From assembly GCF_014269205.2 (NCBI RefSeq), contig NZ_JABWRY020000001.1, forward strand, positions 310,001 to 374,000: a DNA stretch of 64,000 nt, given 5' to 3'. Source of the DNA: Pseudomonas kermanshahensis. GTDB lineage: Bacteria > Pseudomonadota > Gammaproteobacteria > Pseudomonadales > Pseudomonadaceae. The notes beneath the pieces were generated by a model, which was given only the letters and a program-made list of their open reading frames with translations, did no database searches and was not told the origin of the DNA. Below, one piece after another: positions 1-64,000 of the stretch; the first letter of the stretch is position 1, and every line of letters begins with the position of its first letter. Made by a program: the position numbers and the translations under genes.

Positions 1-669
1 TCCTCTCTCAGCAATATCTTCGCATATACTTTTATCGGACTCGACCAATCCAGCATAAAAATTCCCCTCGATTGATCGAACCATTAACATTCCATGTACA
101 AAATCGGTAAACTTTTTGAATATTGCCGAGTTGCCTGCATCTGGAAGGATTGTATTTGAATGTATGTAAGAGACAATCGAAACAGAGGTGCCAGCAAGAT
201 CAGTGATTTCGCCTATCTTTTGGTTCAGAGTCTCAGTGCCAGGCAAGTCAATCATTATTTCCACAGGACCACTTCGGTCTGCGATGATGCACGTCTTGCC
301 ATTGATTACTACAGTTTCTTTCAGGATTTTTGTCGCCGATTCTTTTTCGTAGCTATACGTTACTTCGTCGTCACCGAATTTGAATGTGTAGCTGAACCAG
401 GACTTTCGCTCAGAGTTGGCTGCGTTTAAATAATTTTTTGAATACTGCCTGGTGTTTGTCTGTCTAGCGCCAAGATTATATACTATGTCAAATAAGGCAT
501 AACTTAGGTTGGTTTTTCCGCAACCATTTTTCCCATAAACTATACTGTTTCTAATTACCCCATTTTCAACTGCATCTACATTGAACTGGTAATCATTTTT
601 TTGCGTCAAATCAAAAGTAAAGAGATCACGAAAACCCTTAAAACCTTTGACTGCGAATTTTTTCAACAT
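1..669 (-). CDS. AAA-15 family ATPase (COG1106-like), 5' part only
   Basis: A minus-strand reading frame with no stop runs from ATG at 669 to the window edge and gives the first 223 residues. It begins MLKKFAVKGFKGFRD, the usual start of AAA-15/SMC-like ATPases, and has a Walker A motif GKNGCGKTN at residues 47-55. A GGAG ribosome-binding site lies 8 nt before the ATG. Such ATPases (AbiL-, PARIS- and Septu-like) often form one half of phage-defence modules, with a nuclease partner downstream. That partner would be outside this window. The codon use is AT-rich, clearly unlike the GC-rich core, which points to horizontal transfer. The family call is good; the defence role is inference. Confidence 0.8.
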   Translation of the reverse strand, partial: MLKKFAVKGFKGFRDLFTFDLTQKNDYQFNVDAVENGVIRNSIVYGKNGCGKTNLSYALFDIVYNLGARQTNTRQYSKNYLNAANSERKSWFSYTFKFGDDEVTYSYEKESATKILKETVVINGKTCIIADRSGPVEIMIDLPGTETLNQKIGEITDLAGTSVSIVSYIHSNTILPDAGNSAIFKKFTDFVHGMLMVRSIEGNFYAGLVESDKSICEDIAERG

Positions 670-728
670 GTTAAAATCTCCGAGTCAACACACAATTATC
701 CTGCATCATATCGTAGCCTTACCCGGCC

Positions 729-749
729 TGCCGTAAATTTTTTACGGCA
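729..749. repeat. Perfect 9-bp inverted repeat upstream of the AAA ATPase
   Basis: TGCCGTAAA (729-737) and TTTACGGCA (741-749) are separated by TTT. The repeat lies 60 bases before the ATPase start codon, in its promoter/leader zone. It could be an operator or a small hairpin in the leader; the sequence alone does not decide. Confidence 0.5.
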
Positions 750-981
750 CCACATGCCGTCCATCGGTGTCAGAGGGTCATGGTTCCACCTGCGATATCT
801 CTCTTCCCTAACCTGGGCAGCCTACGCAGGCAGGGTACTGGCTCTCATCCTCATCATGTTGCTTCATGAGAAAGGCCCATCGGATGTGGTATGCCAATCA
901 GGGGTCTGTTACGGACAGTCGTTTAAGCACCAGAAGGATGGCTCGGTAGCCTTGCTTTGAGGGCGGGCCCACCGCAAAACC

Positions 982-1060
982 GAAATTCAATGGGGGGTGC
1001 CAGGAAGGTAAAAGCTAGGCCCTAGGAGGGCAGCCGTTGCGCTCCCCACCATTGGATTTC
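982..1060. other. Candidate structured RNA element
   Basis: The arm at 982-997 (GAAATTCAATGGGGGG) pairs with 1044-1060 over about 15 base pairs, allowing one G-U pair and one bulged A. Inside, TGCC (998-1001) can pair with GGCA (1029-1032), and CTAGG/CCTAG is self-complementary. A G-U pair inside an otherwise perfect stem hints at folding as RNA. It lies upstream of the AAA ATPase. A retron-type or other defence-associated non-coding RNA is one possibility, but no reverse transcriptase is visible in the window. Confidence 0.35.
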
Positions 1061-1543
1061 TATCCTATGCCCAAGCCAGTAGCACACGGGGATGGCTGAG
1101 ACGCGATGGATATCCCAGCTAGTTGCAAGCTGAAGCTCTGGGAAACCATGCAGTAGATTGATCAATCTCTAGACTTAGAGATGATTGCTCATCGCAACGA
1201 TACGGAAGTTGTTGCGATTGGATTTATGCGTAATTTGAGCTTTAGAAAAAAACGCAGAGGCGCTGCGCAGATAACGAGGGGGCAGCTTATTGGTCGTTTT
1301 CTGCCGTTCTATAGAATTTGAAAAGGGTGGTAGTAGCTCTCACTAAAGTCCCAAAATCTCGATTCGATTCCACTAAAGGCCATAAATGGCTGATTTTTTT
1401 ATAGATACACTATGAGGTACATCAAAAAATCCACCAAATTCCAGCCCCGCGAAAACCGGGCCCTCACGGCCAACAACCGTCCGCCTGTCTCCGTCACCAG
1501 TAAAGCATTTGGTAGCAGTCCATGACTATTGCGAAACACCCTC

Positions 1544-1572
1544 AGCAAAGCCCGCCTACCGCGGGCTTTGCT
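1544..1572. terminator. Strong 12-bp terminator-like hairpin
   Basis: AGCAAAGCCCGC (1544-1555) and GCGGGCTTTGCT (1561-1572) form a perfect stem with a 5-nt loop. The flanks are only moderately T-rich. It separates the gene-poor margin from the small membrane protein at 1679 and may mark the end of a lost core transcript. Confidence 0.55.
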
Positions 1573-1678
1573 GTTTCTGCTTGGCTCGTTCTGTCTCAGT
1601 ACCTAAAACGCAAGTACTGGGGTTGATGCAATAGGAAGCGGATGATTCACTCATCTCATTCAAGAAAAGGAAAACACC

Positions 1679-1924
1679 ATGGCCAAACCACACGACTGGA
1701 ATGACTGGGCTGGCGGACTGACACTGGTCCTTCAGACAATCGTTTACGTTCCCCTGTTTTACGTCATCCTCATGCCATGGCTTTGCCTTGTGCTCGTGAA
1801 GCTTGGTAAGACGCCACTCTTCCCTGGGTTTTTCCACGCGATGGCCTCGACGGGCTGGTTGGTGACATCAGGGGTTGTGGGCTTTGTAGTGCTTTTTATT
1901 GTGATTCGTAGCTTGCTTCGCTGA
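1679..1924 (+). CDS. Small two-helix membrane protein, unknown function
   Basis: 81 residues starting MAKPHDWNDWAGG. The ATG is preceded by AAGGAAAA at good spacing. Two hydrophobic segments are visible, at about residues 13-42 and 58-80, so the product is most likely an inner-membrane peptide. I do not recognise a family. It stands alone, on the strand opposite the regulator that ends 38 bases downstream. Confidence 0.55.
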   Translation: MAKPHDWNDWAGGLTLVLQTIVYVPLFYVILMPWLCLVLVKLGKTPLFPGFFHAMASTGWLVTSGVVGFVVLFIVIRSLLR

Positions 1925-1962
1925 AAAGCGATGGGACGTACTGGAAGCTGGGTGCGCCACGC

Positions 1963-2598
1963 TCATAGCGACTCCAATCGATCCTGCAGCAGTTCAGCTG
2001 CAAGGTTTCGTTCGCGGGGCTGTCCCAGCCGTATGGCATCGACCAGCGCCAACAAGGCGTACATTTCCGGGTCCTTTCGAGCTGCATCGGCCGCAGTCTT
2101 GAACAGCGGCTCGACCTTCATACCCAGGGTATTGCCGCGGGCGTATGGCCACACTGGCACGTGTTCACCGGCGCTGGTCAAGGTCTTGTGCAGTACTGGT
2201 GCTGCGAAGCCGGTTGTAATACCACGTGTCAGCTCGCCGGCACGGGCTGGAAGCACGTACTTCAGGCCGTAGACGATGAACTCATACAGCGCCTTGGTGT
2301 TCGCTCTAGGAACGCCCAGCTTGCGGTCGGTTCTGGCCAGGCCGATCTCAATGCAATGCTTCAGAGAGAGGTTTATCTGTGTCTTGCTAATGCCAGTTTG
2401 AAGCTCCAATGCACGGGCGGTGTAGGCGGACGCACGCATCTCAACATGTAGCTGGCCCGGGTATGCAGGCAACTGGTCGTCATCCAGGTCCTCCCAGTCT
2501 TTCCAGTCGTGCGGCCAGGCCGCCATAGCCCTGTCGCTCGATTCATGCCGTTGCAGGCAAACCAGCTTGAGTAGTAAACCGATGTCTTGACCTTTCAT
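1963..2598 (-). CDS. Winged-helix DNA-binding regulator (Pseudomonas conserved)
   Basis: 211 residues from ATG at 2598 (MKGQDIGLLLKLVCLQ). The frame is open much further upstream, but that extension crosses a palindrome and the C4-like RNA and has no protein character, so this methionine is chosen. The middle part (TGISKTQINLSLKHCIEIG, about residues 78-96) reads as a helix-turn-helix with a recognition helix. The C-terminal half is rich in conserved-looking motifs (ELTRGITTGFAAPVL, PLFKTA) of unknown role. The 16-bp palindrome at 2608-2651 abuts the start codon and could be its own operator. I recall similar proteins in Pseudomonas accessory regions but know no target. Confidence 0.65.
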   Translation of the reverse strand: MKGQDIGLLLKLVCLQRHESSDRAMAAWPHDWKDWEDLDDDQLPAYPGQLHVEMRASAYTARALELQTGISKTQINLSLKHCIEIGLARTDRKLGVPRANTKALYEFIVYGLKYVLPARAGELTRGITTGFAAPVLHKTLTSAGEHVPVWPYARGNTLGMKVEPLFKTAADAARKDPEMYALLALVDAIRLGQPRERNLAAELLQDRLESL

Positions 2599-2607
2599 GC
2601 CATAACC

Positions 2608-2651
2608 TGTTCTTGTTGTCCCGCGTCCTGGGACACGGGACAACAAGAACA
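2608..2651. promoter_or_regulatory. 16-bp perfect palindrome at the regulator's start
   Basis: TGTTCTTGTTGTCCCG (2608-2623) and CGGGACAACAAGAACA (2636-2651) are perfect complements with a 12-nt spacer. The repeat ends 10 nt before the ATG of the helix-turn-helix gene, over its ribosome-binding region. It fits an autoregulatory operator or an RNA hairpin that blocks translation; this is inference. Confidence 0.6.
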
Positions 2652-2919
2652 TGCAATTTTCTGTTGTGCAAGCAGGAAAATGAAAATCTTCGAAACCGCT
2701 AGGTGTAGCGTCGAGAGGAAGTTGGTGACCGCTGTGATGCCTACAGCACAGGGCGTACATTCCCACAGCCTCGAACCTTGCAATAGCCCCCTCACAGGGA
2801 TAAATTGCCCCAGTCGTCGAAGCATCGACGACGCGACCTTGGCCGGTCGGAATCGAAAGGCGCATTAGCGCCCAGTCTTCATCGCAGGCGCTTTTTTTGT
2901 GCCCGCGATGTCGCGTTAT

Positions 2920-3026
2920 GGCGGTGGTGCGCGGGACACCTTCGGGTGTGCCGGGCTCCTTTCGTCCCGGTCGGCCAACCCGCGTACTGCTGCCACCCCA
3001 ACTTGCTTGGCCGCGAGCGGTGGCAG
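2920..3026 (+). ncRNA. C4 antisense-RNA-like structured leader
   Basis: The plus strand folds into nested helices: GGCGGT (2920-2925) with GCTGCC (2989-2994), CGCGGG (2930-2935) with CCCGCG (2979-2984), an ACACC-TTCG-GGTGT hairpin (2936-2949), and GCCGGG (2950-2955) with CCCGGT (2966-2971). Just downstream, GGTGGCAG (3019-3026) is the exact complement of CTGCCACC (2990-2997), giving an alternative pairing close to the ribosome-binding site of the next ORF. This matches my memory of C4 RNAs of phages P1/P7 and their prophage and bacterial relatives, where the RNA pairs with its target to block expression. A covariance-model search was not possible. Confidence 0.6.
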
Positions 3027-3046
3027 TTCCATAACGAAAGGAACTC

Positions 3047-3184
3047 ATGCATGACCACCAGAAGTCCCTTAAGGATCCTCGCATCCGCTCTCCGCCGCCA
3101 CCCTCGCTGGCCGCCACCCCCACCGTTTCTACCCCTCAACACCCAATCCCACCCCACCTCCAAACCCCAGGAGGCCCCCCATGA
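3047..3184 (+). CDS. 45-residue small ORF downstream of the C4-like RNA
   Basis: ATG at 3047 follows an excellent AAAGGA ribosome-binding site. The product begins MHDHQKSLKDPRIRSPPPPS and is rich in proline. Its stop codon TGA (3182-3184) overlaps the ATG of the next gene (3181) as ATGA, so the two are probably translationally coupled. The C4-like RNA target site lies 20 bases upstream. It may be a leader peptide rather than a functional protein. Confidence 0.6.
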   Translation: MHDHQKSLKDPRIRSPPPPSLAATPTVSTPQHPIPPHLQTPGGPP

Positions 3185-3408
3185 CTGACCACGAACGCCT
3201 CTCCACCATTCAAAGCTACGCCTGGACCCTAGAACTGCTCGGCGAAGCCTTGGTCCAGCACGACGAAATGCTGGAATGCGAACACAATCCGCGCCTGAGC
3301 TTCCGCAACACGGCTGGCATCCATCAAGCGATCCAGATCATCAGCCGCCTGGCCAGTGAGCAGTGCGGGAAGGTGATGTCGCAGCGCGAACAGAGCCCGG
3401 CCGATTAA
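3181..3408 (+). CDS. Small conserved hypothetical protein
   Basis: 75 residues, MTDHERLSTIQSYAWTLELL, with a strong AGGAGG site 7 nt before the ATG. It is soluble, predicted helical and acidic, with no signal or membrane segment. It is coupled to the 45-residue ORF before it and probably shares control by the C4-like RNA. I do not recognise a family with certainty. A terminator hairpin follows at 3457. Confidence 0.65.
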   Translation: MTDHERLSTIQSYAWTLELLGEALVQHDEMLECEHNPRLSFRNTAGIHQAIQIISRLASEQCGKVMSQREQSPAD

Positions 3409-3456
3409 CCGGCGTAGTGCCTGAAAGCCAACCGTCCCCCCTTTTAAACGACCACT

Positions 3457-3477
3457 GGCCACCTCAGGGTGGCCTTT
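3457..3477 (+). terminator. Rho-independent terminator of the small-ORF operon
   Basis: GGCCACC (3457-3463), loop TCAG, GGTGGCC (3468-3474), then TTT. It closes the C4-RNA/small-ORF unit before mdh. Confidence 0.65.
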
Positions 3478-3550
3478 GGGCATTAGCAGGCAATACTTCT
3501 CTCTATACGCAGGCGTGTTCCTGGTGGCACGCGCCGCTGGGAGGTGTCAG

Positions 3551-4480
3551 GTGAACAAGCTATCAATCGTGGGTGCCGGGATGGTGGGCGAGGCGGCGGC
3601 TCAGATCATCGCCCGGGATGAGTTCTGCCGTGAGCTGGCGTTGATCGATGTGCAGGGTGAGTTGGCGCAGGGCAAGGCGCTGGATGTGTGGCAGGCGGCG
3701 GTCGAGGCTGGGTCCGATACGCGGGTTTACGGCGGGGCCAAGGCTGAAATGCTGGAGGGGTCTGAGCTGGTGGTGATCACCGCAGGTGTGCCGCGCAAGC
3801 CGGGGCAGTCGCGGCAGGATGTGCTGAGTATCAACCTGCCGATTCTCGATGGCGTCATGCGGGATATCAAACGCCATGCGCCAGCGGCGACGGTGCTGGT
3901 GGTTTCGAACCCTGTCGACGTGCTGACTTATCGCGCCTGGTCGCTCAGCGGGCAGGGCCGTAACAAGGTGTTCGGGCAGGCGGGGGTGCTGGATACCGCG
4001 CGCATGAAGTGCTTCATTGCCGAGGAGACGGGGTTTTCTGCTCGGGATATCACGGCGCTGGTGCTGGGCGGGCATGGCGATAGCATGGTGCCGTTGATGC
4101 GCTACTGCCAGGTGGGGTCTGTGCCGTTGTCGCACTTCCTGTCCAGCGAGCAGATAGAGCGGATTGTGGAACGCACGCGCAAGGGGGGCGGTGAGATTTT
4201 GGGGTTGAAGAAAATGGGCAGTGCCTGTGATGCGCCGGGTGTAGCGATTGCGCAGATGGTGGATGCCATCGCCAATGGGCGAAATCGCATTTTGCCGGCG
4301 GTGGTGGTGCTGGAGGGCGAGTATGGGCGAACCGACATCGCCATGGGGGTGCCGTGTGTGCTGGCGGAGGAGGGGATTGTGCGGGTGATCGAGTTGCCGC
4401 TGGATGGGCAGGAGCAGGCGATGTTTGACCACTCTGCGGATCAGGTGGCGTGGGATATTGCTGAAATGAATGCTCTGTGA
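3551..4480 (+). CDS. mdh: Malate dehydrogenase
   Basis: 309 residues from GTG at 3551 (VNKLSIVGAGMVGEAAAQ), chosen because GGAGG lies 6-7 nt upstream. It has the N-terminal GAGMVG nucleotide-binding loop, acidic ALIDV at the end of strand 2, the VVSNPVDVLT segment, and GGHGDSMVPL with the catalytic histidine. It converts malate and oxaloacetate with NAD in the TCA cycle. Its LDH-like (MDH3-type) sequence fits the enzyme found at this place in P. putida. It appears to be transcribed alone; a hairpin follows at 4495. Confidence 0.93.
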   Translation: MNKLSIVGAGMVGEAAAQIIARDEFCRELALIDVQGELAQGKALDVWQAAVEAGSDTRVYGGAKAEMLEGSELVVITAGVPRKPGQSRQDVLSINLPILDGVMRDIKRHAPAATVLVVSNPVDVLTYRAWSLSGQGRNKVFGQAGVLDTARMKCFIAEETGFSARDITALVLGGHGDSMVPLMRYCQVGSVPLSHFLSSEQIERIVERTRKGGGEILGLKKMGSACDAPGVAIAQMVDAIANGRNRILPAVVVLEGEYGRTDIAMGVPCVLAEEGIVRVIELPLDGQEQAMFDHSADQVAWDIAEMNAL

Positions 4481-4494
4481 CCGGCGGGAGGGTG

Positions 4495-4522
4495 CTATCG
4501 CCGGCGGTCTGGCCGGCGATAG
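4495..4522. terminator. Hairpin between mdh and the antitoxin gene
   Basis: CTATCGCCGGC (4495-4505) pairs perfectly with GCCGGCGATAG (4512-4522), loop of 6 nt. It sits between convergent genes and has no clear T-run, so it may be a bidirectional stop or a REP-like hairpin. Confidence 0.5.
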
Positions 4523-4537
4523 TGCGCAGAAGTAAAG

Positions 4538-4855
4538 TTAGTGCGTCGCAAGTTCCTGAGTCAGTTCAGGGTGCTTGAGAATTAAGCGCATCAGGCACAA
4601 TACCCCGCCTGGAGGCACGAAGCGGCCCTGTTCCCAATCGCGCAAAGTCGCTACGGGTGTGGCAATTCGCTCGGCGAATGAGACCTGAGTTAGTCCGCAG
4701 CGCTCGCGAGCTTGGCGAACCAGGATTTGCTCCGGTGTCGTAACGCGTCCCACCCCCTGCTTGGCTTCGTTTAGCGCTTGGCGTAGGTCAGGCAACGGCT
4801 CGCCTGCGTCGGCCTCAATGGCTTTTGCAACACTTTCAATATCGATATCACGCAT
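4538..4855 (-). CDS. XRE-family antitoxin (HigA-like)
   Basis: 105 residues from ATG at 4855 (MRDIDIESVAKAIEADAG). The C-terminal half is a Xre/HigA helix-turn-helix: RQARERCGLTQVSFAERI followed by TPVATLRDWEQGR. The start lies 1 nt after the stop of the RelE-like gene, so the two are one transcript in the toxin-first order typical of higBA. The product would neutralise the toxin and repress the operon promoter. The readable upstream extension is rejected because it overlaps the toxin gene. Confidence 0.8.
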   Translation of the reverse strand: MRDIDIESVAKAIEADAGEPLPDLRQALNEAKQGVGRVTTPEQILVRQARERCGLTQVSFAERIATPVATLRDWEQGRFVPPGGVLCLMRLILKHPELTQELATH

Positions 4856-4856
4856 G

Positions 4857-5153
4857 TCATACCACCTTGCTGATTTCAGCGGGGCTGATGTTGGCACGCT
4901 CTGCCTTAGCGTAAATCGTGACCAATAACACAATTTCATCCTCGGTCAGGTTGAAATAAATCACGCGTGCGCCCCCGGATTTGCCCGATCCTGCGCAGCT
5001 CCATCGTACTTTTCGCGCGCCGTCTGCACCCGGAATGACATCCCCGGATAGGGGATTGACCGCAATCCAGTCAATGAAAGCCACTCGTTCTTCATCAGTC
5101 CACAATTTGGCAGCGATTTTTTGGAACGTAGGGGTTTCAATTACTGTGCGCAT
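4857..5153 (-). CDS. RelE/HigB-family toxin
   Basis: 98 residues from ATG at 5153 (MRTVIETPTFQKIAAKLW). The core GADGARKVRWSC, GSGKSGGARVIYF and LLVTIYAKAERANIS is characteristic of RelE/HigB ribosome-dependent mRNA endonucleases. It is followed immediately by its Xre antitoxin. The ribosome-binding site is weak, which may keep toxin output low. Regulation is probably by conditional cooperativity on the promoter upstream of 5153. Confidence 0.82.
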   Translation of the reverse strand: MRTVIETPTFQKIAAKLWTDEERVAFIDWIAVNPLSGDVIPGADGARKVRWSCAGSGKSGGARVIYFNLTEDEIVLLVTIYAKAERANISPAEISKVV

Positions 5154-5424
5154 ATCGAATGTACGGGAATCCCTTATGGCATGCAACGTATACAAATGCT
5201 CAAAGGGCGTGTCTGTGAATTGCTGACCGATGCGTGCGTCGACCAGCCTGCAAGGCTGCCCGACTTCACGTCGCGCTGGTGCAAGCCACTGAATTCGCCA
5301 CCCTGAACTCATCGAGCGCTGTCTGCGCTTATGAGGATCATTGTGCAGACTTTGCAGCGTGGAGGCTCATCTGCAGATTTTCCAGATGTGTCCAATACGC
5401 CTACTGATGGCGAAGCGCCGCCTC

Positions 5425-7854
5425 CTAGAAGCTATACCGCGCAGTCAGTTTCACGTTCCGTGGGTCGCCATAAATGTCATACGGGCTCCACCCACCATTG
5501 GCCACGCTGCTGTAGTAGGTGCGGTCGAACAGGTTGTTGACGTTGACCTGCAGGTCCAACTGCTCGCTGGCTTTGTAGCCTGCCACCAACCCCACCACGG
5601 TGTACGAGCCTTGCTGGTTTTCCCATGCTGTAGAACCGGCGCCCCCCGAGGTGCGGATGCGGCTCTGTTGGTAGATATCACCACCCACGCGCCAGCGCTG
5701 CAGTTCGCCGGGCAGGGTGTAGATCGTCGACAGCTTGAACAGCTGGCGCGGTTTGGCGCGGTCGAAGTCTTCGCCTTCGCGGGCTTTGTTGGCGTCGCTG
5801 ACATATTTGGTCTGGGTGTAGGTGTAGCCGGCAGCCAGTTGCCAGTTGTCGGTCAGGGCGCCCTGGATTTCGAGGTCGATGCCTTTGCTGCGCACCAGGC
5901 CGGCGGCCTCGTAGCAAGCACTGGCGGCGCCTGACCCGCACCCTTTGACGTCGGGCAGCTCTTGGGCGCGGTTCTTTTGGTCGATCTGGAAAACCGCCAG
6001 GCTGGCGTTCAGCGCGCCACCAAAGTACTCGCCCTTGATGCCCACTTCGTAGTTTTCGCCCACCACAGGGTCGAGCACTTTGCTGTCCAGGCCTTTGCTG
6101 GTCTGCGGCTTGAAGATATCGGTGTAGCTGACGTAGACCGAGTGGTTAGTGTCCAGGTCGTAGACCAGGCCGGCATAGCGGGTCAGGTTACGCGTGATCT
6201 TGTAGTTGTTTTCGCTGCTTTCGCTGTCGTCGAATTCGTACCAATCGAGACGGCCACCCAGAATCAGCGACAGCGGGTCGGTCAAACGCAGGCGGCTGCT
6301 GGCGTAGACGCTGTCCTGGGTGGTGGTTTCGGGGAGGCCGTTGGGGCCCGTGACGTAATCCGGCTTGGCATGGCCGCGGGGGTTCCACTCGAAGAGGTTG
6401 CTGCCGGCGTCGATGTAATCGCTCCAGGCCTTGCCAGACCGATAATCCAGCTGGCGCTTGCTGACGCCAACGGTCAGGTCATGGGTTTGACCGAGCAACT
6501 GGAAGGGGCCGCTGACGGCCAGGTCGTAGCCTTTTTCCTTCTGCTCCATGGCTTCGGTCCACAGGTAGTGGCGGTCGTATTCCCATATCGAGGAGGCCAG
6601 CACGTCGGTGTCGGTCTTGGTCTGCATGGCCGCCAGGCGCAGTGTCCAGTCGTTGGCTAAGCCTTGCTCGAGGGTGGCGAAGTAGCCGGTGGTGCGGTTG
6701 TCGGAATATTCCCAGTCATGGCCGAGGAAGGTGTCGCGTGGCAGCCCGAGGTGGCCGCCGCCACGGGCCATGGGCAACCCGCCCCAAATGTAGTTGGTGT
6801 GGTTTTTCTGTCGGTAGGCGCCGAGGGTGAGGGTGGTGCTTTCGCTCAGGTCGGCGTCGACCACGCCGTAGAACAGGTCATGGTCACTCTCCACCGAGTC
6901 GCGGAAGCTTTTGGCGTCTTGCTTGGAGACCACGGTACGGGCGCGCAGGGTGCCGGTTTCATTCAATGGGCCGCCGATGTCCAGCGTGCCGGTGTAATCG
7001 TCCCAACTGCCGGCACTGCCGGTGAGGGTGCCCTGGAATTCATGGGTCGGGCGCTTGCGCACCAGGTTGATGGCACCCCCGGGGTTGCCAGCGCCCTGGG
7101 CCAACCCGGTGGCCCCACGCACGATCTCGACCCGGTCGTACATGGCCAGGTTGGCTTCGCCGCTGGGCAGGTAAGTCAGGAAGCTGGTGGGGAAGCCGTC
7201 GTACATGATGTTGTCGACGTCAAAACCGCGGGCACTGAAAGAGGGGCGGCCGGCACCGCCGGAGTTGCTGAGGAAGATACCGGGTGCACTTTTGACCACA
7301 TCGCTGATGGTGGTCATGGCCTTGTCGTCCATCCGCTTGCGCGTGACCACGCTGACGGCCTGCGGGGTTTCGCGCAGGCTCAAGGGCAGCTTGGTGGCCG
7401 TCTGCATCGTGCCGGTGGTGTACGACCCGCTGTTTTCGGTGGTCGCCGCCAGGCCTTGGCCGGTAATGCTGGTAGCGCCCAGCTCCAGGCCAGTGCCCGC
7501 GGCCTGCGGTGTCAGCAGGTAAAGGCCATTGCCCTGCGGTGACGCTTGCAGGCCGGTGCCTTGCAGCAGTTGCTGCAAGCCGCCTTCCACACTGGTGGCG
7601 GCGTTCAGGCCTGGGCTGCGCAAACCTTCGACCAGGCCTGGTTCGATGGGCAGGGTGATACCGGCTTGGCTGGCGAAATTAGAAAGGGCGCTGCTCAGGT
7701 TGCCGGCGGGCACCTGAAAGGTCCGGCCCTGCTGCGCGCTGTGCTCGGTGGCTTGCGACACGGCTGCAGTCAGGCCGCCACCTGTGATGATCAGGCCCAA
7801 TGCAGCAGCGTGTACTGCCCGCGCCAATGGTTGCATGCCCTGCGTCGTCGCCAT
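5425..7854 (-). CDS. TonB-dependent transducer receptor (siderophore/ferric complex)
   Basis: 809 residues from ATG at 7854 (MATTQGMQPLARAVHAAAL). A signal peptide is followed by an STN signalling domain (FQVPAGNLSSALSNFASQAG to GLYLLTPQ, about residues 48-125), then a plug and a 22-strand barrel ending in the outer-membrane C-terminal YSF. The STN domain marks it as a transducer that reports ligand binding to the FecR protein encoded 78 bases upstream. The ligand cannot be read from sequence, but the family (FpvA/FoxA/FiuA-like) takes up ferric siderophores. Together with the sigma and anti-sigma genes it forms a complete cell-surface signalling cassette. Confidence 0.92.
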   Translation of the reverse strand: MATTQGMQPLARAVHAAALGLIITGGGLTAAVSQATEHSAQQGRTFQVPAGNLSSALSNFASQAGITLPIEPGLVEGLRSPGLNAATSVEGGLQQLLQGTGLQASPQGNGLYLLTPQAAGTGLELGATSITGQGLAATTENSGSYTTGTMQTATKLPLSLRETPQAVSVVTRKRMDDKAMTTISDVVKSAPGIFLSNSGGAGRPSFSARGFDVDNIMYDGFPTSFLTYLPSGEANLAMYDRVEIVRGATGLAQGAGNPGGAINLVRKRPTHEFQGTLTGSAGSWDDYTGTLDIGGPLNETGTLRARTVVSKQDAKSFRDSVESDHDLFYGVVDADLSESTTLTLGAYRQKNHTNYIWGGLPMARGGGHLGLPRDTFLGHDWEYSDNRTTGYFATLEQGLANDWTLRLAAMQTKTDTDVLASSIWEYDRHYLWTEAMEQKEKGYDLAVSGPFQLLGQTHDLTVGVSKRQLDYRSGKAWSDYIDAGSNLFEWNPRGHAKPDYVTGPNGLPETTTQDSVYASSRLRLTDPLSLILGGRLDWYEFDDSESSENNYKITRNLTRYAGLVYDLDTNHSVYVSYTDIFKPQTSKGLDSKVLDPVVGENYEVGIKGEYFGGALNASLAVFQIDQKNRAQELPDVKGCGSGAASACYEAAGLVRSKGIDLEIQGALTDNWQLAAGYTYTQTKYVSDANKAREGEDFDRAKPRQLFKLSTIYTLPGELQRWRVGGDIYQQSRIRTSGGAGSTAWENQQGSYTVVGLVAGYKASEQLDLQVNVNNLFDRTYYSSVANGGWSPYDIYGDPRNVKLTARYSF

Positions 7855-7919
7855 GTGTTCGTCCCGCCCTGTAAAAGTGATGTGCTTACGGTAGGGACAC
7901 GCAACCTGAGCAAAACACG

Positions 7920-7938
7920 ACAATGATTCTTGTTACGT
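7920..7938. promoter_or_regulatory. Weak Fur-box-like site before the receptor
   Basis: GACAATGATTCTTGTTACG matches the 19-bp Fur consensus at about 12 positions. It overlaps the 3' end of the fecR gene and precedes the receptor start by 66 bases. A direct Fur effect on the receptor is possible; FecI-type control is more likely. Confidence 0.3.
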
Positions 7939-8901
7939 ATACGCGCGCGCCGTGACGGTGACCCAGTAGGGCGTGCGGTAGTGGATGTCCACCGGCAGCG
8001 TCTGGCTCAAAGCGCGCAGAATCTGATCGGTGTCGCGCAGCTGGAAGGTGCCGGAGATCAGCAGCCGGGCCACGGCGGGGTCGCAACGCAGCAAGCCAGG
8101 CCGATAGCGCCCAAGCTCGCTGATGAAGTCATCCAGGCGCGTCTTTTCTACCCGCAGCACATGGTTGAGCCAGTCGAGGCGCTGCTCGGCCAGCGGCATG
8201 GGGGGCTGTACAGCCTGGAGGCTGACCTGGGTTTGCTGGCCGGCGGCCAGGCGCACCAAGCCGTCGTCACCCCATGCCAGGCGAGGACGCACTTCGACAG
8301 CGCCCTCTAGCGCGGCGAGGAACGTGCTGCCTGGGTACTGACGCACCAGCAAGCGGCTGCCGAGCGGGCTGATGTGCGCTTCGGCGGTATCGACGATAAA
8401 CGGGCGCCTGGCAGGCTCACGGGGCAGCTCGACCAGCATCTCGCCGGCGATCAGGCGCACGCGGCGAACGCTGTCGTCGTAGGCGATATCGACGGCGCTG
8501 CCGGTGTTCAGGCGTAGCTGCCCGCCATCCGGCAAGGGCACGCTGCGCTGCTCCCCGGTGGCCGTGCGCACGTCCGCCTGCCACTCGCGCCACGGCAGCC
8601 CCCGGTAGGCTGCGAGGCCAATCGGGGCGGCGGCAATCAGCAATGCGAGGGTCTTGAGTGCCTGCCTGCGCTCCAGGCTGCGCGGGCGCTCCAGCGCCGT
8701 GCGGGTGGGTTCCCCGCTAAGTTGCTGGGCACGGCTGCTGAAGCGCTCGGCCAGTTGCCAAGCGCGTTCGTGGTCAGCGTGCCGCGCCCGCCATTCGGCG
8801 CCGGCGGCATGTTCGGCGGCGCCGGCGCTGCTGTTCTGCAAACGCACGAACCAGCTGGCGGCTTCGCGGGCAATGCGCCGGTCGATGGGGGTATTACTCA
8901 T
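7933..8901 (-). CDS. fecR: FecR-family anti-sigma factor
   Basis: 322 residues from ATG at 8901 (MSNTPIDRRIAREAASWFVR). The N-terminal DUF4880 region reads REAASWFVRLQ ... WRARHADHERAWQLAERF, a single membrane helix follows (TLALLIAAAPIGLAAY, about residues 85-100), and the periplasmic FecR domain contains TATGEQRSVPLPDGGQLRLNTGS. The C-terminal part resembles an STN-type domain that contacts the receptor. The start overlaps the end of the sigma-factor gene by 8 nt, so translation is coupled. It holds the adjacent FecI protein inactive until the receptor signals. Confidence 0.9.
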   Translation of the reverse strand: MSNTPIDRRIAREAASWFVRLQNSSAGAAEHAAGAEWRARHADHERAWQLAERFSSRAQQLSGEPTRTALERPRSLERRQALKTLALLIAAAPIGLAAYRGLPWREWQADVRTATGEQRSVPLPDGGQLRLNTGSAVDIAYDDSVRRVRLIAGEMLVELPREPARRPFIVDTAEAHISPLGSRLLVRQYPGSTFLAALEGAVEVRPRLAWGDDGLVRLAAGQQTQVSLQAVQPPMPLAEQRLDWLNHVLRVEKTRLDDFISELGRYRPGLLRCDPAVARLLISGTFQLRDTDQILRALSQTLPVDIHYRTPYWVTVTARAYT

Positions 8902-9427
8902 CGTGCGTACTGGCGAGCACGATGCATTCTTCAAACGCCCGCGCCAGGTGGCGTTGCACGGTACGGACGCTGAGCTTGAGCCGGCTGGCGATCTCTTCTT
9001 GGGTATAGCCTTCCAGCTGCGCCATCAGGAACGCCTGTCGGCTTGGGGCGGGCAGGAGGGCCAGTACCTGGTCGATCTCGTCGAGGGCTTCGAGCACCAG
9101 CGCCTGATTTTCCAGCGACGGTGCCAGTGCTTCTGGCGTTTCCGCCAGCGCGGCCAAGTAGGCTTGCTCCAGCGAGCGGCGGCGATAGAAGTTGAGGGCC
9201 AGGCGATTGGCGATTGTGGCCAGATAGGCGCGCGGGGCCGTGTAGTTCAGCGCCTCGCCGGTTGCACTGCTGAGCAGCCGCACGAAGGTGTCCTGGGCCA
9301 GGTCCGCAGCATCGGCGGCACTGCCCAAGCGCTTGCGCAGCCAGTTCTGCAGCCAGCCGTGGTGGTGGCTGTAGAGCTGATCGATGGCCTGATGCGGGTG
9401 ATGATTTGCCGATGAGGTGGATTGCAC
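8894..9427 (-). CDS. fecI: ECF sigma factor, FecI type
   Basis: 177 residues from GTG at 9427 (VQSTSSANHHPHQAIDQLY). Region 2 is visible as LYSHHHGWLQNWLRKRLG ... DLAQDTFVRLL and region 4 as QLEGYTQEEIASRLKLSVRT followed by VQRHLARA. It directs RNA polymerase to the receptor gene two cistrons downstream. The GTG has no obvious Shine-Dalgarno site. A Fur-box-like sequence lies 15 bases upstream, so the cassette should be silent in iron-replete cells. Confidence 0.9.
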   Translation of the reverse strand: MQSTSSANHHPHQAIDQLYSHHHGWLQNWLRKRLGSAADAADLAQDTFVRLLSSATGEALNYTAPRAYLATIANRLALNFYRRRSLEQAYLAALAETPEALAPSLENQALVLEALDEIDQVLALLPAPSRQAFLMAQLEGYTQEEIASRLKLSVRTVQRHLARAFEECIVLASTHDE

Positions 9428-9441
9428 GGGATACGATAGAT

Positions 9442-9460
9442 GTTAATGAGAATTCATCGC
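9442..9460. promoter_or_regulatory. Fur box before fecI
   Basis: GTTAATGAGAATTCATCGC matches the 19-bp Fur consensus at 12 positions, including the ATGAGAAT core. It lies 15 bases upstream of the fecI start. Iron-dependent repression of fecI-like genes by Fur is well established in Pseudomonas. Confidence 0.65.
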
Positions 9461-9526
9461 ATTCTATCAGCATACGTTCGGCCAGGTGCAAGCAAAAGGT
9501 TAAGCGCTTGCTGAACCTTCACAGCC

Positions 9527-10486
9527 TCATCTGTCTCGCACCCATGCGGGCACGACGCGCACATAAATTAACTCGCTCACCAACTCCACCAGCGTTTGGG
9601 TAATCACCGCCGCCGCCGCCAACCCGCGCAGGTCGTCCGGCAACGCCAACGCCAACGGCAACACCACCAGCGAGTTGCGCGTCGAAGCGCTGAACGTCAC
9701 CGATCTCACCTCGGCCACCGGCAAACGCATCAGCCGCGCGGTGGCAAAGCCGATCACCGGCGCCAGCAGCATGAAGCCGAGGTACACCGGGATCACGGGC
9801 AGCAAGCGCTCGAAATCGCGCAGCACGGCGGCAATCTGCGAGCCGATCACCACCACCAGCACCCATGCCATCGCCGGTACCGGCATCCACGCCCAGGCGT
9901 CGTTCCACTTCGATGCCACGCGGGAGCGGCGGGCGCTGGCGCTGGTCAGCACGGCGAGAATCATCGGCAACACAATCAACAGGGCAAACGCTTCCACGAA
10001 GGGCGTGATGGAAATTGCCACAGCGTTATCGTCACCCAGCATCAACGCCAGGTACACCGGCAGCAGGACCAATTGCATCAACAGCAGCAGCGGCGTGGCG
10101 GCGAGGGTCTGGCGTGAGTCGCCTTTGCCGATGTGGGTGAACACCACCACGTAGTCGATGCAGGGGGTTAGCAACACCAGCAGGGCGCCGATCAGGATGG
10201 CCGGGTGCGCGACCAAGCCGCGGGTGATTGCCCAGACCAGCAGTGGGATGATGACGAAGTTGGCCAGTAGCAGTGCACTGATGAAGCGACGGTTGCCCAG
10301 GCCTTGGCGCAGGTCGAGGAAGGGGATCTGCAGGAACATCGCGTACATCAGCACGGCAATGACGGGGGTGATCAGGGCTTGCAGATGGTGTGCGGTGTCG
10401 GTGGCCAGCAGGCCGAAGGCAAGGGCTGCGAGCACTGCCGCGAAGTAGACCGGAATTTGATGAGTTTCGAGTTGCTCTCTGGTCAA
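9527..10486 (-). CDS. Arsenite permease / bile acid:sodium symporter family (ACR3-like)
   Basis: 319 residues if started at TTG 10486 (LTREQLETHQIPVYFAAVL), which has AGGA 7 nt upstream. An ATG at 10546 would add 20 residues but has no ribosome-binding site. About ten hydrophobic helices are visible, and TPCIDYVVVFTHIGKG is the conserved cysteine motif of ACR3 arsenite exporters. It probably extrudes arsenite or a related anion; no arsR or arsC gene is nearby, so the substrate is uncertain. It lies directly downstream of a hypothetical gene on the same strand. Confidence 0.8.
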   Translation of the reverse strand: MTREQLETHQIPVYFAAVLAALAFGLLATDTAHHLQALITPVIAVLMYAMFLQIPFLDLRQGLGNRRFISALLLANFVIIPLLVWAITRGLVAHPAILIGALLVLLTPCIDYVVVFTHIGKGDSRQTLAATPLLLLMQLVLLPVYLALMLGDDNAVAISITPFVEAFALLIVLPMILAVLTSASARRSRVASKWNDAWAWMPVPAMAWVLVVVIGSQIAAVLRDFERLLPVIPVYLGFMLLAPVIGFATARLMRLPVAEVRSVTFSASTRNSLVVLPLALALPDDLRGLAAAAVITQTLVELVSELIYVRVVPAWVRDR

Positions 10487-10556
10487 GGCAGGGTCCTGTG
10501 CGCGCGCGGGTTTTGAAGCGGCACAGGGTAATACGTGAAGGCCCATGCAGGCGACA

Positions 10557-11147
10557 TCAGGTGTTCAGCCAATCCACCCCGCGTTGTGCAATCAACAGGC
10601 TCAGGGTGCATTGCTGGGCAGCGGCGTAGCACGCCAGAAAGCCGCCCACCGGGTAGAGGTTGTGAATTTCCATGGGGTGGCCGTTGCTGGCGATCATCTG
10701 GATTTCTCGCCGGTCATCTTCAAGTTGTGCCAGGTCGAACGGGGCGCCGGTTTGCGCATCGACCAAGGTCCACAGGCTAGGATCTTGCGCCTCGATGGCC
10801 TGAGCGGCCACCAGGCCTTCGGCGGTGGTGAATATGCCTTTACCGAAATGAGGCCCGCTGCGCACATACAGTCGATAACCTGCGTCGCTATAGCGAAAAT
10901 ACAGCAGCATCGCGCACTGATCGTCGCCTTTGTCGAACGGGATCAACCCAAAGCCCTGACCGTGCTGCCAATCATCGTCCGTGCCGTTGAGCATGCCGAG
11001 CGCGTGGGCGCCTTCAATGGCGTAACCCGGTACTTCAGTGGGTGTGACCAGGCTCACGTGCCCTGTGCACAGGCAGTCCAGGCTGTTCACCGGTGATTCG
11101 GCGATCTGCAGGGTAGCTGTAAAGGAGCGTGTTTTGTTATCTGCCAT
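10557..11147 (-). CDS. Conserved hypothetical protein
   Basis: 196 residues, MADNKTRSFTATLQIAESPV. It has no signal peptide or membrane segment and looks like a soluble beta-rich protein (YFRYSDAGYRLYVRSGPHFG). I do not recognise a family. Its end lies 70 nt before the preferred permease start (10 nt before the alternative ATG), so the two may be co-transcribed. A function in metal or stress response would be pure inference. Confidence 0.6.
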   Translation of the reverse strand: MADNKTRSFTATLQIAESPVNSLDCLCTGHVSLVTPTEVPGYAIEGAHALGMLNGTDDDWQHGQGFGLIPFDKGDDQCAMLLYFRYSDAGYRLYVRSGPHFGKGIFTTAEGLVAAQAIEAQDPSLWTLVDAQTGAPFDLAQLEDDRREIQMIASNGHPMEIHNLYPVGGFLACYAAAQQCTLSLLIAQRGVDWLNT

Positions 11148-11237
11148 GGGGTGCCTCCGGCTCGGCGTGGGGGAGGCTGCAGGCTAGGGTGTCTTGCGCA
11201 GGGGTGCCATTTGGAACAGGTTCCGCAAAGCGGGCAC

Positions 11238-11267
11238 AAAAAAGCCCGGCGCAAGGCCGGGCTTTTT
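11238..11267. terminator. Bidirectional terminator downstream of glyA
   Basis: AAAAAAGCCCGGC, loop GCAAG, GCCGGGCTTTTT. The A-run and T-run on both sides let it serve the minus-strand glyA gene. Confidence 0.85.
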
Positions 11268-11286
11268 CACATCAGGCTGGCGCCAA

Positions 11287-12540
11287 TCAGTTGCCGTAAA
11301 CCGGCAGCTTCTTGCAGATGGCCTTGACCTTCTCACGCACGGCATCGATCACCGCTTCGTTGTTCAGGTCAGCCAGGATGTCGCAGATCCAGCCGGCCAG
11401 TTCCTTGCACTCTGCTTCTTTGAAGCCACGGGTGGTCACGGCTGGGGTGCCGAAACGCAGGCCCGAGGTGACGAACGGGGAACGTGGGTCGTTCGGTACC
11501 GAGTTCTTGTTGACGGTAATGAAGGCTTTGCCCAGTGCGGCGTCAGCGTCCTTACCGGAGATTTCCTGCTTGATCAGCGACAGCAGGAACAGGTGGTTTT
11601 GGGTGCCGCCAGAAACGACGTCGAAACCACGCTCGATGAACACGCTGGCCATGGCCTGGGCGTTTTTCACCACTTGCTGCTGGTAAGCCTTGAACTCAGG
11701 CTGCAGGGCTTCTTTGAAGCAGATCGCCTTGGCCGCGATGACGTGCTCCAGCGGGCCGCCTTGGGCGCCTGGGAAGACAGCGGAGTTCAGCTTCTTCTCG
11801 ATGTCGGCGTTGGCACGGGCCAGGATCAGGCCGCCACGTGGACCGCGCAGGGTCTTGTGGGTGGTGGTGGTGACCACGTCGGCGAACGGCACAGGGTTCG
11901 GGTACACGCCAGCGGCAACCAGGCCAGCAACGTGGGCCATGTCGACGAACAGGTAGGCACCGACCTTGTCGGCGATGGCGCGGAAGCGTGGGAAGTCCAG
12001 CACCTGCGAGTAGGCCGAGAAGCCGGCAACGATCATCTTCGGCTTGTGCTCTACAGCCAGGCGCTCGACTTCGTCGTAGTCGATCAGGCCGTTGCCGTCG
12101 ATGCCGTACTGGATGGCGTTGTACAGCTTGCCCGAAGAGCTGACGCTGGCGCCGTGGGTCAGGTGACCACCGTGGGCCAGGCTCATGCCCAGGATGGTGT
12201 CACCGGCCGACAGCAGGGCCAGGTAAACGGCGGCGTTGGCCTGGGAGCCAGCGTGCGGCTGGACGTTGGCGTAGTCGGCGCCGAACAGCTCTTTGGCGCG
12301 GTCGATGGCCAGTTGCTCGACCACGTCGACGTATTCGCAACCACCGTAGTAACGCTTGCCTGGGTAGCCTTCAGCGTACTTGTTGGTCAGAACCGAACCC
12401 TGGGCTTCCATGACAGCCGGGCTGGTGTAGTTTTCCGAAGCGATCAGCTCGATATGCTCTTCCTGGCGCAGAGCTTCTTGCTGCATGGCTTCGAAGAGCT
12501 CGGCGTCGTACTTGGCAATGGTCAAATCACGGCTGAACAT
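11287..12540 (-). CDS. glyA: Serine hydroxymethyltransferase
   Basis: 417 residues from ATG at 12540 ([19 protein letters not shown]), with GAGG 6-7 nt upstream. It shows [41 protein letters not shown] and the pyridoxal-phosphate lysine in [14 protein letters not shown] (near residue 229). It interconverts serine and glycine and loads tetrahydrofolate with a one-carbon unit. Length equals the bacterial norm of about 417. Its neighbour on the far side is the morA-like gene, the same arrangement as glyA3-morA in P. aeruginosa. Confidence 0.97.
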
Positions 12541-12723
12541 GGCGGTCCTCAAGGATCGGGCTGAATTGGGGGGGCATTCTAACCGATTGCTTCGGGCCTG
12601 GCATATGAAGTGACGTCAAGTCGCGGACCAAAGGCCTTCATGTTGCATCCCGCAGCCTGCCTGGGCTGGAGTTGACTTTCAGGTCCGTTTTTTGCGGCGC
12701 CAATTACAGCGTTGGCGCTGTGC

Positions 12724-12821
12724 TTGTAGGAGCAGCCTTGTGCTGCGAAGAGGCCGGTGACAGCAGTAAAGATTCAGGGCGCGGTCGCCGGCCTCTTCGC
12801 AGCACAAGGCTGCTCCTACAA
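12724..12821. repeat. REP/BIME inverted repeat with 34-bp perfect arms
   Basis: The arm at 12724-12757 (TTGTAGGAGCAGCCTTGTGC ...) is the exact reverse complement of 12788-12821, with a 30-nt spacer. This is the AGCAGCCTTGTGCTGC variant of Pseudomonas REP sequences. It lies between glyA and the morA-like gene and may end transcription or bind gyrase/IHF as REPs do. Confidence 0.85.
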
Positions 12822-12840
12822 AAAAGACGGCAGTGGAATC

Positions 12841-15800
12841 CTACTGGAACATGAACAGCGTCTCGTTGGCGAACTGCGCCTCGAACTGATGCGCCGGCAT
12901 CGGCCGCCCGAACAGGTAGCCCTGCACCTCGTCGCAACCATGCTCACGCAAGAACTCCAGCTGCTCATGGGTTTCCACGCCCTCGGCGATTACCGCCAGG
13001 TTCAGGCTGTGGGCCATGGCAATGATCGCCCGGGCAATCTGCGCGTCCTGCTCGCCCTCGGGCAAGCCGTCGACGAAGGTGCGGTCGATCTTCAGCACGT
13101 CGATGGGGAACTGCTTGAGGTAGTTGAGCGACGAGTACCCGGTGCCAAAGTCGTCCACCGCAATGCTCAGGCCAAGATTCTTCAGGCTGGCGAGAATCTG
13201 CAAGGCCTCATTCACCTCGCGCATCAGGATGCTTTCGGTCAGCTCCAGTTCCAGGCACGCCGGCGGCAGCCCGATGTCTTCCAGGATGGTGGCGATGCGC
13301 GTGCCCAGCTGGCCGTCGGAGAACTGCCGCGCCGAGATGTTCACCGACACCTTCGGTACCCGCACTTTGGCTTTGTGCCAAGCCTTGAGCTGTCGGCTGG
13401 CCTCACGCAGTACCCAGTCGCCGACGTCCACCACCAGGCCCAGCTCTTCGATCACCGGGATGAAGTCGCCCGGCGGCACTAGGCCGCGGGTGGGGTGGCG
13501 CCAGCGCAGCAAGGCTTCGGCGCCGGTCAGGCGTTTGCCATCGCCACTGAACTGCGGCTGGTAGTAGAGGATGAACTCGTTCTGCTCCATGGCATGGCGC
13601 AGGTCGCTTTCCAGCTCCAGGCGCTCCAGGGCACTGGCGTTCATCTCGGCCTGGTAGAACTGGAAGTTGTTCTTGCCGCGCTCCTTGGCGTGGTACATCG
13701 CGGTGTCGGCGTTTTTCATCAACTGGCTCAGTTCGCTGCCATCTTGCGGGCTGAGGGCGATGCCGATACTGGCCGTAACGAAAAACTCGCGGTTCTCCAG
13801 CACGAAGGGCCGTACCAGGCTGGCGAGGATGTTCTCGGCCACGTGGATGGCGCGGTTCAGCGCCATCTCGCGGGTCGCACGCGGTTGCAGCAGCAAGGTG
13901 AACTCGTCGCCGCCCATGCGTGCCACGGTGTCGTCGTCATCCACGCAGGCCAGCAGGCGCAGGGCCATGTCTTTGAGCATGCGATCGCCTGCGGCATGGC
14001 CGAGGGAGTCGTTGATCGGCTTGAAACGGTCCAGGTCGAGGAACATCAACACCACCCACGCCTTTTGCCGTTCGGCCTGTTGCAGGGCCGTGTGCAGGCG
14101 GTCCTGGAACAGCGTGCGGTTGGGCAGGTGGGTGAGGGCGTCGTAGTAGGCCAGGCGGTGGATGCGCTGTTCGCTGGCCTTGCGCTCGCTGATGTCGGTG
14201 AAGAAGCACACGTAGCTGGCCAGGTCGCCTTCGTCGTCCAGCACTGCCGTGATGCCGACCCAGGCCGGGTAGTGGTCGCCATCGCGGCGCTTGAGCCACA
14301 CTTCGCCTTCCCAGCTGCCGCGCTGGTGCAACTGCTTGACCACGTAGCGCAGGTGGCCTTCCTGCTGTTGCTCGACGGTGAGCATGCCAGGCAGCTGGTC
14401 GAGCACGTCGCTGACGGCATAGCCGCTGACCCGGCTGAACGCCTCGTTGGCCTGGACGATGTAGCCGGCCGGGTCGGTGATGAGGATGGCCGAGGTCGAG
14501 TGCTCGAATACCGTGGCGGCCATGCGCAGGTCTTTTTCGGCGCGGCGTTGCTGGCTGATGTCGCGGCCAACCCCAAGCACGCCTTCGAAGCGCTCCTGGT
14601 CGTCCCACACCAATACCAGGCGCAGCTCGATCGGGATCTTGCGGCCATCGGCGCGCAGGCAGTCGAACAGGAACAGTTGGGTGGGCAACTGGCAACGCAA
14701 CTGGGCCAGTTGCTCGCCGTTGCCCATGGCATTGCTGACGCGCTCCATCAGGCTGTAGATGCCGGTCAGCTGGGCCGGGTTGGCGATGATCGATTGCCAG
14801 CCGTTGTCGAAGATCCACTCAGCCTGATAACCCAGTACCGCTTTGACCGAGGGGCTGACGTAGTTGAGCTGCAGTTGGCTGTCGGTGGAGAAAATCACGT
14901 CGCTGATGCTTTCGGCCAACATGCGGTAGCGCTGTTCGCTGTCGCGCAGCGACTGGCTGGCCTCGATCTGTACGGTAACGTCCTTGCCCACGCCGATGAT
15001 GCGCATCACTTGGCCGTCGTGGTCGCGGGTCAGCACCTGTTCGCGAATGTCGTAGCAGCGCCAGCCACCGTCGTGGTGACGGAAGCGCAGTTGGCAGTGC
15101 AGCGGCTGGCTGTGGCCGGTGGCTCGTTGATGCTGGCGCAGGGCCTGGAAGTGCGTGGCGTCTTCGGGGTGCAGCAGCAGCTCCCAGAAGCGGTCGCCCA
15201 TCTGTGCCAGCTCTGTGCGGTCGTAGCCCAGGGTTTGGCCGAGGTGGCGGTTGCTGAAGATCATGCGCTGGCTCGGCACGTCCTGCACGTAGAGCTGGTC
15301 GGGCACGGTACGCACCACGTCCGACCAGAAACTCTCGCGTTCGAGCAGGGACAGCTCCACTTGTTTGCGGCTGGTGATGTCGCTGATGCTGAGGATCACC
15401 GCCTGGTAGTCGCGGCGTTGCAGCGGCAGGCGGGCCATCAGCCACAGGTGCAGTTCGCCGCCCAGCGGTGCGGGCAGGCGCACTTCCAGTTCCAGCAGCG
15501 AGCGCTGTTCGATCAGTGCATCGATCAGTTGCATGCCGATGCTGTCGCGGCCATCGCCGCTGCCGTCTATCAGGCGCTGCCAGGCACCTTCGTGGCATTC
15601 GACGTTGAGCAACTGGCGCGCCACCTGGTTGATCTCGGTGATCTTCAACTCCTGCAACAGCGAGCGGCGCAGGTTAGGGTCCAGGGCCAGGCTGTGCTTG
15701 AGCGCAGCGTGGTTGCGCAGGTGGTAGCGGTCGAGCTGGCCGGGCAGGCTGGAAAGGTCGAGCACGCACAAGGCAACACCGGTGCCTTCGAAAATTTCTT

Positions 15801-16719
15801 GATAGCGCCGGCGGTCTTCCTGCAGTGCGCGCTGGCGGCGGCGCATGTTGATCAACGCCAGCACCGGCAGCAGGGCACAGAACAGCACCAGCAGGCACTT
15901 GCCGATCAGTGCCGGTAGTAGCTTCTGCTGGGCCCGCTGGGCGTCAAATAGGCCGCGCAGTTGCCAGGTGCTGTTGTCGATGAACGCCAGCATCACGCTC
16001 TGCAGCGGTGCCGGGCTGGTCTGCGCGATGGCGTGGCGGTCCAGCACCGCGCCGTTGCGGCTGTTTTCCAGCAGCCACAAGGGGTGGCCTGGGCTGTCCA
16101 GGTGCACGGTGAGGGTGCGGTAATACGCGTCGGACAGGCGCAGCAGCCAGTAGCCGCGGTCCTGCTCGGTGGACTGGCGCAGCAACAGGTAAATGGTGCG
16201 GTTGTCCGCCGAGTTGGCAAAGAAATACGGGCGACCCTGGTTCAGCGTCAGCAGCTCGCCAATCAATTGGCGGTCAGGGCTGCCGGCCAGGCTGTCGGCG
16301 CGGACCTGCCCACTGGTGTCTAGCCAGGCCAGGTCACGCAGGGCGGGCAGGCGCGTGCGCAGGGTATCGAGCAGGCTGGGCAGGGCTGCCGGCGTCGGCG
16401 CATTGACGTAGGGCTGCACCACATTCACGGCCTGCTGGGCCTTCAACGCCATGTTCAGGCTGAGGTGGTCGGCCAGCTCCGCAGTGGCCTCCAGGCTTTG
16501 CTTGCGCAGGTCGGCTTGGGTGTGGCGGAACTGGGCGAACAGCTGCCACAGCAACAGGCCAAGCAGAATCAGGGCCAACAGGGCCAGCGCACCCTTGATC
16601 GACCCGCGCAGGGAAGCGACGGGGGCCATTGGTGCGGGACGCAGCGACGACGGTTGAGAGAGATTGGTCAAGCGTTGGTCCTGCGATTGGGCTGGCGATG
16701 GCAGGGATTGATCATGCAC
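12841..16719 (-). CDS. morA: MorA-like membrane GGDEF/EAL sensor protein
   Basis: 1292 residues. Two membrane helices (about 43-60 and 268-290) bracket a periplasmic sensory region. Several PAS/PAC domains follow (SEQRYRMLAESISDVIFSTD, VFEHSTSAILITDPAGYIV), then a GGDEF domain with an intact MGGDEF active site near residue 936 and an EAL domain with EALLRW near 1067 and DDFGTGYSSL. Both motifs are intact, so diguanylate cyclase and phosphodiesterase activities are both plausible. MorA of P. putida and P. aeruginosa controls flagellar timing and biofilm formation, and also lies beside glyA. The chosen ATG lacks a clear ribosome-binding site. Confidence 0.88.
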   Translation of the reverse strand: MHDQSLPSPAQSQDQRLTNLSQPSSLRPAPMAPVASLRGSIKGALALLALILLGLLLWQLFAQFRHTQADLRKQSLEATAELADHLSLNMALKAQQAVNVVQPYVNAPTPAALPSLLDTLRTRLPALRDLAWLDTSGQVRADSLAGSPDRQLIGELLTLNQGRPYFFANSADNRTIYLLLRQSTEQDRGYWLLRLSDAYYRTLTVHLDSPGHPLWLLENSRNGAVLDRHAIAQTSPAPLQSVMLAFIDNSTWQLRGLFDAQRAQQKLLPALIGKCLLVLFCALLPVLALINMRRRQRALQEDRRRYQEIFEGTGVALCVLDLSSLPGQLDRYHLRNHAALKHSLALDPNLRRSLLQELKITEINQVARQLLNVECHEGAWQRLIDGSGDGRDSIGMQLIDALIEQRSLLELEVRLPAPLGGELHLWLMARLPLQRRDYQAVILSISDITSRKQVELSLLERESFWSDVVRTVPDQLYVQDVPSQRMIFSNRHLGQTLGYDRTELAQMGDRFWELLLHPEDATHFQALRQHQRATGHSQPLHCQLRFRHHDGGWRCYDIREQVLTRDHDGQVMRIIGVGKDVTVQIEASQSLRDSEQRYRMLAESISDVIFSTDSQLQLNYVSPSVKAVLGYQAEWIFDNGWQSIIANPAQLTGIYSLMERVSNAMGNGEQLAQLRCQLPTQLFLFDCLRADGRKIPIELRLVLVWDDQERFEGVLGVGRDISQQRRAEKDLRMAATVFEHSTSAILITDPAGYIVQANEAFSRVSGYAVSDVLDQLPGMLTVEQQQEGHLRYVVKQLHQRGSWEGEVWLKRRDGDHYPAWVGITAVLDDEGDLASYVCFFTDISERKASEQRIHRLAYYDALTHLPNRTLFQDRLHTALQQAERQKAWVVLMFLDLDRFKPINDSLGHAAGDRMLKDMALRLLACVDDDDTVARMGGDEFTLLLQPRATREMALNRAIHVAENILASLVRPFVLENREFFVTASIGIALSPQDGSELSQLMKNADTAMYHAKERGKNNFQFYQAEMNASALERLELESDLRHAMEQNEFILYYQPQFSGDGKRLTGAEALLRWRHPTRGLVPPGDFIPVIEELGLVVDVGDWVLREASRQLKAWHKAKVRVPKVSVNISARQFSDGQLGTRIATILEDIGLPPACLELELTESILMREVNEALQILASLKNLGLSIAVDDFGTGYSSLNYLKQFPIDVLKIDRTFVDGLPEGEQDAQIARAIIAMAHSLNLAVIAEGVETHEQLEFLREHGCDEVQGYLFGRPMPAHQFEAQFANETLFMFQ

Positions 16720-16916
16720 GGTTGGTGCCGGTGTCTGGTTGCCAGACCGCGGTGGCGCACTATAAGGCCGGACACCCTAAACGGGCTAGCATGCCTAGGA
16801 TTATGGCAAAGTGCCAGCCCCTCCTTGTCCGGTGATCGTCGCCGTTCCGACGGTCGTGGTGGCGCCCTGTGGTTCGGCAAGCCCCTGCAACCTGTGCGAG
16901 AATGCCGCCCGCTTCA

Positions 16917-17357
16917 ATGACAACGCTTCGGAGATGTTCGGTTTTGGTTACTCACTTTTCCTCCAATGGCCTCGATTCCGCCTGTGGGCGCAGCAGTCAG
17001 ACCCTTGTCAGCACTGCCGTGACCGCGGACGTATCCTGCAAGTCGTGCCAGCGTTCGCTGGTCAAACCGGAGGCGGCCGCCGCCTCGAAAAGCAAGGCCC
17101 CGTCGCTGGCCGAACTGCGCAAGACCGCCAAGGCGGCGGCAGCACCGGCAGCCGTGGCAGCACCGGCAGTGCCCGCGGTCGCGGCCAAGCCTGCGGCCAA
17201 GGTCGTTAGCGTGCCTGCGGCGCAGCCGGCCAAGGCCGTTGAGCAGCCTGCCCGCAGTGGCGGGTTCAGCGTCAAGTCTGCCTGGGCCGCGCGCCTGGCC
17301 GAGCAGGGCGACCGTTGCCGGTTGCCGCGGGGCAAGGTCAAGCAGCGTCACGTCTGA
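16917..17357 (+). CDS. Small protein with putative zinc motif and Ala/Pro/Lys-rich tail
   Basis: 146 residues from ATG at 16917 (MTTLRRCSVLVTHFSSNGLD). The N-terminal part has H-x(n)-ACGR and, 21 residues on, SCKSC, a pattern seen in small zinc-binding phage and Pseudomonas proteins (His/Cys then CxxC). Residues about 55-115 are low-complexity alanine, proline and lysine. The basic C-terminus reads GKVKQRHV. The start has no good ribosome-binding site; a longer frame to 16869 exists. I cannot assign a function; nucleic-acid binding would fit the basic composition. Confidence 0.55.
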   Translation: MTTLRRCSVLVTHFSSNGLDSACGRSSQTLVSTAVTADVSCKSCQRSLVKPEAAAASKSKAPSLAELRKTAKAAAAPAAVAAPAVPAVAAKPAAKVVSVPAAQPAKAVEQPARSGGFSVKSAWAARLAEQGDRCRLPRGKVKQRHV

Positions 17358-17376
17358 GCTTTTCAAGGTCAGTTCT

Positions 17377-17692
17377 GGCCTCTTCGCGGGGCAAGCCCGC
17401 TCCCACAGGTACTGCGCAAGCTTTGGGGTTTGTGCTGTTCCTGGGGCAGCGGGTACTGCGCAAGCTTTGGGGTTTGTGCTGTCCCTGGGGGAGTGGGTAC
17501 TGCGCAAGCTTTGGGGTTTGTACTGTCCCTGGGGGAGTGGGTACTGCGCAAGCTTTGGGGTTTGTACTGTTCCTGGGGCAGCGGGTACTGCGCAAGCTTT
17601 GGGGTTTGTGCTGTCCCTGGGGGAGTGGGTACTGCGCAAGCTTTGGGGTTTGTGCTGTTCCTGTGGGAGCGGGCTTGCCCCGCGAAGAGGCC
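17377..17692. repeat. REP/BIME element holding six 44-bp tandem repeats
   Basis: Outer arms 17377-17408 and 17661-17692 are perfect 32-bp inverted REP copies (GGCCTCTTCGCGGGGCAAGC ...). Between them a 44-bp unit starting ACTGCGCAAGCTTTGGGG repeats with exact period at 17411, 17455, 17499, 17543, 17587 and 17631. Units differ at a few positions (TGTGCTG or TGTACTG; CCTGGGGCAGCGG or CCTGGGGGAGTGG). The unit end is a decayed REP arm (compare CCTGTGGGAGCGGG), so the array seems to have grown by slippage from a BIME spacer. 44 is not a multiple of 3, so open frames here are accidental. Confidence 0.9.
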
Positions 17693-17863
17693 AGCACAGG
17701 CATAAGCATTTCTTCCCCGTAACCCCACCATCCGACCCTCCTATGCAACGCCGCGCGTTGGCGTAGAATGGTCGACTTTGTTCAATGACACCCCGTAAAC
17801 ACATCCCCCTGGCCCACTGCCGGGGCGTTGGTCGATGTCTTTACCTATTTAGAGGGCTTGGTT

Positions 17864-19531
17864 TTGGCTCAATACGTCTACACCATGCATCGGCTGAGCA
17901 AGGTCGTGCCGCCGAAGCGCGAAATTCTCAAGAACATCTCCCTGTCGTTCTTCCCAGGCGCCAAGATCGGCGTACTCGGCCTGAACGGCGCGGGTAAATC
18001 GACCCTGCTGCGCATCATGGCGGGCGTCGACAAGGAATTCGACGGCGAAGCCCGTCCGATGCCCGACATCAACGTCGGCTACCTGCCGCAGGAACCACAA
18101 CTCGACCCCGCCAAGACCGTGCGTGAAGTGGTCGAGGAAGCGGTCAGCGTGATCAAGGACGCCCAGGCTCGCCTGGACGAGGTCTACGCCGCCTACGCCG
18201 AACCCGACGCCGACTTCGACAAGCTGGCCGCCGAACAGGCCAAGCTCGAGTCGATCCTGCAGGCTGCCGACGGCCACAACCTCGAGCGCCAGCTGGACGT
18301 CGCCGCCGACGCCCTGCGCCTGCCGGCCTGGGACGCGAAAATCGAACACCTGTCCGGTGGTGAAAAGCGCCGTGTGGCCCTGTGCCGCCTGCTGCTGTCG
18401 GCCCCCGACATGCTGCTGCTCGACGAACCAACCAACCACCTGGACGCCGACTCGGTGGCCTGGCTGGAGCGCTTCCTGCACGACTTCCCGGGCACCGTGG
18501 TAGCGATTACCCACGACCGTTACTTCCTCGACAACGTCGCCGGCTGGATCCTCGAACTGGACCGCGGTGCCGGCATCCCGTACGAAGGCAACTACTCGGG
18601 CTGGCTGGAAGCCAAGTCGGACCGTCTGGCGCAGGAATCCAAGCAGCAGAGCGCCCACGAAAAGGCCATGAAAGAGGAACTGGAGTGGGTGCGTAAAGGC
18701 GCCAAGGCCCGCCAGTCCAAATCCAAGGCACGTCTGCAGCGCTTTGAAGAAATGCAGTCGCAAGAGTTCCAGAAGCGCAGCGAGACCAACGAGATCTACA
18801 TCCCGGCCGGCCCGCGCCTGGGTGACAAGGTCATCGAGTTCAAGAACGTTTCCAAAGGCTATGGCGATCGCGTGCTGATCGACAACCTGTCGTTCGCCAT
18901 GCCGAAGGGCGCCATTGTCGGCGTGATCGGCGGTAACGGCGCCGGTAAGTCGACCCTGTTCCGCATGCTGATGGGCAAGGAGCAGCCGGACTCGGGCAGC
19001 ATCGAAATCGGCGAAACCGTGCAACTGGCCTGCGTCGACCAAAGCCGCGAAGACCTGGACGGTTCCAAGACCGTGTTCCAGCAGATCTCCGACGGTTCCG
19101 ACCAGATCCGCATCGGCAACTACGAGATCCCGTCGCGCACCTACGTGGGCCGCTTCAACTTCAAGGGCGGCGACCAGCAGAAGTTCGTCAAGGACCTGTC
19201 CGGTGGTGAGCGTGGCCGTCTGCACCTGGCCCTGACCCTGAAGGAGGGCGGTAACGTCCTGCTGCTCGACGAACCGTCCAACGACCTCGACGTCGAAACC
19301 CTGCGTTCCCTGGAAGAAGCCCTGCTGGACTTCCCGGGCGCCGCCATTGTGATTTCCCACGACCGTTGGTTCCTGGACCGCGTGGCGACCCACATCCTGG
19401 CGTACGAAGACGACTCGAACGTGATGTTCTTCGAAGGCAACTACACCGAGTACGAAGCCGACCGCAAGAAGCGCCTCGGCGATGCTGCTGCCCAGCCGCA
19501 CCGCGTACGGCACAAGAAGCTGGCCCAGTGA
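17864..19531 (+). CDS. ettA: Energy-dependent translational throttle protein EttA (ABC-F)
   Basis: 555 residues from TTG at 17864 (reads [14 protein letters not shown]), with GAGGG 8 nt upstream; this gives the exact length and N-terminus of E. coli EttA. Two ABC domains are present: Walker [10 protein letters not shown] and GGNGAGKST, signatures [11 protein letters not shown] and [11 protein letters not shown], and the Walker B segments [11 protein letters not shown] and [11 protein letters not shown]. The P-site tRNA interaction motif lies in the charged linker ([19 protein letters not shown]). It binds the ribosomal E site and gates entry into elongation according to ATP/ADP level. Confidence 0.96.
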
Positions 19532-19551
19532 GCCGGTTTTAGCTGCACTAG

Positions 19552-19578
19552 AATGGGGCCCTTCGGGGCCCCATTTTT
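19552..19578 (+). terminator. Rho-independent terminator of ettA
   Basis: AATGGGGCCC, loop TTCG, GGGCCCCATT then TTT. A 10-bp stem with a UUCG tetraloop, 20 bases after the ettA stop. Confidence 0.9.
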
Positions 19579-19600
19579 GTGCCTGGCAGGCATCGGCGTT

Positions 19601-19695
19601 GGCCCCTTCGCGGGGCAAGCCCACTCCCACAGAATCACCCGCAATCTCAGCCTTGCACAGGCCTCTGTGGGAGCGGGCTTGCCCGCGAAGAGGCC
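19601..19695. repeat. REP/BIME pair between ettA and gdhA
   Basis: A left arm at 19601-19632 (CCCCTTCGCGGGGCAAGCCC) is inverted relative to the right arm at 19665-19695 (CTGTGGGAGCGGGCTTGCCC). The remaining 160 bases to gdhA are AT-rich (ATTTGTATACATTTATATAA region) and must hold the gdhA promoter. Confidence 0.8.
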
Positions 19696-19854
19696 GATCC
19701 TGCTAACAATATTTCTACTAATTTGTATACATTTATATAAAACGCACCAAATAATTTCAAAAAAACGACATTACGCCCTGTTCTCGTGCGATTGCTTCTT
19801 GGTACATTCGAAAAAAAACCAATAAGTCCAATCCCTCTTGGTGAGATGTCTACC

Positions 19855-21195
19855 ATGATCGAATCTGTCGACAATTTCCTCGCGCGCCTTAAGCAACGCG
19901 ATCCTGCCCAGCCTGAATTCCACCAGGCGGTGGAAGAAGTCTTACGTACCCTGTGGCCGTTCCTCGAAGCCAACCCTCATTACCTGCAGGCCGGTATCCT
20001 GGAGCGCATGGTCGAGCCTGAGCGCGCGGTGCTGTTCCGTGTTTCGTGGGTCGATGACCAAGGCAAGGTCCAGGTCAACCGCGGCTACCGCATCCAAATG
20101 AGCAGCGCCATCGGCCCGTACAAGGGCGGCCTGCGCTTCCACCCGTCGGTGAACCTGAGCGTGCTCAAGTTCCTGGCCTTCGAGCAGGTGTTCAAAAACT
20201 CCCTGACCTCGCTGCCCATGGGTGGCGGTAAAGGCGGCTCGGACTTCGACCCCAAGGGCAAGAGCGATGCGGAAGTGATGCGCTTCTGCCAGGCGTTCAT
20301 GAGCGAGCTGTACCGCCACATCGGCGCCGACCTCGACGTACCGGCCGGTGACATCGGGGTGGGCGCGCGCGAAATCGGCTTCATGTTCGGCCAGTACAAG
20401 CGCCTGGCCAACCAGTTCACCTCGGTGCTGACCGGCAAGGGCATGACCTATGGCGGCAGCCTGATTCGCCCGGAAGCCACCGGCTACGGCTGCGTCTACT
20501 TCGCTGAAGAAATGCTCAAGCGCCGTGACCTGCGCATCGATGGCCGTCGCGTGGCCATTTCTGGGTCCGGCAACGTGGCCCAGTATGCTGCGCGCAAGGT
20601 CATGGACCTGGGCGGCAAGGTCATCTCGCTGTCTGATTCCGAAGGCACCCTGTACGCCGAAGCCGGCCTCAGCGACGCCCAGTGGGACGCCGTGATGGAG
20701 CTGAAAAACGTCAAACGTGGCCGCCTCAGCACGCTGGCGGGCGAGTTCGGCCTTGAGTTCCGCAAGGGCCAGACCCCGTGGAGCCTGCCGTGCGACATCG
20801 CCCTGCCGTGCGCCACGCAGAACGAGCTGGACACCGAAGACGCCCGCACCCTGCTGCGCAATGGCTGCTTCTGCGTCGCCGAAGGTGCCAACATGCCGAC
20901 CACCCTTGAGGCGGTGGATATCTTCCTCGAGGCAGGCATCCTGTACGCGCCGGGCAAGGCATCCAACGCCGGTGGCGTGGCCGTGTCGGGCCTGGAAATG
21001 TCGCAGAACGCCATGCGCCTGCTGTGGACGGCCGGTGAAGTGGACAGCAAGCTGCACAACATCATGCAGTCGATCCACCATGCCTGTGTTCACTATGGTG
21101 AAGAGGCGGATGGCACGATCAACTACGTCAAGGGCGCGAACATCGCCGGCTTTGTGAAAGTGGCTGATGCCATGCTGGCGCAGGGCGTGGTCTGA
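19855..21195 (+). CDS. gdhA: NADP-specific glutamate dehydrogenase
   Basis: 446 residues from ATG at 19855 (MIESVDNFLARLKQRDP). An ATG three codons earlier lies too close to the GGTGAG site. Motifs include GPYKGGLRFHPSVN, PMGGGKGGSDFDPKGKSD with the catalytic lysine, and the NADP fold AISGSGNVAQYAA. Length matches E. coli GdhA (447). It aminates 2-oxoglutarate with NADPH for ammonium assimilation. It stands alone between REP clusters behind an AT-rich promoter region. Confidence 0.96.
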   Translation: MIESVDNFLARLKQRDPAQPEFHQAVEEVLRTLWPFLEANPHYLQAGILERMVEPERAVLFRVSWVDDQGKVQVNRGYRIQMSSAIGPYKGGLRFHPSVNLSVLKFLAFEQVFKNSLTSLPMGGGKGGSDFDPKGKSDAEVMRFCQAFMSELYRHIGADLDVPAGDIGVGAREIGFMFGQYKRLANQFTSVLTGKGMTYGGSLIRPEATGYGCVYFAEEMLKRRDLRIDGRRVAISGSGNVAQYAARKVMDLGGKVISLSDSEGTLYAEAGLSDAQWDAVMELKNVKRGRLSTLAGEFGLEFRKGQTPWSLPCDIALPCATQNELDTEDARTLLRNGCFCVAEGANMPTTLEAVDIFLEAGILYAPGKASNAGGVAVSGLEMSQNAMRLLWTAGEVDSKLHNIMQSIHHACVHYGEEADGTINYVKGANIAGFVKVADAMLAQGVV

Positions 21196-21204
21196 TCAGT
21201 CAGT

Positions 21205-21405
21205 AAGGGGCCGCTTTGCGGCCCAATCGCTGGCAAGCCAGCTCCCACAGGTCAAGTACAAGCCTCAAGGCAGCGCTGTACCTGTGGGAGCAACTGTCTT
21301 GTGGTGCTTGTTCTGGCCTCATCGCTGGCAAGCCAGCTCCCACAGGTGCGGCGCTAGCCTTGGAGGCTACACGGTTCGGGTGGGAGCCGGCTTGCCGGCG
21401 ATTGG
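21205..21405. repeat. REP cluster, including a 120-bp segment repeated at 28059
   Basis: Alternating arms of the form AATCGCTGGCAAGCCAGCTC and GAGCCGGCTTGCCGGCGATT. Bases 21286-21405 are about 97% identical (4 mismatches) to 28059-28178. It lies between gdhA and the convergent Gre-like gene. Confidence 0.85.
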
Positions 21406-21408
21406 CCC

Positions 21409-21906
21409 TCAAGCCTCACCTCCTATGTCGACCACCTCGATCATCTGATCCCCCACCGGCCGTCGCCACACCACTTCATCCCCAGGCCCCGCGCCCAGCA
21501 ATGCCCGCCCCAGCGGCGAGCCCCAGTTGATCAACCCGTGGCCCGCATCGGCCTGATCTTCCCCCACCAGCTGCACCTCATGCATCTGGCCCTGCTCATC
21601 CACAAAGCTCACCCGGCTGCCGATCTGCACCTTGTCCCGCGAGGTAGCGGCTGGCACCACCTGGGCACTCTGCACCCGTGCGCTGAAGTAGCGCAGGTCG
21701 CGCTCGGCATCGGCCAGGCGCTGCTTGTCGGCACGCTCGCCCTGGGCCTGCAACTGGCTGCGCAATGTATTGAGTTCGGCTACCCGCTGCTGCAATTGCG
21801 CCAGGCCACTGGCCGTGACGTAGTTGGGCTGCTCGCTCACCCGTCGCTCAACCGGTTGGTCGGCCTGGGCGGCAGCTTGGTCTTCGTTGACGAACGCTCG
21901 GCTCAT
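21409..21906 (-). CDS. GreA/GreB-family transcription factor
   Basis: 165 residues from ATG at 21906 (MSRAFVNEDQAAAQADQPVE) with AGGAGG 6-7 nt upstream. A coiled-coil N-terminal part (YVTASGLAQLQQRVAELNTL) is followed by the globular domain (KVQIGSRVSFVDEQGQMHEV, INWGSPLGRALLGAGPGDEV). This matches GreB-like factors that bind the RNA polymerase secondary channel and rescue stalled complexes. The DE pair expected at the coiled-coil tip is not obvious, so cleavage activity is uncertain. It is the last gene of a minus-strand run. Confidence 0.8.
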   Translation of the reverse strand: MSRAFVNEDQAAAQADQPVERRVSEQPNYVTASGLAQLQQRVAELNTLRSQLQAQGERADKQRLADAERDLRYFSARVQSAQVVPAATSRDKVQIGSRVSFVDEQGQMHEVQLVGEDQADAGHGLINWGSPLGRALLGAGPGDEVVWRRPVGDQMIEVVDIGGEA

Positions 21907-21972
21907 ACTGGCCTCCTTGTGCAGGAGACCATGATGGCAGGCCGCCGGTTTCAAGGGATGTCAGTTTGCGAC

Positions 21973-22329
21973 CTAGTCGTGGCGATAGGCCCGTGCGGCA
22001 TCGCGGTCCTTCTCGTGCTCCCAGTCACGGTCGCGTTGGTCCCAGTAGCGGTCACGGTATTGACGCTGCTCTTCGCTGTTCTGCAGGGCGTGGCATTGGC
22101 GAAAACCATCGTCCCAACCGCTTTCGTACTGGCGATTGTGCAGGTAGCGCGGCACGTCCTTGCGGAAGTCCCCGGCCATCGCCCCGGCCGCCTGCCGGCC
22201 GCTGCTGCAGCCATCCTGGAAGCCATCGGCGTAGGCGGGGGGGTAACCGTGGTCGAGCATCTGTTCGTGGGTGGTTTCGCACCCTGACAGCAAAAAGGCA
22301 ACGCACAGGCCTAACCAGTACCGCGACAT
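21973..22329 (-). CDS. Small lipoprotein, unknown function
   Basis: 118 residues from ATG at 22329 (MSRYWLGLCVAFLLSGCETT) with GGAGGG 10 nt upstream. LLSGC is a lipobox with the lipidated cysteine at residue 17. The mature part is highly charged and rich in Arg, Asp, Gln and Tyr (RDRYWDQRDRDWEHEKDRD). It is probably anchored to the outer membrane. The family is Pseudomonas-restricted as far as I can tell. Confidence 0.72.
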   Translation of the reverse strand: MSRYWLGLCVAFLLSGCETTHEQMLDHGYPPAYADGFQDGCSSGRQAAGAMAGDFRKDVPRYLHNRQYESGWDDGFRQCHALQNSEEQRQYRDRYWDQRDRDWEHEKDRDAARAYRHD

Positions 22330-22407
22330 GAACACTAGACCCTCCAATTGATGCTGGAGAGTCTAGGGGGCGATTTGTCGGTGAGCTGTCAAAACAGTGT
22401 CAAAGAG

Positions 22408-24261
22408 TCAGTAGTGGTACCACTTCAGCTCCAGCATCACCTCGTTCTGCGCCGTCGCCAAGTGGCTGAATTCGCGCGAGGCACTTAACCGCAGGCCCAG
22501 GTTGCGGCTGATCTCCCATTGTTGATTCAGGCTCACGCTGCGCCGCACTTCGCCATTGGTGAAGAAGTCGCCCTTCGCCTCCAGTGTCATGTTGCCCAGC
22601 CCGTTGCGCCAGAGCAGGCCGCCGTTGAACCCGGCTGCCGGGGAGATGAACTCGGCAAAATCATTGTGGTGTTCGACCCGTACCGTGCCCAGGGCGAAGC
22701 CCAGCAGTTCGTCGGCCAGTTGCCAGGTGCCGCCAGCGCCGCCATTCACATGGCTGACCAGCACTTCGTCGTCATGCTTGCCCGGCACCCGTTCCAGGCC
22801 ACCGGTCACCTGCCATGACCATGGTTTGAGCAGCGCATTGCGGGGTGTCAGCGAGCGGATGGTGGCAAGGTCCAGGCGCTGCACCTGCCAGTCGTTGCCT
22901 TCGTACTGGCGGACTTTCAGCTGCAGAATCTCGATTTGCGCGCCCAGCGGGAAGCCATAGGCGTTGTCGTTGAGGTCGTGATATGCCATGCGCAGGCCGT
23001 ACTCGGCGTAGGCGCGGTCTTCCCGCGTGCCGACACCCAGCTGCCAGGTGCGTGAGTCATGGCCATCCTCGGGCAACCCCGGGCGCTCGATTTGCAGCGC
23101 CGGCGGCGGGTTGCGGTTGATTGCGCGCAGCAGCTCGAAGCTGCGCGTTGCCTGGCGTGGGTCGCGTTGCTGGCCATTGGCGCGGTAACGCTCCAGGCGG
23201 TAGGCGGCGTCCTGAACCAGCGCTTGGCGCTCGCGGGGCAGGGCAGTGAACCCAGGGCTTTGCAGCTGTGCGGTATCGGCGCTGACAGCCAGCACCTGCT
23301 GCTTTTCGTGAGGGTCAAGCGGCTCGGCGCGGGCCAGCAGTTCGCGCTCGCGCGAAGGCCGGTAGTTGACGCTGGACACCAGGCCAGACTGGCGCACTGC
23401 CTTGACCGTGTCGGTAGGGATGGCGGTCAGCGGGAACTGCGACGTCAAATCCAGGCCTGGCCGCGCCACCTGCAGCAGTTCGAGCAGGCGGTACGAGCAG
23501 TTCTCGTCGAAGAAGAAATAGTCGAACTGGATCTGCTTCAGCTCCCACACATGCTCGACCATGCGCCCGGTCTCTTGCGGGGTGAGGTCCAGCTGGTACT
23601 CCCACAGGTCGCGGTTTTCCAGGCTGCGGTACTCGGACAGCTTCTCTTGGTAGGGCATCAGCGCGAACAGGCCTGGGTAGCCGCCCATCAGGCCTTTCCA
23701 GGCATACAGGATGCTGTTGTCGCTGCCTTCGATGTAGGCGCCGAAGTTGATCGCGTAGCTCAGCAGCGTGGTGTCGTCGCTGTGGGTGTTGGACTGGTCG
23801 ATGCGCAGCAAGGTGTGGCCGAACATCGACGAAGGGCTGTTCAGGTAGGCCGCCGGAAAAATCAGCGCGGCGCTGTGCGGGTCGATCGAGGTGTACCAGG
23901 TCTTGAATTCCTGGCAGTCGGGCTGTGGCAGGTCGGTCAGCCCCAGTTGCTCCTTGAGCCAGCGGGTACGCGCCGGGAAAACGCACTGGGCATGCTTGTC
24001 GCCCAGGCTGGCGGGCGCATACAACGCCTGCACCGTGGCCCGCAGCTCTTGGTCCGGGTGGTGCGCGCCATCGTCGGCGAGAAAGAACTGGGTATCGTCC
24101 ACATAGCTGCGCCAACCACCCAGCTTGGCGGTTTCGTAATGGCCCAGGGCGATCCAGTAGGGGTTATTGGCCAATTGCTGAAGACGGCCTTCATCCAGCG
24201 CAGGCGCAGCATGAACAGGGGCGCAGGCACACAGCGCCAGGTAAGCGAGGCGTTTGAGCAT
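22408..24261 (-). CDS. DUF4105 (Lnb-like) periplasmic/outer-membrane protein
   Basis: 617 residues from ATG at 24261 (MLKRLAYLALCACAPVHAAP). A signal peptide is followed by a DUF4105 domain with conserved FPAAYLNSPSSMFGHTLLRI, SYAINFGAY, FDYFFFDENCSYRLLELLQV. The His and Cys in these motifs resemble those of papain-like NlpC/P60 enzymes, and the domain is named after Bifidobacterium lacto-N-biosidase; its function is unknown. The C-terminal third looks like outer-membrane beta strands. It is preceded on the same strand by the DUF3015 gene with a 76-nt gap, so they are likely one operon. Confidence 0.8.
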   Translation of the reverse strand: MLKRLAYLALCACAPVHAAPALDEGRLQQLANNPYWIALGHYETAKLGGWRSYVDDTQFFLADDGAHHPDQELRATVQALYAPASLGDKHAQCVFPARTRWLKEQLGLTDLPQPDCQEFKTWYTSIDPHSAALIFPAAYLNSPSSMFGHTLLRIDQSNTHSDDTTLLSYAINFGAYIEGSDNSILYAWKGLMGGYPGLFALMPYQEKLSEYRSLENRDLWEYQLDLTPQETGRMVEHVWELKQIQFDYFFFDENCSYRLLELLQVARPGLDLTSQFPLTAIPTDTVKAVRQSGLVSSVNYRPSRERELLARAEPLDPHEKQQVLAVSADTAQLQSPGFTALPRERQALVQDAAYRLERYRANGQQRDPRQATRSFELLRAINRNPPPALQIERPGLPEDGHDSRTWQLGVGTREDRAYAEYGLRMAYHDLNDNAYGFPLGAQIEILQLKVRQYEGNDWQVQRLDLATIRSLTPRNALLKPWSWQVTGGLERVPGKHDDEVLVSHVNGGAGGTWQLADELLGFALGTVRVEHHNDFAEFISPAAGFNGGLLWRNGLGNMTLEAKGDFFTNGEVRRSVSLNQQWEISRNLGLRLSASREFSHLATAQNEVMLELKWYHY

Positions 24262-24337
24262 ATCGGGCAACTACTTCTTCACGATGCCGAAAGAAAGGGC
24301 GAAACCCGCCCCGGTAAGGGGGCGGGGGATGCTGCGC

Positions 24338-24826
24338 TTACGCCTCGGTGGCGTATTTGGCCAGGCGTGGGTCGTTCTTCAGCACAGCCAGGGTATTGCT
24401 GTGCACGGTTTCGGCCGTCACGTCGGCGCTGCTGAAGATCTGGCTGAAGTGCTGGTGGGTGACCGACTCGAAGTAAGTACGGTCTTCCGGCGCTACGCCC
24501 AGTACCACGGCATAGGTGGTCAGCGCCTCGCCTTTGCCCATGGCCATGTCTTCGGACAGTTCGTTCATCATGCCATTCATGGCAAACCACGACTTGCCGC
24601 CATAGGTCAGCGAAGCCTTGGTGGAGCAGCCGTTGGTGCCGGAGGTCATGCCGAAGGTGGCGTTACCAGAGGTGCCGTTGGTGGTGGAAGCCAGGAAGTG
24701 AGCCGGCGTACCGCGTTGGCCTTCGAACAGCATGTTGCCCCAGCCGCAGTTCGGGCCGCCTGGCGCTTCAGCCATGGCATTGAGGGAGACCACGGTGAAC
24801 AGAGTACCCAGAAGAATCCGTTTCAT
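24338..24826 (-). CDS. DUF3015 periplasmic protein
   Basis: 162 residues, MKRILLGTLFTVVSLNAMAE, with a signal peptide cleaved after AMA. The mature protein shows GPNCGWGNMLFEGQRG and FGMTSGTNGCS, typical of DUF3015. Two cysteines could form a disulfide. It is first in the operon with the DUF4105 gene; both are exported, so a shared envelope role is plausible. It is transcribed divergently from the Lon-like protease. Confidence 0.82.
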   Translation of the reverse strand: MKRILLGTLFTVVSLNAMAEAPGGPNCGWGNMLFEGQRGTPAHFLASTTNGTSGNATFGMTSGTNGCSTKASLTYGGKSWFAMNGMMNELSEDMAMGKGEALTTYAVVLGVAPEDRTYFESVTHQHFSQIFSSADVTAETVHSNTLAVLKNDPRLAKYATEA

Positions 24827-25082
24827 AGCATTTGTTCTCTATTTGTCTTAAACCAAGGGTCAGGGTTTCTGGCAACTCGCTTGCCAGGTCGGGAAAGCTT
24901 TTCACCCACCCGCGCAGCTTGGAGTTTAGGCACGATCTAAAGGTTGCGTTGTTGATTGCGAAAAATTTGCCTGGAGGCCTGTGTTATCGCGACTGCGACA
25001 TAAAGTCCCGGTGAGCCTTGCAAGGCGCGCGCGGGCAGCGCCAGAATGCTCCGTATCCGCCCCGCCGAAGTAAGGAAACCCA

Positions 25083-27521
25083 ATGCCCGATCCTGTCGCT
25101 GCGCGCCTGCGTCTTGCGCCTGAAGCCCTGACCCGGCGTTTTTCCCCCGAGCAGTTTGCTTTTACCCATACCGACGATCTGGAGCCGTTTCGAGGCGTTC
25201 TGGGCCAGGAGCGAGCAGTCGAGGCCCTGCAATTCGGCGTGGCCATGCCTCGCCCTGGTTACAACGTGTATGTGATGGGCGAGCCCGGCACGGGCCGCTT
25301 CTCGTTCGTCAAGCGCTACCTCAAGGCCGAGGGCAAGCGCCAGCACACCCCAGCCGACTGGGTTTACGTCAACCACTTCGAGGAAACCCGCGAGCCGCGT
25401 GCCCTGGAGCTGCCCTCGGGCAGTGCCGGTGAATTCATCGCCGACATGGGGGGGCTGATCGACAACCTGTTGTCGACCTTCCCGGCAGTGTTCGAGCACC
25501 CGTCGTACCAGCAGAAGAAGGGCGCCATCGACCGCGCCTTCAACCAGCGCTACGACCGCGCCCTGGATGTGATCGAGCGGGCGTCGCTGGAAAAAGACGT
25601 GGCCCTGTACCGCGACGCCAGCAACGTTGCCTTCACCCCGATGGCCGACGGCAAGGCGCTGGATGAAGCCGAGTTCGCACAGCTGCCTGAAGCGGTGCGC
25701 GAGCAGTTCCACGAGGACATCGCCCTGCTCGAGGAGCGCCTCAACGAAGAACTGGCCAGCCTGCCGCAGTGGAAGCGTGAGTCGAACAACCAGCTGCGTC
25801 AGCTCAACGAAGAAACCATCACCCTGGCCCTGCAGCCGCTGCTGGCACCGCTGTCTGAAAAGTACGCCGAGAATGCTGCGGTGTGCGCCTACCTGCAGTC
25901 GGTTCAACTGAACCTGCTGCGCACCGTGGTCGAGCAGTTGGTCGATGACAGCAAGACCGACGCTGTGGCGCGCAAGATGCTCGAAGAGCAATACGCCCCA
26001 AGCCTGGTGGTCGGCCATCACCACGATGGCGGCGCGCCAGTGGTGTTCGAGCCGCACCCGACCTACGACAACCTGTTCGGCCGGATCGAATACAGCACCG
26101 ACCAAGGCGCGCTGTACACCTCCTATCGCCAATTGCGCCCAGGCGCCTTGCACCGGGCCAACGGCGGCTTCCTGATTCTTGAAGCCGAGAAGATGCTTGG
26201 CGAGCCCTTCGTCTGGGATGCGCTCAAGCGTGCGCTGCAGTCGCGCAAGCTGAAGATGGAGTCGCCGCTGGGTGAACTGGGCCGCGTGGCGAGCGTCAGC
26301 CTGACGCCACAGATGATCCCGCTCAACGTCAAGCTGGTGATCATCGGCTCGCGCCAGCTCTACTACGCGCTGCAGGACCATGATCCGGACTTCCAGGAAA
26401 TGTTCCGGGTGTTGGTCGACTTCGACGAAGACATGCCCATGGTCGACGAGAACCTGGAGCAGTTCGCCCAGCTCTTGCGTACCCGCACCAACGAAGAAGG
26501 CATGGCACCGCTGACCAGCGACGCCGTGGCACGCCTGGCCACCTACAGCGCCCGGCTGGCAGAGAACCAGTCGCGGCTGTCGGCGCGCATCGGTGACCTG
26601 TTCCAGCTGGTCAGCGAGGCCGACTTCATCCGCCAACTGGCCAGCGACGAGATGACCGATGCCGGCCACATCGAGCGCGCACTCAAGGCCAAGGCCACCC
26701 GTACCGGGCGTGTGTCCCAGCGGGTGCTGGACGACATGCTCGCCGGCATCATCCTGATCGACACTGAAGGCGCGGCCATCGGCAAGTGCAACGGCCTGAC
26801 GGTGCTGGAAGTGGGCGATTCGGCGTTCGGCATGCCGGCGCGTATCTCTGCCAGCGTCTACCCCGGTGGCAGCGGCATCGTCGACATCGAGCGTGAGGTC
26901 AACCTGGGCCAGCCGATCCACTCCAAGGGGGTGATGATTCTGACCGGCTACCTGGGCAGTCGCTACGCGCAGGAGTTCCCGCTGGCCATCTCGGCGAGCA
27001 TCGCCCTGGAGCAGTCCTACGGCTACGTCGACGGTGACAGCGCCTCGCTGGGTGAGGTCTGCACACTGATCTCGGCCTTGTCGCGCACGCCGCTCAAGCA
27101 ATGCTTTGCCATCACCGGCTCGATCAACCAGTTCGGTGAAGTGCAGGCGGTGGGCGGGGTCAACGAGAAGATCGAGGGCTTCTTCCGGCTCTGCGATGCG
27201 CGCGGCCTGACCGGCGACCAAGGGGTGATCATTCCACGGGCCAACGTGGCCACCCTGATGCTCGACGAGCGCGTGCTGCAGGCGGTCGAAGCCGGGCAGT
27301 TCCACGTTTACGCGGTCAGCCAGGCTGACGAAGCGCTTAGCCTGCTGGTAGGCGAGGAGGCCGGTGTGGCGGATGACAAGGGCGAGTTCACCGAGGGCAG
27401 CGTCAATGCCCGCGTGGTGGAGCGCCTGCGGGAAATCGCCGAAATGATCAGCGAAGAAGACATCAAAGAGGCGGAAAAGGAACGCCTGGAAGAGATGATT
27501 GCGCAGGCTAAACCCGCCTGA
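25083..27521 (+). CDS. Lon-like ATP-dependent protease (AAA-32/LonC type)
   Basis: 812 residues, MPDPVAARLRLAPEALTRRF, with AAGGAAA before the ATG. The N-terminal AAA region has GEPGTGRFSF at residues 66-75, where the Walker A lysine is replaced by Arg72. A long helical insertion follows, then an AAA core (HRANGGFLILEAEKML) and a Lon protease domain. The catalytic dyad is Ser653 in DGDSAS and Lys696 in GGVNEKIEGF, 43 residues apart exactly as in E. coli Lon. It belongs to the YcbZ/LonC-like family, some of which degrade unfolded proteins without ATP. It is monocistronic. Confidence 0.9.
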   Translation: MPDPVAARLRLAPEALTRRFSPEQFAFTHTDDLEPFRGVLGQERAVEALQFGVAMPRPGYNVYVMGEPGTGRFSFVKRYLKAEGKRQHTPADWVYVNHFEETREPRALELPSGSAGEFIADMGGLIDNLLSTFPAVFEHPSYQQKKGAIDRAFNQRYDRALDVIERASLEKDVALYRDASNVAFTPMADGKALDEAEFAQLPEAVREQFHEDIALLEERLNEELASLPQWKRESNNQLRQLNEETITLALQPLLAPLSEKYAENAAVCAYLQSVQLNLLRTVVEQLVDDSKTDAVARKMLEEQYAPSLVVGHHHDGGAPVVFEPHPTYDNLFGRIEYSTDQGALYTSYRQLRPGALHRANGGFLILEAEKMLGEPFVWDALKRALQSRKLKMESPLGELGRVASVSLTPQMIPLNVKLVIIGSRQLYYALQDHDPDFQEMFRVLVDFDEDMPMVDENLEQFAQLLRTRTNEEGMAPLTSDAVARLATYSARLAENQSRLSARIGDLFQLVSEADFIRQLASDEMTDAGHIERALKAKATRTGRVSQRVLDDMLAGIILIDTEGAAIGKCNGLTVLEVGDSAFGMPARISASVYPGGSGIVDIEREVNLGQPIHSKGVMILTGYLGSRYAQEFPLAISASIALEQSYGYVDGDSASLGEVCTLISALSRTPLKQCFAITGSINQFGEVQAVGGVNEKIEGFFRLCDARGLTGDQGVIIPRANVATLMLDERVLQAVEAGQFHVYAVSQADEALSLLVGEEAGVADDKGEFTEGSVNARVVERLREIAEMISEEDIKEAEKERLEEMIAQAKPA

Positions 27522-27683
27522 GTCAATAAATCGGCGCTGGCGGCGATGTGCTACCGTTCAGCGCCGGTTTTCCAACTTTCTGAGTTGTTCTTCTATGCTG
27601 GAACTTAGGGAGCAATCAGGGTTCAGGATGGAAACAGCCTGAGGGTTTCAGGCTGAACAGGGCTCATTGGAGGGGACGCGGCC

Positions 27684-28022
27684 ATGCGCAACCTCAGCCT
27701 TACTCGCCAGTGCCTGGGCCTGGTGACCCGCATTGAATGCAGCATTCGCCCACTCGCCGGTGACAATGGCATGTGGACGCTGCTGTTCGCCGCCGGCATG
27801 GCCGGTGAGCAACCCTCGGCCATCAAGGCTCAGGGGCCGTTCCACGGGCCATTGGTTGCCGAATCGGTGCTCAATGCCATCGTCGACAGCCTCACGCTGC
27901 ATGGCTATCAAGTGACCGAAGACCCGCAGATCTGGTGCCTGCACCTGCAAGCGCAGTTGCGTCGCATCAATGGCGAGCGTTGCCGCAACCTGGGGGATTA
28001 TCAGTTTCATCCTGAAAGCTGA
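27684..28022 (+). CDS. Conserved hypothetical protein
   Basis: 112 residues, MRNLSLTRQCLGLVTRIECS, preceded by a GGAGGGG site. Soluble alpha/beta composition with SVLNAIVDSLTLHGYQVT near the middle. I do not know its function. It follows the Lon-like gene by 160 bases and has its own likely promoter in that gap. Confidence 0.65.
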   Translation: MRNLSLTRQCLGLVTRIECSIRPLAGDNGMWTLLFAAGMAGEQPSAIKAQGPFHGPLVAESVLNAIVDSLTLHGYQVTEDPQIWCLHLQAQLRRINGERCRNLGDYQFHPES

Positions 28023-28058
28023 ACAGGCCGGGTGACCCTACAGGTGCCCGGTCCCTCT

Positions 28059-28178
28059 GGGAGCAACTGTCTTGTGGTGCTTGTGCCGGCCTCATCGCTG
28101 GCAAGCCAGCTCCCACAGGTGCGGCGCTAGCCTTTGAGGCTACACAGTTCGGGTGGGAGCCGGCTTGCCGGCGATTGG
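28059..28178. repeat. REP cluster nearly identical to 21286-21405
   Basis: 120 bases with 4 mismatches to the copy after gdhA, no length difference. It contains two inverted REP arms (CATCGCTGGCAAGCCAGCTC and GAGCCGGCTTGCCGGCGATT). Confidence 0.85.
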
Positions 28179-28269
28179 GCTGCACGGCAGCCCCGGGCTT
28201 TTGCTGCAGCGGGTGGCTGGCTATACTCGCCGTCGCTTTTTTAGTCACCTGACGAGTCCCTTACCCTCC

Positions 28270-28758
28270 ATGGAACGTATTCTCGAAAACGCGATGTATG
28301 CCTCGCGCTGGCTGCTCGCCCCGATCTACTTCGGCCTGTCGCTCGGCCTGCTGGCCTTGGCACTGAAATTCTTCCAGGAAGTCGTCCACGTCCTGCCCAA
28401 CGTTTTTGCATTGAGCGAAGCTGACCTGATCCTGGTGATCCTGTCGTTGATCGACATGTCGCTGGTGGGCGGCCTGCTGGTGATGGTGATGATTTCCGGC
28501 TACGAGAATTTCGTCTCGCAACTGGACATCGACGACAGCAAGGAAAAGCTCAACTGGCTCGGCAAAATGGACTCTTCGTCGCTGAAGATGAAGGTTGCTG
28601 CGTCGATCGTGGCCATTTCGTCCATTCACCTGCTGCGGGTGTTCATGGATGCGCAGAACATCTCCACCGACTACCTGATGTGGTATGTGATCATCCACAT
28701 GACCTTCGTGGTGTCGGCCTTCTGCATGGGCTACCTGGACAAGCTCACCAAGCACTGA
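28270..28758 (+). CDS. YqhA / UPF0114 family membrane protein
   Basis: 162 residues, [20 protein letters not shown], with a weak CCCTCC-flanked start. Four hydrophobic helices are visible ([79 protein letters not shown]). These and the [11 protein letters not shown] loop are diagnostic of UPF0114/YqhA. Its biochemical function is unknown. Confidence 0.88.
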
Positions 28759-28870
28759 GCCCATGCGGCTTGAGGGTAAAACTGACCAATGGCGTCAGTT
28801 TTACCTTGTGTATTCGCAAGCCTTGTACAAAAAATGAGCACTCACGCGGTTCCCGCTGCGAGGTGCTCTC

Positions 28871-29176
28871 ATGAACCTGCATCAGCTCAATACCGAGGCC
28901 AGGGTTGGCCATGTCGACGAACTCAACCTGATTGCCATCGAAGGTGGCGACTATCTACTTGAGGCCCGGATCAAGGGCCGTGCGCATCCGCTTTCCGACA
29001 GCCGTGGGCAACGCTTGCGCGTGCACTCCGTGGAAGAGGCACGGGGCCTGCTCAAGGACCTTCCATTGCTCTCGCTGAACCTGTTGCACTGGTCTGTGCA
29101 GGACGAAATGTGTGGCATGGGCACGCACCCGGAAGAAGACCTGAAAGTGCCGATTTCCCAGCGTTCGGCCTGGTAG
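28871..29176 (+). CDS. DUF6482-like small protein
   Basis: 101 residues, MNLHQLNTEARVGHVDELNL, with GAGGTG 7 nt upstream. The pattern IEGGDYLLEARI ... VEEARGLLKDLPLLSLNLLH ... YDEM-like QDEMCGMG fits the small Pseudomonas proteins now called DUF6482. Soluble. Function unknown; it sits alone before fklB. Confidence 0.65.
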   Translation: MNLHQLNTEARVGHVDELNLIAIEGGDYLLEARIKGRAHPLSDSRGQRLRVHSVEEARGLLKDLPLLSLNLLHWSVQDEMCGMGTHPEEDLKVPISQRSAW

Positions 29177-29261
29177 CTGCTCGCGGCGCCCCAGTGTGCT
29201 AGGCTGCTCGCCCTTTTCATCAAGGGCGCGGCTGCACTGCGCCCTGCAGTGGAGCACGACA

Positions 29262-29879
29262 ATGTCCGAACTCAACCTGTCTACCGACGAAACCCGCGTC
29301 AGCTACGGCATCGGCCGTCAGCTGGGTGGCCAACTGCGTGACAACCCGCCACCAGGCGTCAGCCTGGATGCCATCCTGGCTGGCCTGACCGACGCCTTCA
29401 ACGGCGCCGACAGCCGCGTCAGCGAAGCCGACCTGTCGGCCAGCTTCAAAGTCATCCGCGACATCATGCAAGCCGAAGCTGCAGCCAAGGCTGAAGCCGC
29501 TGCTGGCGCTGGCAAGGCATTCCTTGCCGAAAACGCCAAGCGCGAAGGCATCACCACCCTGGCTTCGGGCCTGCAGTTCGAAGTGCTGACCGCAGGTGAA
29601 GGCGCCAAGCCGACCCGCGAAAGCAACGTGCGTACTCACTACCACGGCACCCTGATCGACGGCACCGTGTTCGACAGCTCGTACGACCGTGGCCAGCCGG
29701 CTGAATTCCCGGTTGGCGGCGTGATCGCCGGCTGGACCGAAGCCCTGCAGCTGATGAACGCTGGCAGCAAATGGCGCCTGTACGTGCCGAGCGAGCTGGC
29801 CTACGGCGCCCAAGGCGTTGGCAGCATCCCGCCGCACAGCGTCCTGGTGTTCGACGTCGAGCTGCTCGACGTACTGTAA
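29262..29879 (+). CDS. fklB: FKBP-type peptidyl-prolyl isomerase
   Basis: 205 residues, MSELNLSTDETRVSYGIGRQ. A helical dimerisation domain (about residues 1-95) is followed by an FKBP domain with VRTHYHGTLIDGTVFDSSYD, FPVGGVIAGWTEALQLM and PSELAYGAQGVGSIPPHSVL. No signal peptide, so cytoplasmic and FklB-like rather than FkpA-like. It catalyses proline isomerisation in folding proteins. A GC-rich hairpin and a REP pair follow. Confidence 0.92.
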   Translation: MSELNLSTDETRVSYGIGRQLGGQLRDNPPPGVSLDAILAGLTDAFNGADSRVSEADLSASFKVIRDIMQAEAAAKAEAAAGAGKAFLAENAKREGITTLASGLQFEVLTAGEGAKPTRESNVRTHYHGTLIDGTVFDSSYDRGQPAEFPVGGVIAGWTEALQLMNAGSKWRLYVPSELAYGAQGVGSIPPHSVLVFDVELLDVL

Positions 29880-29886
29880 GACCGCT

Positions 29887-29992
29887 GGGGCCGCTTTGCG
29901 GCCCATTCGCGGGGCAAGCCCGCTCCCACAGAGATACTCAAGATGAGCAGAGAGGTCTTGTGGGAGCGGGCTTGCCCCGCGAAGAGGCCGGG
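29887..29992. repeat. Hairpin plus REP/BIME pair after fklB
   Basis: GGGCCGC-TTT-GCGGCCC (29888-29904) is followed by inverted REP arms ATTCGCGGGGCAAGCCCGCT (left) and AGCGGGCTTGCCCCGCGAAG (right, to about 29987). It separates fklB from the convergent small gene. Confidence 0.8.
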
Positions 29993-30002
29993 CCTGAGAA
30001 CA

Positions 30003-30248
30003 TCAATTCCAGTCTGTCCCCCCAGGGCGCAACGCCCGCGCGTAGCAGAACAGAAACAAATTCCGCACCAGCTCCTTGAGCACCCCAGGCTCACTCGAAT
30101 TCAGCCCGTTCATGTCCAGGTCGCCCTGGTCTCGCAGTTCATCGAGTGCTTCTTCTTCGAGCACGGCGCAGACTTCGCCAGTCTCGCGATGCAGGATGCG
30201 CAGGTAAGGGTGAGGGCGTTCGAGCCAGGCGTCGATCAGATAAGTCAT
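30003..30248 (-). CDS. Iron-regulated small protein (PA4570-like)
   Basis: 81 residues from ATG at 30248 (MTYLIDAWLERPHPYLRILH) with a perfect AAGGAGA site. Acidic and soluble. Its location next to the phnA-like gene and ispB matches PA4570 of P. aeruginosa, which I recall as strongly iron-repressed. The sequence supports this directly: a strong Fur box lies 30-48 bases upstream of the start. The molecular function is unknown. Confidence 0.75.
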   Translation of the reverse strand: MTYLIDAWLERPHPYLRILHRETGEVCAVLEEEALDELRDQGDLDMNGLNSSEPGVLKELVRNLFLFCYARALRPGGTDWN

Positions 30249-30277
30249 GGCTATTCTCCTTGGACAGCAATTCCAAT

Positions 30278-30296
30278 GAGAATAATTCTTATTATC
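30278..30296. promoter_or_regulatory. Strong Fur box
   Basis: GAGAATAATTCTTATTATC matches the 19-bp consensus at 14 positions and reads as three GATAAT-like hexamers on the minus strand (GATAAT, AAGAAT, TATTCTC). It lies in the promoter of the 81-residue gene. Confidence 0.8.
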
Positions 30297-30399
30297 AAAA
30301 TAGCAAGGGGCTATTGGCGTATTTTTGCCGGACGGTGCAGTGACCCTGTTGCAGGATCTGTCAGGGCCGCCTGAAAGGCAGCCCCGTCGCACAGCGTTG

Positions 30400-30741
30400 T
30401 CAGACCTTGCGTACGAACTCGGACTTCAGCTTCATGGCGCCGATGCCGTCGATCTTGCAGTCGATGTCGTGGTCTCCGTCGCACAGGCGGATATTTTTGA
30501 CCTTGGTGCCGACCTTGACCACCAAGGACGAGCCCTTGACCTTGAGGTCCTTGATCACGGTGACGGTATCGCCGTCCTGCAGGACGTTGCCGACCGAATC
30601 CTTCTTCACCACGTCATCGCTGGCGGCTTCGGCTTCGCCGTTGGCCGACCACTCGTGGGCGCATTCGGGGCAGATCAGCTGGCTGCCATCCTCATAGGTG
30701 TACTCGGAATTGCATTTGGGGCAGGGCGGCAGAGTGCTCAC
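30400..30741 (-). CDS. yjdM: Zinc-ribbon protein YjdM/PhnA-like
   Basis: 113 residues, [20 protein letters not shown]. An N-terminal zinc ribbon uses Cys7, Cys10, Cys24 and Cys27 (CPKC ... CPEC), followed by the conserved [20 protein letters not shown] and [12 protein letters not shown] barrel. Despite the old PhnA name, this family is not phosphonoacetate hydrolase and its role is unclear. It has its own promoter downstream of ispB. Confidence 0.9.
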
Positions 30742-30824
30742 TTCGGTTCCTTAAACAGACAGGCGGTTAAAGGCCCATATTGTATAAGGTTTTAACCGCA
30801 AAGTGTTTTTGTCCGTACAAAAGC

Positions 30825-30913
30825 ATTCGCGGGACAAGCCCGCTCCCACAGGTTCTCCACCCAGCTCAAGGGCAGTGGTGTACCTGTGGGAGCGGGCTTG
30901 TCCCGCGAAGAGG
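30825..30913. repeat. REP/BIME pair downstream of ispB
   Basis: Inverted arms ATTCGCGGGACAAGCCCGCT and AGCGGGCTTGTCCCGCGAAG with a 30-nt spacer. It lies between ispB and the phnA-like gene and may stabilise the ispB transcript end. Confidence 0.8.
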
Positions 30914-30924
30914 GCGACGCTGTC

Positions 30925-31893
30925 TTAGTGCGTACGCGCTACCGCAAACTCGCTCAGCTCGATCAATGCATCGCGATACTCGCTGGCCGGCAGCACTTCC
31001 AGGCACTCGATGGCCTTGGCCACGTAGTCGCGTGCCATCTGCGCGGTGTAGTCCAGCGCGCCCGAGGCTTCGACCGCTACGCGGATCTGCTCGAGGTCTT
31101 CCAGGCCGCCCTTCTGGATGGCCTTGCGCACCAGTGCAGCCTGTTCAGGCGTGCCTTCGCGCATGGTGTAGATCAGCGGCAGGGTTGGCTTGCCTTCGGC
31201 CAGGTCGTCACCGACGTTTTTGCCGAGGGTCTGCGAATCGCCCTTGTAGTCCAGCAGGTCGTCGACCAGCTGGAAGGCTACGCCCAGGTGGTCACCGAAG
31301 GTGCGCAGGGCTTCGCGCTGTGCTTCGCTGGCGCCGGCCAGCGCGGCGGCGCTGTGGGTCGAGGCTTCGAACAGCATGGCGGTCTTGCCGCGGATGACCT
31401 CCATGTACACCTCTTCCGTGGTGCTGGCATCGCGAACACGCGACAGCTGCAGCACTTCACCCTCGGCGATGACGCGGGTGGCCTTGGAGAGGATCTGCAT
31501 GACCGGCATCGAACCCAGTTCGACCATCATTTCGAACGAGCGCGAATAAAGGAAGTCACCTACCAGCACGCTTGGCGCGTTGCCCCACAGCGCATTGGCG
31601 GTGGAACGGCCACGGCGCATGCCCGACATGTCGACGACGTCGTCGTGCAGCAGGGTAGCGGTGTGCAGGAATTCGATGGTCGCTGCCAGCAGGCGCAGGT
31701 CGTCGCCTTCGCGGCCCAGGGCCTTGCCGCAGAGCAGGACCAGCAGGGGACGCAGGCGCTTGCCACCGGCCGACGTGATATAGTCGCCGATCTTCGATAC
31801 CAGCGGCACGCGCGAGGTCAGCTGCTTCTTGACGATCTCGTCGACGGCGCTGAAATCATCAGCCACCGCGCGGTAGAAGGTTTGGGGTTGCAT
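30925..31893 (-). CDS. ispB: Octaprenyl/polyprenyl diphosphate synthase
   Basis: 322 residues from ATG at 31893 ([20 protein letters not shown]), chosen because GGAG lies 6 nt upstream; an ATG four codons earlier has no site. It shows GGKRLRPLL, the first aspartate-rich motif [15 protein letters not shown] and the second, [12 protein letters not shown]. It makes the isoprenoid side chain of ubiquinone. It is divergent from rplU, the conserved arrangement in gammaproteobacteria. Confidence 0.95.
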
Positions 31894-31978
31894 CGGCTGC
31901 TCCATTGACGTTGCGCGGCATGCTAGGTCGCGGGTCCCGGTGTGTCAAGGCGCGGTGCCAGCGCCACCGGGGCGGTAC

Positions 31979-32007
31979 TTGCAAGCAAAACCGGGGTTGC
32001 GTACAAT
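31979..32007 (+). promoter_or_regulatory. Sigma-70 promoter of rplU-rpmA
   Basis: TTGCAA (31979-31984), 17-nt spacer, TACAAT (32002-32007). Near-consensus and well placed about 130 bases before rplU, leaving room for a leader. Confidence 0.75.
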
Positions 32008-32137
32008 CGCGCACCCTAACTTCCTGGGCAGCACCTGCCTTACGCAATTGCACCGGGCCGTTCCAGCCCCATGCAGCCATGCCAGCCAATACTCAATATA
32101 TAAAGCGCTGGGTGAGCAGGATTATCGGAGAAATACC

Positions 32138-32452
32138 ATGTCTTACGCAGTAATCGTTACCGGCGGCAAGCAGTACAAAGTCGCTGAAGGTGAATTCCTC
32201 AAGATCGAAAAACTGGAAGTCGCCACTGGCGAATCCGTGACTTTCGATCGCGTTCTGCTGGTTGCCAACGGTGAAGAAGTCACCATCGGCGCACCAGTCG
32301 TCGCTGGCGCTAAAGTTGTTGCAGAAGTCGTTTCGCAAGGCCGTCACGATAAAGTCCGCATCATCAAGTTCCGTCGCCGTAAGCACCACATGAAGCGTAT
32401 GGGCCACCGCCAGTGGTTCACCGAGATCAAAATCACCGGCATCCAGGCTTAA
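32138..32452 (+). CDS. rplU: 50S ribosomal protein L21
   Basis: 104 residues, [20 protein letters not shown], with CGGAGAAA before the ATG. The typical C-terminus [20 protein letters not shown] is present. It binds 23S rRNA. It is in the conserved rplU-rpmA-obgE order. Confidence 0.98.
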
Positions 32453-32490
32453 TCCCCTAGATCCCCTGAATTTATTTGGAGAATTGAACC

Positions 32491-32748
32491 ATGGCTCACA
32501 AGAAGGCTGGTGGTAGTACCCGTAACGGTCGCGACTCAGAATCGAAACGCCTTGGCGTGAAGATGTATGGCAGCCAGGTCGTCAAGGCCGGCAACATCAT
32601 CGTCCGTCAGCGCGGCACCCAGTTCCACGCCGGTTACGGCGTTGGCATGGGCAAGGATCACACCCTGTTCGCCAAGATCGAAGGCGTGATCAAGTTCGAG
32701 AAGAAAGGCGAGTTCAACCGCCGTTACGTGAGCATCGTCGCCGCTTAA
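32491..32748 (+). CDS. rpmA: 50S ribosomal protein L27
   Basis: 85 residues, [20 protein letters not shown]. The N-terminal tail that reaches the peptidyl transferase centre starts directly with MAHKKAGG, with no cleaved extension as in Firmicutes. 38 nt after rplU, with a TTTGGAGAATT site. Confidence 0.98.
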
Positions 32749-32765
32749 TCGCGACGTCGCTCCAG

Positions 32766-32792
32766 AAGCCCCGTCATGCGACGGGGCTTTTT
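32766..32792 (+). terminator. Terminator after rpmA
   Basis: AAGCCCCGTC, loop ATGC, GACGGGGCTT then TTT. obgE beyond it therefore probably has a promoter of its own or is fed by read-through. Confidence 0.9.
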
Positions 32793-32804
32793 CGTTTGTG
32801 GTGA

Positions 32805-34163
<1,359 letters not shown>

Positions 34164-34180
34164 CCGGTTGCAGTACACTA

Positions 34181-34207
34181 AACGCCGCTCTCTGGAGCGG
34201 CGTTTTT
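34181..34207 (+). terminator. Terminator between obgE and proB
   Basis: AACGCCGCTC, loop TCTG, GAGCGGCGTT then TTT. It lies 18 nt after the obgE stop. Confidence 0.88.
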
Positions 34208-34248
34208 GTATCTACGGTCTCTACAGATTCGACATAGGTTGGAAGAAG

Positions 34249-35367
34249 ATGCGAAGCAAGGTGACGGGCGCCAAGCGCTGGGTCGTGAAGATTGGCAGTG
34301 CTCTGTTGACCGCCGATGGCAAGGGCCTTGACCGCGGCGCAATGGCCGTTTGGGTCGAGCAGATGGTCGCGCTGCGTGAAGCAGGCGTGGAGTTGGTGCT
34401 GGTCTCTTCGGGGGCCGTGGCAGCTGGCATGAGCCAGTTGGGCTGGACCTCGCGACCGAGCGCGATGAACGAGCTGCAGGCGGCCGCGTCGATCGGCCAG
34501 ATGCGCCTGGTGCAGGCCTGGGAGTCGAGCTTCGGCGAGCACGGCAAGCACACCGCGCAAATTCTGCTGACCCATGACGACCTGTCCGACCGCAAGCGTT
34601 ACCTCAACGCCCGCAGCACCCTGCGCACGCTGGTTGACTTGGGCGTGGTGCCGGTGATCAACGAGAACGACACCGTGGTTACCGACGAGATCCGCTTCGG
34701 CGACAACGACACCTTGGCCGCGCTGGTGGCCAACCTGGTGGAAGCCGACCTGCTGGTGATTCTCACCGACCGCGACGGCATGTTCGACGCCGACCCGCGC
34801 AACAACCCCGAAGCCCAGCTGATCTACGAAGCTCGCGCCGACGACCCGTCGCTCGACGCCGTGGCCGGTGGCACCGGCGGCGCCCTGGGCCGTGGCGGCA
34901 TGCAGACCAAGCTGCGCGCGGCGCGCCTGGCGGCACGTTCCGGTGCCCACACCATCATCATCGGTGGCCGTATCGAGCGCGTGCTCGACCGCCTCAAGAC
35001 GGGCGAGCGCCTAGGGACCTTGCTGTCGCCTGAGCGCGGCATGCTTGCAGCGCGCAAGCAGTGGCTGGCCGGGCACCTGCAAACCCGCGGCACGCTGGTG
35101 CTGGACGCCGGTGCCGTGCAGGCGCTGCGCCAGGCCAACAAGAGCCTGTTGCCGGTGGGCGTGAAGACCGTACAGGGCAGTTTCCGTCGTGGCGAGATGG
35201 TGGTGTGCGTCGGCCCTGATGGCCTGGAAGTGGCCCGCGGTTTGGCCAACTACAGCGCCCTTGAGGCGCAAAAAATCATTGGCCAGCCGTCCGATGCCAT
35301 CGAAAGCATCCTGGGCTACAGCGCGGAGCCCGAGCTGGTGCACCGTGACAACCTGGTTCTGGTTTGA
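34249..35367 (+). CDS. proB: Glutamate 5-kinase
   Basis: 372 residues from ATG at 34249 ([20 protein letters not shown]) with GGAAG just upstream. The amino-acid kinase domain shows [19 protein letters not shown] and [12 protein letters not shown]; the C-terminal PUA domain begins about residue 280 ([20 protein letters not shown]). It carries out the first step of proline synthesis and is usually feedback-inhibited by proline. obgE-proB neighbourhood is conserved in Pseudomonas. Confidence 0.97.
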
Positions 35368-35377
35368 GGGCGTGGGC

Positions 35378-35833
35378 ATGTTGAAAAGGATGATCGCCGT
35401 GGCAGCGTTGGCGTTGCCGATGCTGGCCGGTGCCGAAGAGGTCGGCCAGGTGTCGACCGTGTTCAAGTTCGTCGGGCCGAACGACCGCATCGTGGTCGAG
35501 GCATTCGATGACCCCAAGGTCGAGGGTGTGACCTGTTACCTTTCGCGGGCTAAGACCGGCGGCGTGAAGGGTGGCTTGGGCTTGGCCGAGGATCGGGCAG
35601 AGGCGTCGATTGCCTGCCGTCAGGTGGGGCCGATCAACTTCAAGGGTGAGTTGAAAGATGGCGAGGAAGTGTTCAAGGAACGCACCTCGTTGGTGTTCAA
35701 GACCATGCAGGTGGTGCGCTTTCTCGACAAGAAGCGCAATACCCTGGTGTACCTGGTGTACAGCGACCGCATGATCGAAGGCAGCCCGCAGAATGCGGTG
35801 ACGGCGATTCCGATCTTGCCTTGGGCTCATTGA
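35378..35833 (+). CDS. creA: CreA family periplasmic protein
   Basis: 151 residues from ATG at 35378 ([20 protein letters not shown]), with a signal peptide ending AGA. The mature sequence [36 protein letters not shown] and [20 protein letters not shown] is diagnostic of CreA. Function unknown. The start lies 10 nt after the proB stop, so it may be co-transcribed. Confidence 0.9.
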
Positions 35834-35859
35834 TAGGCCGGTAGATGTTGGGAGGCCTT

Positions 35860-35965
35860 TGGCCTCCATTCGCAGCACAAGGCTGCTCCTACAGAGACCC
35901 CGCTGCCTCTGTGGGCTGCGCAAGACCTGGGCTTGCCCCGCGAATGGGCCGCAAAGCGGCCCCTG
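35860..35965. repeat. Mosaic REP cluster
   Basis: Contains a partial AGCACAAGGCTGCTCCTACA arm, a GGGCTTGCCCCGCGAATGGG arm and the hairpin GGGCCGCAAAGCGGCCC. Arms come from different REP families, so this looks like a rearranged BIME between convergent genes. Confidence 0.7.
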
Positions 35966-35975
35966 TATTCCACTA

Positions 35976-38807
35976 TCAGGCCAACGCCTCAGCCTGATCC
36001 TCGCGCACGTCCACCTTCACCTCATCCAGCCGGCTGATGAACTTCCAGTCCGCCTCGTCGATGTAGATGCCATTCGGCCCGCTGCCACCTTCCAGGTCGA
36101 TCGCCACCTTGGCCGACACCTGCGGCTTCACGCTCGCCAGAATCGGCACGAAGCCCAGCTGCAAGCTGGTCTCCAGCAGTGCCGCCTGGTTGCGTTCGTC
36201 GATGTCTGCCGCCTCGTCGAGGTAGTACGGCAAGCGAATGCGCCCGGCCAGGTCGCGGTCCATCAGGTGCAGCAACAAGTACATGTTGGTCAGCGCCTTG
36301 ATGGTCATGGTGGTGCCGTTGGACGCGGCGCCGTCGATGTCGGCGTGGATCACCGGCTGGCCATTGACCTTGGTGATCTCGAACGCCAGTTCGAACAGGT
36401 CCTTGAGGCCCAACTGGTTGTGGTTGGCCGCCACCAGCCGTGCCAGGTACTCCTTGGCTTCTTCGTTCTTGTGGTCCTGGTCCGAGCTTTGGGTCAGGTC
36501 GAACACCGACAGGGTCTCGCCTTCCTCGTACTGGCCGGCGCTGTGGATGATCTGGTCGATGTGCTTGAGCGCCTCTTTGTTCGGCGCCAGCACCACGCGG
36601 AAGCTCTCCAAGTTGGACACCTGGCGCTTGTTGATCTCGCGGTTGAACAGGGCCAACTGGTGCTCGAGGCTGTCGTAGTCGCTGCGGATGTTGCGCAGGG
36701 TCCGGGCGATGTCGGTGACGGCCGCGCGGCGTGCCTTGGCCAGGGTCAGGGCCTCGTCGGTGCGGTGCGCATAGGCGTTGACCAGCAGTTGCAGGCGGCG
36801 CTCCATGTCGTCTTCGCTGTCGAACTTGGCCACGCCCTTGAGGCGCACCTGGGCGTACAGCGCCTCGATCTGGTTATCCACCCGCTGCAGGCTCTGCCAG
36901 CTGTCTTGGTAGTCATTGAGCATCGGCAGCAGGTTGTCCATCGAGTCGTCGATCGCTTCCATGAACGGCGTGCCGTAGGGCAGGTCGGCCGGCAACAGCT
37001 GGCGGCGACGTAGGGCGTCTTCTAGGGTGCGTTGCTTGGACTCGAGGTCGCCGATCTGCCGGCCGACCAGTTGCAGCTTGGCCGACAGTTGCTGGACGCG
37101 TTCGGTGAAGGCGTCGCTGGAGCGCTTGAGCTCGTCCTGGGCGGCTTCCAGTTGCGACAGCTGCTCCAGTTTCTCGGGCTCTTCGGCGGCCAGGGTTTCG
37201 CTGCGGCGGAAGTCTTCCAAGGCTTTTTGCGCGTCCAGTACCGCTTGGTACAGGGTTTCGGTCTGCGCCTTGGAGGCGGAGCGGTCGGCGGCTACGGCCT
37301 GCTGGGTCTTGAGCTGCTTGAGTTCTTTTTCCAGGCGCTCTTTTTGGTCGCGAAGGGCGGCGCGGTCGGCCAGGGCCTGCAGGGCCGGTGGGTCGATGTG
37401 AGACAGGTCGATGGACAGGCCGGGCGCTTCGAAACGCTCGCCCTTGAACCCATCGAGCACCGCTTCCAGCGACTTTACCCACAGGTCGCTGTCGTCCAGT
37501 TCGATGCCACGCTCGCCCAGCGGCAGGCTGAACAGGGCGCCGTTGAACAGGCGCATCAGGCGGTCGACATCCTGCTGCGAGAATTCTTCGCGTAGGCGGG
37601 CGTAGCTGTTGTTGTCGGCGTGGTCGAGCTGCTGGCGGACCTGCTTGAGGCGTTTTTCCAGGTCGCGTACGCGCTCGTCCAGGTCTTCGGCCGAGAACTG
37701 CCGCGACTGGGCCAGCGCGCCGGCCAGTTCGTCGTGGGCGTCTTTGGCGGCCAGCAACTGCTGCTCCAGCACCTTGACGTCATCGACCAGGGCGAAGCGG
37801 TGCTTGAGCACTGACAGCTCGCCAAGCCAGCGCTGGATGCCGGTGATTTCACGTTCCAGGCGCATCAGCTCCTGGGTACCGCCACGTTGGTCGTTCTGCA
37901 ACCGGTCCTGTTCGCCGCGGTAGTGTTCGGACTGGATGACCAGCTCTTCCTTGCGCGCCATGGCGTATTCCTGCCAGGTGCCCAGCAGGTTGTCGAGCAG
38001 CGGCGAAAGGCGGTGCAGCTTGCCGCGCAGGATGTCGCGTTGGGCCACGCCACCCGCCAGGGCTTCAACCAGTGGGCCGGCGGCGACCAGGGCGTTGTAG
38101 TCCTGCTCCATGCGGCGCACGTCGCGGAAGGCTTCTTCACAGGCTGCGATGTAGTCGACGCTGCCCGAGCGCAGGCTGTGCTCGAAGGCATCGAGGAACA
38201 GCTGCTTGAGCTTGGCGGCGGTGATTTCGCGCATGTGCAGCAGGTTGATGAACAGCGCGCGGAAGGTTTTCAGGCTTTGCTCGCTGGTCGAGCGCAGCGG
38301 GATCATGGTCAGGTCCAGCGGCACCGAGGTGTGGCCGCCGACCAGCAGCCGGCGCAGTTCATCGGGCTTGAGCTCGTAGGCCTTCAGGCCCAGGCGCTCC
38401 AGGTTGGTGAACAGCTCCTTCTGGCGCAGGCAGGTGTCGTTCTTCTGGTAGTGGGCCAGGTCCAGCTCGCCTTTGTAGGCGAAGAACTGGTGGCCGAAAC
38501 CGCCCCCCGGGCCGCGGCCGACCACACCGATCACGTGCGGGCCGTGGGGCAGGTTCAGTTCGCAGAGAATGTACGAGGTATCGCTGGCGAAGTAGAAACG
38601 ACGCGACTGCTCCAGGCTGTACTTGCCGAAGCTCATGTCAGACATGCGCGCCAAAATCGGGAACTGCAGGGCGTTGATCGACGCCGATTTACCCAGGTTG
38701 TTGGCGCCGTACACCGACAGCGGGTGTTCCAGCGGGAACAGGCCGAGGCTGTAACCGGCGGTGTTGAGCAATGCAAAGCGGCGGATGCCGTAGCGTTCCT
38801 GGCTCAT
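35976..38807 (-). CDS. mksB: Condensin subunit MksB (SMC-like ATPase)
   Basis: 943 residues, MSQERYGIRRFALLNTAGYS. Walker A GANNLGKS at residues 34-41; long coiled-coil arms through about residues 280-700 (EQDRLQNDQRGGTQELMRLE and similar); a short hinge; and a C-terminal head with Walker B PYYLDEAADID near 862. The size and head sequence match MksB of Pseudomonas (MukB-like but shorter). It forms the MksBEF condensin with the two proteins encoded upstream and helps compact and segregate the chromosome. The start overlaps the mksE stop as ATGA. Confidence 0.92.
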   Translation of the reverse strand: MSQERYGIRRFALLNTAGYSLGLFPLEHPLSVYGANNLGKSASINALQFPILARMSDMSFGKYSLEQSRRFYFASDTSYILCELNLPHGPHVIGVVGRGPGGGFGHQFFAYKGELDLAHYQKNDTCLRQKELFTNLERLGLKAYELKPDELRRLLVGGHTSVPLDLTMIPLRSTSEQSLKTFRALFINLLHMREITAAKLKQLFLDAFEHSLRSGSVDYIAACEEAFRDVRRMEQDYNALVAAGPLVEALAGGVAQRDILRGKLHRLSPLLDNLLGTWQEYAMARKEELVIQSEHYRGEQDRLQNDQRGGTQELMRLEREITGIQRWLGELSVLKHRFALVDDVKVLEQQLLAAKDAHDELAGALAQSRQFSAEDLDERVRDLEKRLKQVRQQLDHADNNSYARLREEFSQQDVDRLMRLFNGALFSLPLGERGIELDDSDLWVKSLEAVLDGFKGERFEAPGLSIDLSHIDPPALQALADRAALRDQKERLEKELKQLKTQQAVAADRSASKAQTETLYQAVLDAQKALEDFRRSETLAAEEPEKLEQLSQLEAAQDELKRSSDAFTERVQQLSAKLQLVGRQIGDLESKQRTLEDALRRRQLLPADLPYGTPFMEAIDDSMDNLLPMLNDYQDSWQSLQRVDNQIEALYAQVRLKGVAKFDSEDDMERRLQLLVNAYAHRTDEALTLAKARRAAVTDIARTLRNIRSDYDSLEHQLALFNREINKRQVSNLESFRVVLAPNKEALKHIDQIIHSAGQYEEGETLSVFDLTQSSDQDHKNEEAKEYLARLVAANHNQLGLKDLFELAFEITKVNGQPVIHADIDGAASNGTTMTIKALTNMYLLLHLMDRDLAGRIRLPYYLDEAADIDERNQAALLETSLQLGFVPILASVKPQVSAKVAIDLEGGSGPNGIYIDEADWKFISRLDEVKVDVREDQAEALA

Positions 38808-39511
38808 GCGTCAATCTCCTGTTGCTCTTCGCGGATGGCCCGGGCCAGGGCGTCCTCTTCGCGCTCGTCGCCTTCGAACGGCGACAGGTCGAGTGGGTCG
38901 TCGGTACGGTTGAGTTGTTCCGGGCTTTCTTCCTCGACCAGTACCGGTGTCGGCAAGGGCAGGTCGCTGTGCAGGGTGGCCGCCAGGTCGCGGTCCTGCT
39001 GGACCGACAGGCACACATCGAGGAAGCGGTGCATCGGCGGCAGGAAGCGGTAGATGCCGCCTTCCTCATGGGCGAAGCCGAGCTGGGTCATGCGCCGGAG
39101 GATCTTCTCTTCGAGTTCGTCGACGGTTTGCACCTCGGCCTGCAGGAACAGGTCGCGGTACTTGTCCAGCAGCGAGGGCAGTTCGTCGCGGCCGATGCTG
39201 CCGCCGTCGAGCACGGCCATCGGGTCGCGGCCCTGGTCGGCCAGGTGCTCGACCAGGATGAAGGTGAACAACGACAGGCGCTGGGCGGTCTTGTTGACCT
39301 GCGCGGCGGCAAGCTCGGGCACGAAGTAATAGAAGCCACGGGTGTCGCACACCAGCTCGAAGCCCAGGGCCTTGAACAGGGTGCGGTACTGGTCCTGGAA
39401 GTTCGACAGCTGAGCGTACAGCTCCGGGTCACGGCGGCTGACGTGAAAACCTTTGAACAGCTCGCGGAAGATCGGCGCGAGCTGGGACAGTTCGGAAAGA
39501 TCAAGATGCAT
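38804..39511 (-). CDS. mksE: Condensin subunit MksE
   Basis: 235 residues from ATG at 39511 (MHLDLSELSQLAPIFRELFK), the same length as MukE (234). Winged-helix character with FELVCDTRGFYYFVPELAAA and DELEEKILRRMTQLGFAHEE. It overlaps the end of mksF by 11 nt and is followed by mksB with a 4-nt overlap, so the three genes are translationally coupled. An upstream in-frame ATG (39559) is possible but overlaps mksF more. Confidence 0.88.
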   Translation of the reverse strand: MHLDLSELSQLAPIFRELFKGFHVSRRDPELYAQLSNFQDQYRTLFKALGFELVCDTRGFYYFVPELAAAQVNKTAQRLSLFTFILVEHLADQGRDPMAVLDGGSIGRDELPSLLDKYRDLFLQAEVQTVDELEEKILRRMTQLGFAHEEGGIYRFLPPMHRFLDVCLSVQQDRDLAATLHSDLPLPTPVLVEEESPEQLNRTDDPLDLSPFEGDEREEDALARAIREEQQEIDA

Positions 39512-40790
39512 TGGCTGGGCTCGCGTTGGATTCGGCAGTCGTTCGGGCGACGTCTTCACGGCTGGACGTCAGGGCGAACGAGCGCAGGCTGACCAGGTGT
39601 TCGTGGGTGGTGTAGTCGCGGCGCTCAAGGCGCTCGCGCTTGAAGCGCTTTTCTCGGGACAGGCGCGAGAACCAGTACAGCAGTTCGTCGGTGGCGCCTT
39701 CGGGCTCCTGGTCAAGCAGCCAGACCATCAGGTCGGGCAGCGGCAGGGCCTGCTCGCAGCGTTCGAGCATTTCCTTGACCGTACGTGGCGCGCGCGGCAG
39801 CGGGTCCTTGTCGGTCTTGTGCGCCTTGGGGAAGCGCGCAGGCTTGGGCTCGAAACGGGCCAGGGCGTAAACATAAGCCTCGACTTGGCTGGCACTGCCG
39901 AGGAAGGTGCTCTGCGGCCGGGTGAACATCGGCATGGCCGCTTGCGGCACGGCATCGATGCCCTTGCGGCGGATCACCGACAGGGCCAACGCAGCGCCAC
40001 GGGTCACGGCGTTGTGCCGGCGCGCTTCTTCGCGCAGGGGCAGCAGCAGTTCACGGGCGTGGCGCAGGGTCAGCTGGGCGCTGGTTTGCATTTCCAGAAT
40101 GCGCGCGTGGGTGCGCAGCAGCATGTCGTCGTCGACCAGGTGGCCGAGGCGGGCCTGTTCGCCCAGCAGGCGCAGCAGCACGGTCTCGACCTTGCGCACG
40201 CCTTGTTCGAAGGCGCCGTCGGCGTTGACCAGCTGGATCATCGGCTCGACGTATTCGTCCCAGGTTGCGAGGACTTCGGCGTAGCGCTGGCGCAGCGGGA
40301 TCTGCCGGTTGCTGGTCTTGGCCCGTTCGGCCACGGCCACCAGTGCCTGCTCGTCGTTGTCGAGCTTTTTGAGCACATCGCGCACGCGCATGTCGAGCAG
40401 GCGCAGCTGGCGCGCCAGGTCGTCGCTGTCGCGGTTGTCGAAGGCGTCTTGGATATGCCCGGCGAGGCGCTCCAGGTGGCGCAGGTAGGCTTCGATTTCC
40501 AGGCACAGGCCCAAGCGGTGTTCACGGCGCAGGTAGGCGAGGAAGTCGTGGATCTGGGCGTTGAGCTCGAAGCGGTTCGGGCTCTTGGCCACCGGGACCA
40601 GGATATCCAGGCGGATCCACACGTCGAGCAGCTGGGTGATGTCCTGCGGGGTGCTTTCGACCTGCTGGCGGGCCACATGCTGGCGCAGTTCAACCAGGCT
40701 CAGGGTGCCCTGGTCGAAACGTTCGCACAGTGGCTCGATCAGGGCCCAGTGTTCGGCTAGGGCGCGCAGGACGCGCTTGGGTTCGATCAT
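39501..40790 (-). CDS. mksF: Condensin subunit MksF (kleisin)
   Basis: 429 residues from ATG at 40790 (MIEPKRVLRALAEHWALIEP). MukF/MksF-type N-terminal winged helix (VELRQHVARQQVESTPQDIT), helical middle, and a C-terminal kleisin part (RLERRDYTTHEHLVSLRSFA). First gene of mksFEB. No mksG/jetD gene follows mksB; the next gene downstream is the convergent creA. An ATG at 40835 is not preferred because no ribosome-binding site precedes it. Confidence 0.88.
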   Translation of the reverse strand: MIEPKRVLRALAEHWALIEPLCERFDQGTLSLVELRQHVARQQVESTPQDITQLLDVWIRLDILVPVAKSPNRFELNAQIHDFLAYLRREHRLGLCLEIEAYLRHLERLAGHIQDAFDNRDSDDLARQLRLLDMRVRDVLKKLDNDEQALVAVAERAKTSNRQIPLRQRYAEVLATWDEYVEPMIQLVNADGAFEQGVRKVETVLLRLLGEQARLGHLVDDDMLLRTHARILEMQTSAQLTLRHARELLLPLREEARRHNAVTRGAALALSVIRRKGIDAVPQAAMPMFTRPQSTFLGSASQVEAYVYALARFEPKPARFPKAHKTDKDPLPRAPRTVKEMLERCEQALPLPDLMVWLLDQEPEGATDELLYWFSRLSREKRFKRERLERRDYTTHEHLVSLRSFALTSSREDVARTTAESNASPANAS

Positions 40791-41028
40791 TGGCTTCGAC
40801 TCGTTGCCAAGAAAAAGGGGGCGATTGTACTGCATGCAGGGGGGAGGATTTCACCCCTTGGTCTGTAATGAGAGATGTCCCTTGGTTTTTTAGGGGTATG
40901 GCGGGAGCGCTTTGGCGCCTGTGAGATCGAGCGCCGCCCGCGCGGCGCTCGATCTCAACAACACTGCAAAACCCAAGGCGTACGCGTTAGAATGCCCGAT
41001 TGTTTCAACCCTCCGGATACCCGCCCCC

Positions 41029-41817
41029 GTGCTGACCGAACCCCGTCGCCGCGCCTACCTCTCCGCCATGCAAGTGGTGCACTGGCTGCCGCGCGCCGAA
41101 CTGCCGTTCGCCGCACCGTCGCGGCCCGAACTGTTGTTGCCGGTGGCGCCGGTCGAAGACATCGACTTCGAGGTCAGGCCTGCACCTGCGGCCAACCAGC
41201 CGGCGCCAGCCGCCCCTCAGGCACGCTCTGGCGAACGCCCGAAAATCGAAATCCCGCGCCCCGGCAGCACCGCGAAGCCTGCCGCCAAGCCAGCCGAAGC
41301 GGAGCCAGAAGCACCCGCACCGCGCCCGGCCCCGGTGCCGCCGCCACGTTTCTCTCTGCAGTTGCTGCGTGCCGGCAGTTGCCTGCTGTTGGTGGAACTG
41401 GCCACCGGCCAGCCCTTCCAGAGCCGCGACCCGTCCTACCTGTTGCTCAAGGACATGCTGCGCGCCGCCGGCCTGCCCGACGCCCCGCAGATCATCGGCG
41501 AGCCGGTCCGCTGGCCGTTGCTGGTGCGCGGTAACATGGACCAGGGCCCGGACGCAGCACGCGATTTTGTCCAGGGGTTCATCCAGGCGCGCCTGGAAGA
41601 AGCTCCGTGCAACTGCTTGTGGCTGATCGGCCTGCCCGCGCTACGCTTCGCCGGCAATGCCGATGCGCACACTTACTACCAAGTACTGAAGCTCGATGGC
41701 CTGGGCGACGCCTGGGCCTTGCCGGGCCTTGAACTGTTGATGGACGAGCCGCAGCGCAAGGCGGACGTCTGGAAAGCCATGCGCCAGCTGATGGCGCGCT
41801 GGAAGAGCGTTGAATGA
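41029..41817 (+). CDS. holD: Putative DNA polymerase III psi subunit (HolD-like)
   Basis: 262 residues from GTG at 41029 (reads LTEPRRRAYLSAMQVVHWLP), the frame overlapping rimI by ATGA. The N-terminal MQVVHWLPR segment resembles the SSB/chi-contact end of psi. A long Pro/Ala-rich linker (about residues 50-105) is followed by a globular part with CLLLVELATGQPF and LWLIGLPALRFAGNADAHTY. The holD-rimI order is conserved with E. coli, and the Pseudomonas psi gene lies next to rimI, which is the main basis for the name. It would link the clamp loader to SSB through chi. Confidence 0.72.
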   Translation: MLTEPRRRAYLSAMQVVHWLPRAELPFAAPSRPELLLPVAPVEDIDFEVRPAPAANQPAPAAPQARSGERPKIEIPRPGSTAKPAAKPAEAEPEAPAPRPAPVPPPRFSLQLLRAGSCLLLVELATGQPFQSRDPSYLLLKDMLRAAGLPDAPQIIGEPVRWPLLVRGNMDQGPDAARDFVQGFIQARLEEAPCNCLWLIGLPALRFAGNADAHTYYQVLKLDGLGDAWALPGLELLMDEPQRKADVWKAMRQLMARWKSVE

Positions 41818-42269
41818 GTGAATCGATCAGTTTCCGCCCGATGACCGAGGCGGATCTGGATGCCGTGCTTAAGATCGAATATGCAGCGTTCAGTCATCCC
41901 TGGACCCGCGGAATCTTTCAGGATGCGCTCAAGTCCTACGAAGTGTGGCTGATGTTCGATGGCCAGCAGCAGGTCGGCCACGGCGTGATCAACGTGATCA
42001 TCGACGAGGCGCACCTGCTCAACATCACCGTCAAACCCGAGAACCAGGGGTGTGGCCTGGGCCTGCGTCTGCTCGAGCACCTGATGGCGCGAGCTTACCA
42101 GCTCAATGGTCGTGAGTGCTTCCTGGAGGTGCGCGCCAGCAACCAGTCGGCCTATCGGTTGTATGAGCGCTATGGCTTCAACGAGATCGGCCGCCGGCGG
42201 GATTACTACCCTATGGCGGGCGGGCGCGAGGATGCGCTGGTGATGGCTTGTACGTTGTTCGAAGAGTGA
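41814..42269 (+). CDS. rimI: Ribosomal-protein-S18 alanine N-acetyltransferase
   Basis: 151 residues, MSESISFRPMTEADLDAVLK. GNAT fold with the acetyl-CoA loop NQGCGLGLRLLEHLM and the C-terminal FLEVRASNQSAYRLYERYGF, NEIGRRRDYYP motifs typical of RimI. It acetylates the N-terminus of S18. It overlaps holD by 4 nt. A broken second copy of its 3' end is found at 43654-43700. Confidence 0.95.
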   Translation: MSESISFRPMTEADLDAVLKIEYAAFSHPWTRGIFQDALKSYEVWLMFDGQQQVGHGVINVIIDEAHLLNITVKPENQGCGLGLRLLEHLMARAYQLNGRECFLEVRASNQSAYRLYERYGFNEIGRRRDYYPMAGGREDALVMACTLFEE

Positions 42270-42316
42270 AGGTGCGGTCCATTCGCTGATGCGCTGGCTG
42301 CCAGCCCTCTAGCGCA

Positions 42317-42367
42317 TACTATGGCGTGGTGCCGATTCACCCGTTGCTGCGCTCGGCTTCCGAGTTA
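42317..42367 (+). pseudogene. Fragment of an M15-like peptidase gene
   Basis: In one frame these bases encode YYGVVPIHPLLRSASEL, which aligns with YGVVPIHQLLRSASDW of the intact gene at 44535-45119 (about 80% nucleotide identity over 48 bases). No start or other part of the gene remains. It lies between rimI and the RHS gene and marks one side of a duplication scar. Confidence 0.65.
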
Positions 42368-42430
42368 CCCCAGAAACGCTCCTGGCATTTTTACCAGTAT
42401 ACAAAGGGCTTCGCGTTCTGAATCATTGGG

Positions 42431-43456
42431 ATGGGAATTCTGAGTATTACGACCATGAAGACTTTCACGGGTGCTTGGTTTTTTTATGAAGGGGATGCAG
42501 TACGCACTGTTTGGCAGGAAGGCCGTTGCAGTTCGTTGATCCAGGCTGCGGGTATGCGGCTTGTCGAGCGAAAGGTTGCCAATGGTCTTCAGCAAACGAT
42601 GATGCTCGCTTCGGATGGCATGGGCTCTGTGATAGGTGAGTCCGGTACACGGTCTAAATCGGTAGCCTATTCACCTTATGGCTTCCAGAGGGGTATGGAG
42701 TCGCTGATTGGCTTCGCAGGCCAGATGCAGTCATTGTTACCAATCGGTTACTTTCTTGGAAACGGTTATCGTTTTTTTGACGTTGTTACCAATCGCTTCA
42801 ACTCGCCTGATGAATTCAGTCCGTTTGGTAGAGGAGGCGTGAATGCGTATGTTTACTGCGGGGGTGACCCAGTGAATCGTACGGACCCTAGTGGTCACAT
42901 GATCTACTATGTGGGCTCATCAAGTGTCTTTAATTGGTTGACACCGGGTACAGAACTCAGTGCACCCATTGCACCCATTGCACCCAGTGCGCGCACCGGG
43001 CCGAGTTATTATTCAGATGGTTTATTTGGAAAGAGTCAGGTACAGAATTTCCCAAGGATTACTACAACGATTAGCCCTCGCTCTGAGGGGATTCATGCTT
43101 CGCGTAAGCGTGCTGCGTCAACCGTAGAGGCTGGGGGGGCAAAGCGCGTGAAGCAAGAAGGAGGTCTCATTCAAAAACCGCAGGCTGATGTCAACAGGAG
43201 GCAGGTTAAAGCCAGAATGACAGCTCGAATTGAGTATTCTCAACTCGAGTTGTTTTCTAATGATAGTAATGTTCCAGACAATAGAACTATCGCGCTAGAT
43301 TATTTAGATATGCTCGATTCTAAGGCAGCGGATGAGGCGAGAGAAGCGTTATACAATAAATATGGAAGGACAGTGAGAGTTATCGAGGTGAGGGAATACG
43401 TTTATAACGGTGTGAGTGGAATTGTTAGTTGGATTCGCAGATCAGCTAAGCGATAA
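42431..43456 (+). CDS. RHS-core protein with variable C-terminal (putative toxin)
   Basis: 341 residues, MGILSITTMKTFTGAWFFYE. The RHS-associated core runs to about residue 156 and ends SPFGRGGVNAYVYCGGDPVN then RTDPSGH. The unrelated C-terminal about 185 residues (after MIYYVGSSSVFNWL) are lower in GC and lysine/serine-rich, with a RKRAAST-type basic patch. In polymorphic toxins this is where the effector domain lies. It is short: no upstream RHS repeats, signal or secretion domain, so it is an orphan module. No immunity gene is visible in the following 295 bases. AT-rich codons point to transfer. Confidence 0.75.
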   Translation: MGILSITTMKTFTGAWFFYEGDAVRTVWQEGRCSSLIQAAGMRLVERKVANGLQQTMMLASDGMGSVIGESGTRSKSVAYSPYGFQRGMESLIGFAGQMQSLLPIGYFLGNGYRFFDVVTNRFNSPDEFSPFGRGGVNAYVYCGGDPVNRTDPSGHMIYYVGSSSVFNWLTPGTELSAPIAPIAPSARTGPSYYSDGLFGKSQVQNFPRITTTISPRSEGIHASRKRAASTVEAGGAKRVKQEGGLIQKPQADVNRRQVKARMTARIEYSQLELFSNDSNVPDNRTIALDYLDMLDSKAADEAREALYNKYGRTVRVIEVREYVYNGVSGIVSWIRRSAKR

Positions 43457-43588
43457 TCTTTACAGATTCTAGATGCTGCAAGGCAGGTCTAACCATGTAG
43501 GTTCATTCACGCCCTGCGATCCGGTCATGAAGCTGTCAGATAGAAAGCAAATAGGTGGCGTCGATTGAGACCTGTCGATCTATCGTTT

Positions 43589-43700
43589 ATGGACCAAAGC
43601 CCGGACGCTGCACGCTATTTTGTCCAGGGGGTCGTTAAGGCACGGTTGGAAGAAGCGTGAGTGCTTCCTGGTGATGGCCTGCACCCTGTTCGAGGAGTGA
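43589..43700 (+). pseudogene. Joined remnants of holD and rimI
   Basis: Bases 43589-43656 match holD 41535-41602 at 57 of 68 positions and encode MDQSPDAARYFVQGVVKARL. They run directly into a rimI-like stretch (CGTGAGTGCTTCCTGG) that then jumps to the rimI 3' end (VMACTLFEE, stop). Two internal deletions therefore joined pieces of both genes. It lies between the RHS gene and carbonic anhydrase. Confidence 0.8.
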
Positions 43701-43751
43701 CCCCTCAGGCGCAGGTCCAGTCACACAGGTACAACCTGATGAGGCAAGACC

Positions 43752-44390
43752 ATGCACGACCTGCAGGAACTGATCGACAACAATGCGCGCTGGGCCGATG
43801 CCATCACCCAGCGTGACCCCGATTTCTTCGCCAAACTGGCCCGTCAGCAAACCCCGGAATTCCTCTGGATCGGCTGCTCCGATGCGCGGGTGCCGGCCAA
43901 CGAGATCGTCGGCATGCTGCCCGGCGACCTGTTCGTCCACCGCAATGTCGCCAACGTCGTGCTGCACACTGACCTTAACTGCCTGTCGGTGATCCAGTAC
44001 GCCGTCGAAGTGCTCAAGGTCAAACACATCCTGGTCACCGGCCACTACGGCTGCGGCGGCGTGCGCGCCGCCATGCAGGACCGCCAGCTAGGGTTGATCG
44101 ACGGCTGGCTGCGTTCGATTCGCGACTTGTACTACGAAAAGCGCGGTGAGCTGGCCAACCTTGAAACCGAAGAGGCGCAGGTCGATCGCCTGTGTGAGCT
44201 GAACGTGATCCAGCAGGTCGCCAACGTGGCCCACACCAGCATCGTGCAGAACGCCTGGCACCGTGGGCAGGAGCTGTCGGTGCATGGCTGCATCTACGGC
44301 ATCAAGGACGGGCGTTGGAAGAGCCTGGACACCACCATCAGCGGGTTCGCCCAACTGCCGCCGCAGTATCGGTTGCGGGCGTTGGACTAA
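43752..44390 (+). CDS. can: Beta-class carbonic anhydrase
   Basis: 212 residues, MHDLQELIDNNARWADAITQ. Zinc ligands Cys42 and Asp44 in GCSDARVP and His/Cys in GHYGCGG near residues 98-101, as in E. coli Can. It hydrates CO2 to bicarbonate in the cytoplasm. Its 5' flank is the holD/rimI remnant, so its native promoter may have been altered. A hairpin follows at 44408. Confidence 0.95.
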   Translation: MHDLQELIDNNARWADAITQRDPDFFAKLARQQTPEFLWIGCSDARVPANEIVGMLPGDLFVHRNVANVVLHTDLNCLSVIQYAVEVLKVKHILVTGHYGCGGVRAAMQDRQLGLIDGWLRSIRDLYYEKRGELANLETEEAQVDRLCELNVIQQVANVAHTSIVQNAWHRGQELSVHGCIYGIKDGRWKSLDTTISGFAQLPPQYRLRALD

Positions 44391-44407
44391 TGGCAAAAAC
44401 CATAGGA

Positions 44408-44431
44408 GCTCCCACAGGTGTGGGAGCCTTT
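44408..44431 (+). terminator. Terminator-like hairpin after carbonic anhydrase
   Basis: GCTCCCACA (44408-44416) and TGTGGGAGC (44419-44427) followed by CTTTCT. REP-like sequence used as a likely transcription end. Confidence 0.55.
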
Positions 44432-44534
44432 CTATACTGCGCTATACCTGAGGCATTGTCGTGGTGACCAGTCGCGGCGATGGGCTGCCAAGCGGCCCCA
44501 ATTACAGGCCATGAGGCTTGAGCCGGGAGTAGGG

Positions 44535-45119
44535 ATGACAGGGACGAAGTGGCTACTGCTGGTGGCGGGGATGTGGGCGGTCAATGCGGCGCAGGCCGAT
44601 GACCGCGACGTGTGGATGTTCGCTCAATGGGCTGGCGATCATCAGACTCGCCCGTTCCGCGAGATGCTGGTAGACGCCCGCTTGTACGGGGTGGTGCCTA
44701 TTCACCAACTGCTTCGCTCGGCCTCGGACTGGAAGCTGTGCCGGGCGTCGCCGTTTGCGGTGCCACCGGCGAGCCAATGGCCTGCGGTGCGCTCGACGCT
44801 GTCACTGCTCAAAACCCTCGGCGATCAAGGCATCCTGCGCCAGTTCGAGGTGGTTTCAGCCTACCGTGACCCGCGCCTGAACGTCTGCGCCGGTGGCGCC
44901 GCCAACAGCGCCCACACCCGTGCCTTCGCCGTCGATATGCTGTTGCCGGCCTGGGCTGACCCCAACCCGTTGTGCCGTTTCTGGCAACAGCATGGCCAAG
45001 CCTGGAACATGGGCCTGGGCCGCTACCCGTCAGGTCGTATTCATGTCGACACGGCCGGCTACCGCACCTGGGGTGGCGATGGCAGCGCCGGGTCGTCGTT
45101 CTGTATCAAACCCAAGTGA
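44535..45119 (+). CDS. Exported M15-like peptidase (YcbK/DUF882 type)
   Basis: 194 residues from ATG at 44535 (MTGTKWLLLVAGMWAVNAAQ), GGGAG upstream, with a signal peptide ending AQA. VVSAYRDPRLNVCAGGAANS-AHTRAFAVDM and GRIHVDT carry the His, Asp and His of M15-type zinc peptidases acting on peptidoglycan. It is probably periplasmic. Its last 61 bases overlap the convergent LysR gene. A fragment of a second copy lies before the RHS gene at 42317. Confidence 0.75.
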   Translation: MTGTKWLLLVAGMWAVNAAQADDRDVWMFAQWAGDHQTRPFREMLVDARLYGVVPIHQLLRSASDWKLCRASPFAVPPASQWPAVRSTLSLLKTLGDQGILRQFEVVSAYRDPRLNVCAGGAANSAHTRAFAVDMLLPAWADPNPLCRFWQQHGQAWNMGLGRYPSGRIHVDTAGYRTWGGDGSAGSSFCIKPK

Positions 45120-45976
45120 GCCAGGCAGGCCTGGCATTGGTCGATCACCCATTCGGCGAAACGCTGGCGCTTGCCACCCTCGTCCAGCGGCTGCGGGCTG
45201 AGCAGATGATAGGCAGAGCCGTCGCGCAAGAAGCCGAAAGGGGCCTGCAGTTGGCCGCTGTCGAGTTCGTCGCGCACCATCAAGGCTGACCCCATGGCCA
45301 GGCCCAGGCCCGCGCTGGCGGCCTGGATCGACAAATAGAAATGCTCATAGTCGCTGCGCTGGGTGTGCCTGGCCCGTTGTTCGCTCAGGCGCAGCCAGGT
45401 GGGCCAGGCGCTGGGCCGGGTGCGGCTGTGCAATAAGCGCTGGCCGTCCAGGCCGGTGGCGGCGCCGGGGCGGCAGACTGGGCCGATCCATTCGTCGCAG
45501 ATCTTGCGGTGATGCAGTTGGCGGTCCCAGTGGAAGTCATCGCGGCGCAGCGCCAGGTCGACGCCGCTGCGCGCGAAGTCCAGCGGCCCACCGGCGGCTA
45601 CCAGATGCAGTTGCAGGTCGGGGTGGGCGCTGTGGAAGCGCGGTAGGCGCGGGATCAGCCAGCGCATGGCGATGGTGGGCTCGCAGGAGAGCACCAGCAC
45701 GTTGTCGCGCTCCTGCTGTTGCAGGCGCTGCACGGCGCCTTCGAGCTGTTCGAACATGGCCTGGGTGGTGCCATGCAGCGCACGGCCGGCGGCGGTGAGG
45801 AAGATGGCCCGGTTGCGGCGTTCGAACAGTTCGATACCGAGGCTTTCCTCAAGCAGCCGTACCTGCCGGCTGACCGCGCCGTGGGTGACATGCAGGCGCT
45901 CGGCGGCGCGCACGAAGCTTTCGGTTTCGGCGGCAATGTCGAAGTAGCGGAAGGCGTTGAGAGGGGGCAGTTTCAT
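45059..45976 (-). CDS. LysR-family transcriptional regulator
   Basis: 305 residues from ATG at 45976 (MKLPPLNAFRYFDIAAETES). N-terminal winged helix with FVRAAERLHVTHGAVSRQVR, typical of the GcvA-like branch, then a substrate-binding domain. It is divergent from the LysE-type exporter at 46140, with a 163-nt shared region, so it probably controls that exporter in response to an amino acid. The 3' end overlaps the M15-like gene on the other strand. Confidence 0.88.
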   Translation of the reverse strand: MKLPPLNAFRYFDIAAETESFVRAAERLHVTHGAVSRQVRLLEESLGIELFERRNRAIFLTAAGRALHGTTQAMFEQLEGAVQRLQQQERDNVLVLSCEPTIAMRWLIPRLPRFHSAHPDLQLHLVAAGGPLDFARSGVDLALRRDDFHWDRQLHHRKICDEWIGPVCRPGAATGLDGQRLLHSRTRPSAWPTWLRLSEQRARHTQRSDYEHFYLSIQAASAGLGLAMGSALMVRDELDSGQLQAPFGFLRDGSAYHLLSPQPLDEGGKRQRFAEWVIDQCQACLAHLGLIQNDDPALPSPPQVR

Positions 45977-46139
45977 GGTTTTGTGGTGCCTGTTCCGGCC
46001 TCTTCGCGGGCAGTGCAAGCACTGCACCTCTGTGAGAAAAACTATCGAATATCCGCCACTATAAATCGATTTTTAGCGGCCCATAAGCCCAGGATAATCG
46101 GCGTGTCTGTGCATTTTCATCGCCAATCGAGACCCGCCA

Positions 46140-46757
46140 ATGACCGAACTTATCGCCGTAGCCCTGTTCACCATCCTTGCGGTTATCAGCCCGGGGGCCG
46201 ACTTCGCCATGGTCACCCGCAGCAGTTATGCACAGGGCCGTAAAGCCGGACTGGCGGCTGCCGTGGGGATCGCCTTGGGCGTGCAGGTGCATGTGCTGTA
46301 TACGGTGCTGGGCATCGCCGTGATCATTAGCCAGAGCCCATCCCTGTTCCTGTTCATGAAGGTCGTCGGTGCTGGGTACCTGATCTACCTAGGCTATAAA
46401 TCGCTGACCAACACCACGCGCATCCACCTCGACGGCGTTGGCCAAGACACCGGTGCCAGCCTGAGGGCGGCACTGCGCACCGGGTTTCTGACCAACGCCC
46501 TGAACCCCAAGACCATGCTCTTCGTCATCAGCGCCTACACCCAGGTGGTGCAGCCGGGTAGCCCGCTGGCGCTGGACTTCGCTTACGGCGCGTTCATGTC
46601 GTTTGCCCATTGGGTGTGGTTCAGCCTGGTGGCGGTGTTCTTCTCCAGCACGGCATTGCGCAAGGCGATGATCGAGCAGCAAGTCATGATGGACCGAGTG
46701 ATTGGCCTGGCGCTGATCGGCCTTGGTCTGGCAGTTGTAATGGCGAGTGTGCGCTGA
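46140..46757 (+). CDS. LysE/RhtB-family amino-acid exporter
   Basis: 205 residues, MTELIAVALFTILAVISPGA. Six hydrophobic helices; ISPGADFAMVTRSSYAQGRKAGL and GAGYLIYLGYKSL are family signatures, and TGFLTNALNPKTMLFVISAY is the central conserved helix. It exports an amino acid or derivative across the inner membrane. The divergent LysR gene is the likely regulator. Confidence 0.9.
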   Translation: MTELIAVALFTILAVISPGADFAMVTRSSYAQGRKAGLAAAVGIALGVQVHVLYTVLGIAVIISQSPSLFLFMKVVGAGYLIYLGYKSLTNTTRIHLDGVGQDTGASLRAALRTGFLTNALNPKTMLFVISAYTQVVQPGSPLALDFAYGAFMSFAHWVWFSLVAVFFSSTALRKAMIEQQVMMDRVIGLALIGLGLAVVMASVR

Positions 46758-46889
46758 CAGGGCAGGGTGGGCACCTGGTACTTCTATCAGTTGTAGCGAT
46801 GTGATCGTATCAGGCAGGATCCTTCGAACAGGCAAGTGAAATGCCTGCGTCAAGCTGGTGATTGCATGTCGGGTAGTGGCAATTTAGAA

Positions 46890-46908
46890 TAGAATCATTC
46901 CCATTTGC
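46890..46908. promoter_or_regulatory. Strong Fur box before the mini FecI/FecR locus
   Basis: TAGAATCATTCCCATTTGC differs at two positions from the common Pseudomonas Fur site GAGAATCATTCTCATTTGC. It ends 11 bases before the first ORF of the locus. Confidence 0.75.
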
Positions 46909-46919
46909 GAAGCATCGCG

Positions 46920-47030
46920 ATGAAAATACCTCTATTTCCCGCCGCAGACTGCCTGGATGACTGGTACAGGGGCTGTTACCAGTGGCGGCTGGTGTGGTTG
47001 CGCCAATGCCTCATTGGGGCGCCGCTATGA
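46920..47030 (+). CDS. 36-residue ORF resembling a truncated ECF sigma N-terminus
   Basis: ATG at 46920; begins MKIPLFPAADCLDDWYRGCY. The stretch WYRGCYQWRLVWLRQCLIG resembles sigma region 2.1 of the window's FecI proteins (LYSHHHGWLQNWLRKRLG), after which a full sigma would continue with the DLAQDTF motif; here the frame stops. Its TGA (47028-47030) overlaps the next ATG as ATGA. It could be a remnant kept for coupling, or a real micro-protein. Confidence 0.5.
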   Translation: MKIPLFPAADCLDDWYRGCYQWRLVWLRQCLIGAPL

Positions 47031-47275
47031 GCCCTGAAATCCTACACGAAGCCGTCGAATGGCTGGCGCGCCTCGACGGCCAGCCCAGTGGCCGCGAGCG
47101 CAAGGCTTTTCGTGTCTGGCTGGCGCAAGATGAAGAGCACATCGAAGCCTTTAAGCGCATGCAGGAAACCCTGACCTCTTCGCACGAGCATGCGCCTGCC
47201 GCGCGTACGGCTCAGACAATTAAAGTGCTGGCCCTGGTGGCAGTGCTAGCACTGCTTACAGCTGTGTGGGTTTAG
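47027..47275 (+). CDS. Mini FecR: DUF4880 domain plus one membrane helix
   Basis: 82 residues, MSPEILHEAVEWLARLDGQP. The DUF4880 N-terminal domain of FecR anti-sigma factors is complete (EAVEWLARLDGQ ... FRVWLAQDEEHIEAFKRMQE), then a single membrane helix (VLALVAVLALLTAVWV) ends the protein. The periplasmic FecR and receptor-contact domains are missing. Coupled to the sigma-like ORF before it. It could act as a constitutive cytoplasmic sigma-binding peptide; this is inference. Confidence 0.7.
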   Translation: MSPEILHEAVEWLARLDGQPSGRERKAFRVWLAQDEEHIEAFKRMQETLTSSHEHAPAARTAQTIKVLALVAVLALLTAVWV

Positions 47276-47327
47276 CGCATCGCACTGGGTCTGTTGCCGG
47301 AGACGCCGTCACTTTGTCACAGGCAAC

Positions 47328-47358
47328 GAAAAAGGGCCTACCTTTCGGTAAGCCCTTT
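47328..47358 (-). terminator. Terminator of tRNA-Met
   Basis: On the minus strand AAAGGGCTTACC, loop GAAA, GGTAGGCCCTTT followed by TTC. It lies just past the tRNA 3' end. Confidence 0.75.
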
Positions 47359-47366
47359 ATCATGTT

Positions 47367-47443
47367 TGGTGGCTACACAGGGACTTGAACCCCGGACCCC
47401 AGCATTATGAATGCTATGCTCTAACCAACTGAGCTATGTAGCC
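47367..47443 (-). tRNA. tRNA-Met (anticodon CAT)
   Basis: 77 nt on the minus strand, from GGCTACATAGCTCAG to CCA encoded at 47369-47367. Acceptor GGCTACA pairs with TGTAGCC, D-arm AGCTCAGTTGGTTAGAGC, anticodon arm AGCAT-TCATAAT-type loop with CAT, T-arm GGGGTTCAAGTCCC. The first pair is G-C and the arm composition fits elongator methionine. A modified tRNA-Ile(CAT) is less likely. Confidence 0.92.
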
Positions 47444-47538
47444 AATGGCGCGCATTATTCCCTTGTGATGCCCCTCTGTCAACACTCATTTCAAAAAAAA
47501 TTTGCACGCTTTCAAAAACTTAGCCGCCAGGCCCGCCT

Positions 47539-48471
47539 TCAGCGAACGATCAGCCAGTGCCCGAGCACGCTGTGCAGCTGCAAATGCTGGGCGCTGGCCA
47601 GTGCGGCGAGGCTTTCGGTAGGGCGGTCGAGGTTGAAATCGCCGCTCACGCGCCGATGGGCGGTGTGTGCGTCGACTATCCACAGCCGTTCGCCCTGGTA
47701 GCCCGCCAGGCGCTCCAACACTTGCCCAAGCGGCATATCAGTGGCGCGCAGGCGGCCGTTGCGCCAGCTGTCGGCGGTCTTCGGATCGGCTTTTTGCACA
47801 GTATTGATCCGTGTGCCGTCGAAGCTCACCCGTTCACCCGCCGAGACCAGGCGCTGCTCCCCGCCCTGCACAACCATGGCCTTGCCACTGAGCACCACCA
47901 GCTCGTCGTGGTGCGCATAGCGCGCGATTTGCAGGCGGGTGCCAAATACCTGGATGCGCGCATCGCCCACGTCTACCTCCATGGCCCGGCCGTCGAGCAG
48001 GACCTCCAGGTACACCTGGCCTTGTACCAGGTGCAGCTGGCGGGTACGGCCACGCAGGTCGACGTTCATCGCGCTGGCGCTGTCCAGGTGCAGGGTAGAG
48101 CCGTCGGGCAGGCGCAAGCTGCGGCGTTCGCCCACGTCGGTGTGCAGTTCGCTGCCCAGGCGTTGCATCAGTGGCCAGTACAGGTAGGCCACAGCGCCTA
48201 GCACCAGCAAAAACAGCAGCGCCAGCCATTTGCCCAGGTGGCTGCGGCGCGTATTTATCTGCCGCGGTCGGGGGCGTGCCGGTGGCGGTTGCAGCTGTTG
48301 CCAGAAGGTTTCCAGTTCAGCGTAGGCTTGGGCGTTCTGCGGCGCCTGGCACCAGGCGGCAAACACCTGGCGTTCGCCTTCGTCACAGCCGGGCTGACGC
48401 AAACGGGAAAACCACTCCAGGGCTTCCTGCTGAGGGTCGGGCTGGAGTTGCTTGGCGGGCATCGGGCTCAT
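47539..48471 (-). CDS. FecR-family anti-sigma factor, orphan
   Basis: 310 residues, MSPMPAKQLQPDPQQEALEW. DUF4880 region EALEWFSRLRQPGCDEGERQ, a membrane helix at about residues 82-102 (ALLFLLVLGAVAYLYW), then a FecR domain TDVGERRSLRLPDGSTLHLD and a C-terminal STN-like part. Unlike normal FecR genes no sigma-factor gene precedes it; only 71 bases separate its start from a Fur-box-like site. It may have lost its FecI partner, or may act with a sigma factor encoded elsewhere. Confidence 0.88.
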   Translation of the reverse strand: MSPMPAKQLQPDPQQEALEWFSRLRQPGCDEGERQVFAAWCQAPQNAQAYAELETFWQQLQPPPARPRPRQINTRRSHLGKWLALLFLLVLGAVAYLYWPLMQRLGSELHTDVGERRSLRLPDGSTLHLDSASAMNVDLRGRTRQLHLVQGQVYLEVLLDGRAMEVDVGDARIQVFGTRLQIARYAHHDELVVLSGKAMVVQGGEQRLVSAGERVSFDGTRINTVQKADPKTADSWRNGRLRATDMPLGQVLERLAGYQGERLWIVDAHTAHRRVSGDFNLDRPTESLAALASAQHLQLHSVLGHWLIVR

Positions 48472-48541
48472 GGGATCGGTCTGCTCACGATAGGGGCCGT
48501 TTCGCCCAACGATGACAGGGGAATGAGTCGAGGATGCTAAT

Positions 48542-48560
48542 TATATTGAGAACCATTTAC
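48542..48560. promoter_or_regulatory. Fur-box-like site between orphan fecR and MFS gene
   Basis: TATATTGAGAACCATTTAC matches the Fur consensus at 13 of 19 positions. It is central in the 183-bp divergent region and could control either gene. Confidence 0.55.
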
Positions 48561-48654
48561 AAGTACGTTTCGACGGAGGGATAAAAAAGGTAGCTATGTA
48601 TCTATTTGTTTCCCGATAATCGGATCCCAAACCTGCGGACGGAGATTCAGGCAC

Positions 48655-49869
48655 ATGGCCATCAGTAGCACCTCCACGGCGTCCACCAGCGCAGCGGCGA
48701 ACCCTGCCAACCCGTTGGTGATGCGCATCATCGGCTTCTGCGCCCTGGCGCACTTGATCAATGACCTGATCCAGTCGGTGCTGCCGGCGATCTACCCGAT
48801 GCTCAAGGCCAACTACGACCTGAGCTTCGCCCAGATCGGCATGATCACCCTGACATTCCAGATAACCGCCTCGCTGCTGCAGCCTTGGGTCGGCTTCTTT
48901 ACCGACCGCCGGCCCGCACCCAACCTGCTGCCGATGGGCACCCTGTGCACGCTGGTGGGGATCGTGATGCTGGCTTTTGTCGGCAGCTTCCCGATGATTC
49001 TGCTGGCCTCGGCGCTGGTGGGCATTGGTTCGTCCACCTTCCACCCAGAAACCTCGCGCATCGCGCGGTTGGCCTCGGGCGGGCGTTTTGGTCTGGCCCA
49101 ATCGACCTTCCAGGTAGGCGGCAACACCGGCTCGGCGCTGGGGCCACTGCTGGCGGCGGCGATCGTCATCCCGTTCGGGCAAACGCACGTGGCCTGGTTT
49201 GGCCTGGCGGGGCTGTTCTTCTTCGCCGTGACCCTGATGCTGCGTAGCTGGTACAAGGAGCACCTCAACCAGGCCAAGGCCCGCAAGGCGGTGCAGGCCA
49301 CCCATGGCATCTCGCGCAAGCGGGTGATCGCGGCGCTGATCGTGTTAGGCCTGTTGGTGTTCTCGAAGTACTTCTACATGGCCAGTTTCACCAGCTACTT
49401 CACCTTCTACCTGATCGAAAAGTTCGACGTTTCGGTGGCCAGCTCGCAGCTGCACCTGTTCCTGTTCCTGGGCGCGGTGGCGGCCGGTACCTTCTTCGGC
49501 GGGCCGATCGGTGACCGTATCGGGCGCAAGGCGGTGATCTGGTTCTCCATTCTGGGCGTGACACCGTTCACCCTGGCGCTGCCGTATGCCGACCTGTTCT
49601 GGACCACCGTGCTGAGCGTGGTGATCGGCTTCATCCTGGCCTCGGCGTTTTCGGCCATCGTGGTGTATGCGCAGGAGCTGGTGCCGGGCAGCGTGGGCAT
49701 GATTGCCGGGATCTTCTTCGGGCTGATGTTCGGCTTCGGCGGTATTGGCGCGGCGCTGCTGGGTTATGTTGCGGACCTGCGCGGTATCGAGTACGTGTAT
49801 GGCGTGTGCTCGTTCCTGCCGTTGTTCGGGTTGTTGGCGGTGTTCCTGCCGTCTACCGGCAAGCGTTGA
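48655..49869 (+). CDS. fsr: MFS exporter, fosmidomycin-resistance (Fsr) type
   Basis: 404 residues, MAISSTSTASTSAAANPANP. Twelve helices; HLINDLIQSVLPAIYPMLKA, MITLTFQITASLLQPWVGFF, SSTFHPETSRIARLASGGRF and FQVGGNTGSALGPLLAA are strongly Fsr-like. It would export fosmidomycin or similar compounds by proton antiport. It may share the Fur-type control of the divergent region, which would be unusual for this family. Confidence 0.85.
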   Translation: MAISSTSTASTSAAANPANPLVMRIIGFCALAHLINDLIQSVLPAIYPMLKANYDLSFAQIGMITLTFQITASLLQPWVGFFTDRRPAPNLLPMGTLCTLVGIVMLAFVGSFPMILLASALVGIGSSTFHPETSRIARLASGGRFGLAQSTFQVGGNTGSALGPLLAAAIVIPFGQTHVAWFGLAGLFFFAVTLMLRSWYKEHLNQAKARKAVQATHGISRKRVIAALIVLGLLVFSKYFYMASFTSYFTFYLIEKFDVSVASSQLHLFLFLGAVAAGTFFGGPIGDRIGRKAVIWFSILGVTPFTLALPYADLFWTTVLSVVIGFILASAFSAIVVYAQELVPGSVGMIAGIFFGLMFGFGGIGAALLGYVADLRGIEYVYGVCSFLPLFGLLAVFLPSTGKR

Positions 49870-49874
49870 GCCTG

Positions 49875-50065
49875 TAAGGGGCTGCTGCGCAGCCCAATCG
49901 CCTGCAAGGCCAGCCTCCACTAGAAGACAGTTGCTCCCACAGGTAACTGCGCAGGCTCAGACCTTGTGAGGACCCTATGGGAGTGGGCTTGTCCCGCGAA
50001 TGGGGCTACGCGGTGCATGCCACCGGCTTCGCCGGTGTTCGCGGGGCAAGCCCGCTCCCACGCCC
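49875..50065. repeat. REP cluster between the two MFS genes
   Basis: Several partial arms (GGCTGCTGCGCAGCCC hairpin, GTGGGCTTGTCCCGCGAATG, GTTCGCGGGGCAAGCCCGCT) plus the small hairpin ACCGGCTTCGCCGGTG. The arms are mixed types. The rest of the gap up to 50360 holds only the short upstream ORF described next. Confidence 0.75.
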
Positions 50066-50138
50066 CCTGATGATTGACGGCCCGACCACCGTTAGCCTAG
50101 AGTGCCGCCTCTTTTCTCCAACCTGCGTAGTCAAAGCA

Positions 50139-50282
50139 ATGCGCCGTAACCCGTCCCTCCCACCTGCTCGCCAGCCTGCACTCCAGGCCCTGCGTCGTGC
50201 GTGGCCGAGCGACACGGTGCTCAAGCGTCGGCGCAGCGTGCTGTTTGCCTTCACCTTCTCGCCTCACCTTGCCCTGAACTGA
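50139..50282 (+). CDS. 47-residue upstream ORF before an MFS gene
   Basis: MRRNPSLPPARQPALQALRR ... ends PHLALN. Very basic and Pro/Arg-rich, with only a poor AAAGCA ribosome-binding site. It ends 78 bases before the MFS start. It could be a leader peptide or chance. Confidence 0.3.
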   Translation: MRRNPSLPPARQPALQALRRAWPSDTVLKRRRSVLFAFTFSPHLALN

Positions 50283-50360
50283 TCCGCGCCTTTGCGTCGT
50301 CCGCCGTCCCGGCGTGCGCGCTCGTGTTTGCTCGTCTTTTCGGTTTGCAAGGAGTGGTAA

Positions 50361-51518
50361 ATGAACATGCGTTTGCTGGCGGGCCTGTTGTTCGCCGTGT
50401 CGGTGGTGGGCTTTAGCCTCGGGGCCAGCTTGCCGTTGGTGTCGTTGCGCCTGCATGAGGCCGGCGCAGGCACGCTGGAAATCGGCATTATTTCGGCCAT
50501 CCCGGCAGCTGGGATGATGCTTTCGGCGTTCATGGTCGACGCCTGCTGCCGGCGCCTGACCCGGCGCACCATCTACTTGCTGTGCTTCAGCCTGTGCACC
50601 GTCAGCATCGCCTTGCTGGAGTCGGCTTTCGACTCGATCTGGCTGCTGGCGTTGCTGCGCTTGGGCCTGGGCATCGGCATGGGTATCGCTATCATTCTGG
50701 GCGAGTCCTGGGTCAACGAGCTGTGCCCCGAGCATAACCGCGGCAAAATCATGGCCCTGTACGCCACCAGCTTTACCGGCTTCCAGGTACTCGGCCCGGC
50801 AATGCTGGCCGTGCTGGGCGCCGACAGCCCGTGGATCACTGGCGTGGTCACCGCCTGCTATGGCCTGGCGCTGCTGTGCATCGTGCTGACCGTGCCCAAC
50901 GACTACGTCGAGCATGAAGAAGGCGAAAAAAGCTTCGGCCTGGCCGGGTTCTTCCGCGTGGCGCCGGCCTTGTGCGTGGCGGTGCTGTTCTTCTCCTTCT
51001 TCGACGCCGTGGTGCTGTCGCTGCTGCCGGTGTACGCCACCAGCCACGGCTTTGCCGTGGGTGTGGCGGCGCTGATGGTGACGGTGGTGTTTGCTGGCGA
51101 CATGCTGTTCCAGCTGCCTTTGGGCTGGTTGGCCGACCGGGTCGAGCGCACCGGGCTGCACCTGGTGTGCGGCCTGGTGGCGATGCTGATCGGCATCGGC
51201 CTGCCGTGGCTGCTGCAGATGACCTGGTTGCTGTGGCCGCTGTTGGTGGTGCTGGGCGCAGTGGCGGGGGGCATCTACACCTTGGCGCTGGTGCTGATCG
51301 GGCAGCGCTTTAAAGGGCAGGACTTGGTCACGGCCAATGCCAGCGTCGGCTTGCTGTGGGGTGTGGGCAGCCTGATCGGGCCGCTGGTCAGTGGCGCGGC
51401 GATGGATGTGGCACCGCACGGGTTGCCGATGGCGCTGGCGATCATGGCGGGGTTGTTCGTCTGTTTTGCCCGGCAGTCGTACCGGCGGGCAGGGCGCCTG
51501 CGCGCGGTGGCGGACTGA
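50361..51518 (+). CDS. MFS transporter (YcaD-like)
   Basis: 385 residues, MNMRLLAGLLFAVSVVGFSL, with AGGAG 7-8 nt upstream. Twelve hydrophobic segments; GIGMGIAIILGESWVNEL and GKIMALYATSFTGFQVLGPA fit the YcaD/sugar-exporter branch of MFS. Substrate unknown. It is convergent with the FecR gene at 51530, only 11 bases away. Confidence 0.85.
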   Translation: MNMRLLAGLLFAVSVVGFSLGASLPLVSLRLHEAGAGTLEIGIISAIPAAGMMLSAFMVDACCRRLTRRTIYLLCFSLCTVSIALLESAFDSIWLLALLRLGLGIGMGIAIILGESWVNELCPEHNRGKIMALYATSFTGFQVLGPAMLAVLGADSPWITGVVTACYGLALLCIVLTVPNDYVEHEEGEKSFGLAGFFRVAPALCVAVLFFSFFDAVVLSLLPVYATSHGFAVGVAALMVTVVFAGDMLFQLPLGWLADRVERTGLHLVCGLVAMLIGIGLPWLLQMTWLLWPLLVVLGAVAGGIYTLALVLIGQRFKGQDLVTANASVGLLWGVGSLIGPLVSGAAMDVAPHGLPMALAIMAGLFVCFARQSYRRAGRLRAVAD

Positions 51519-51529
51519 CCACGCGGGGT

Positions 51530-52486
51530 TCAGGCGGCGTCGATGCTCACCCAATAGCGTGTGCGGTACTCGACCCGCACCGGCAGGCTGCGCGTGAGCA
51601 ATTGCAGAATCTGCCCGGTATCGGCCAGCTGGTAGGTGCCGGAGACCTTGAGGTTTGCCACTTCGTCGGCGCAGCGCAGCAGGCCCGGGCGGTAGCGGGC
51701 CAGCTCCGCCGCGAATTCGCCCAGCGGCATCTGCTGCACGCTGAGCACGCCGTCGGTCCAGCCCCACGGGTCGCTGCGCAGGCTCACGGCCTGCGAGCTG
51801 CCGTTGGCCTGCACCTGCAAGGTTTCGCCAGCCTGTACCAACCGCGCTGAAGGCGACGCGGGGAACAGTGTGACCTCGCCACGGCGTACGGCCACCAACA
51901 AGCCATTGTCGTTTTCGCGCAGCAGCAGTTGGCCGTCGAGTGTGCCCAAGGTGCCGACACGGGTATCGATGCGGAAGGGGCGGCTGTCGTTGGCGTTGGC
52001 GTCCAGGCTGACCTCGCCCCGTATCAGTTCGAGCAGTCGTTGTTGGCTGCTGTAGTGCAGGTCGATGGCACTGGCGGTGTTGAGCTGGATACGGCTGCCA
52101 TCACTGCCTTGCAATTGCCGGCGCTCACCTGCCGCGGTGCTGCTGTCGGCCAGTAGCTGCGGCAGGCCCAAGGGCGCGCGCGCGGCCCAGCCCAGGCTGC
52201 CGCCAACGGCCAACAGCGCCAGCAGCTTGAGGTGGTCCCGGCGGCTGCTGTGCTGGCGCTGGCTGGCGTCGAGGGTGCGTCGGCTCAGTGCCTTGGGCAA
52301 CCCGGCCAGCTCGTCGCTGAGGCTGCTGACACGCTGCCAGGCCTGAGGGTTTTGTGGGTGGCTGGCCAGCCATTGCTGGAATTGCCGCTCGGTACGCGGG
52401 CTGGGGGTGTCGAAGCGCAGTTTCACCAGCCAGTCGATGGCCTGGTCGACCTGGGTTTGCGCGGGGGCGTTCTCAGCGTTCGGCAT
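51530..52486 (-). CDS. FecR-family anti-sigma factor
   Basis: 318 residues from ATG at 52486 (MPNAENAPAQTQVDQAIDWL). DUF4880 region DQAIDWLVKLRFDTPSPRTE, a hydrophobic segment (LKLLALLAVGGSLGWAARAP, about 93-112), then the FecR domain TAAGERRQLQGSDGSRIQLN. The C-terminal part LKVSGTYQLADTGQILQLL is STN-like. Overlaps the sigma gene by 14 nt. No TonB receptor gene is adjacent. Confidence 0.9.
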   Translation of the reverse strand: MPNAENAPAQTQVDQAIDWLVKLRFDTPSPRTERQFQQWLASHPQNPQAWQRVSSLSDELAGLPKALSRRTLDASQRQHSSRRDHLKLLALLAVGGSLGWAARAPLGLPQLLADSSTAAGERRQLQGSDGSRIQLNTASAIDLHYSSQQRLLELIRGEVSLDANANDSRPFRIDTRVGTLGTLDGQLLLRENDNGLLVAVRRGEVTLFPASPSARLVQAGETLQVQANGSSQAVSLRSDPWGWTDGVLSVQQMPLGEFAAELARYRPGLLRCADEVANLKVSGTYQLADTGQILQLLTRSLPVRVEYRTRYWVSIDAA

Positions 52487-52988
52487 AACGCAACCGGTAG
52501 CAGACACCCAGGGCCTTGGCCAAGTCGCGCTCGATGGTCGCGCGGGACACATCCAGCTGCAGGGCGATCTGCGCGATGCTCAGCCCGTCGATCTGGGCCA
52601 GCAGAAAGGCCTGCCGCACCCGCGGCTTCAGCGCCTGCAGGGCGCGGTCGAGGCGTTCCAGCGTATCGAGGATGACCAGCCGGTGTTCCTCGCTGGGCAC
52701 TTCGGCTTCCGGCAGGTGGGCCAGGCTTTCCTGATAGGCCCGCTCCAGGGCGCGGCGGCGGAACTGGTCGATCATCAGCCCACGGGCGATGGCGCTGAGG
52801 TAGGCGCGGGGCTCCTTGAGCGGTGATGCCTGACGGGCACGCAACACCCGGACGAAGGTATCCTGGGCCAGGTCGGCGGCATGCTCATGGCACCCGACCC
52901 GGCTGCGCAGCCAGCTGCTTAGCCAGGCGTGGTGGGACTGATAGAGCAGAGCGACCTCGGTGGGCTTGAGCGTGTCGTTGATCTGCAT
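52473..52988 (-). CDS. ECF sigma factor, FecI type
   Basis: 171 residues from ATG at 52988 (MQINDTLKPTEVALLYQSHH). Region 2 LLYQSHHAWLSSWLRSRVGC and DLAQDTFVRVLRA; region 4 QIDGLSIAQIALQLDVSRAT then IERDLAKAL. The target receptor is not encoded next to it. The upstream GTGAATAGTTCTCAATTC is a degenerate Fur-like site, so iron control is possible. Confidence 0.9.
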   Translation of the reverse strand: MQINDTLKPTEVALLYQSHHAWLSSWLRSRVGCHEHAADLAQDTFVRVLRARQASPLKEPRAYLSAIARGLMIDQFRRRALERAYQESLAHLPEAEVPSEEHRLVILDTLERLDRALQALKPRVRQAFLLAQIDGLSIAQIALQLDVSRATIERDLAKALGVCYRLRYAER

Positions 52989-53160
52989 CGTATCGAAGGC
53001 CTGATCCCGTGAGCGTGCGCGATTGTGAATAGTTCTCAATTCTATGCGGGTAACGCGCCGCAGAGCAATGGTATGCCAGGAATTAGCCGCGCAAGATCCG
53101 GCGTTTCGCCGATGAACGGTTGGGCTAAGCTAGGCCTCTAGTCGACGTGTTGGAGCCGCT

Positions 53161-53787
53161 ATGATCCTGGCTGACCTTTCGCCCGAAGCCTACCGGGAAG
53201 CTGCCCGCTACCTGGCCGAGTCGGACCCGGACTGGGCGCGGCATATCGCAGCGATCGGGCCGTGCCTGCACCAGGCGACGCCGGGACGCGAGCCTTATGA
53301 GGCGCTGGTACGGGCGATTGCCTACCAGCAATTGCATGCACGCGCTGCCGAGTCGATTTTGGGCCGGCTGTTGGCGCTGTTCCCCGAAGGCGGCTTTCCC
53401 GCACCGCAGCAATTGCTGGCCGTAACGCCAGAGGCGATGCGTGCGTGTGGTTTTTCGGCGAGCAAGGCAGCCACGGTTCAGGGCATTGCCCAGGCCCGGC
53501 TAGCGGGGGTGGTACCCAGCCGCGAGGAGGCGCTGGCCATGCCCGATGACGCATTGATCGAGCGCCTGGTGGCCTTGCGCGGGGTAGGGCGTTGGACGGT
53601 GGAGATGTTGCTGATTTACTGCCTTGAGCGTTCGGACATTCTGCCGGTCGACGACTTCGCGGTGCGTGAGGGGTATCGTCGGCTCAAGGGGTTGGAGAAG
53701 GCACCGACGCCGGCGCAGATGCGCTCGCTGGGCGGTGGCTGGCGCCCGTTCCGCACCGTGGCGGCCTGGTACCTGTGGCGGGCCTGA
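53161..53787 (+). CDS. alkA: DNA-3-methyladenine glycosylase II (AlkA-like)
   Basis: 208 residues, MILADLSPEAYREAARYLAE, with GGAG upstream. Helix-hairpin-helix LRGVGRWTVEMLLIYCLERS and the catalytic Asp in ILPVDDFAVREG. No N-terminal TBP-like domain, so it is a short AlkA (DNA-3-methyladenine glycosylase 2 family). It removes alkylated purines. It lies next to ada, so the two form an alkylation-repair pair. Confidence 0.92.
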   Translation: MILADLSPEAYREAARYLAESDPDWARHIAAIGPCLHQATPGREPYEALVRAIAYQQLHARAAESILGRLLALFPEGGFPAPQQLLAVTPEAMRACGFSASKAATVQGIAQARLAGVVPSREEALAMPDDALIERLVALRGVGRWTVEMLLIYCLERSDILPVDDFAVREGYRRLKGLEKAPTPAQMRSLGGGWRPFRTVAAWYLWRA

Positions 53788-53808
53788 GGTATTTGCTGTG
53801 CCTGCACC

Positions 53809-53902
53809 GGCCTCTTCGCGGGCAAGCCCGCTCCCACATGGTCTCCACTGTCGTCGGGACCCGTGGTGTACCTGTGGGAGCGGGCTTGCCCGCGAAGAGG
53901 CC
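53809..53902. repeat. REP/BIME pair between alkA and ada
   Basis: Inverted arms GGCCTCTTCGCGGGCAAGCC (from 53809) and GGCTTGCCCGCGAAGAGGCC (to 53902), spacer about 33 nt. The only likely ada promoter is between it and 53936 or inside it. Confidence 0.85.
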
Positions 53903-53935
53903 GGTACAGGCGATAAAGATAAGAGGTAACCCGCG

Positions 53936-54994
53936 ATGAAACCCTACACAACCTCCGAACAACGTTGGCAGGCCGTGCAGGCTCGCGACGGTAACGCCGC
54001 CGGTCACTTCGTCTACGCCGTGCGCACCACCGGTATCTACTGCCGCCCTGGCTGCAAAGCGCGCATGGCCAAGCGCGAAAACGTCGCGTTCTACAGCGAT
54101 GCCGCCGCTGCCGAATCTGCGGGTTACCGGGCCTGCAAGCGTTGCACAAGCGCGAGCCGTGCCACTGCAACCCGGCGTAGCGAGCTGGTCACCCGCGCCT
54201 GCCGCCTGCTCGAGGGCGACGAGATTTCGCCGAATCTCGACCAACTCAGTGCACAACTGGCCGTCAGCCCCTTTCACCTGCACCGCCTGTTCAAGGCCGA
54301 AACCGGCTTGACCCCCAAGGCTTACGCTTCGGCGTTTCGTGCCAGGCGCCTGCGCGAGCACCTGGAAAATGACCAGCGCTCAGTCACCGATGCCATTTAC
54401 GACGCCGGCTACAACTCCAACAGCCGCTTCTACGAAAGTGCCGAGCAACGCTTGGGCATGCGCCCCAAGGCCTACCGTGCCGGCGGGCAGGGGGCGACCA
54501 TTCGCTTTGCGCTGGGCCAGTGTTCGCTGGGGGCGATATTGGTGGCGCAGAGCGAGAAGGGCATTTGCGCGATCCTGCTGGGTGATGACCCCGAGCCACT
54601 GCTGCACGCGTTGCAGGACCAGTTCCCAAACGCCCGGCTGATAGGCGGCGACAACGAATATGAACGCGTGGTCGCCGAGGTGGTGGGCTTTGTCGAAGCG
54701 CCAGCACTGGGCCTGGCGCTGCCTTTGGATGTGCAAGGCACGGCTTTTCAGGAGCGGGTCTGGCAGGCCCTGCGCGAGGTGCCGGCCGGCTGTCGGGTCA
54801 GTTACACCGACATCGCCGAGCGTATCGGCGCACCCAAGGCGGTGCGCGCGGTGGCCATGGCCTGCGCCGCCAACCGCATTGCCGTGGCCATCCCGTGCCA
54901 CCGGGTGGTACGCCGCGATGGCGACATTAGCGGCTACCGCTGGGGCGTCGAGCGCAAGCAGCAACTGCTCACGCGAGAAACGGCACTCTCCTGA
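53936..54994 (+). CDS. ada: Bifunctional Ada: transcriptional activator and O6-alkylguanine methyltransferase
   Basis: 352 residues, MKPYTTSEQRWQAVQARDGN, with GAGG upstream. The N-terminal zinc domain has Cys36 (equivalent to E. coli Cys38) in YCRPGCKAR and CKRC; an AraC helix-turn-helix follows (QLAVSPFHLHRLFKAETGLT); the C-terminal domain has PCHRVVRRDG with the active Cys near 321. Methyl transfer to the N-terminal Cys would turn it into an activator of alkylation-repair genes such as alkA. Full-length and intact. Confidence 0.95.
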   Translation: MKPYTTSEQRWQAVQARDGNAAGHFVYAVRTTGIYCRPGCKARMAKRENVAFYSDAAAAESAGYRACKRCTSASRATATRRSELVTRACRLLEGDEISPNLDQLSAQLAVSPFHLHRLFKAETGLTPKAYASAFRARRLREHLENDQRSVTDAIYDAGYNSNSRFYESAEQRLGMRPKAYRAGGQGATIRFALGQCSLGAILVAQSEKGICAILLGDDPEPLLHALQDQFPNARLIGGDNEYERVVAEVVGFVEAPALGLALPLDVQGTAFQERVWQALREVPAGCRVSYTDIAERIGAPKAVRAVAMACAANRIAVAIPCHRVVRRDGDISGYRWGVERKQQLLTRETALS

Positions 54995-55050
54995 TCGCCT
55001 CAAGCCGCGTAGAATCCCCCGCCAAATCGAAATGTATAGAGGAATGTTCG

Positions 55051-57453
55051 ATGAGGCGTGTCAGCCTTGCCCGTTATTGCCTAGGCGTATTGGCCCTGAT
55101 GGTGGCGTTGGCCACCCCGGCCTGGTCCGCACCGGCCACGCCAGTCTCCAGCCTGGCCGCTGCCGAACTGCCGGTGCTCGAAGAAAACGCGAGCCTTGAG
55201 CAACTGAATGACCGACTCGACGAGATCCGCCAGGGCGTCACCAGCAACGCCAATGACGACGTGCTCTCGCAGTTGCGCCAGGCCGCCATGCAGGTTCAGC
55301 GTCAGGCCGATGCACTGAGTGCGCTGCGGACCACCGACGTCGATGGCCTGGACGACAAACTCAAGGTGCTTGGCCCGCCCCAGCCGGACGAGACCGCGAC
55401 CATCACGCTTCAGCGCAAGGACCTCGAGGCGCAGAAAAAGTCCGTATTGGCCGAGCAGGAGCAGGCAACCAAGCTGACCCAGTCGGCCCGCGACCTGTCC
55501 ACGCAGATCGTCAACCTGCGCCGCAGCCAGTTCAACTCGCAGGTCACCAGCCGCGCGACGAGCCCGCTGACCCCGGCGTTCTGGCAATCGCTGATCCGCC
55601 CTACCGCCGAAGACCTGAGTCGCCTGCGAGACCTGCGCGGCGAGGCGGCCGATGCCGTGGCCAGCGCGTTCAGTGCCGAGCATCGCTGGTTGTTCCTGAC
55701 CAGCCTGGTGGCGGCAATCCTGGTCTGGACCTTGGTCCGTCGCCTGCTCGAACGCCTGCTGGCAGACGCCATGATCCGCTGGCTGCCGGAAGGCCGCCTG
55801 CGCCGCAGCGCCTTGGCCCTGAGCGTCAGCCTGGCGACGCTGGGTACCATCGCTGGCTCCGTGTCGCTGCTGCGCTGGGGCCTGGAAAGCAGCGCCGAGC
55901 TGGGTTCGGACATCGCCAGCCTGACCAACCATATCCTTACCCTGGTGGTGTTCAGCGCCTTCATTTCGGGCCTGGGCCGCGCCATGTTGATGCTGCAGCG
56001 CCCGTCCTGGCGCCTGCCGCCGATCCACGATGAAGTGGCCAGCGCCCTGGGCTGGTTCCCCAAACTGCTGGCCCTGGCGTTGATGGTGCTGCTGACCCAG
56101 GAGCGCATCAACAGCGTGATCGGCACCAGCCTGGCGCTGACCGTGGCCACCAACGGCCTGACCGCGCTGGTGGTGGCGGTGATTTTCTCGGTGGCCTTGC
56201 TGCGCTACCGCCGCACCTTGCGCCAGCATGACCTGGAGCGCCCGACCGGCCTGGCGGGGCTGATCCCCTTCGTCATCGTGGTGTGGGTGGGGTTGATCGT
56301 GCTGGCACTGCTGGCCGGCTTCCTGACCCTGGCCTACTTCCTGACCGCCAAGTTGCTGTGGATCAGCGTGGTGGCCACCTGTGCCTACCTGTTGACCACC
56401 TTCCTCGGTGACCTGTGCGAGACCTTGCTGTCGCCTCGTCAGCCCGGTGGCCTGGCCTTGGCGTCGACGCTGGGCCTGGCGCCGCGTCATCAGGCCCAGG
56501 CCAGCACGATTCTCGCCGGCATTGGTCGCACTGTGTTGCTGTTCCTGGCGGTATTGCTGGCCTTGACGCCGTCGGGCACCAGCCCCGGCGAATTGCTGCT
56601 CAGCCTGGGGGATTGGGACGATACCGGTGGCAAGATGCTCGGCAACATGAACATCGTGCCGCAGGACATCCTGTTGGCGGTGGTGATGTTCTTCGGCGGC
56701 ATGTTCGGTATTCGTGTGCTCAAGCGCTGGTTGAGCGAGCGCCTGCTGCCAGAAACCGACATGGACGCCGGCATGCGCGCCTCGCTGGTGACGCTGGTGG
56801 GTTACCTGGGCTTCCTGTTCCTGGCCATGCTGGTGATGTCGACCCTGCGCATCAACCTGACCAGCCTGACCTGGGTGGTGAGTGCGCTGTCGGTCGGTAT
56901 CGGTTTTGGTCTGCAGCAGATCGTGCAGAACTTCATCTCCGGCCTGATCCTGCTTACCGAGCGCCCGGTGAAGGTGGGCGACTGGGTCAGCCTGGCCGGT
57001 GTCGAGGGTGATATCCGCCGCATCAATGTGCGCGCCACCGAGATTCAGATGTCCGACCGCTCGACGGTGATCGTGCCCAACTCGCAGTTCATCTCGCAAA
57101 ACGTGCGCAACGTGACCATGGGCAATGCCCTTGGGGTGGTCAGCATTACCCTGACCTTGCCGCTGGAAACCGATGCCAACCGTGTGCGGGAATTGCTGCT
57201 GGCGGCGTACCAGGAGCATGAAGCGATACTGGATGCACCTGCGTGTTCGGTGTCGTTCAAGGACCTGACCACCAGTGGCATGGTCATTGGCGTCAGTGGT
57301 TATGTAGCGGGGCCGCGGCAGGTGTCGGGCACGCGCAGTGACCTGCTGTTCACCATTCTTGGCCGGTTACGCGATGAGGGCATCCCGCTGTCGTCGCCGC
57401 AAAGCATGGTGTTGGTGCAAGAGGGCGCGCACCCGGCTGACGAGCCGGCGTGA
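55051..57453 (+). CDS. MscS-family mechanosensitive channel with DUF3772
   Basis: 800 residues, MRRVSLARYCLGVLALMVAL, with AGAGGA upstream and a signal peptide ending WSA. The periplasmic N-terminal domain (about 27-180, NDRLDEIRQGVTSNANDDVL) is DUF3772. About eleven membrane helices follow, then the pore helix and vestibule (GIGFGLQQIVQNFISGLILL, TERPVKVGDWV) typical of MscS. It belongs with the large MscK/MscM-type channels that open on osmotic downshock. Monocistronic. Confidence 0.9.
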   Translation: MRRVSLARYCLGVLALMVALATPAWSAPATPVSSLAAAELPVLEENASLEQLNDRLDEIRQGVTSNANDDVLSQLRQAAMQVQRQADALSALRTTDVDGLDDKLKVLGPPQPDETATITLQRKDLEAQKKSVLAEQEQATKLTQSARDLSTQIVNLRRSQFNSQVTSRATSPLTPAFWQSLIRPTAEDLSRLRDLRGEAADAVASAFSAEHRWLFLTSLVAAILVWTLVRRLLERLLADAMIRWLPEGRLRRSALALSVSLATLGTIAGSVSLLRWGLESSAELGSDIASLTNHILTLVVFSAFISGLGRAMLMLQRPSWRLPPIHDEVASALGWFPKLLALALMVLLTQERINSVIGTSLALTVATNGLTALVVAVIFSVALLRYRRTLRQHDLERPTGLAGLIPFVIVVWVGLIVLALLAGFLTLAYFLTAKLLWISVVATCAYLLTTFLGDLCETLLSPRQPGGLALASTLGLAPRHQAQASTILAGIGRTVLLFLAVLLALTPSGTSPGELLLSLGDWDDTGGKMLGNMNIVPQDILLAVVMFFGGMFGIRVLKRWLSERLLPETDMDAGMRASLVTLVGYLGFLFLAMLVMSTLRINLTSLTWVVSALSVGIGFGLQQIVQNFISGLILLTERPVKVGDWVSLAGVEGDIRRINVRATEIQMSDRSTVIVPNSQFISQNVRNVTMGNALGVVSITLTLPLETDANRVRELLLAAYQEHEAILDAPACSVSFKDLTTSGMVIGVSGYVAGPRQVSGTRSDLLFTILGRLRDEGIPLSSPQSMVLVQEGAHPADEPA

Positions 57454-57483
57454 AGCCGGGGCCGCACAGCGGCCCACAGGGCT

Positions 57484-58701
57484 TCAATGCTGCTTGGCCT
57501 GCCTGATCCTCACCAGGATCACCAGCAGCACTAACAGCACTGGCGGCGCCATCGCCAACAACCCATCCCGCGCCGTCAGCCCCACCCCCAGCACATTCAG
57601 CCCGCCATACAGCAGCTTGAACAGGTTCAACAGGTAATAGGTGATGGCGATGATCGACAGCCCCTCCACCGCCCGCTGAATCTTCACCTGGGCGTCGGCC
57701 CGGGCATTGAGGCTGCGCAGGATCTCTGCGTTCTGCTCTTCCATCTCCACCTGCACCCGGGCCTGCAGCAGGTCCCCCAGGTTGGCGACATTCTTCGCCA
57801 ACTGCTCCAGCCGTTGCTCGGTGGCTGCGCAGTAACGCACCGTAGGCTTGAACCGGCGTTCGATGAACACGCCCAACCGCTGGCAATCGCCCACGTGGCT
57901 TTCGCGCAGTTCAGCCAACCGCTCAAACACCAGTTGCGCATACGCCTGGGTAGCGCCGAAGCGGTGGCGGGTCTTCACCGTGTGGCTGACCACCTGCCGC
58001 GAGAGCAGGGCGATGGCGTCGAGCAGCCCCTTGGAGTCGTGGCCATCGCCGCCGGCGCTGCGTTCGGACAGGCTCACCAGGGTCTTGTCGAAGGCGTCCA
58101 GCTCTTGGCTCAGGGCCTTGGCCGTGGTCAGGGTCAGCGAGGCCATCATGCGGTAGGTTTCGATCTCCAGCAGGCGCCGGATCATGCGGCCCTGGCGGTA
58201 GGCATTGAGGCGGCGATTGATGAACAGGAAGCGGTTGGTACCGTCCTCGGTCAGGCGAAAATCGCTCCACACCGACGCATCGCCACCGCCCACACAGGAG
58301 CCGCAGGGGTCTTTGAAGCCATAGTGGCTCAGGTCGAGGTCCTGTTCGTCGCGGACCAGCACCTGCACCGCATTGATCACCTGCGCCGTTTGCGGGGCGA
58401 TGGCTTCGGCTAGCACCTGTGGCAGGGCTTGCCACTCGGTGTTGGCGGTGGAGCAGGGCACCACCAGGGTCAGGGTGAAGAACTCGGTGTGCCGTTCCCA
58501 TTTGAACGGGTGGCCGTCCAGCCGGGTAATGCCCTGCGCTGCGTTGATGTGCTGCGCCTCTGGGCAGCAGCGTTGCAGCAGCGCCGCACACGCTGCATCG
58601 CCGCCGAGCAAGGCGAGGTGGAAGACATGGGCCGGGCCGTCGAAATACAGCGACGGGCGAGCGTGCAGTTCGTTGTGCAAGGCGGTGCGTTGAGGGTGCA
58701 T
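57484..58701 (-). CDS. DUF3422 family membrane protein
   Basis: 405 residues from ATG at 58701 (MHPQRTALHNELHARPSLYF). The opening LHNELHARP is the signature of DUF3422. A soluble N-terminal two-thirds is followed by two C-terminal membrane helices (LSIIAITYYLLNLFKLLYG, LLAMAPPVLLVLLVILVRI). Function unknown; the topology suggests a cytoplasmic sensor or stator-like part. It is the only gene between the convergent MscS gene and the ALDH operon. Confidence 0.88.
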   Translation of the reverse strand: MHPQRTALHNELHARPSLYFDGPAHVFHLALLGGDAACAALLQRCCPEAQHINAAQGITRLDGHPFKWERHTEFFTLTLVVPCSTANTEWQALPQVLAEAIAPQTAQVINAVQVLVRDEQDLDLSHYGFKDPCGSCVGGGDASVWSDFRLTEDGTNRFLFINRRLNAYRQGRMIRRLLEIETYRMMASLTLTTAKALSQELDAFDKTLVSLSERSAGGDGHDSKGLLDAIALLSRQVVSHTVKTRHRFGATQAYAQLVFERLAELRESHVGDCQRLGVFIERRFKPTVRYCAATEQRLEQLAKNVANLGDLLQARVQVEMEEQNAEILRSLNARADAQVKIQRAVEGLSIIAITYYLLNLFKLLYGGLNVLGVGLTARDGLLAMAPPVLLVLLVILVRIRQAKQH

Positions 58702-58868
58702 GGTGGTCCGGCCTGGTGTTGTGATTGTGGGGGTACCAGGAAGTGGGACTTTGCGCGATGACTGAAAAGTCACGTGGCCATGAGGGCCTTTGTGAAACGG
58801 AATCATGCGCAAAGCAAAAGCCCCTTGTGACATCCGTCAGCAAGGGGCTTCTTGACCAGCCGCTGGGG

Positions 58869-60299
58869 TTAACCCAGGCAGCGCGTCACATGCTTCACCG
58901 AGAGGTACCCCGACAACCCCCAGGGCCCGAGCTCGCGCCCGATGCCGCTGCCTTTGGTTCCGCCCCACGAGGTCTCGACGAATACTGCCTGCACCGAGTT
59001 GATCCACACGTGGCCAACCTCCAGCGCATCGGCAACGCGTTCGGCGCGTTCCAGGTCGGCAGAGCAGACCGTGGCCACCAGGCCGAAGCGGCTGTCGTTG
59101 GCTTCGGCGATCGCCTGCGCTTCAGTGGTGAAGCGCCGTGCACACAGCACCGGGCCGAAGATCTCTTCGGTCCACAGGCGGCTGTGGGCCGGGACGTCCA
59201 CATACAGCGTGGGGCTGACGAACCAGCCATCACGGTCCAGCGCTTTGCCGCCGGCCAGGCATTGCAGGCCCTCTTCGCGTGCGGTGGCGAAGTAGCTGGC
59301 AACCTTCAGCCATTGCGCCTGGCTGGTCAGCGGGCCCATGTCCACTTCTTCGCTCAACGGGTTGCCCACCCGCAGGTTCTCCAGTGCCGCCTGCAAGCGC
59401 GGCAGCAGCGCATCGGCGATGCCGTCCTGCACCAGCAGGCGTGAGGTGGCCGAGCACATCTGCCCGGCGTTCCAGCTGATGCCAGCGACAATCCATTCCA
59501 CGGCCTGGTCGATGTCGCAATCATCGAACACCACGATCGCCGACTTGCCGCCTAGCTCCAGCGTCACGGGCCGGCATTGGGCAGAAGCGCTGCGCATCAC
59601 CTGGCTGCCAACACTGTTGCTGCCGGTGAACGACAGCTTGTCGAGGCCTGCGTGGTTGCTCAGCGCCGCGCCGGTTTCGGCCTTGCCGTTGACGATGTTC
59701 AGCACGCCGGCGGGCAGGCCGAGGGCCTCGGCGATCTGGCCGTACGCCTGCTCGATCAGCGGGGTGATTTCCGAAGGCTTGAGCACCACGGTGCAGCCTG
59801 CGGCCAAGGCGGGGGCGAGCTTCCAGGCGCTGGTCACCAGCGGGAAGTTCCACGGCACGATCAGGCCGACCACGCCGACCGGTTCCAGGCGGGTGCGGGC
59901 GGTGAAGCCGGGCGCGGCCAGGGGCACATCGCGGTTCCTTTGCGGCAACTGCTCCGCCAGGTCGGCGTAGTAGTTGAAGGTGGCAATCGCGTCGTCCAGG
60001 TCGATTTCGGCCTCGTGGCGCGGCTTGCCGTTGTTGCGCATCTGCAGGGTGATCAACGCTTCACGGCGCTGCCCGAGTTGCTCGGCGAAACCGCGCAGGT
60101 ACGCTGCACGTTCGCTGGCGCTGGTCTGCTTCCAGGTCGGCAGGGCTTCGCGCGCGGCGGCCACGGCTTGGTCGACCTGGGCAACGCTGGCGGCCATCAA
60201 TTCGGCGAAGGGCTGGCCCAGGGCAGGGTCATTGACGCTGATGCAGTCGCTGCCTTGGCCTTCGACCCAGCGGCCGGCGATGTAGTGAGAAGTGGTCAT
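58869..60299 (-). CDS. Aldehyde dehydrogenase (BetB-like)
   Basis: 476 residues from ATG at 60299 (MTTSHYIAGRWVEGQGSDCI), GGAA upstream. NAD fold FTGSNSVGSQVM, catalytic Glu in LELGGKS and Cys in NAGQMCSATSR, and the C-terminal GLSGYLSVKHVTRCLG. Close in style to betaine-aldehyde/aminoaldehyde dehydrogenases. It follows the NCS1 permease by 13 nt and should be co-transcribed, so the substrate is probably derived from what that permease imports. Confidence 0.9.
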   Translation of the reverse strand: MTTSHYIAGRWVEGQGSDCISVNDPALGQPFAELMAASVAQVDQAVAAAREALPTWKQTSASERAAYLRGFAEQLGQRREALITLQMRNNGKPRHEAEIDLDDAIATFNYYADLAEQLPQRNRDVPLAAPGFTARTRLEPVGVVGLIVPWNFPLVTSAWKLAPALAAGCTVVLKPSEITPLIEQAYGQIAEALGLPAGVLNIVNGKAETGAALSNHAGLDKLSFTGSNSVGSQVMRSASAQCRPVTLELGGKSAIVVFDDCDIDQAVEWIVAGISWNAGQMCSATSRLLVQDGIADALLPRLQAALENLRVGNPLSEEVDMGPLTSQAQWLKVASYFATAREEGLQCLAGGKALDRDGWFVSPTLYVDVPAHSRLWTEEIFGPVLCARRFTTEAQAIAEANDSRFGLVATVCSADLERAERVADALEVGHVWINSVQAVFVETSWGGTKGSGIGRELGPWGLSGYLSVKHVTRCLG

Positions 60300-60312
60300 G
60301 GGCAAATTCCAG

Positions 60313-61812
60313 TCAGGCCATTTCGGCAGTGATTACCGGCGCATGCGAGGTGCTTTTGCAGCGCACCCAGCGCGGGCCATTGGGCCCATATACGCCAGCA
60401 GGTTCAGGGAACAGGTTGAGCAGAGCGAGGTACAGTACCCCCGCCAGCCCCAGGGTTACCGGCAGGCTCAGGTCGATGCCGCCGGCCAGGTCGCCCAGCG
60501 GGCCAACGAACTGACCCGGCAGGTTGACGAAGCACAGGCCGACTGCCGCGCTGGGGATCCACGCCCCCATGCCGCGCCAGTTCCAGCCGTGCGTGAACCA
60601 GTAGTGGCCGCCGCGCTGGCCACGGGTGAACACCTGCAGGTCATCGGCATGGTAGAAGCCGCGACGGGTGATCAGGCCGAGGATCATGATCACCATCCAT
60701 GGGCTGGTGCAGGTGATGATCAGCACGGCGAAGGTCGACACGCTCTGCACCAGGTTGAAGGTGAAGCGGCCGATGAAGATGAAGCCGATCGCCAGCACGC
60801 CGATCAGCAAGGTGGCGGCGGCGCGGCTGAGCAAGCGCGGGAACACGCTGGACATGTCCAGGCCCGTGCCGTACAGCGCGGTGGTACCGGTGGACATGCC
60901 GCCGATCACCGCAATCAGGCACACCGGCAGGAAGAACCAGCTCGGCGAGATCGCCAGCAGGCCGCCGACATAGTTGTTGGCCGCGATATAGTCAGGCGCC
61001 TGGCTGGCGACCAAGGTGGCGGTACACAGGCCGAACAGGAACGGGATCAAGGTCGCGGCCTGGGCGCCGATCACCGCCAGCATGATGCGCGACTTGGGCG
61101 TGGTCCGCGGAATGTAGCGCGACCAGTCGCCCAGGAACGCACCGAACGACACCGGGTTGCTCATGGCCAGGATCGCCGCACCGACGAAGGCTGCCCAGAA
61201 ACCCGCTTGGCCAAGGTTGACGCTGCCGGCATAGCCCGCATCGAACGGCCCGGCGAAGGCCGCGATGCCCAGCAAGAACAGCAAGCTCGACGCCCACACT
61301 GCAATCTTGTTGACCCACAGCATGAAGCGGAAGCCGAAGATGCACACCACCAGGACCAACACCGCGAACAGGCCATAGGCCAGGCCCAGGGTGAGGTCGG
61401 TTTCTGGTAGGCCGGCCAGGCGTTTGGCGCCACCCACCAAGGCATCGCCCGAGCTCCACACCGACAGCGAGAAGAACGCCACGGCGGTGAGCAGCGACAG
61501 GAACGAGCCGACGATGCGCCCGTGCACGCCGAAGTGCGCGCCCGACGACACCGCGTTGTTGGTGCCGTTGAGCGCACCGAACAGGCCCATGGGGGCGAGG
61601 ATGATGGCACCGATGCCGACCCCGAGCACAATCGCCCAGACCCCGGCCTGGAACGACAACCCGAACAGCACTGGGAAGCTGCCCAGCACGGCCGTGGCAA
61701 AGGTGTTGGCACCGCCGAAAATCAGGCGGAACAGGTCAAGCGGGGAGGCGTGGCGTTGGTCGTCGGGAATCTGTTCGACGCCGTTGGTCTCGATACCGGT
61801 CGAGTGGCTCAT
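60313..61812 (-). CDS. NCS1-family permease (nucleobase/cation symporter-1)
   Basis: 499 residues, MSHSTGIETNGVEQIPDDQR, GGAG before the ATG. Twelve helices; GANTFATAVLGSFPVLFGLS, NAVSSGAHFGVHGRIVGSFL, NPVSFGAFLGDWSRYIPRTT and WFTHGWNWRGMGAWIPSAAV fit the cytosine/purine/hydantoin permease family. Upstream is the NTF2-like gene, downstream ALDH. The set suggests a pathway that imports an N-containing compound and oxidises an aldehyde from it. Confidence 0.9.
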   Translation of the reverse strand: MSHSTGIETNGVEQIPDDQRHASPLDLFRLIFGGANTFATAVLGSFPVLFGLSFQAGVWAIVLGVGIGAIILAPMGLFGALNGTNNAVSSGAHFGVHGRIVGSFLSLLTAVAFFSLSVWSSGDALVGGAKRLAGLPETDLTLGLAYGLFAVLVLVVCIFGFRFMLWVNKIAVWASSLLFLLGIAAFAGPFDAGYAGSVNLGQAGFWAAFVGAAILAMSNPVSFGAFLGDWSRYIPRTTPKSRIMLAVIGAQAATLIPFLFGLCTATLVASQAPDYIAANNYVGGLLAISPSWFFLPVCLIAVIGGMSTGTTALYGTGLDMSSVFPRLLSRAAATLLIGVLAIGFIFIGRFTFNLVQSVSTFAVLIITCTSPWMVIMILGLITRRGFYHADDLQVFTRGQRGGHYWFTHGWNWRGMGAWIPSAAVGLCFVNLPGQFVGPLGDLAGGIDLSLPVTLGLAGVLYLALLNLFPEPAGVYGPNGPRWVRCKSTSHAPVITAEMA

Positions 61813-61905
61813 GGTGATACTCCAGCGCGGTTGTTGTCGCCCGGCGCAGTGCGCGGGCCTTATTGTGGGTGCGATGGCAGAGCGGCAAGGCCGCGTAAAA
61901 GAGGA

Positions 61906-62295
61906 TCAGGCGGTGGTGACGACCGACAGGTGTTCATGGCAGGCCAACCAGCGCTCGCCCTGGCGGCGAAACACGATGGTTTCACGCTCGGCCAGCTGGT
62001 GCTCTTCACCGGCGATGCGGATGTGTGTGGCCACATCGTGCATGAAGATCGCCACGTCACCTTGCAGGCTCACTTGCGCATTGCCCGACTCACACGCCAG
62101 CACGGCAAAACCGTCGGCCTGCCACTGGGCCCACACGGCTTCATAAGCGCCACGCGACAACAGCGGCTGCGCCAAGGTGTGGAAGAGAAAGGTGGCGTCT
62201 TCGCTGAAGCAGGCGAAGTAGCGGGCGGTGTCGTTGCTGGCAAAGGCATCGACGAGGTCGGCGGCGGCTTGCCGTACCTGGAGTGTCTGGTCCAC
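61906..62295 (-). CDS. NTF2-like (SnoaL/DUF4440-type) protein
   Basis: 129 residues from GTG at 62295 (reads DQTLQVRQAAADLVDAFASN), with GAGG 8 nt upstream. The cone-shaped NTF2-like pattern is clear: DAFASNDTARYFACFSEDAT, FAVLACESGNAQVSLQGDVA, ETIVFRRQGERWLACHEHLS. Such proteins are small enzymes or ligand binders. It heads the operon with the NCS1 permease (93-nt gap) and ALDH. Confidence 0.82.
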   Translation of the reverse strand: MDQTLQVRQAAADLVDAFASNDTARYFACFSEDATFLFHTLAQPLLSRGAYEAVWAQWQADGFAVLACESGNAQVSLQGDVAIFMHDVATHIRIAGEEHQLAERETIVFRRQGERWLACHEHLSVVTTA

Positions 62296-62526
62296 GGGAG
62301 TGGCCTCACGCTTTTTGTGATTGTGGTGAGCGATTCTGGTGGCGCTTGGCGGGGGGAAAAATCGCTGGGGGCAAATAATCAGTTCAGGAAAGTGTGAAGT
62401 GATGTTTGGCTGGCTTTACCCTCGTATTGCCCGTGGATTAAGGTGGAAGGAGTCGTGTTGAGCAGTAGCCATTGGCGTGTAGAACGTAAAACTGACGAAG
62501 CCCCTTACCTCCTTGGACTGTAGGCA

Positions 62527-63516
62527 ATGAGTAAGTACGAACCACCGCTCACGGTAACACCTCGTATTTTGGCATTGGTTGCCGAGATCAGTGAGCTTGT
62601 GGGGTTGTTGGCTGCTCACCCGGACAGCGGGCTGACGCCGCAACTGCGCCGGGGCAACCGTATTCGGACTATCCAGGCATCACTTGCAATAGAGAACAAT
62701 ACGTTGAGCGTGGAGCAGGTAACTGCATTGCTGGATGGCAAGCGGGTATTGGGGTTGCCACGTGAAATCCAGGAAGTCCGAAATGCATTCGTTACCTATG
62801 ATGCAATGGCGAACTGGCGCCCCGGCTCTCAAGACGATCTCCTCGCTGCACACGGTATGCTGATGCAAGGGCTGATTGATGACGCTGGCCATTTTCGCAA
62901 GGGGGGCGTAGGGATCTATCGCGGGGTACGCTTACTGCACATGGCGCCCCCAGCCAGTCGGGTCGCGACGCTCGTGCAGGGCCTATTGCACTGGCTCGTA
63001 AAAAACGATTGGCACCCCCTGATCATCAGCTGTGTATTTCACTACGAGTTTGAGTTCATCCACCCGTTTGCTGATGGAAATGGGCGAATGGGACGGCTCT
63101 GGCAGACGCTGTTGCTTAGTCGTTGGCGACCAGTCCTGGCATACCTTCCGGTAGAAACGGTAATCCGTGAGCAGCAAGAAGCCTACTATTTGGCGCTTGC
63201 CGCAGCCGATCAGTCTGGTGAAGCAACCCCGTTTGTCGAGTATATGCTCCAAGCACTGCTTCAAGCCCTCAGCGAAGCAGTGGGTAGCGATCAAGTAGGC
63301 GATCAAGTAACCGATCAAGTAGCGAGACTGCTCAATGTTCTGCCCATTGGGATTTCATTGAAGGCCAATGAATTGATGGATCGCCTTGGGCTCTCGCACC
63401 GTCCCACATTCAGCAAGAATTACCTTAAACCAGCAATTGCTATGGGTTTGATCGAAATGACTGATCCTCATTCTGCTCGCAGTCCTAGACAGCAATATCG
63501 TCGAGTCGCCAAGTAA
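62527..63516 (+). CDS. Fic/DOC family AMPylase-type protein
   Basis: 329 residues, MSKYEPPLTVTPRILALVAE. The catalytic motif HPFADGNGRMGR (His179) is complete. The inhibitory helix SLAIEN at residues 52-57 has the (S/T)xxxE(G/N) form, so the protein is class II, self-inhibited through Glu56. A DQVGDQVTDQV repeat links to a C-terminal winged helix (ANELMDRLGLSHRPTFSKNY). It probably transfers AMP or a similar group to a target protein. No antitoxin gene is adjacent, in line with the internal inhibitor. Confidence 0.92.
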   Translation: MSKYEPPLTVTPRILALVAEISELVGLLAAHPDSGLTPQLRRGNRIRTIQASLAIENNTLSVEQVTALLDGKRVLGLPREIQEVRNAFVTYDAMANWRPGSQDDLLAAHGMLMQGLIDDAGHFRKGGVGIYRGVRLLHMAPPASRVATLVQGLLHWLVKNDWHPLIISCVFHYEFEFIHPFADGNGRMGRLWQTLLLSRWRPVLAYLPVETVIREQQEAYYLALAAADQSGEATPFVEYMLQALLQALSEAVGSDQVGDQVTDQVARLLNVLPIGISLKANELMDRLGLSHRPTFSKNYLKPAIAMGLIEMTDPHSARSPRQQYRRVAK

Positions 63517-63651
63517 ACGATCCGCTTGTATGGGCCAACTGGCGGGGCTATCCCCAAATGACCGGCATACGCCAAACCCGCTGTCATCGAACTGCAACGT
63601 ACATCCCGCACCCTTTCTGCCATCAACCTCAATGCCTCATTGCGAGTTCGA

Positions 63652-64000
63652 ATGGGTCATCCCGCGCTGCATCCGCAACAGGACCATGACCTGTTCGGCC
63701 TGCTTTATGCTTTTGCCTTCCGCCCAGGCCAGCCCGGTCGCGAGATCGATTCGGCGCAGTTGCTGCGCAAGCTCGGCGAACCGCCTGAGCCCGACGAATT
63801 TTTATGGCTGCACCTGAACCTGGCCCATGCCGCTTGCGAGCGCTGGCTGCGCGCCCACCTGACGCTGCCCGATGCGTTTTTCGAAACCTTGCGCGAGGGG
63901 TCCCGGTCGACCCGTATCGAACATGCCGATTCGGCGCTGTTGGCGGTGGTCAACGATGTGGTGTTCAACTTCGGCCTGGTGTCGTCGGACATTTCCACGC
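63652..64000 (+). CDS. CorA/ZntB-type transporter, 5' part
   Basis: ATG at 63652 (MGHPALHPQQDHDLFGLLYA) is open to the window end, 116 codons. WLHLNLAHAACERWLRAHLT and SDIST near the edge resemble the soluble funnel domain of ZntB/CorA metal transporters. The membrane end with the GMN motif would lie beyond 64000. The start lacks a clear ribosome-binding site; an in-frame TTG at 63640 is possible. Confidence 0.75.
   Translation, partial: MGHPALHPQQDHDLFGLLYAFAFRPGQPGREIDSAQLLRKLGEPPEPDEFLWLHLNLAHAACERWLRAHLTLPDAFFETLREGSRSTRIEHADSALLAVVNDVVFNFGLVSSDIST

Follow-up and report, generated by a model that had tools for sequence, protein, structure and literature searches.

In the 64,000-nt window of Pseudomonas kermanshahensis DNA analyzed here, whose numbering is used for all coordinates unless a locus is named, a short orphan RHS gene is located between an intact rimI gene and the displaced 3' end of native rimI. 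Compared with related Pseudomonas loci, the two scars flanking this gene differ in ancestry: the M15 gene scar in front of it is of a foreign type and the rimI scar behind it is native. Together they probably record a transfer between species and not a simple in-house duplication. The origin that we consider reasonably likely is that the RHS gene came on DNA of a related Pseudomonas, which would have joined the chromosome by homology in or near rimI and, at its far end, become linked to the native gene in the holD position.

Layout of the locus and the orphan RHS gene

On the + strand, the insert is preceded by the gene in the holD position (41068..41817), which is intact and native, and by an intact rimI (41814..42269; TIGR01575, 144 bits). 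The spacer 3' of rimI (42270..42319) is followed by a fragment of an M15 gene (42320..42363), an RHS upstream element (42382..42407), and the RHS gene (42455..43456). Next come 132 nt without an assigned strand (43457..43588) and then, again on the + strand, a duplicated and probably native holD-position fragment (43589..43656), a rimI internal piece (43656..43671) identical in 16 of 16 positions to 42111-42126, and the native rimI 3' end with its stop (43667..43700), displaced beyond RHS. The native rimI-can spacer (43701..43751), the native carbonic anhydrase gene can (43752..44390; NF007756, 283.9 bits), and the intact, native M15-like gene (44535..45119; PF08291) complete the locus.

A repeat search identified three direct repeats. 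The segment 43589-43656 repeats 41536-41603 of the holD-position ORF at 84% identity (68 nt), 43656-43676 resembles rimI 42111-42131 (90% over 21 nt, the first 16 nt being identical), and 43668-43700 resembles the rimI end at 42237-42269 (85%). Read by eye, the two rimI pieces of the remnant are joined at a common 5-nt CCTGG, as expected for a small deletion. Comparison of the left 1.5 kb of the locus with the right 1.5 kb gave three ordered matches (E 1.7e-16, 3.6e-6, and 1.3e-5). The sham control comprised 132 1-kb positions within the window, places up to 3.5 kb from the locus being left out. Any left-right match at E<=1e-3 was found in 8 of the 132 positions and a match at E<1e-9 in 3 of them, all three from a single place at 17.6-18.4 kb; the direct-repeat fragments around the RHS gene are thus confirmed as real, beyond the sham control. 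A 33-nt direct repeat (94%) surfaced at 17.6-18.4 kb in this test.

The first-pass annotation had described an M15 fragment to the left of the RHS gene and a fused holD/rimI remnant to its right. The repeats, the M15 match, and the sham control bear out both fragments and their order, and the identity of 84% over 68 bases given for the holD part was correct. The remnant is indeed fused, but its rimI part consists of two pieces, and the ORF in the holD position received no name from Pfam or NCBIfam, so that the label holD is that of the earlier annotation. The absence of a mobile element, also claimed there, agrees with our scan: no integrase or transposase was found among the 13 ORFs scanned at 36.0-49.9 kb (RHS included; 5 of the 13 have no Pfam family). 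The 132 nt at 43457-43588 have no match in any fetched locus except the window's own and no plasmid match. None of the listed ORFs of at least 40 aa overlaps these 132 nt, and none of them provides an immunity gene directly downstream of RHS.

The RHS coding sequence probably starts at 42455, because 9 of 10 close homologues in our alignment A1 begin with MKTFTG; P0010 begins like the longer ORF. The product has 333 aa from this start and 341 aa as the longer ORF. It consists of a core, a variable linker with a KR-x10-KR motif, and a C-terminal helical domain, and no long RHS-repeat shell was found before the core. The RHS-associated core (TIGR03696; 55.5 bits, cut-off 32.5) occupies residues 80-156 of the 341-aa ORF. 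The C-terminal part is variable among homologues with near-identical cores (P0001-P0013 in A1). Its helical domain is predicted confidently, with blocks of 77-94 over residues 261-330, and no convincing match to the predicted domain was found. The KR-x10-KR motif occurs in 15 of 66 RHS tails, compared with 0.22 expected by shuffling, although these 15 tails are not independent, since the proteins are related; other spacings from 4 to 19 occur at most once each. In the linker, this motif resembles a bipartite nuclear localization signal.

In the own genome, the RHS protein has matches at 20 places (E<=0.01). The frames at 17 of these places are not longer than 380 aa, and one has just 82 aa. 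Another orphan RHS gene of this genome (L178, C1:1337986-1338240) is located behind a gene assigned by eye as uraH, between two 55-nt copies of the uraH terminator. The copy on the uraH side is the ordinary one, and a short ORF close to the far copy resembles, by eye, a transposase remnant. In the loci L206, L210, and L222, the DNA found here to the right of the far copy directly adjoins the uraH terminator.

Related loci and the ancestry of the scars

In total, 60 named Pseudomonas loci were fetched with the M15 gene, 57 of which span rimI to M15. The gene order smc - holD position - rimI - (can) - M15 - LysR is widely conserved among these loci; can is present between rimI and M15 in 18 of the 57 and absent in 39. 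Strains with rimI directly before can, which the first-pass annotation had proposed to look for, were found, including L051 (P. capeferrum WCS358): of the 18 can-containing loci, 16 have a rimI-can spacer of 50-68 nt, and in L101 and L102 it measures 538 nt. Strains with both full copies, proposed likewise, were not found, as none of the 60 loci carries rimI, can, or M15 twice in full; the additional M15 piece in L083 is partial. No RHS match was detected between rimI and M15 in the 57 loci (tblastn, E<=1e-5). An RHS gene right after M15, replacing LysR, was found in one locus, L075 of P. putida HAI-2, and in L077 an RHS match lies about 4.4 kb past M15.

Across L051-L110, the rimI-M15 junction is variable and contains can, a long reverse-strand ORF, or neither. 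The reverse-strand ORF, of about 400 codons, was found in the five long can-less gaps examined (L054, L057, L073, L074, and L077). The loci L103, L105, and L106 have can and an additional 1.3-1.4 kb at this junction. In L107, the M15 match is split into two overlapping pieces. The second M15 piece of L083 (4672-4863, residues 129-192), located after can and before the M15 gene, corresponds to another part of the gene than the fragment in the window, has no RHS match, and is accompanied by a short LysR-end match. It may represent a further insertion at this junction in which a flank was duplicated.

Four blocks of the window are colinear with the HAI-2 locus. The first, 42162-42288 (L075 4600-4726, 86%), extends 19 nt beyond the rimI stop and thus covers the first 19 nt of the spacer. 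The others are the M15 fragment 42320-42363 (91%), the upstream element 42382-42407 (L075 6643-6668, 85%, a weak match with E 0.005), and 42658-42911 within the RHS gene (72%). Matches of 22-24 nt to the upstream element were also found at further RHS loci, L200 and L182; the upstream stretches of 15 other RHS genes in the own genome score 28 at most, and L075 scores 35.

The best non-self RHS match in 398 genomes of the genus is the HAI-2 gene directly behind M15 (E 1.3e-47, the next being 4.3e-35). The same gene was again the top match in the family draw, the relatives draw, and 50 named genomes. HAI-2 is not the donor itself, because its RHS protein is only 58% identical to that of the window over 126 residues. 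The RHS proteins P0002-P0013 are closer (67-88%), and the HAI-2 protein is the nearest relative placed on a genome. Among the closest of these proteins are P0002 from Pseudomonas sp. PAGU 2196, P0004 from Y3 TE3536, and P0009 from NGC7. At L075 6580-8000, RHS occupies the place of the window's LysR and LysE genes, and no DNA match to LysR/LysE was found in HAI-2 between RHS and the tRNA-Met at 7906-7982.

The scar fragments are short (34-68 nt). The M15 fragment matches L096 and L072 in 41 of 44 positions, L075 in 40, and the own M15 gene and L051 in 35; the six best loci in its ranking are all can-less. Among 20,000 simulated copies of the own M15 gene undergoing decay, none reached 41/44 to a relative. 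For the rimI remnant end the ranking is reversed: it is identical to L051 and L108 in 34 of 34 positions versus 28 of 34 for the own intact rimI, the top ten among 58 rows all contain can, and none of 20,000 simulated copies of the own rimI end reached the observed match. Together with the spacer behind it (43667-43751), this end is 93% identical to L051 over 85 nt. The spacer to the left of the insert, taken alone, does not separate the two ancestries, and a weak score (p 0.068) was obtained against the native rimI-can spacer as well. The earlier reading of the left fragment as a copy of the M15-like gene at 44.5 kb is therefore not retained, and of the two scars traced there to own genes, the M15 fragment is nearer to other species and the holD/rimI remnant does fit the native sequence.

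The flanking genes point to L051. It is the window's sister in quick trees of five genes (SH-aLRT: smc_L 99, holD 98, can 99, M15 98, and LysR 99). In the tree of the whole rimI, the window falls in a clade with 25 can-less rows and zero can-containing rows (support 95/97), and forcing whole rimI to L051 was not rejected by the AU test (p 0.168). In split trees, from which L095 and L107 were dropped, the first 300 nt of rimI group with L051 (96/80) and the last 153 nt with can-less rows (96/89; this bootstrap had not settled, and the AU test versus L051 gave p 0.067). Over 42150-42269, the best matches of the intact rimI are L075, L072, and L071 (107/120); all 15 listed relatives lack can, and L051 (102/120) is level with the last four of these. 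Informative sites at 42168-42267 agree with L051 in 4 cases versus 10 with the can-less set. Over holD-rimI as a whole the native signal is mixed, since the window equals L051 at 42 of 98 informative sites, the can-less set at 46, and neither at 10. Of 51 slices of 150 nt, only 19 have L051 as their closest locus, and a max-chi test within rimI gave no significant breakpoint (p 0.93). The trees support an ancestry switch in or near rimI, but these comparisons do not fix its position.

Origin of the insert

The arrangement is probably best explained by a donor with the order rimI - (no can) - M15 - RHS, as in present P. putida HAI-2. Its DNA would have recombined with the chromosome through homology in or near rimI, so that the intact rimI carries a foreign tail. 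The far end of the incoming DNA would have joined native sequence inside the holD-position gene, and hence the native stretch from about 41536 to the crossover would be present twice, with RHS at the junction. The crossover was probably between 41.8 and 42.15 kb, giving about 0.25-0.6 kb of duplicated native DNA. Later deletions would have removed the greater part of the foreign M15 gene and of the duplicated native holD-rimI, so that only the native rimI tail with its spacer was kept ahead of can. For this account we infer a single event in this direction, uptake of linear DNA, a crossover at the place given, and a far junction formed without homology.

Nearly the same trace as that of linear DNA joined at one side would be left by a circular foreign DNA carrying holD-rimI-M15-RHS and integrated by a single crossover in rimI (Campbell type). 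Under this scheme the left rimI would have a native 5' and a foreign 3' part and the right remnant a foreign 5' and a native 3' part. It thus predicts the chimera observed, native then foreign in the left rimI with the native rimI end on the right, as well as the duplication around the insert. Such a donor is nevertheless unlikely. It calls for a foreign holD fragment, and the fragment found matches both the own gene and L051 in 57 of 68 positions versus 49 of 68 for L075, a difference that is not decisive (decay simulation, p 0.048). Additionally, no close plasmid match was found by DNA, and the 26 plasmid records found by protein all have less than 60% identity, with none covering 80% of the query.

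The first-pass annotation proposed that [holD-rimI-can-M15] was duplicated in tandem in-house, with RHS placed at the junction, and that both sides then decayed. A tandem copy would leave the observed order of M15 fragment, RHS, holD/rimI remnant, and can; the partial duplication of holD-rimI and the decay on both sides are real, and L083 shows that a partial M15 duplicate occurs without RHS. What does not stand is one in-house copy as the source of both scars, and we regard this origin as rather improbable. The M15 fragment is closer to other species than to the own gene. The displaced rimI end is closer to L051 than the intact copy is, the reverse of what is expected for a decaying duplicate. 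A single in-house copy is thereby disfavoured, and it would also need the intact rimI end to have been replaced afterwards. Furthermore, the order to the left of RHS is already found in HAI-2.

Integrative elements typically leave a new tail on the gene and the old tail past the insert, and site-specific integration at the rimI 3' end would fit this look, but it is very improbable here, given that the remnant also contains 68 nt of holD together with a piece from inside rimI, an M15 fragment is present on the left side, the scanned ORFs include no integrase or transposase, and the sole tRNA gene in 36-50 kb (47367-47443) is away from the insert.

Known systems and spread of orphan RHS genes

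The event type of the favoured origin is already known from laboratory transformation, and the locus would be a natural example in which it places an orphan RHS gene. Homology-facilitated illegitimate recombination was reportedly described by de Vries and Wackernagel in 2002, Meier and Wackernagel in 2003, and Prudhomme in 2002. The likeness to this process would be that one end is joined by homology and the other without it, foreign DNA being gained without a mobile element. Here, in contrast, it is read from a natural scar, and native DNA is duplicated. Such one-sided joining is described for both transformation and conjugation (PMC3240628).

During transformation of S. pneumoniae, pairing of one incoming fragment with two sites on sister chromatids produces a tandem duplication that has the fragment at its junction (PMC3784515). 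Those duplications are of about 100-900 kb and lie between repeats, whereas here less than about 0.7 kb is involved and a new gene is found at the junction. In Rhs C-terminal displacement (Jackson, 2009, PMC2935791) and in T6SS effector displacement of V. cholerae (PMC5361080), an incoming cassette moves the old 3' end or the old immunity gene downstream, where it is kept; for the latter, anchoring by a shared upstream stretch was proposed. The likeness is that an incoming cassette shifts the old end downstream. Those cases are at an rhs or effector locus, whereas at the present locus a housekeeping gene, rimI, serves as the anchor and has its own tail displaced.

As a tentative and somewhat doubtful generalization, orphan RHS cassettes of Pseudomonas might spread between species by displacing the tails of housekeeping genes, with no mobile element taking part. 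If this is true, the 3' end of the neighbouring gene accompanies the cassette as its anchor, and the native tail remains on the far side of the insert. The route is readable and testable at this locus because both a foreign piece and a displaced native piece are kept. It predicts orphan RHS genes preceded by the tail of the donor's neighbour and followed by the recipient's own tail, and it would bear on how about 17 short RHS genes became scattered over one genome.
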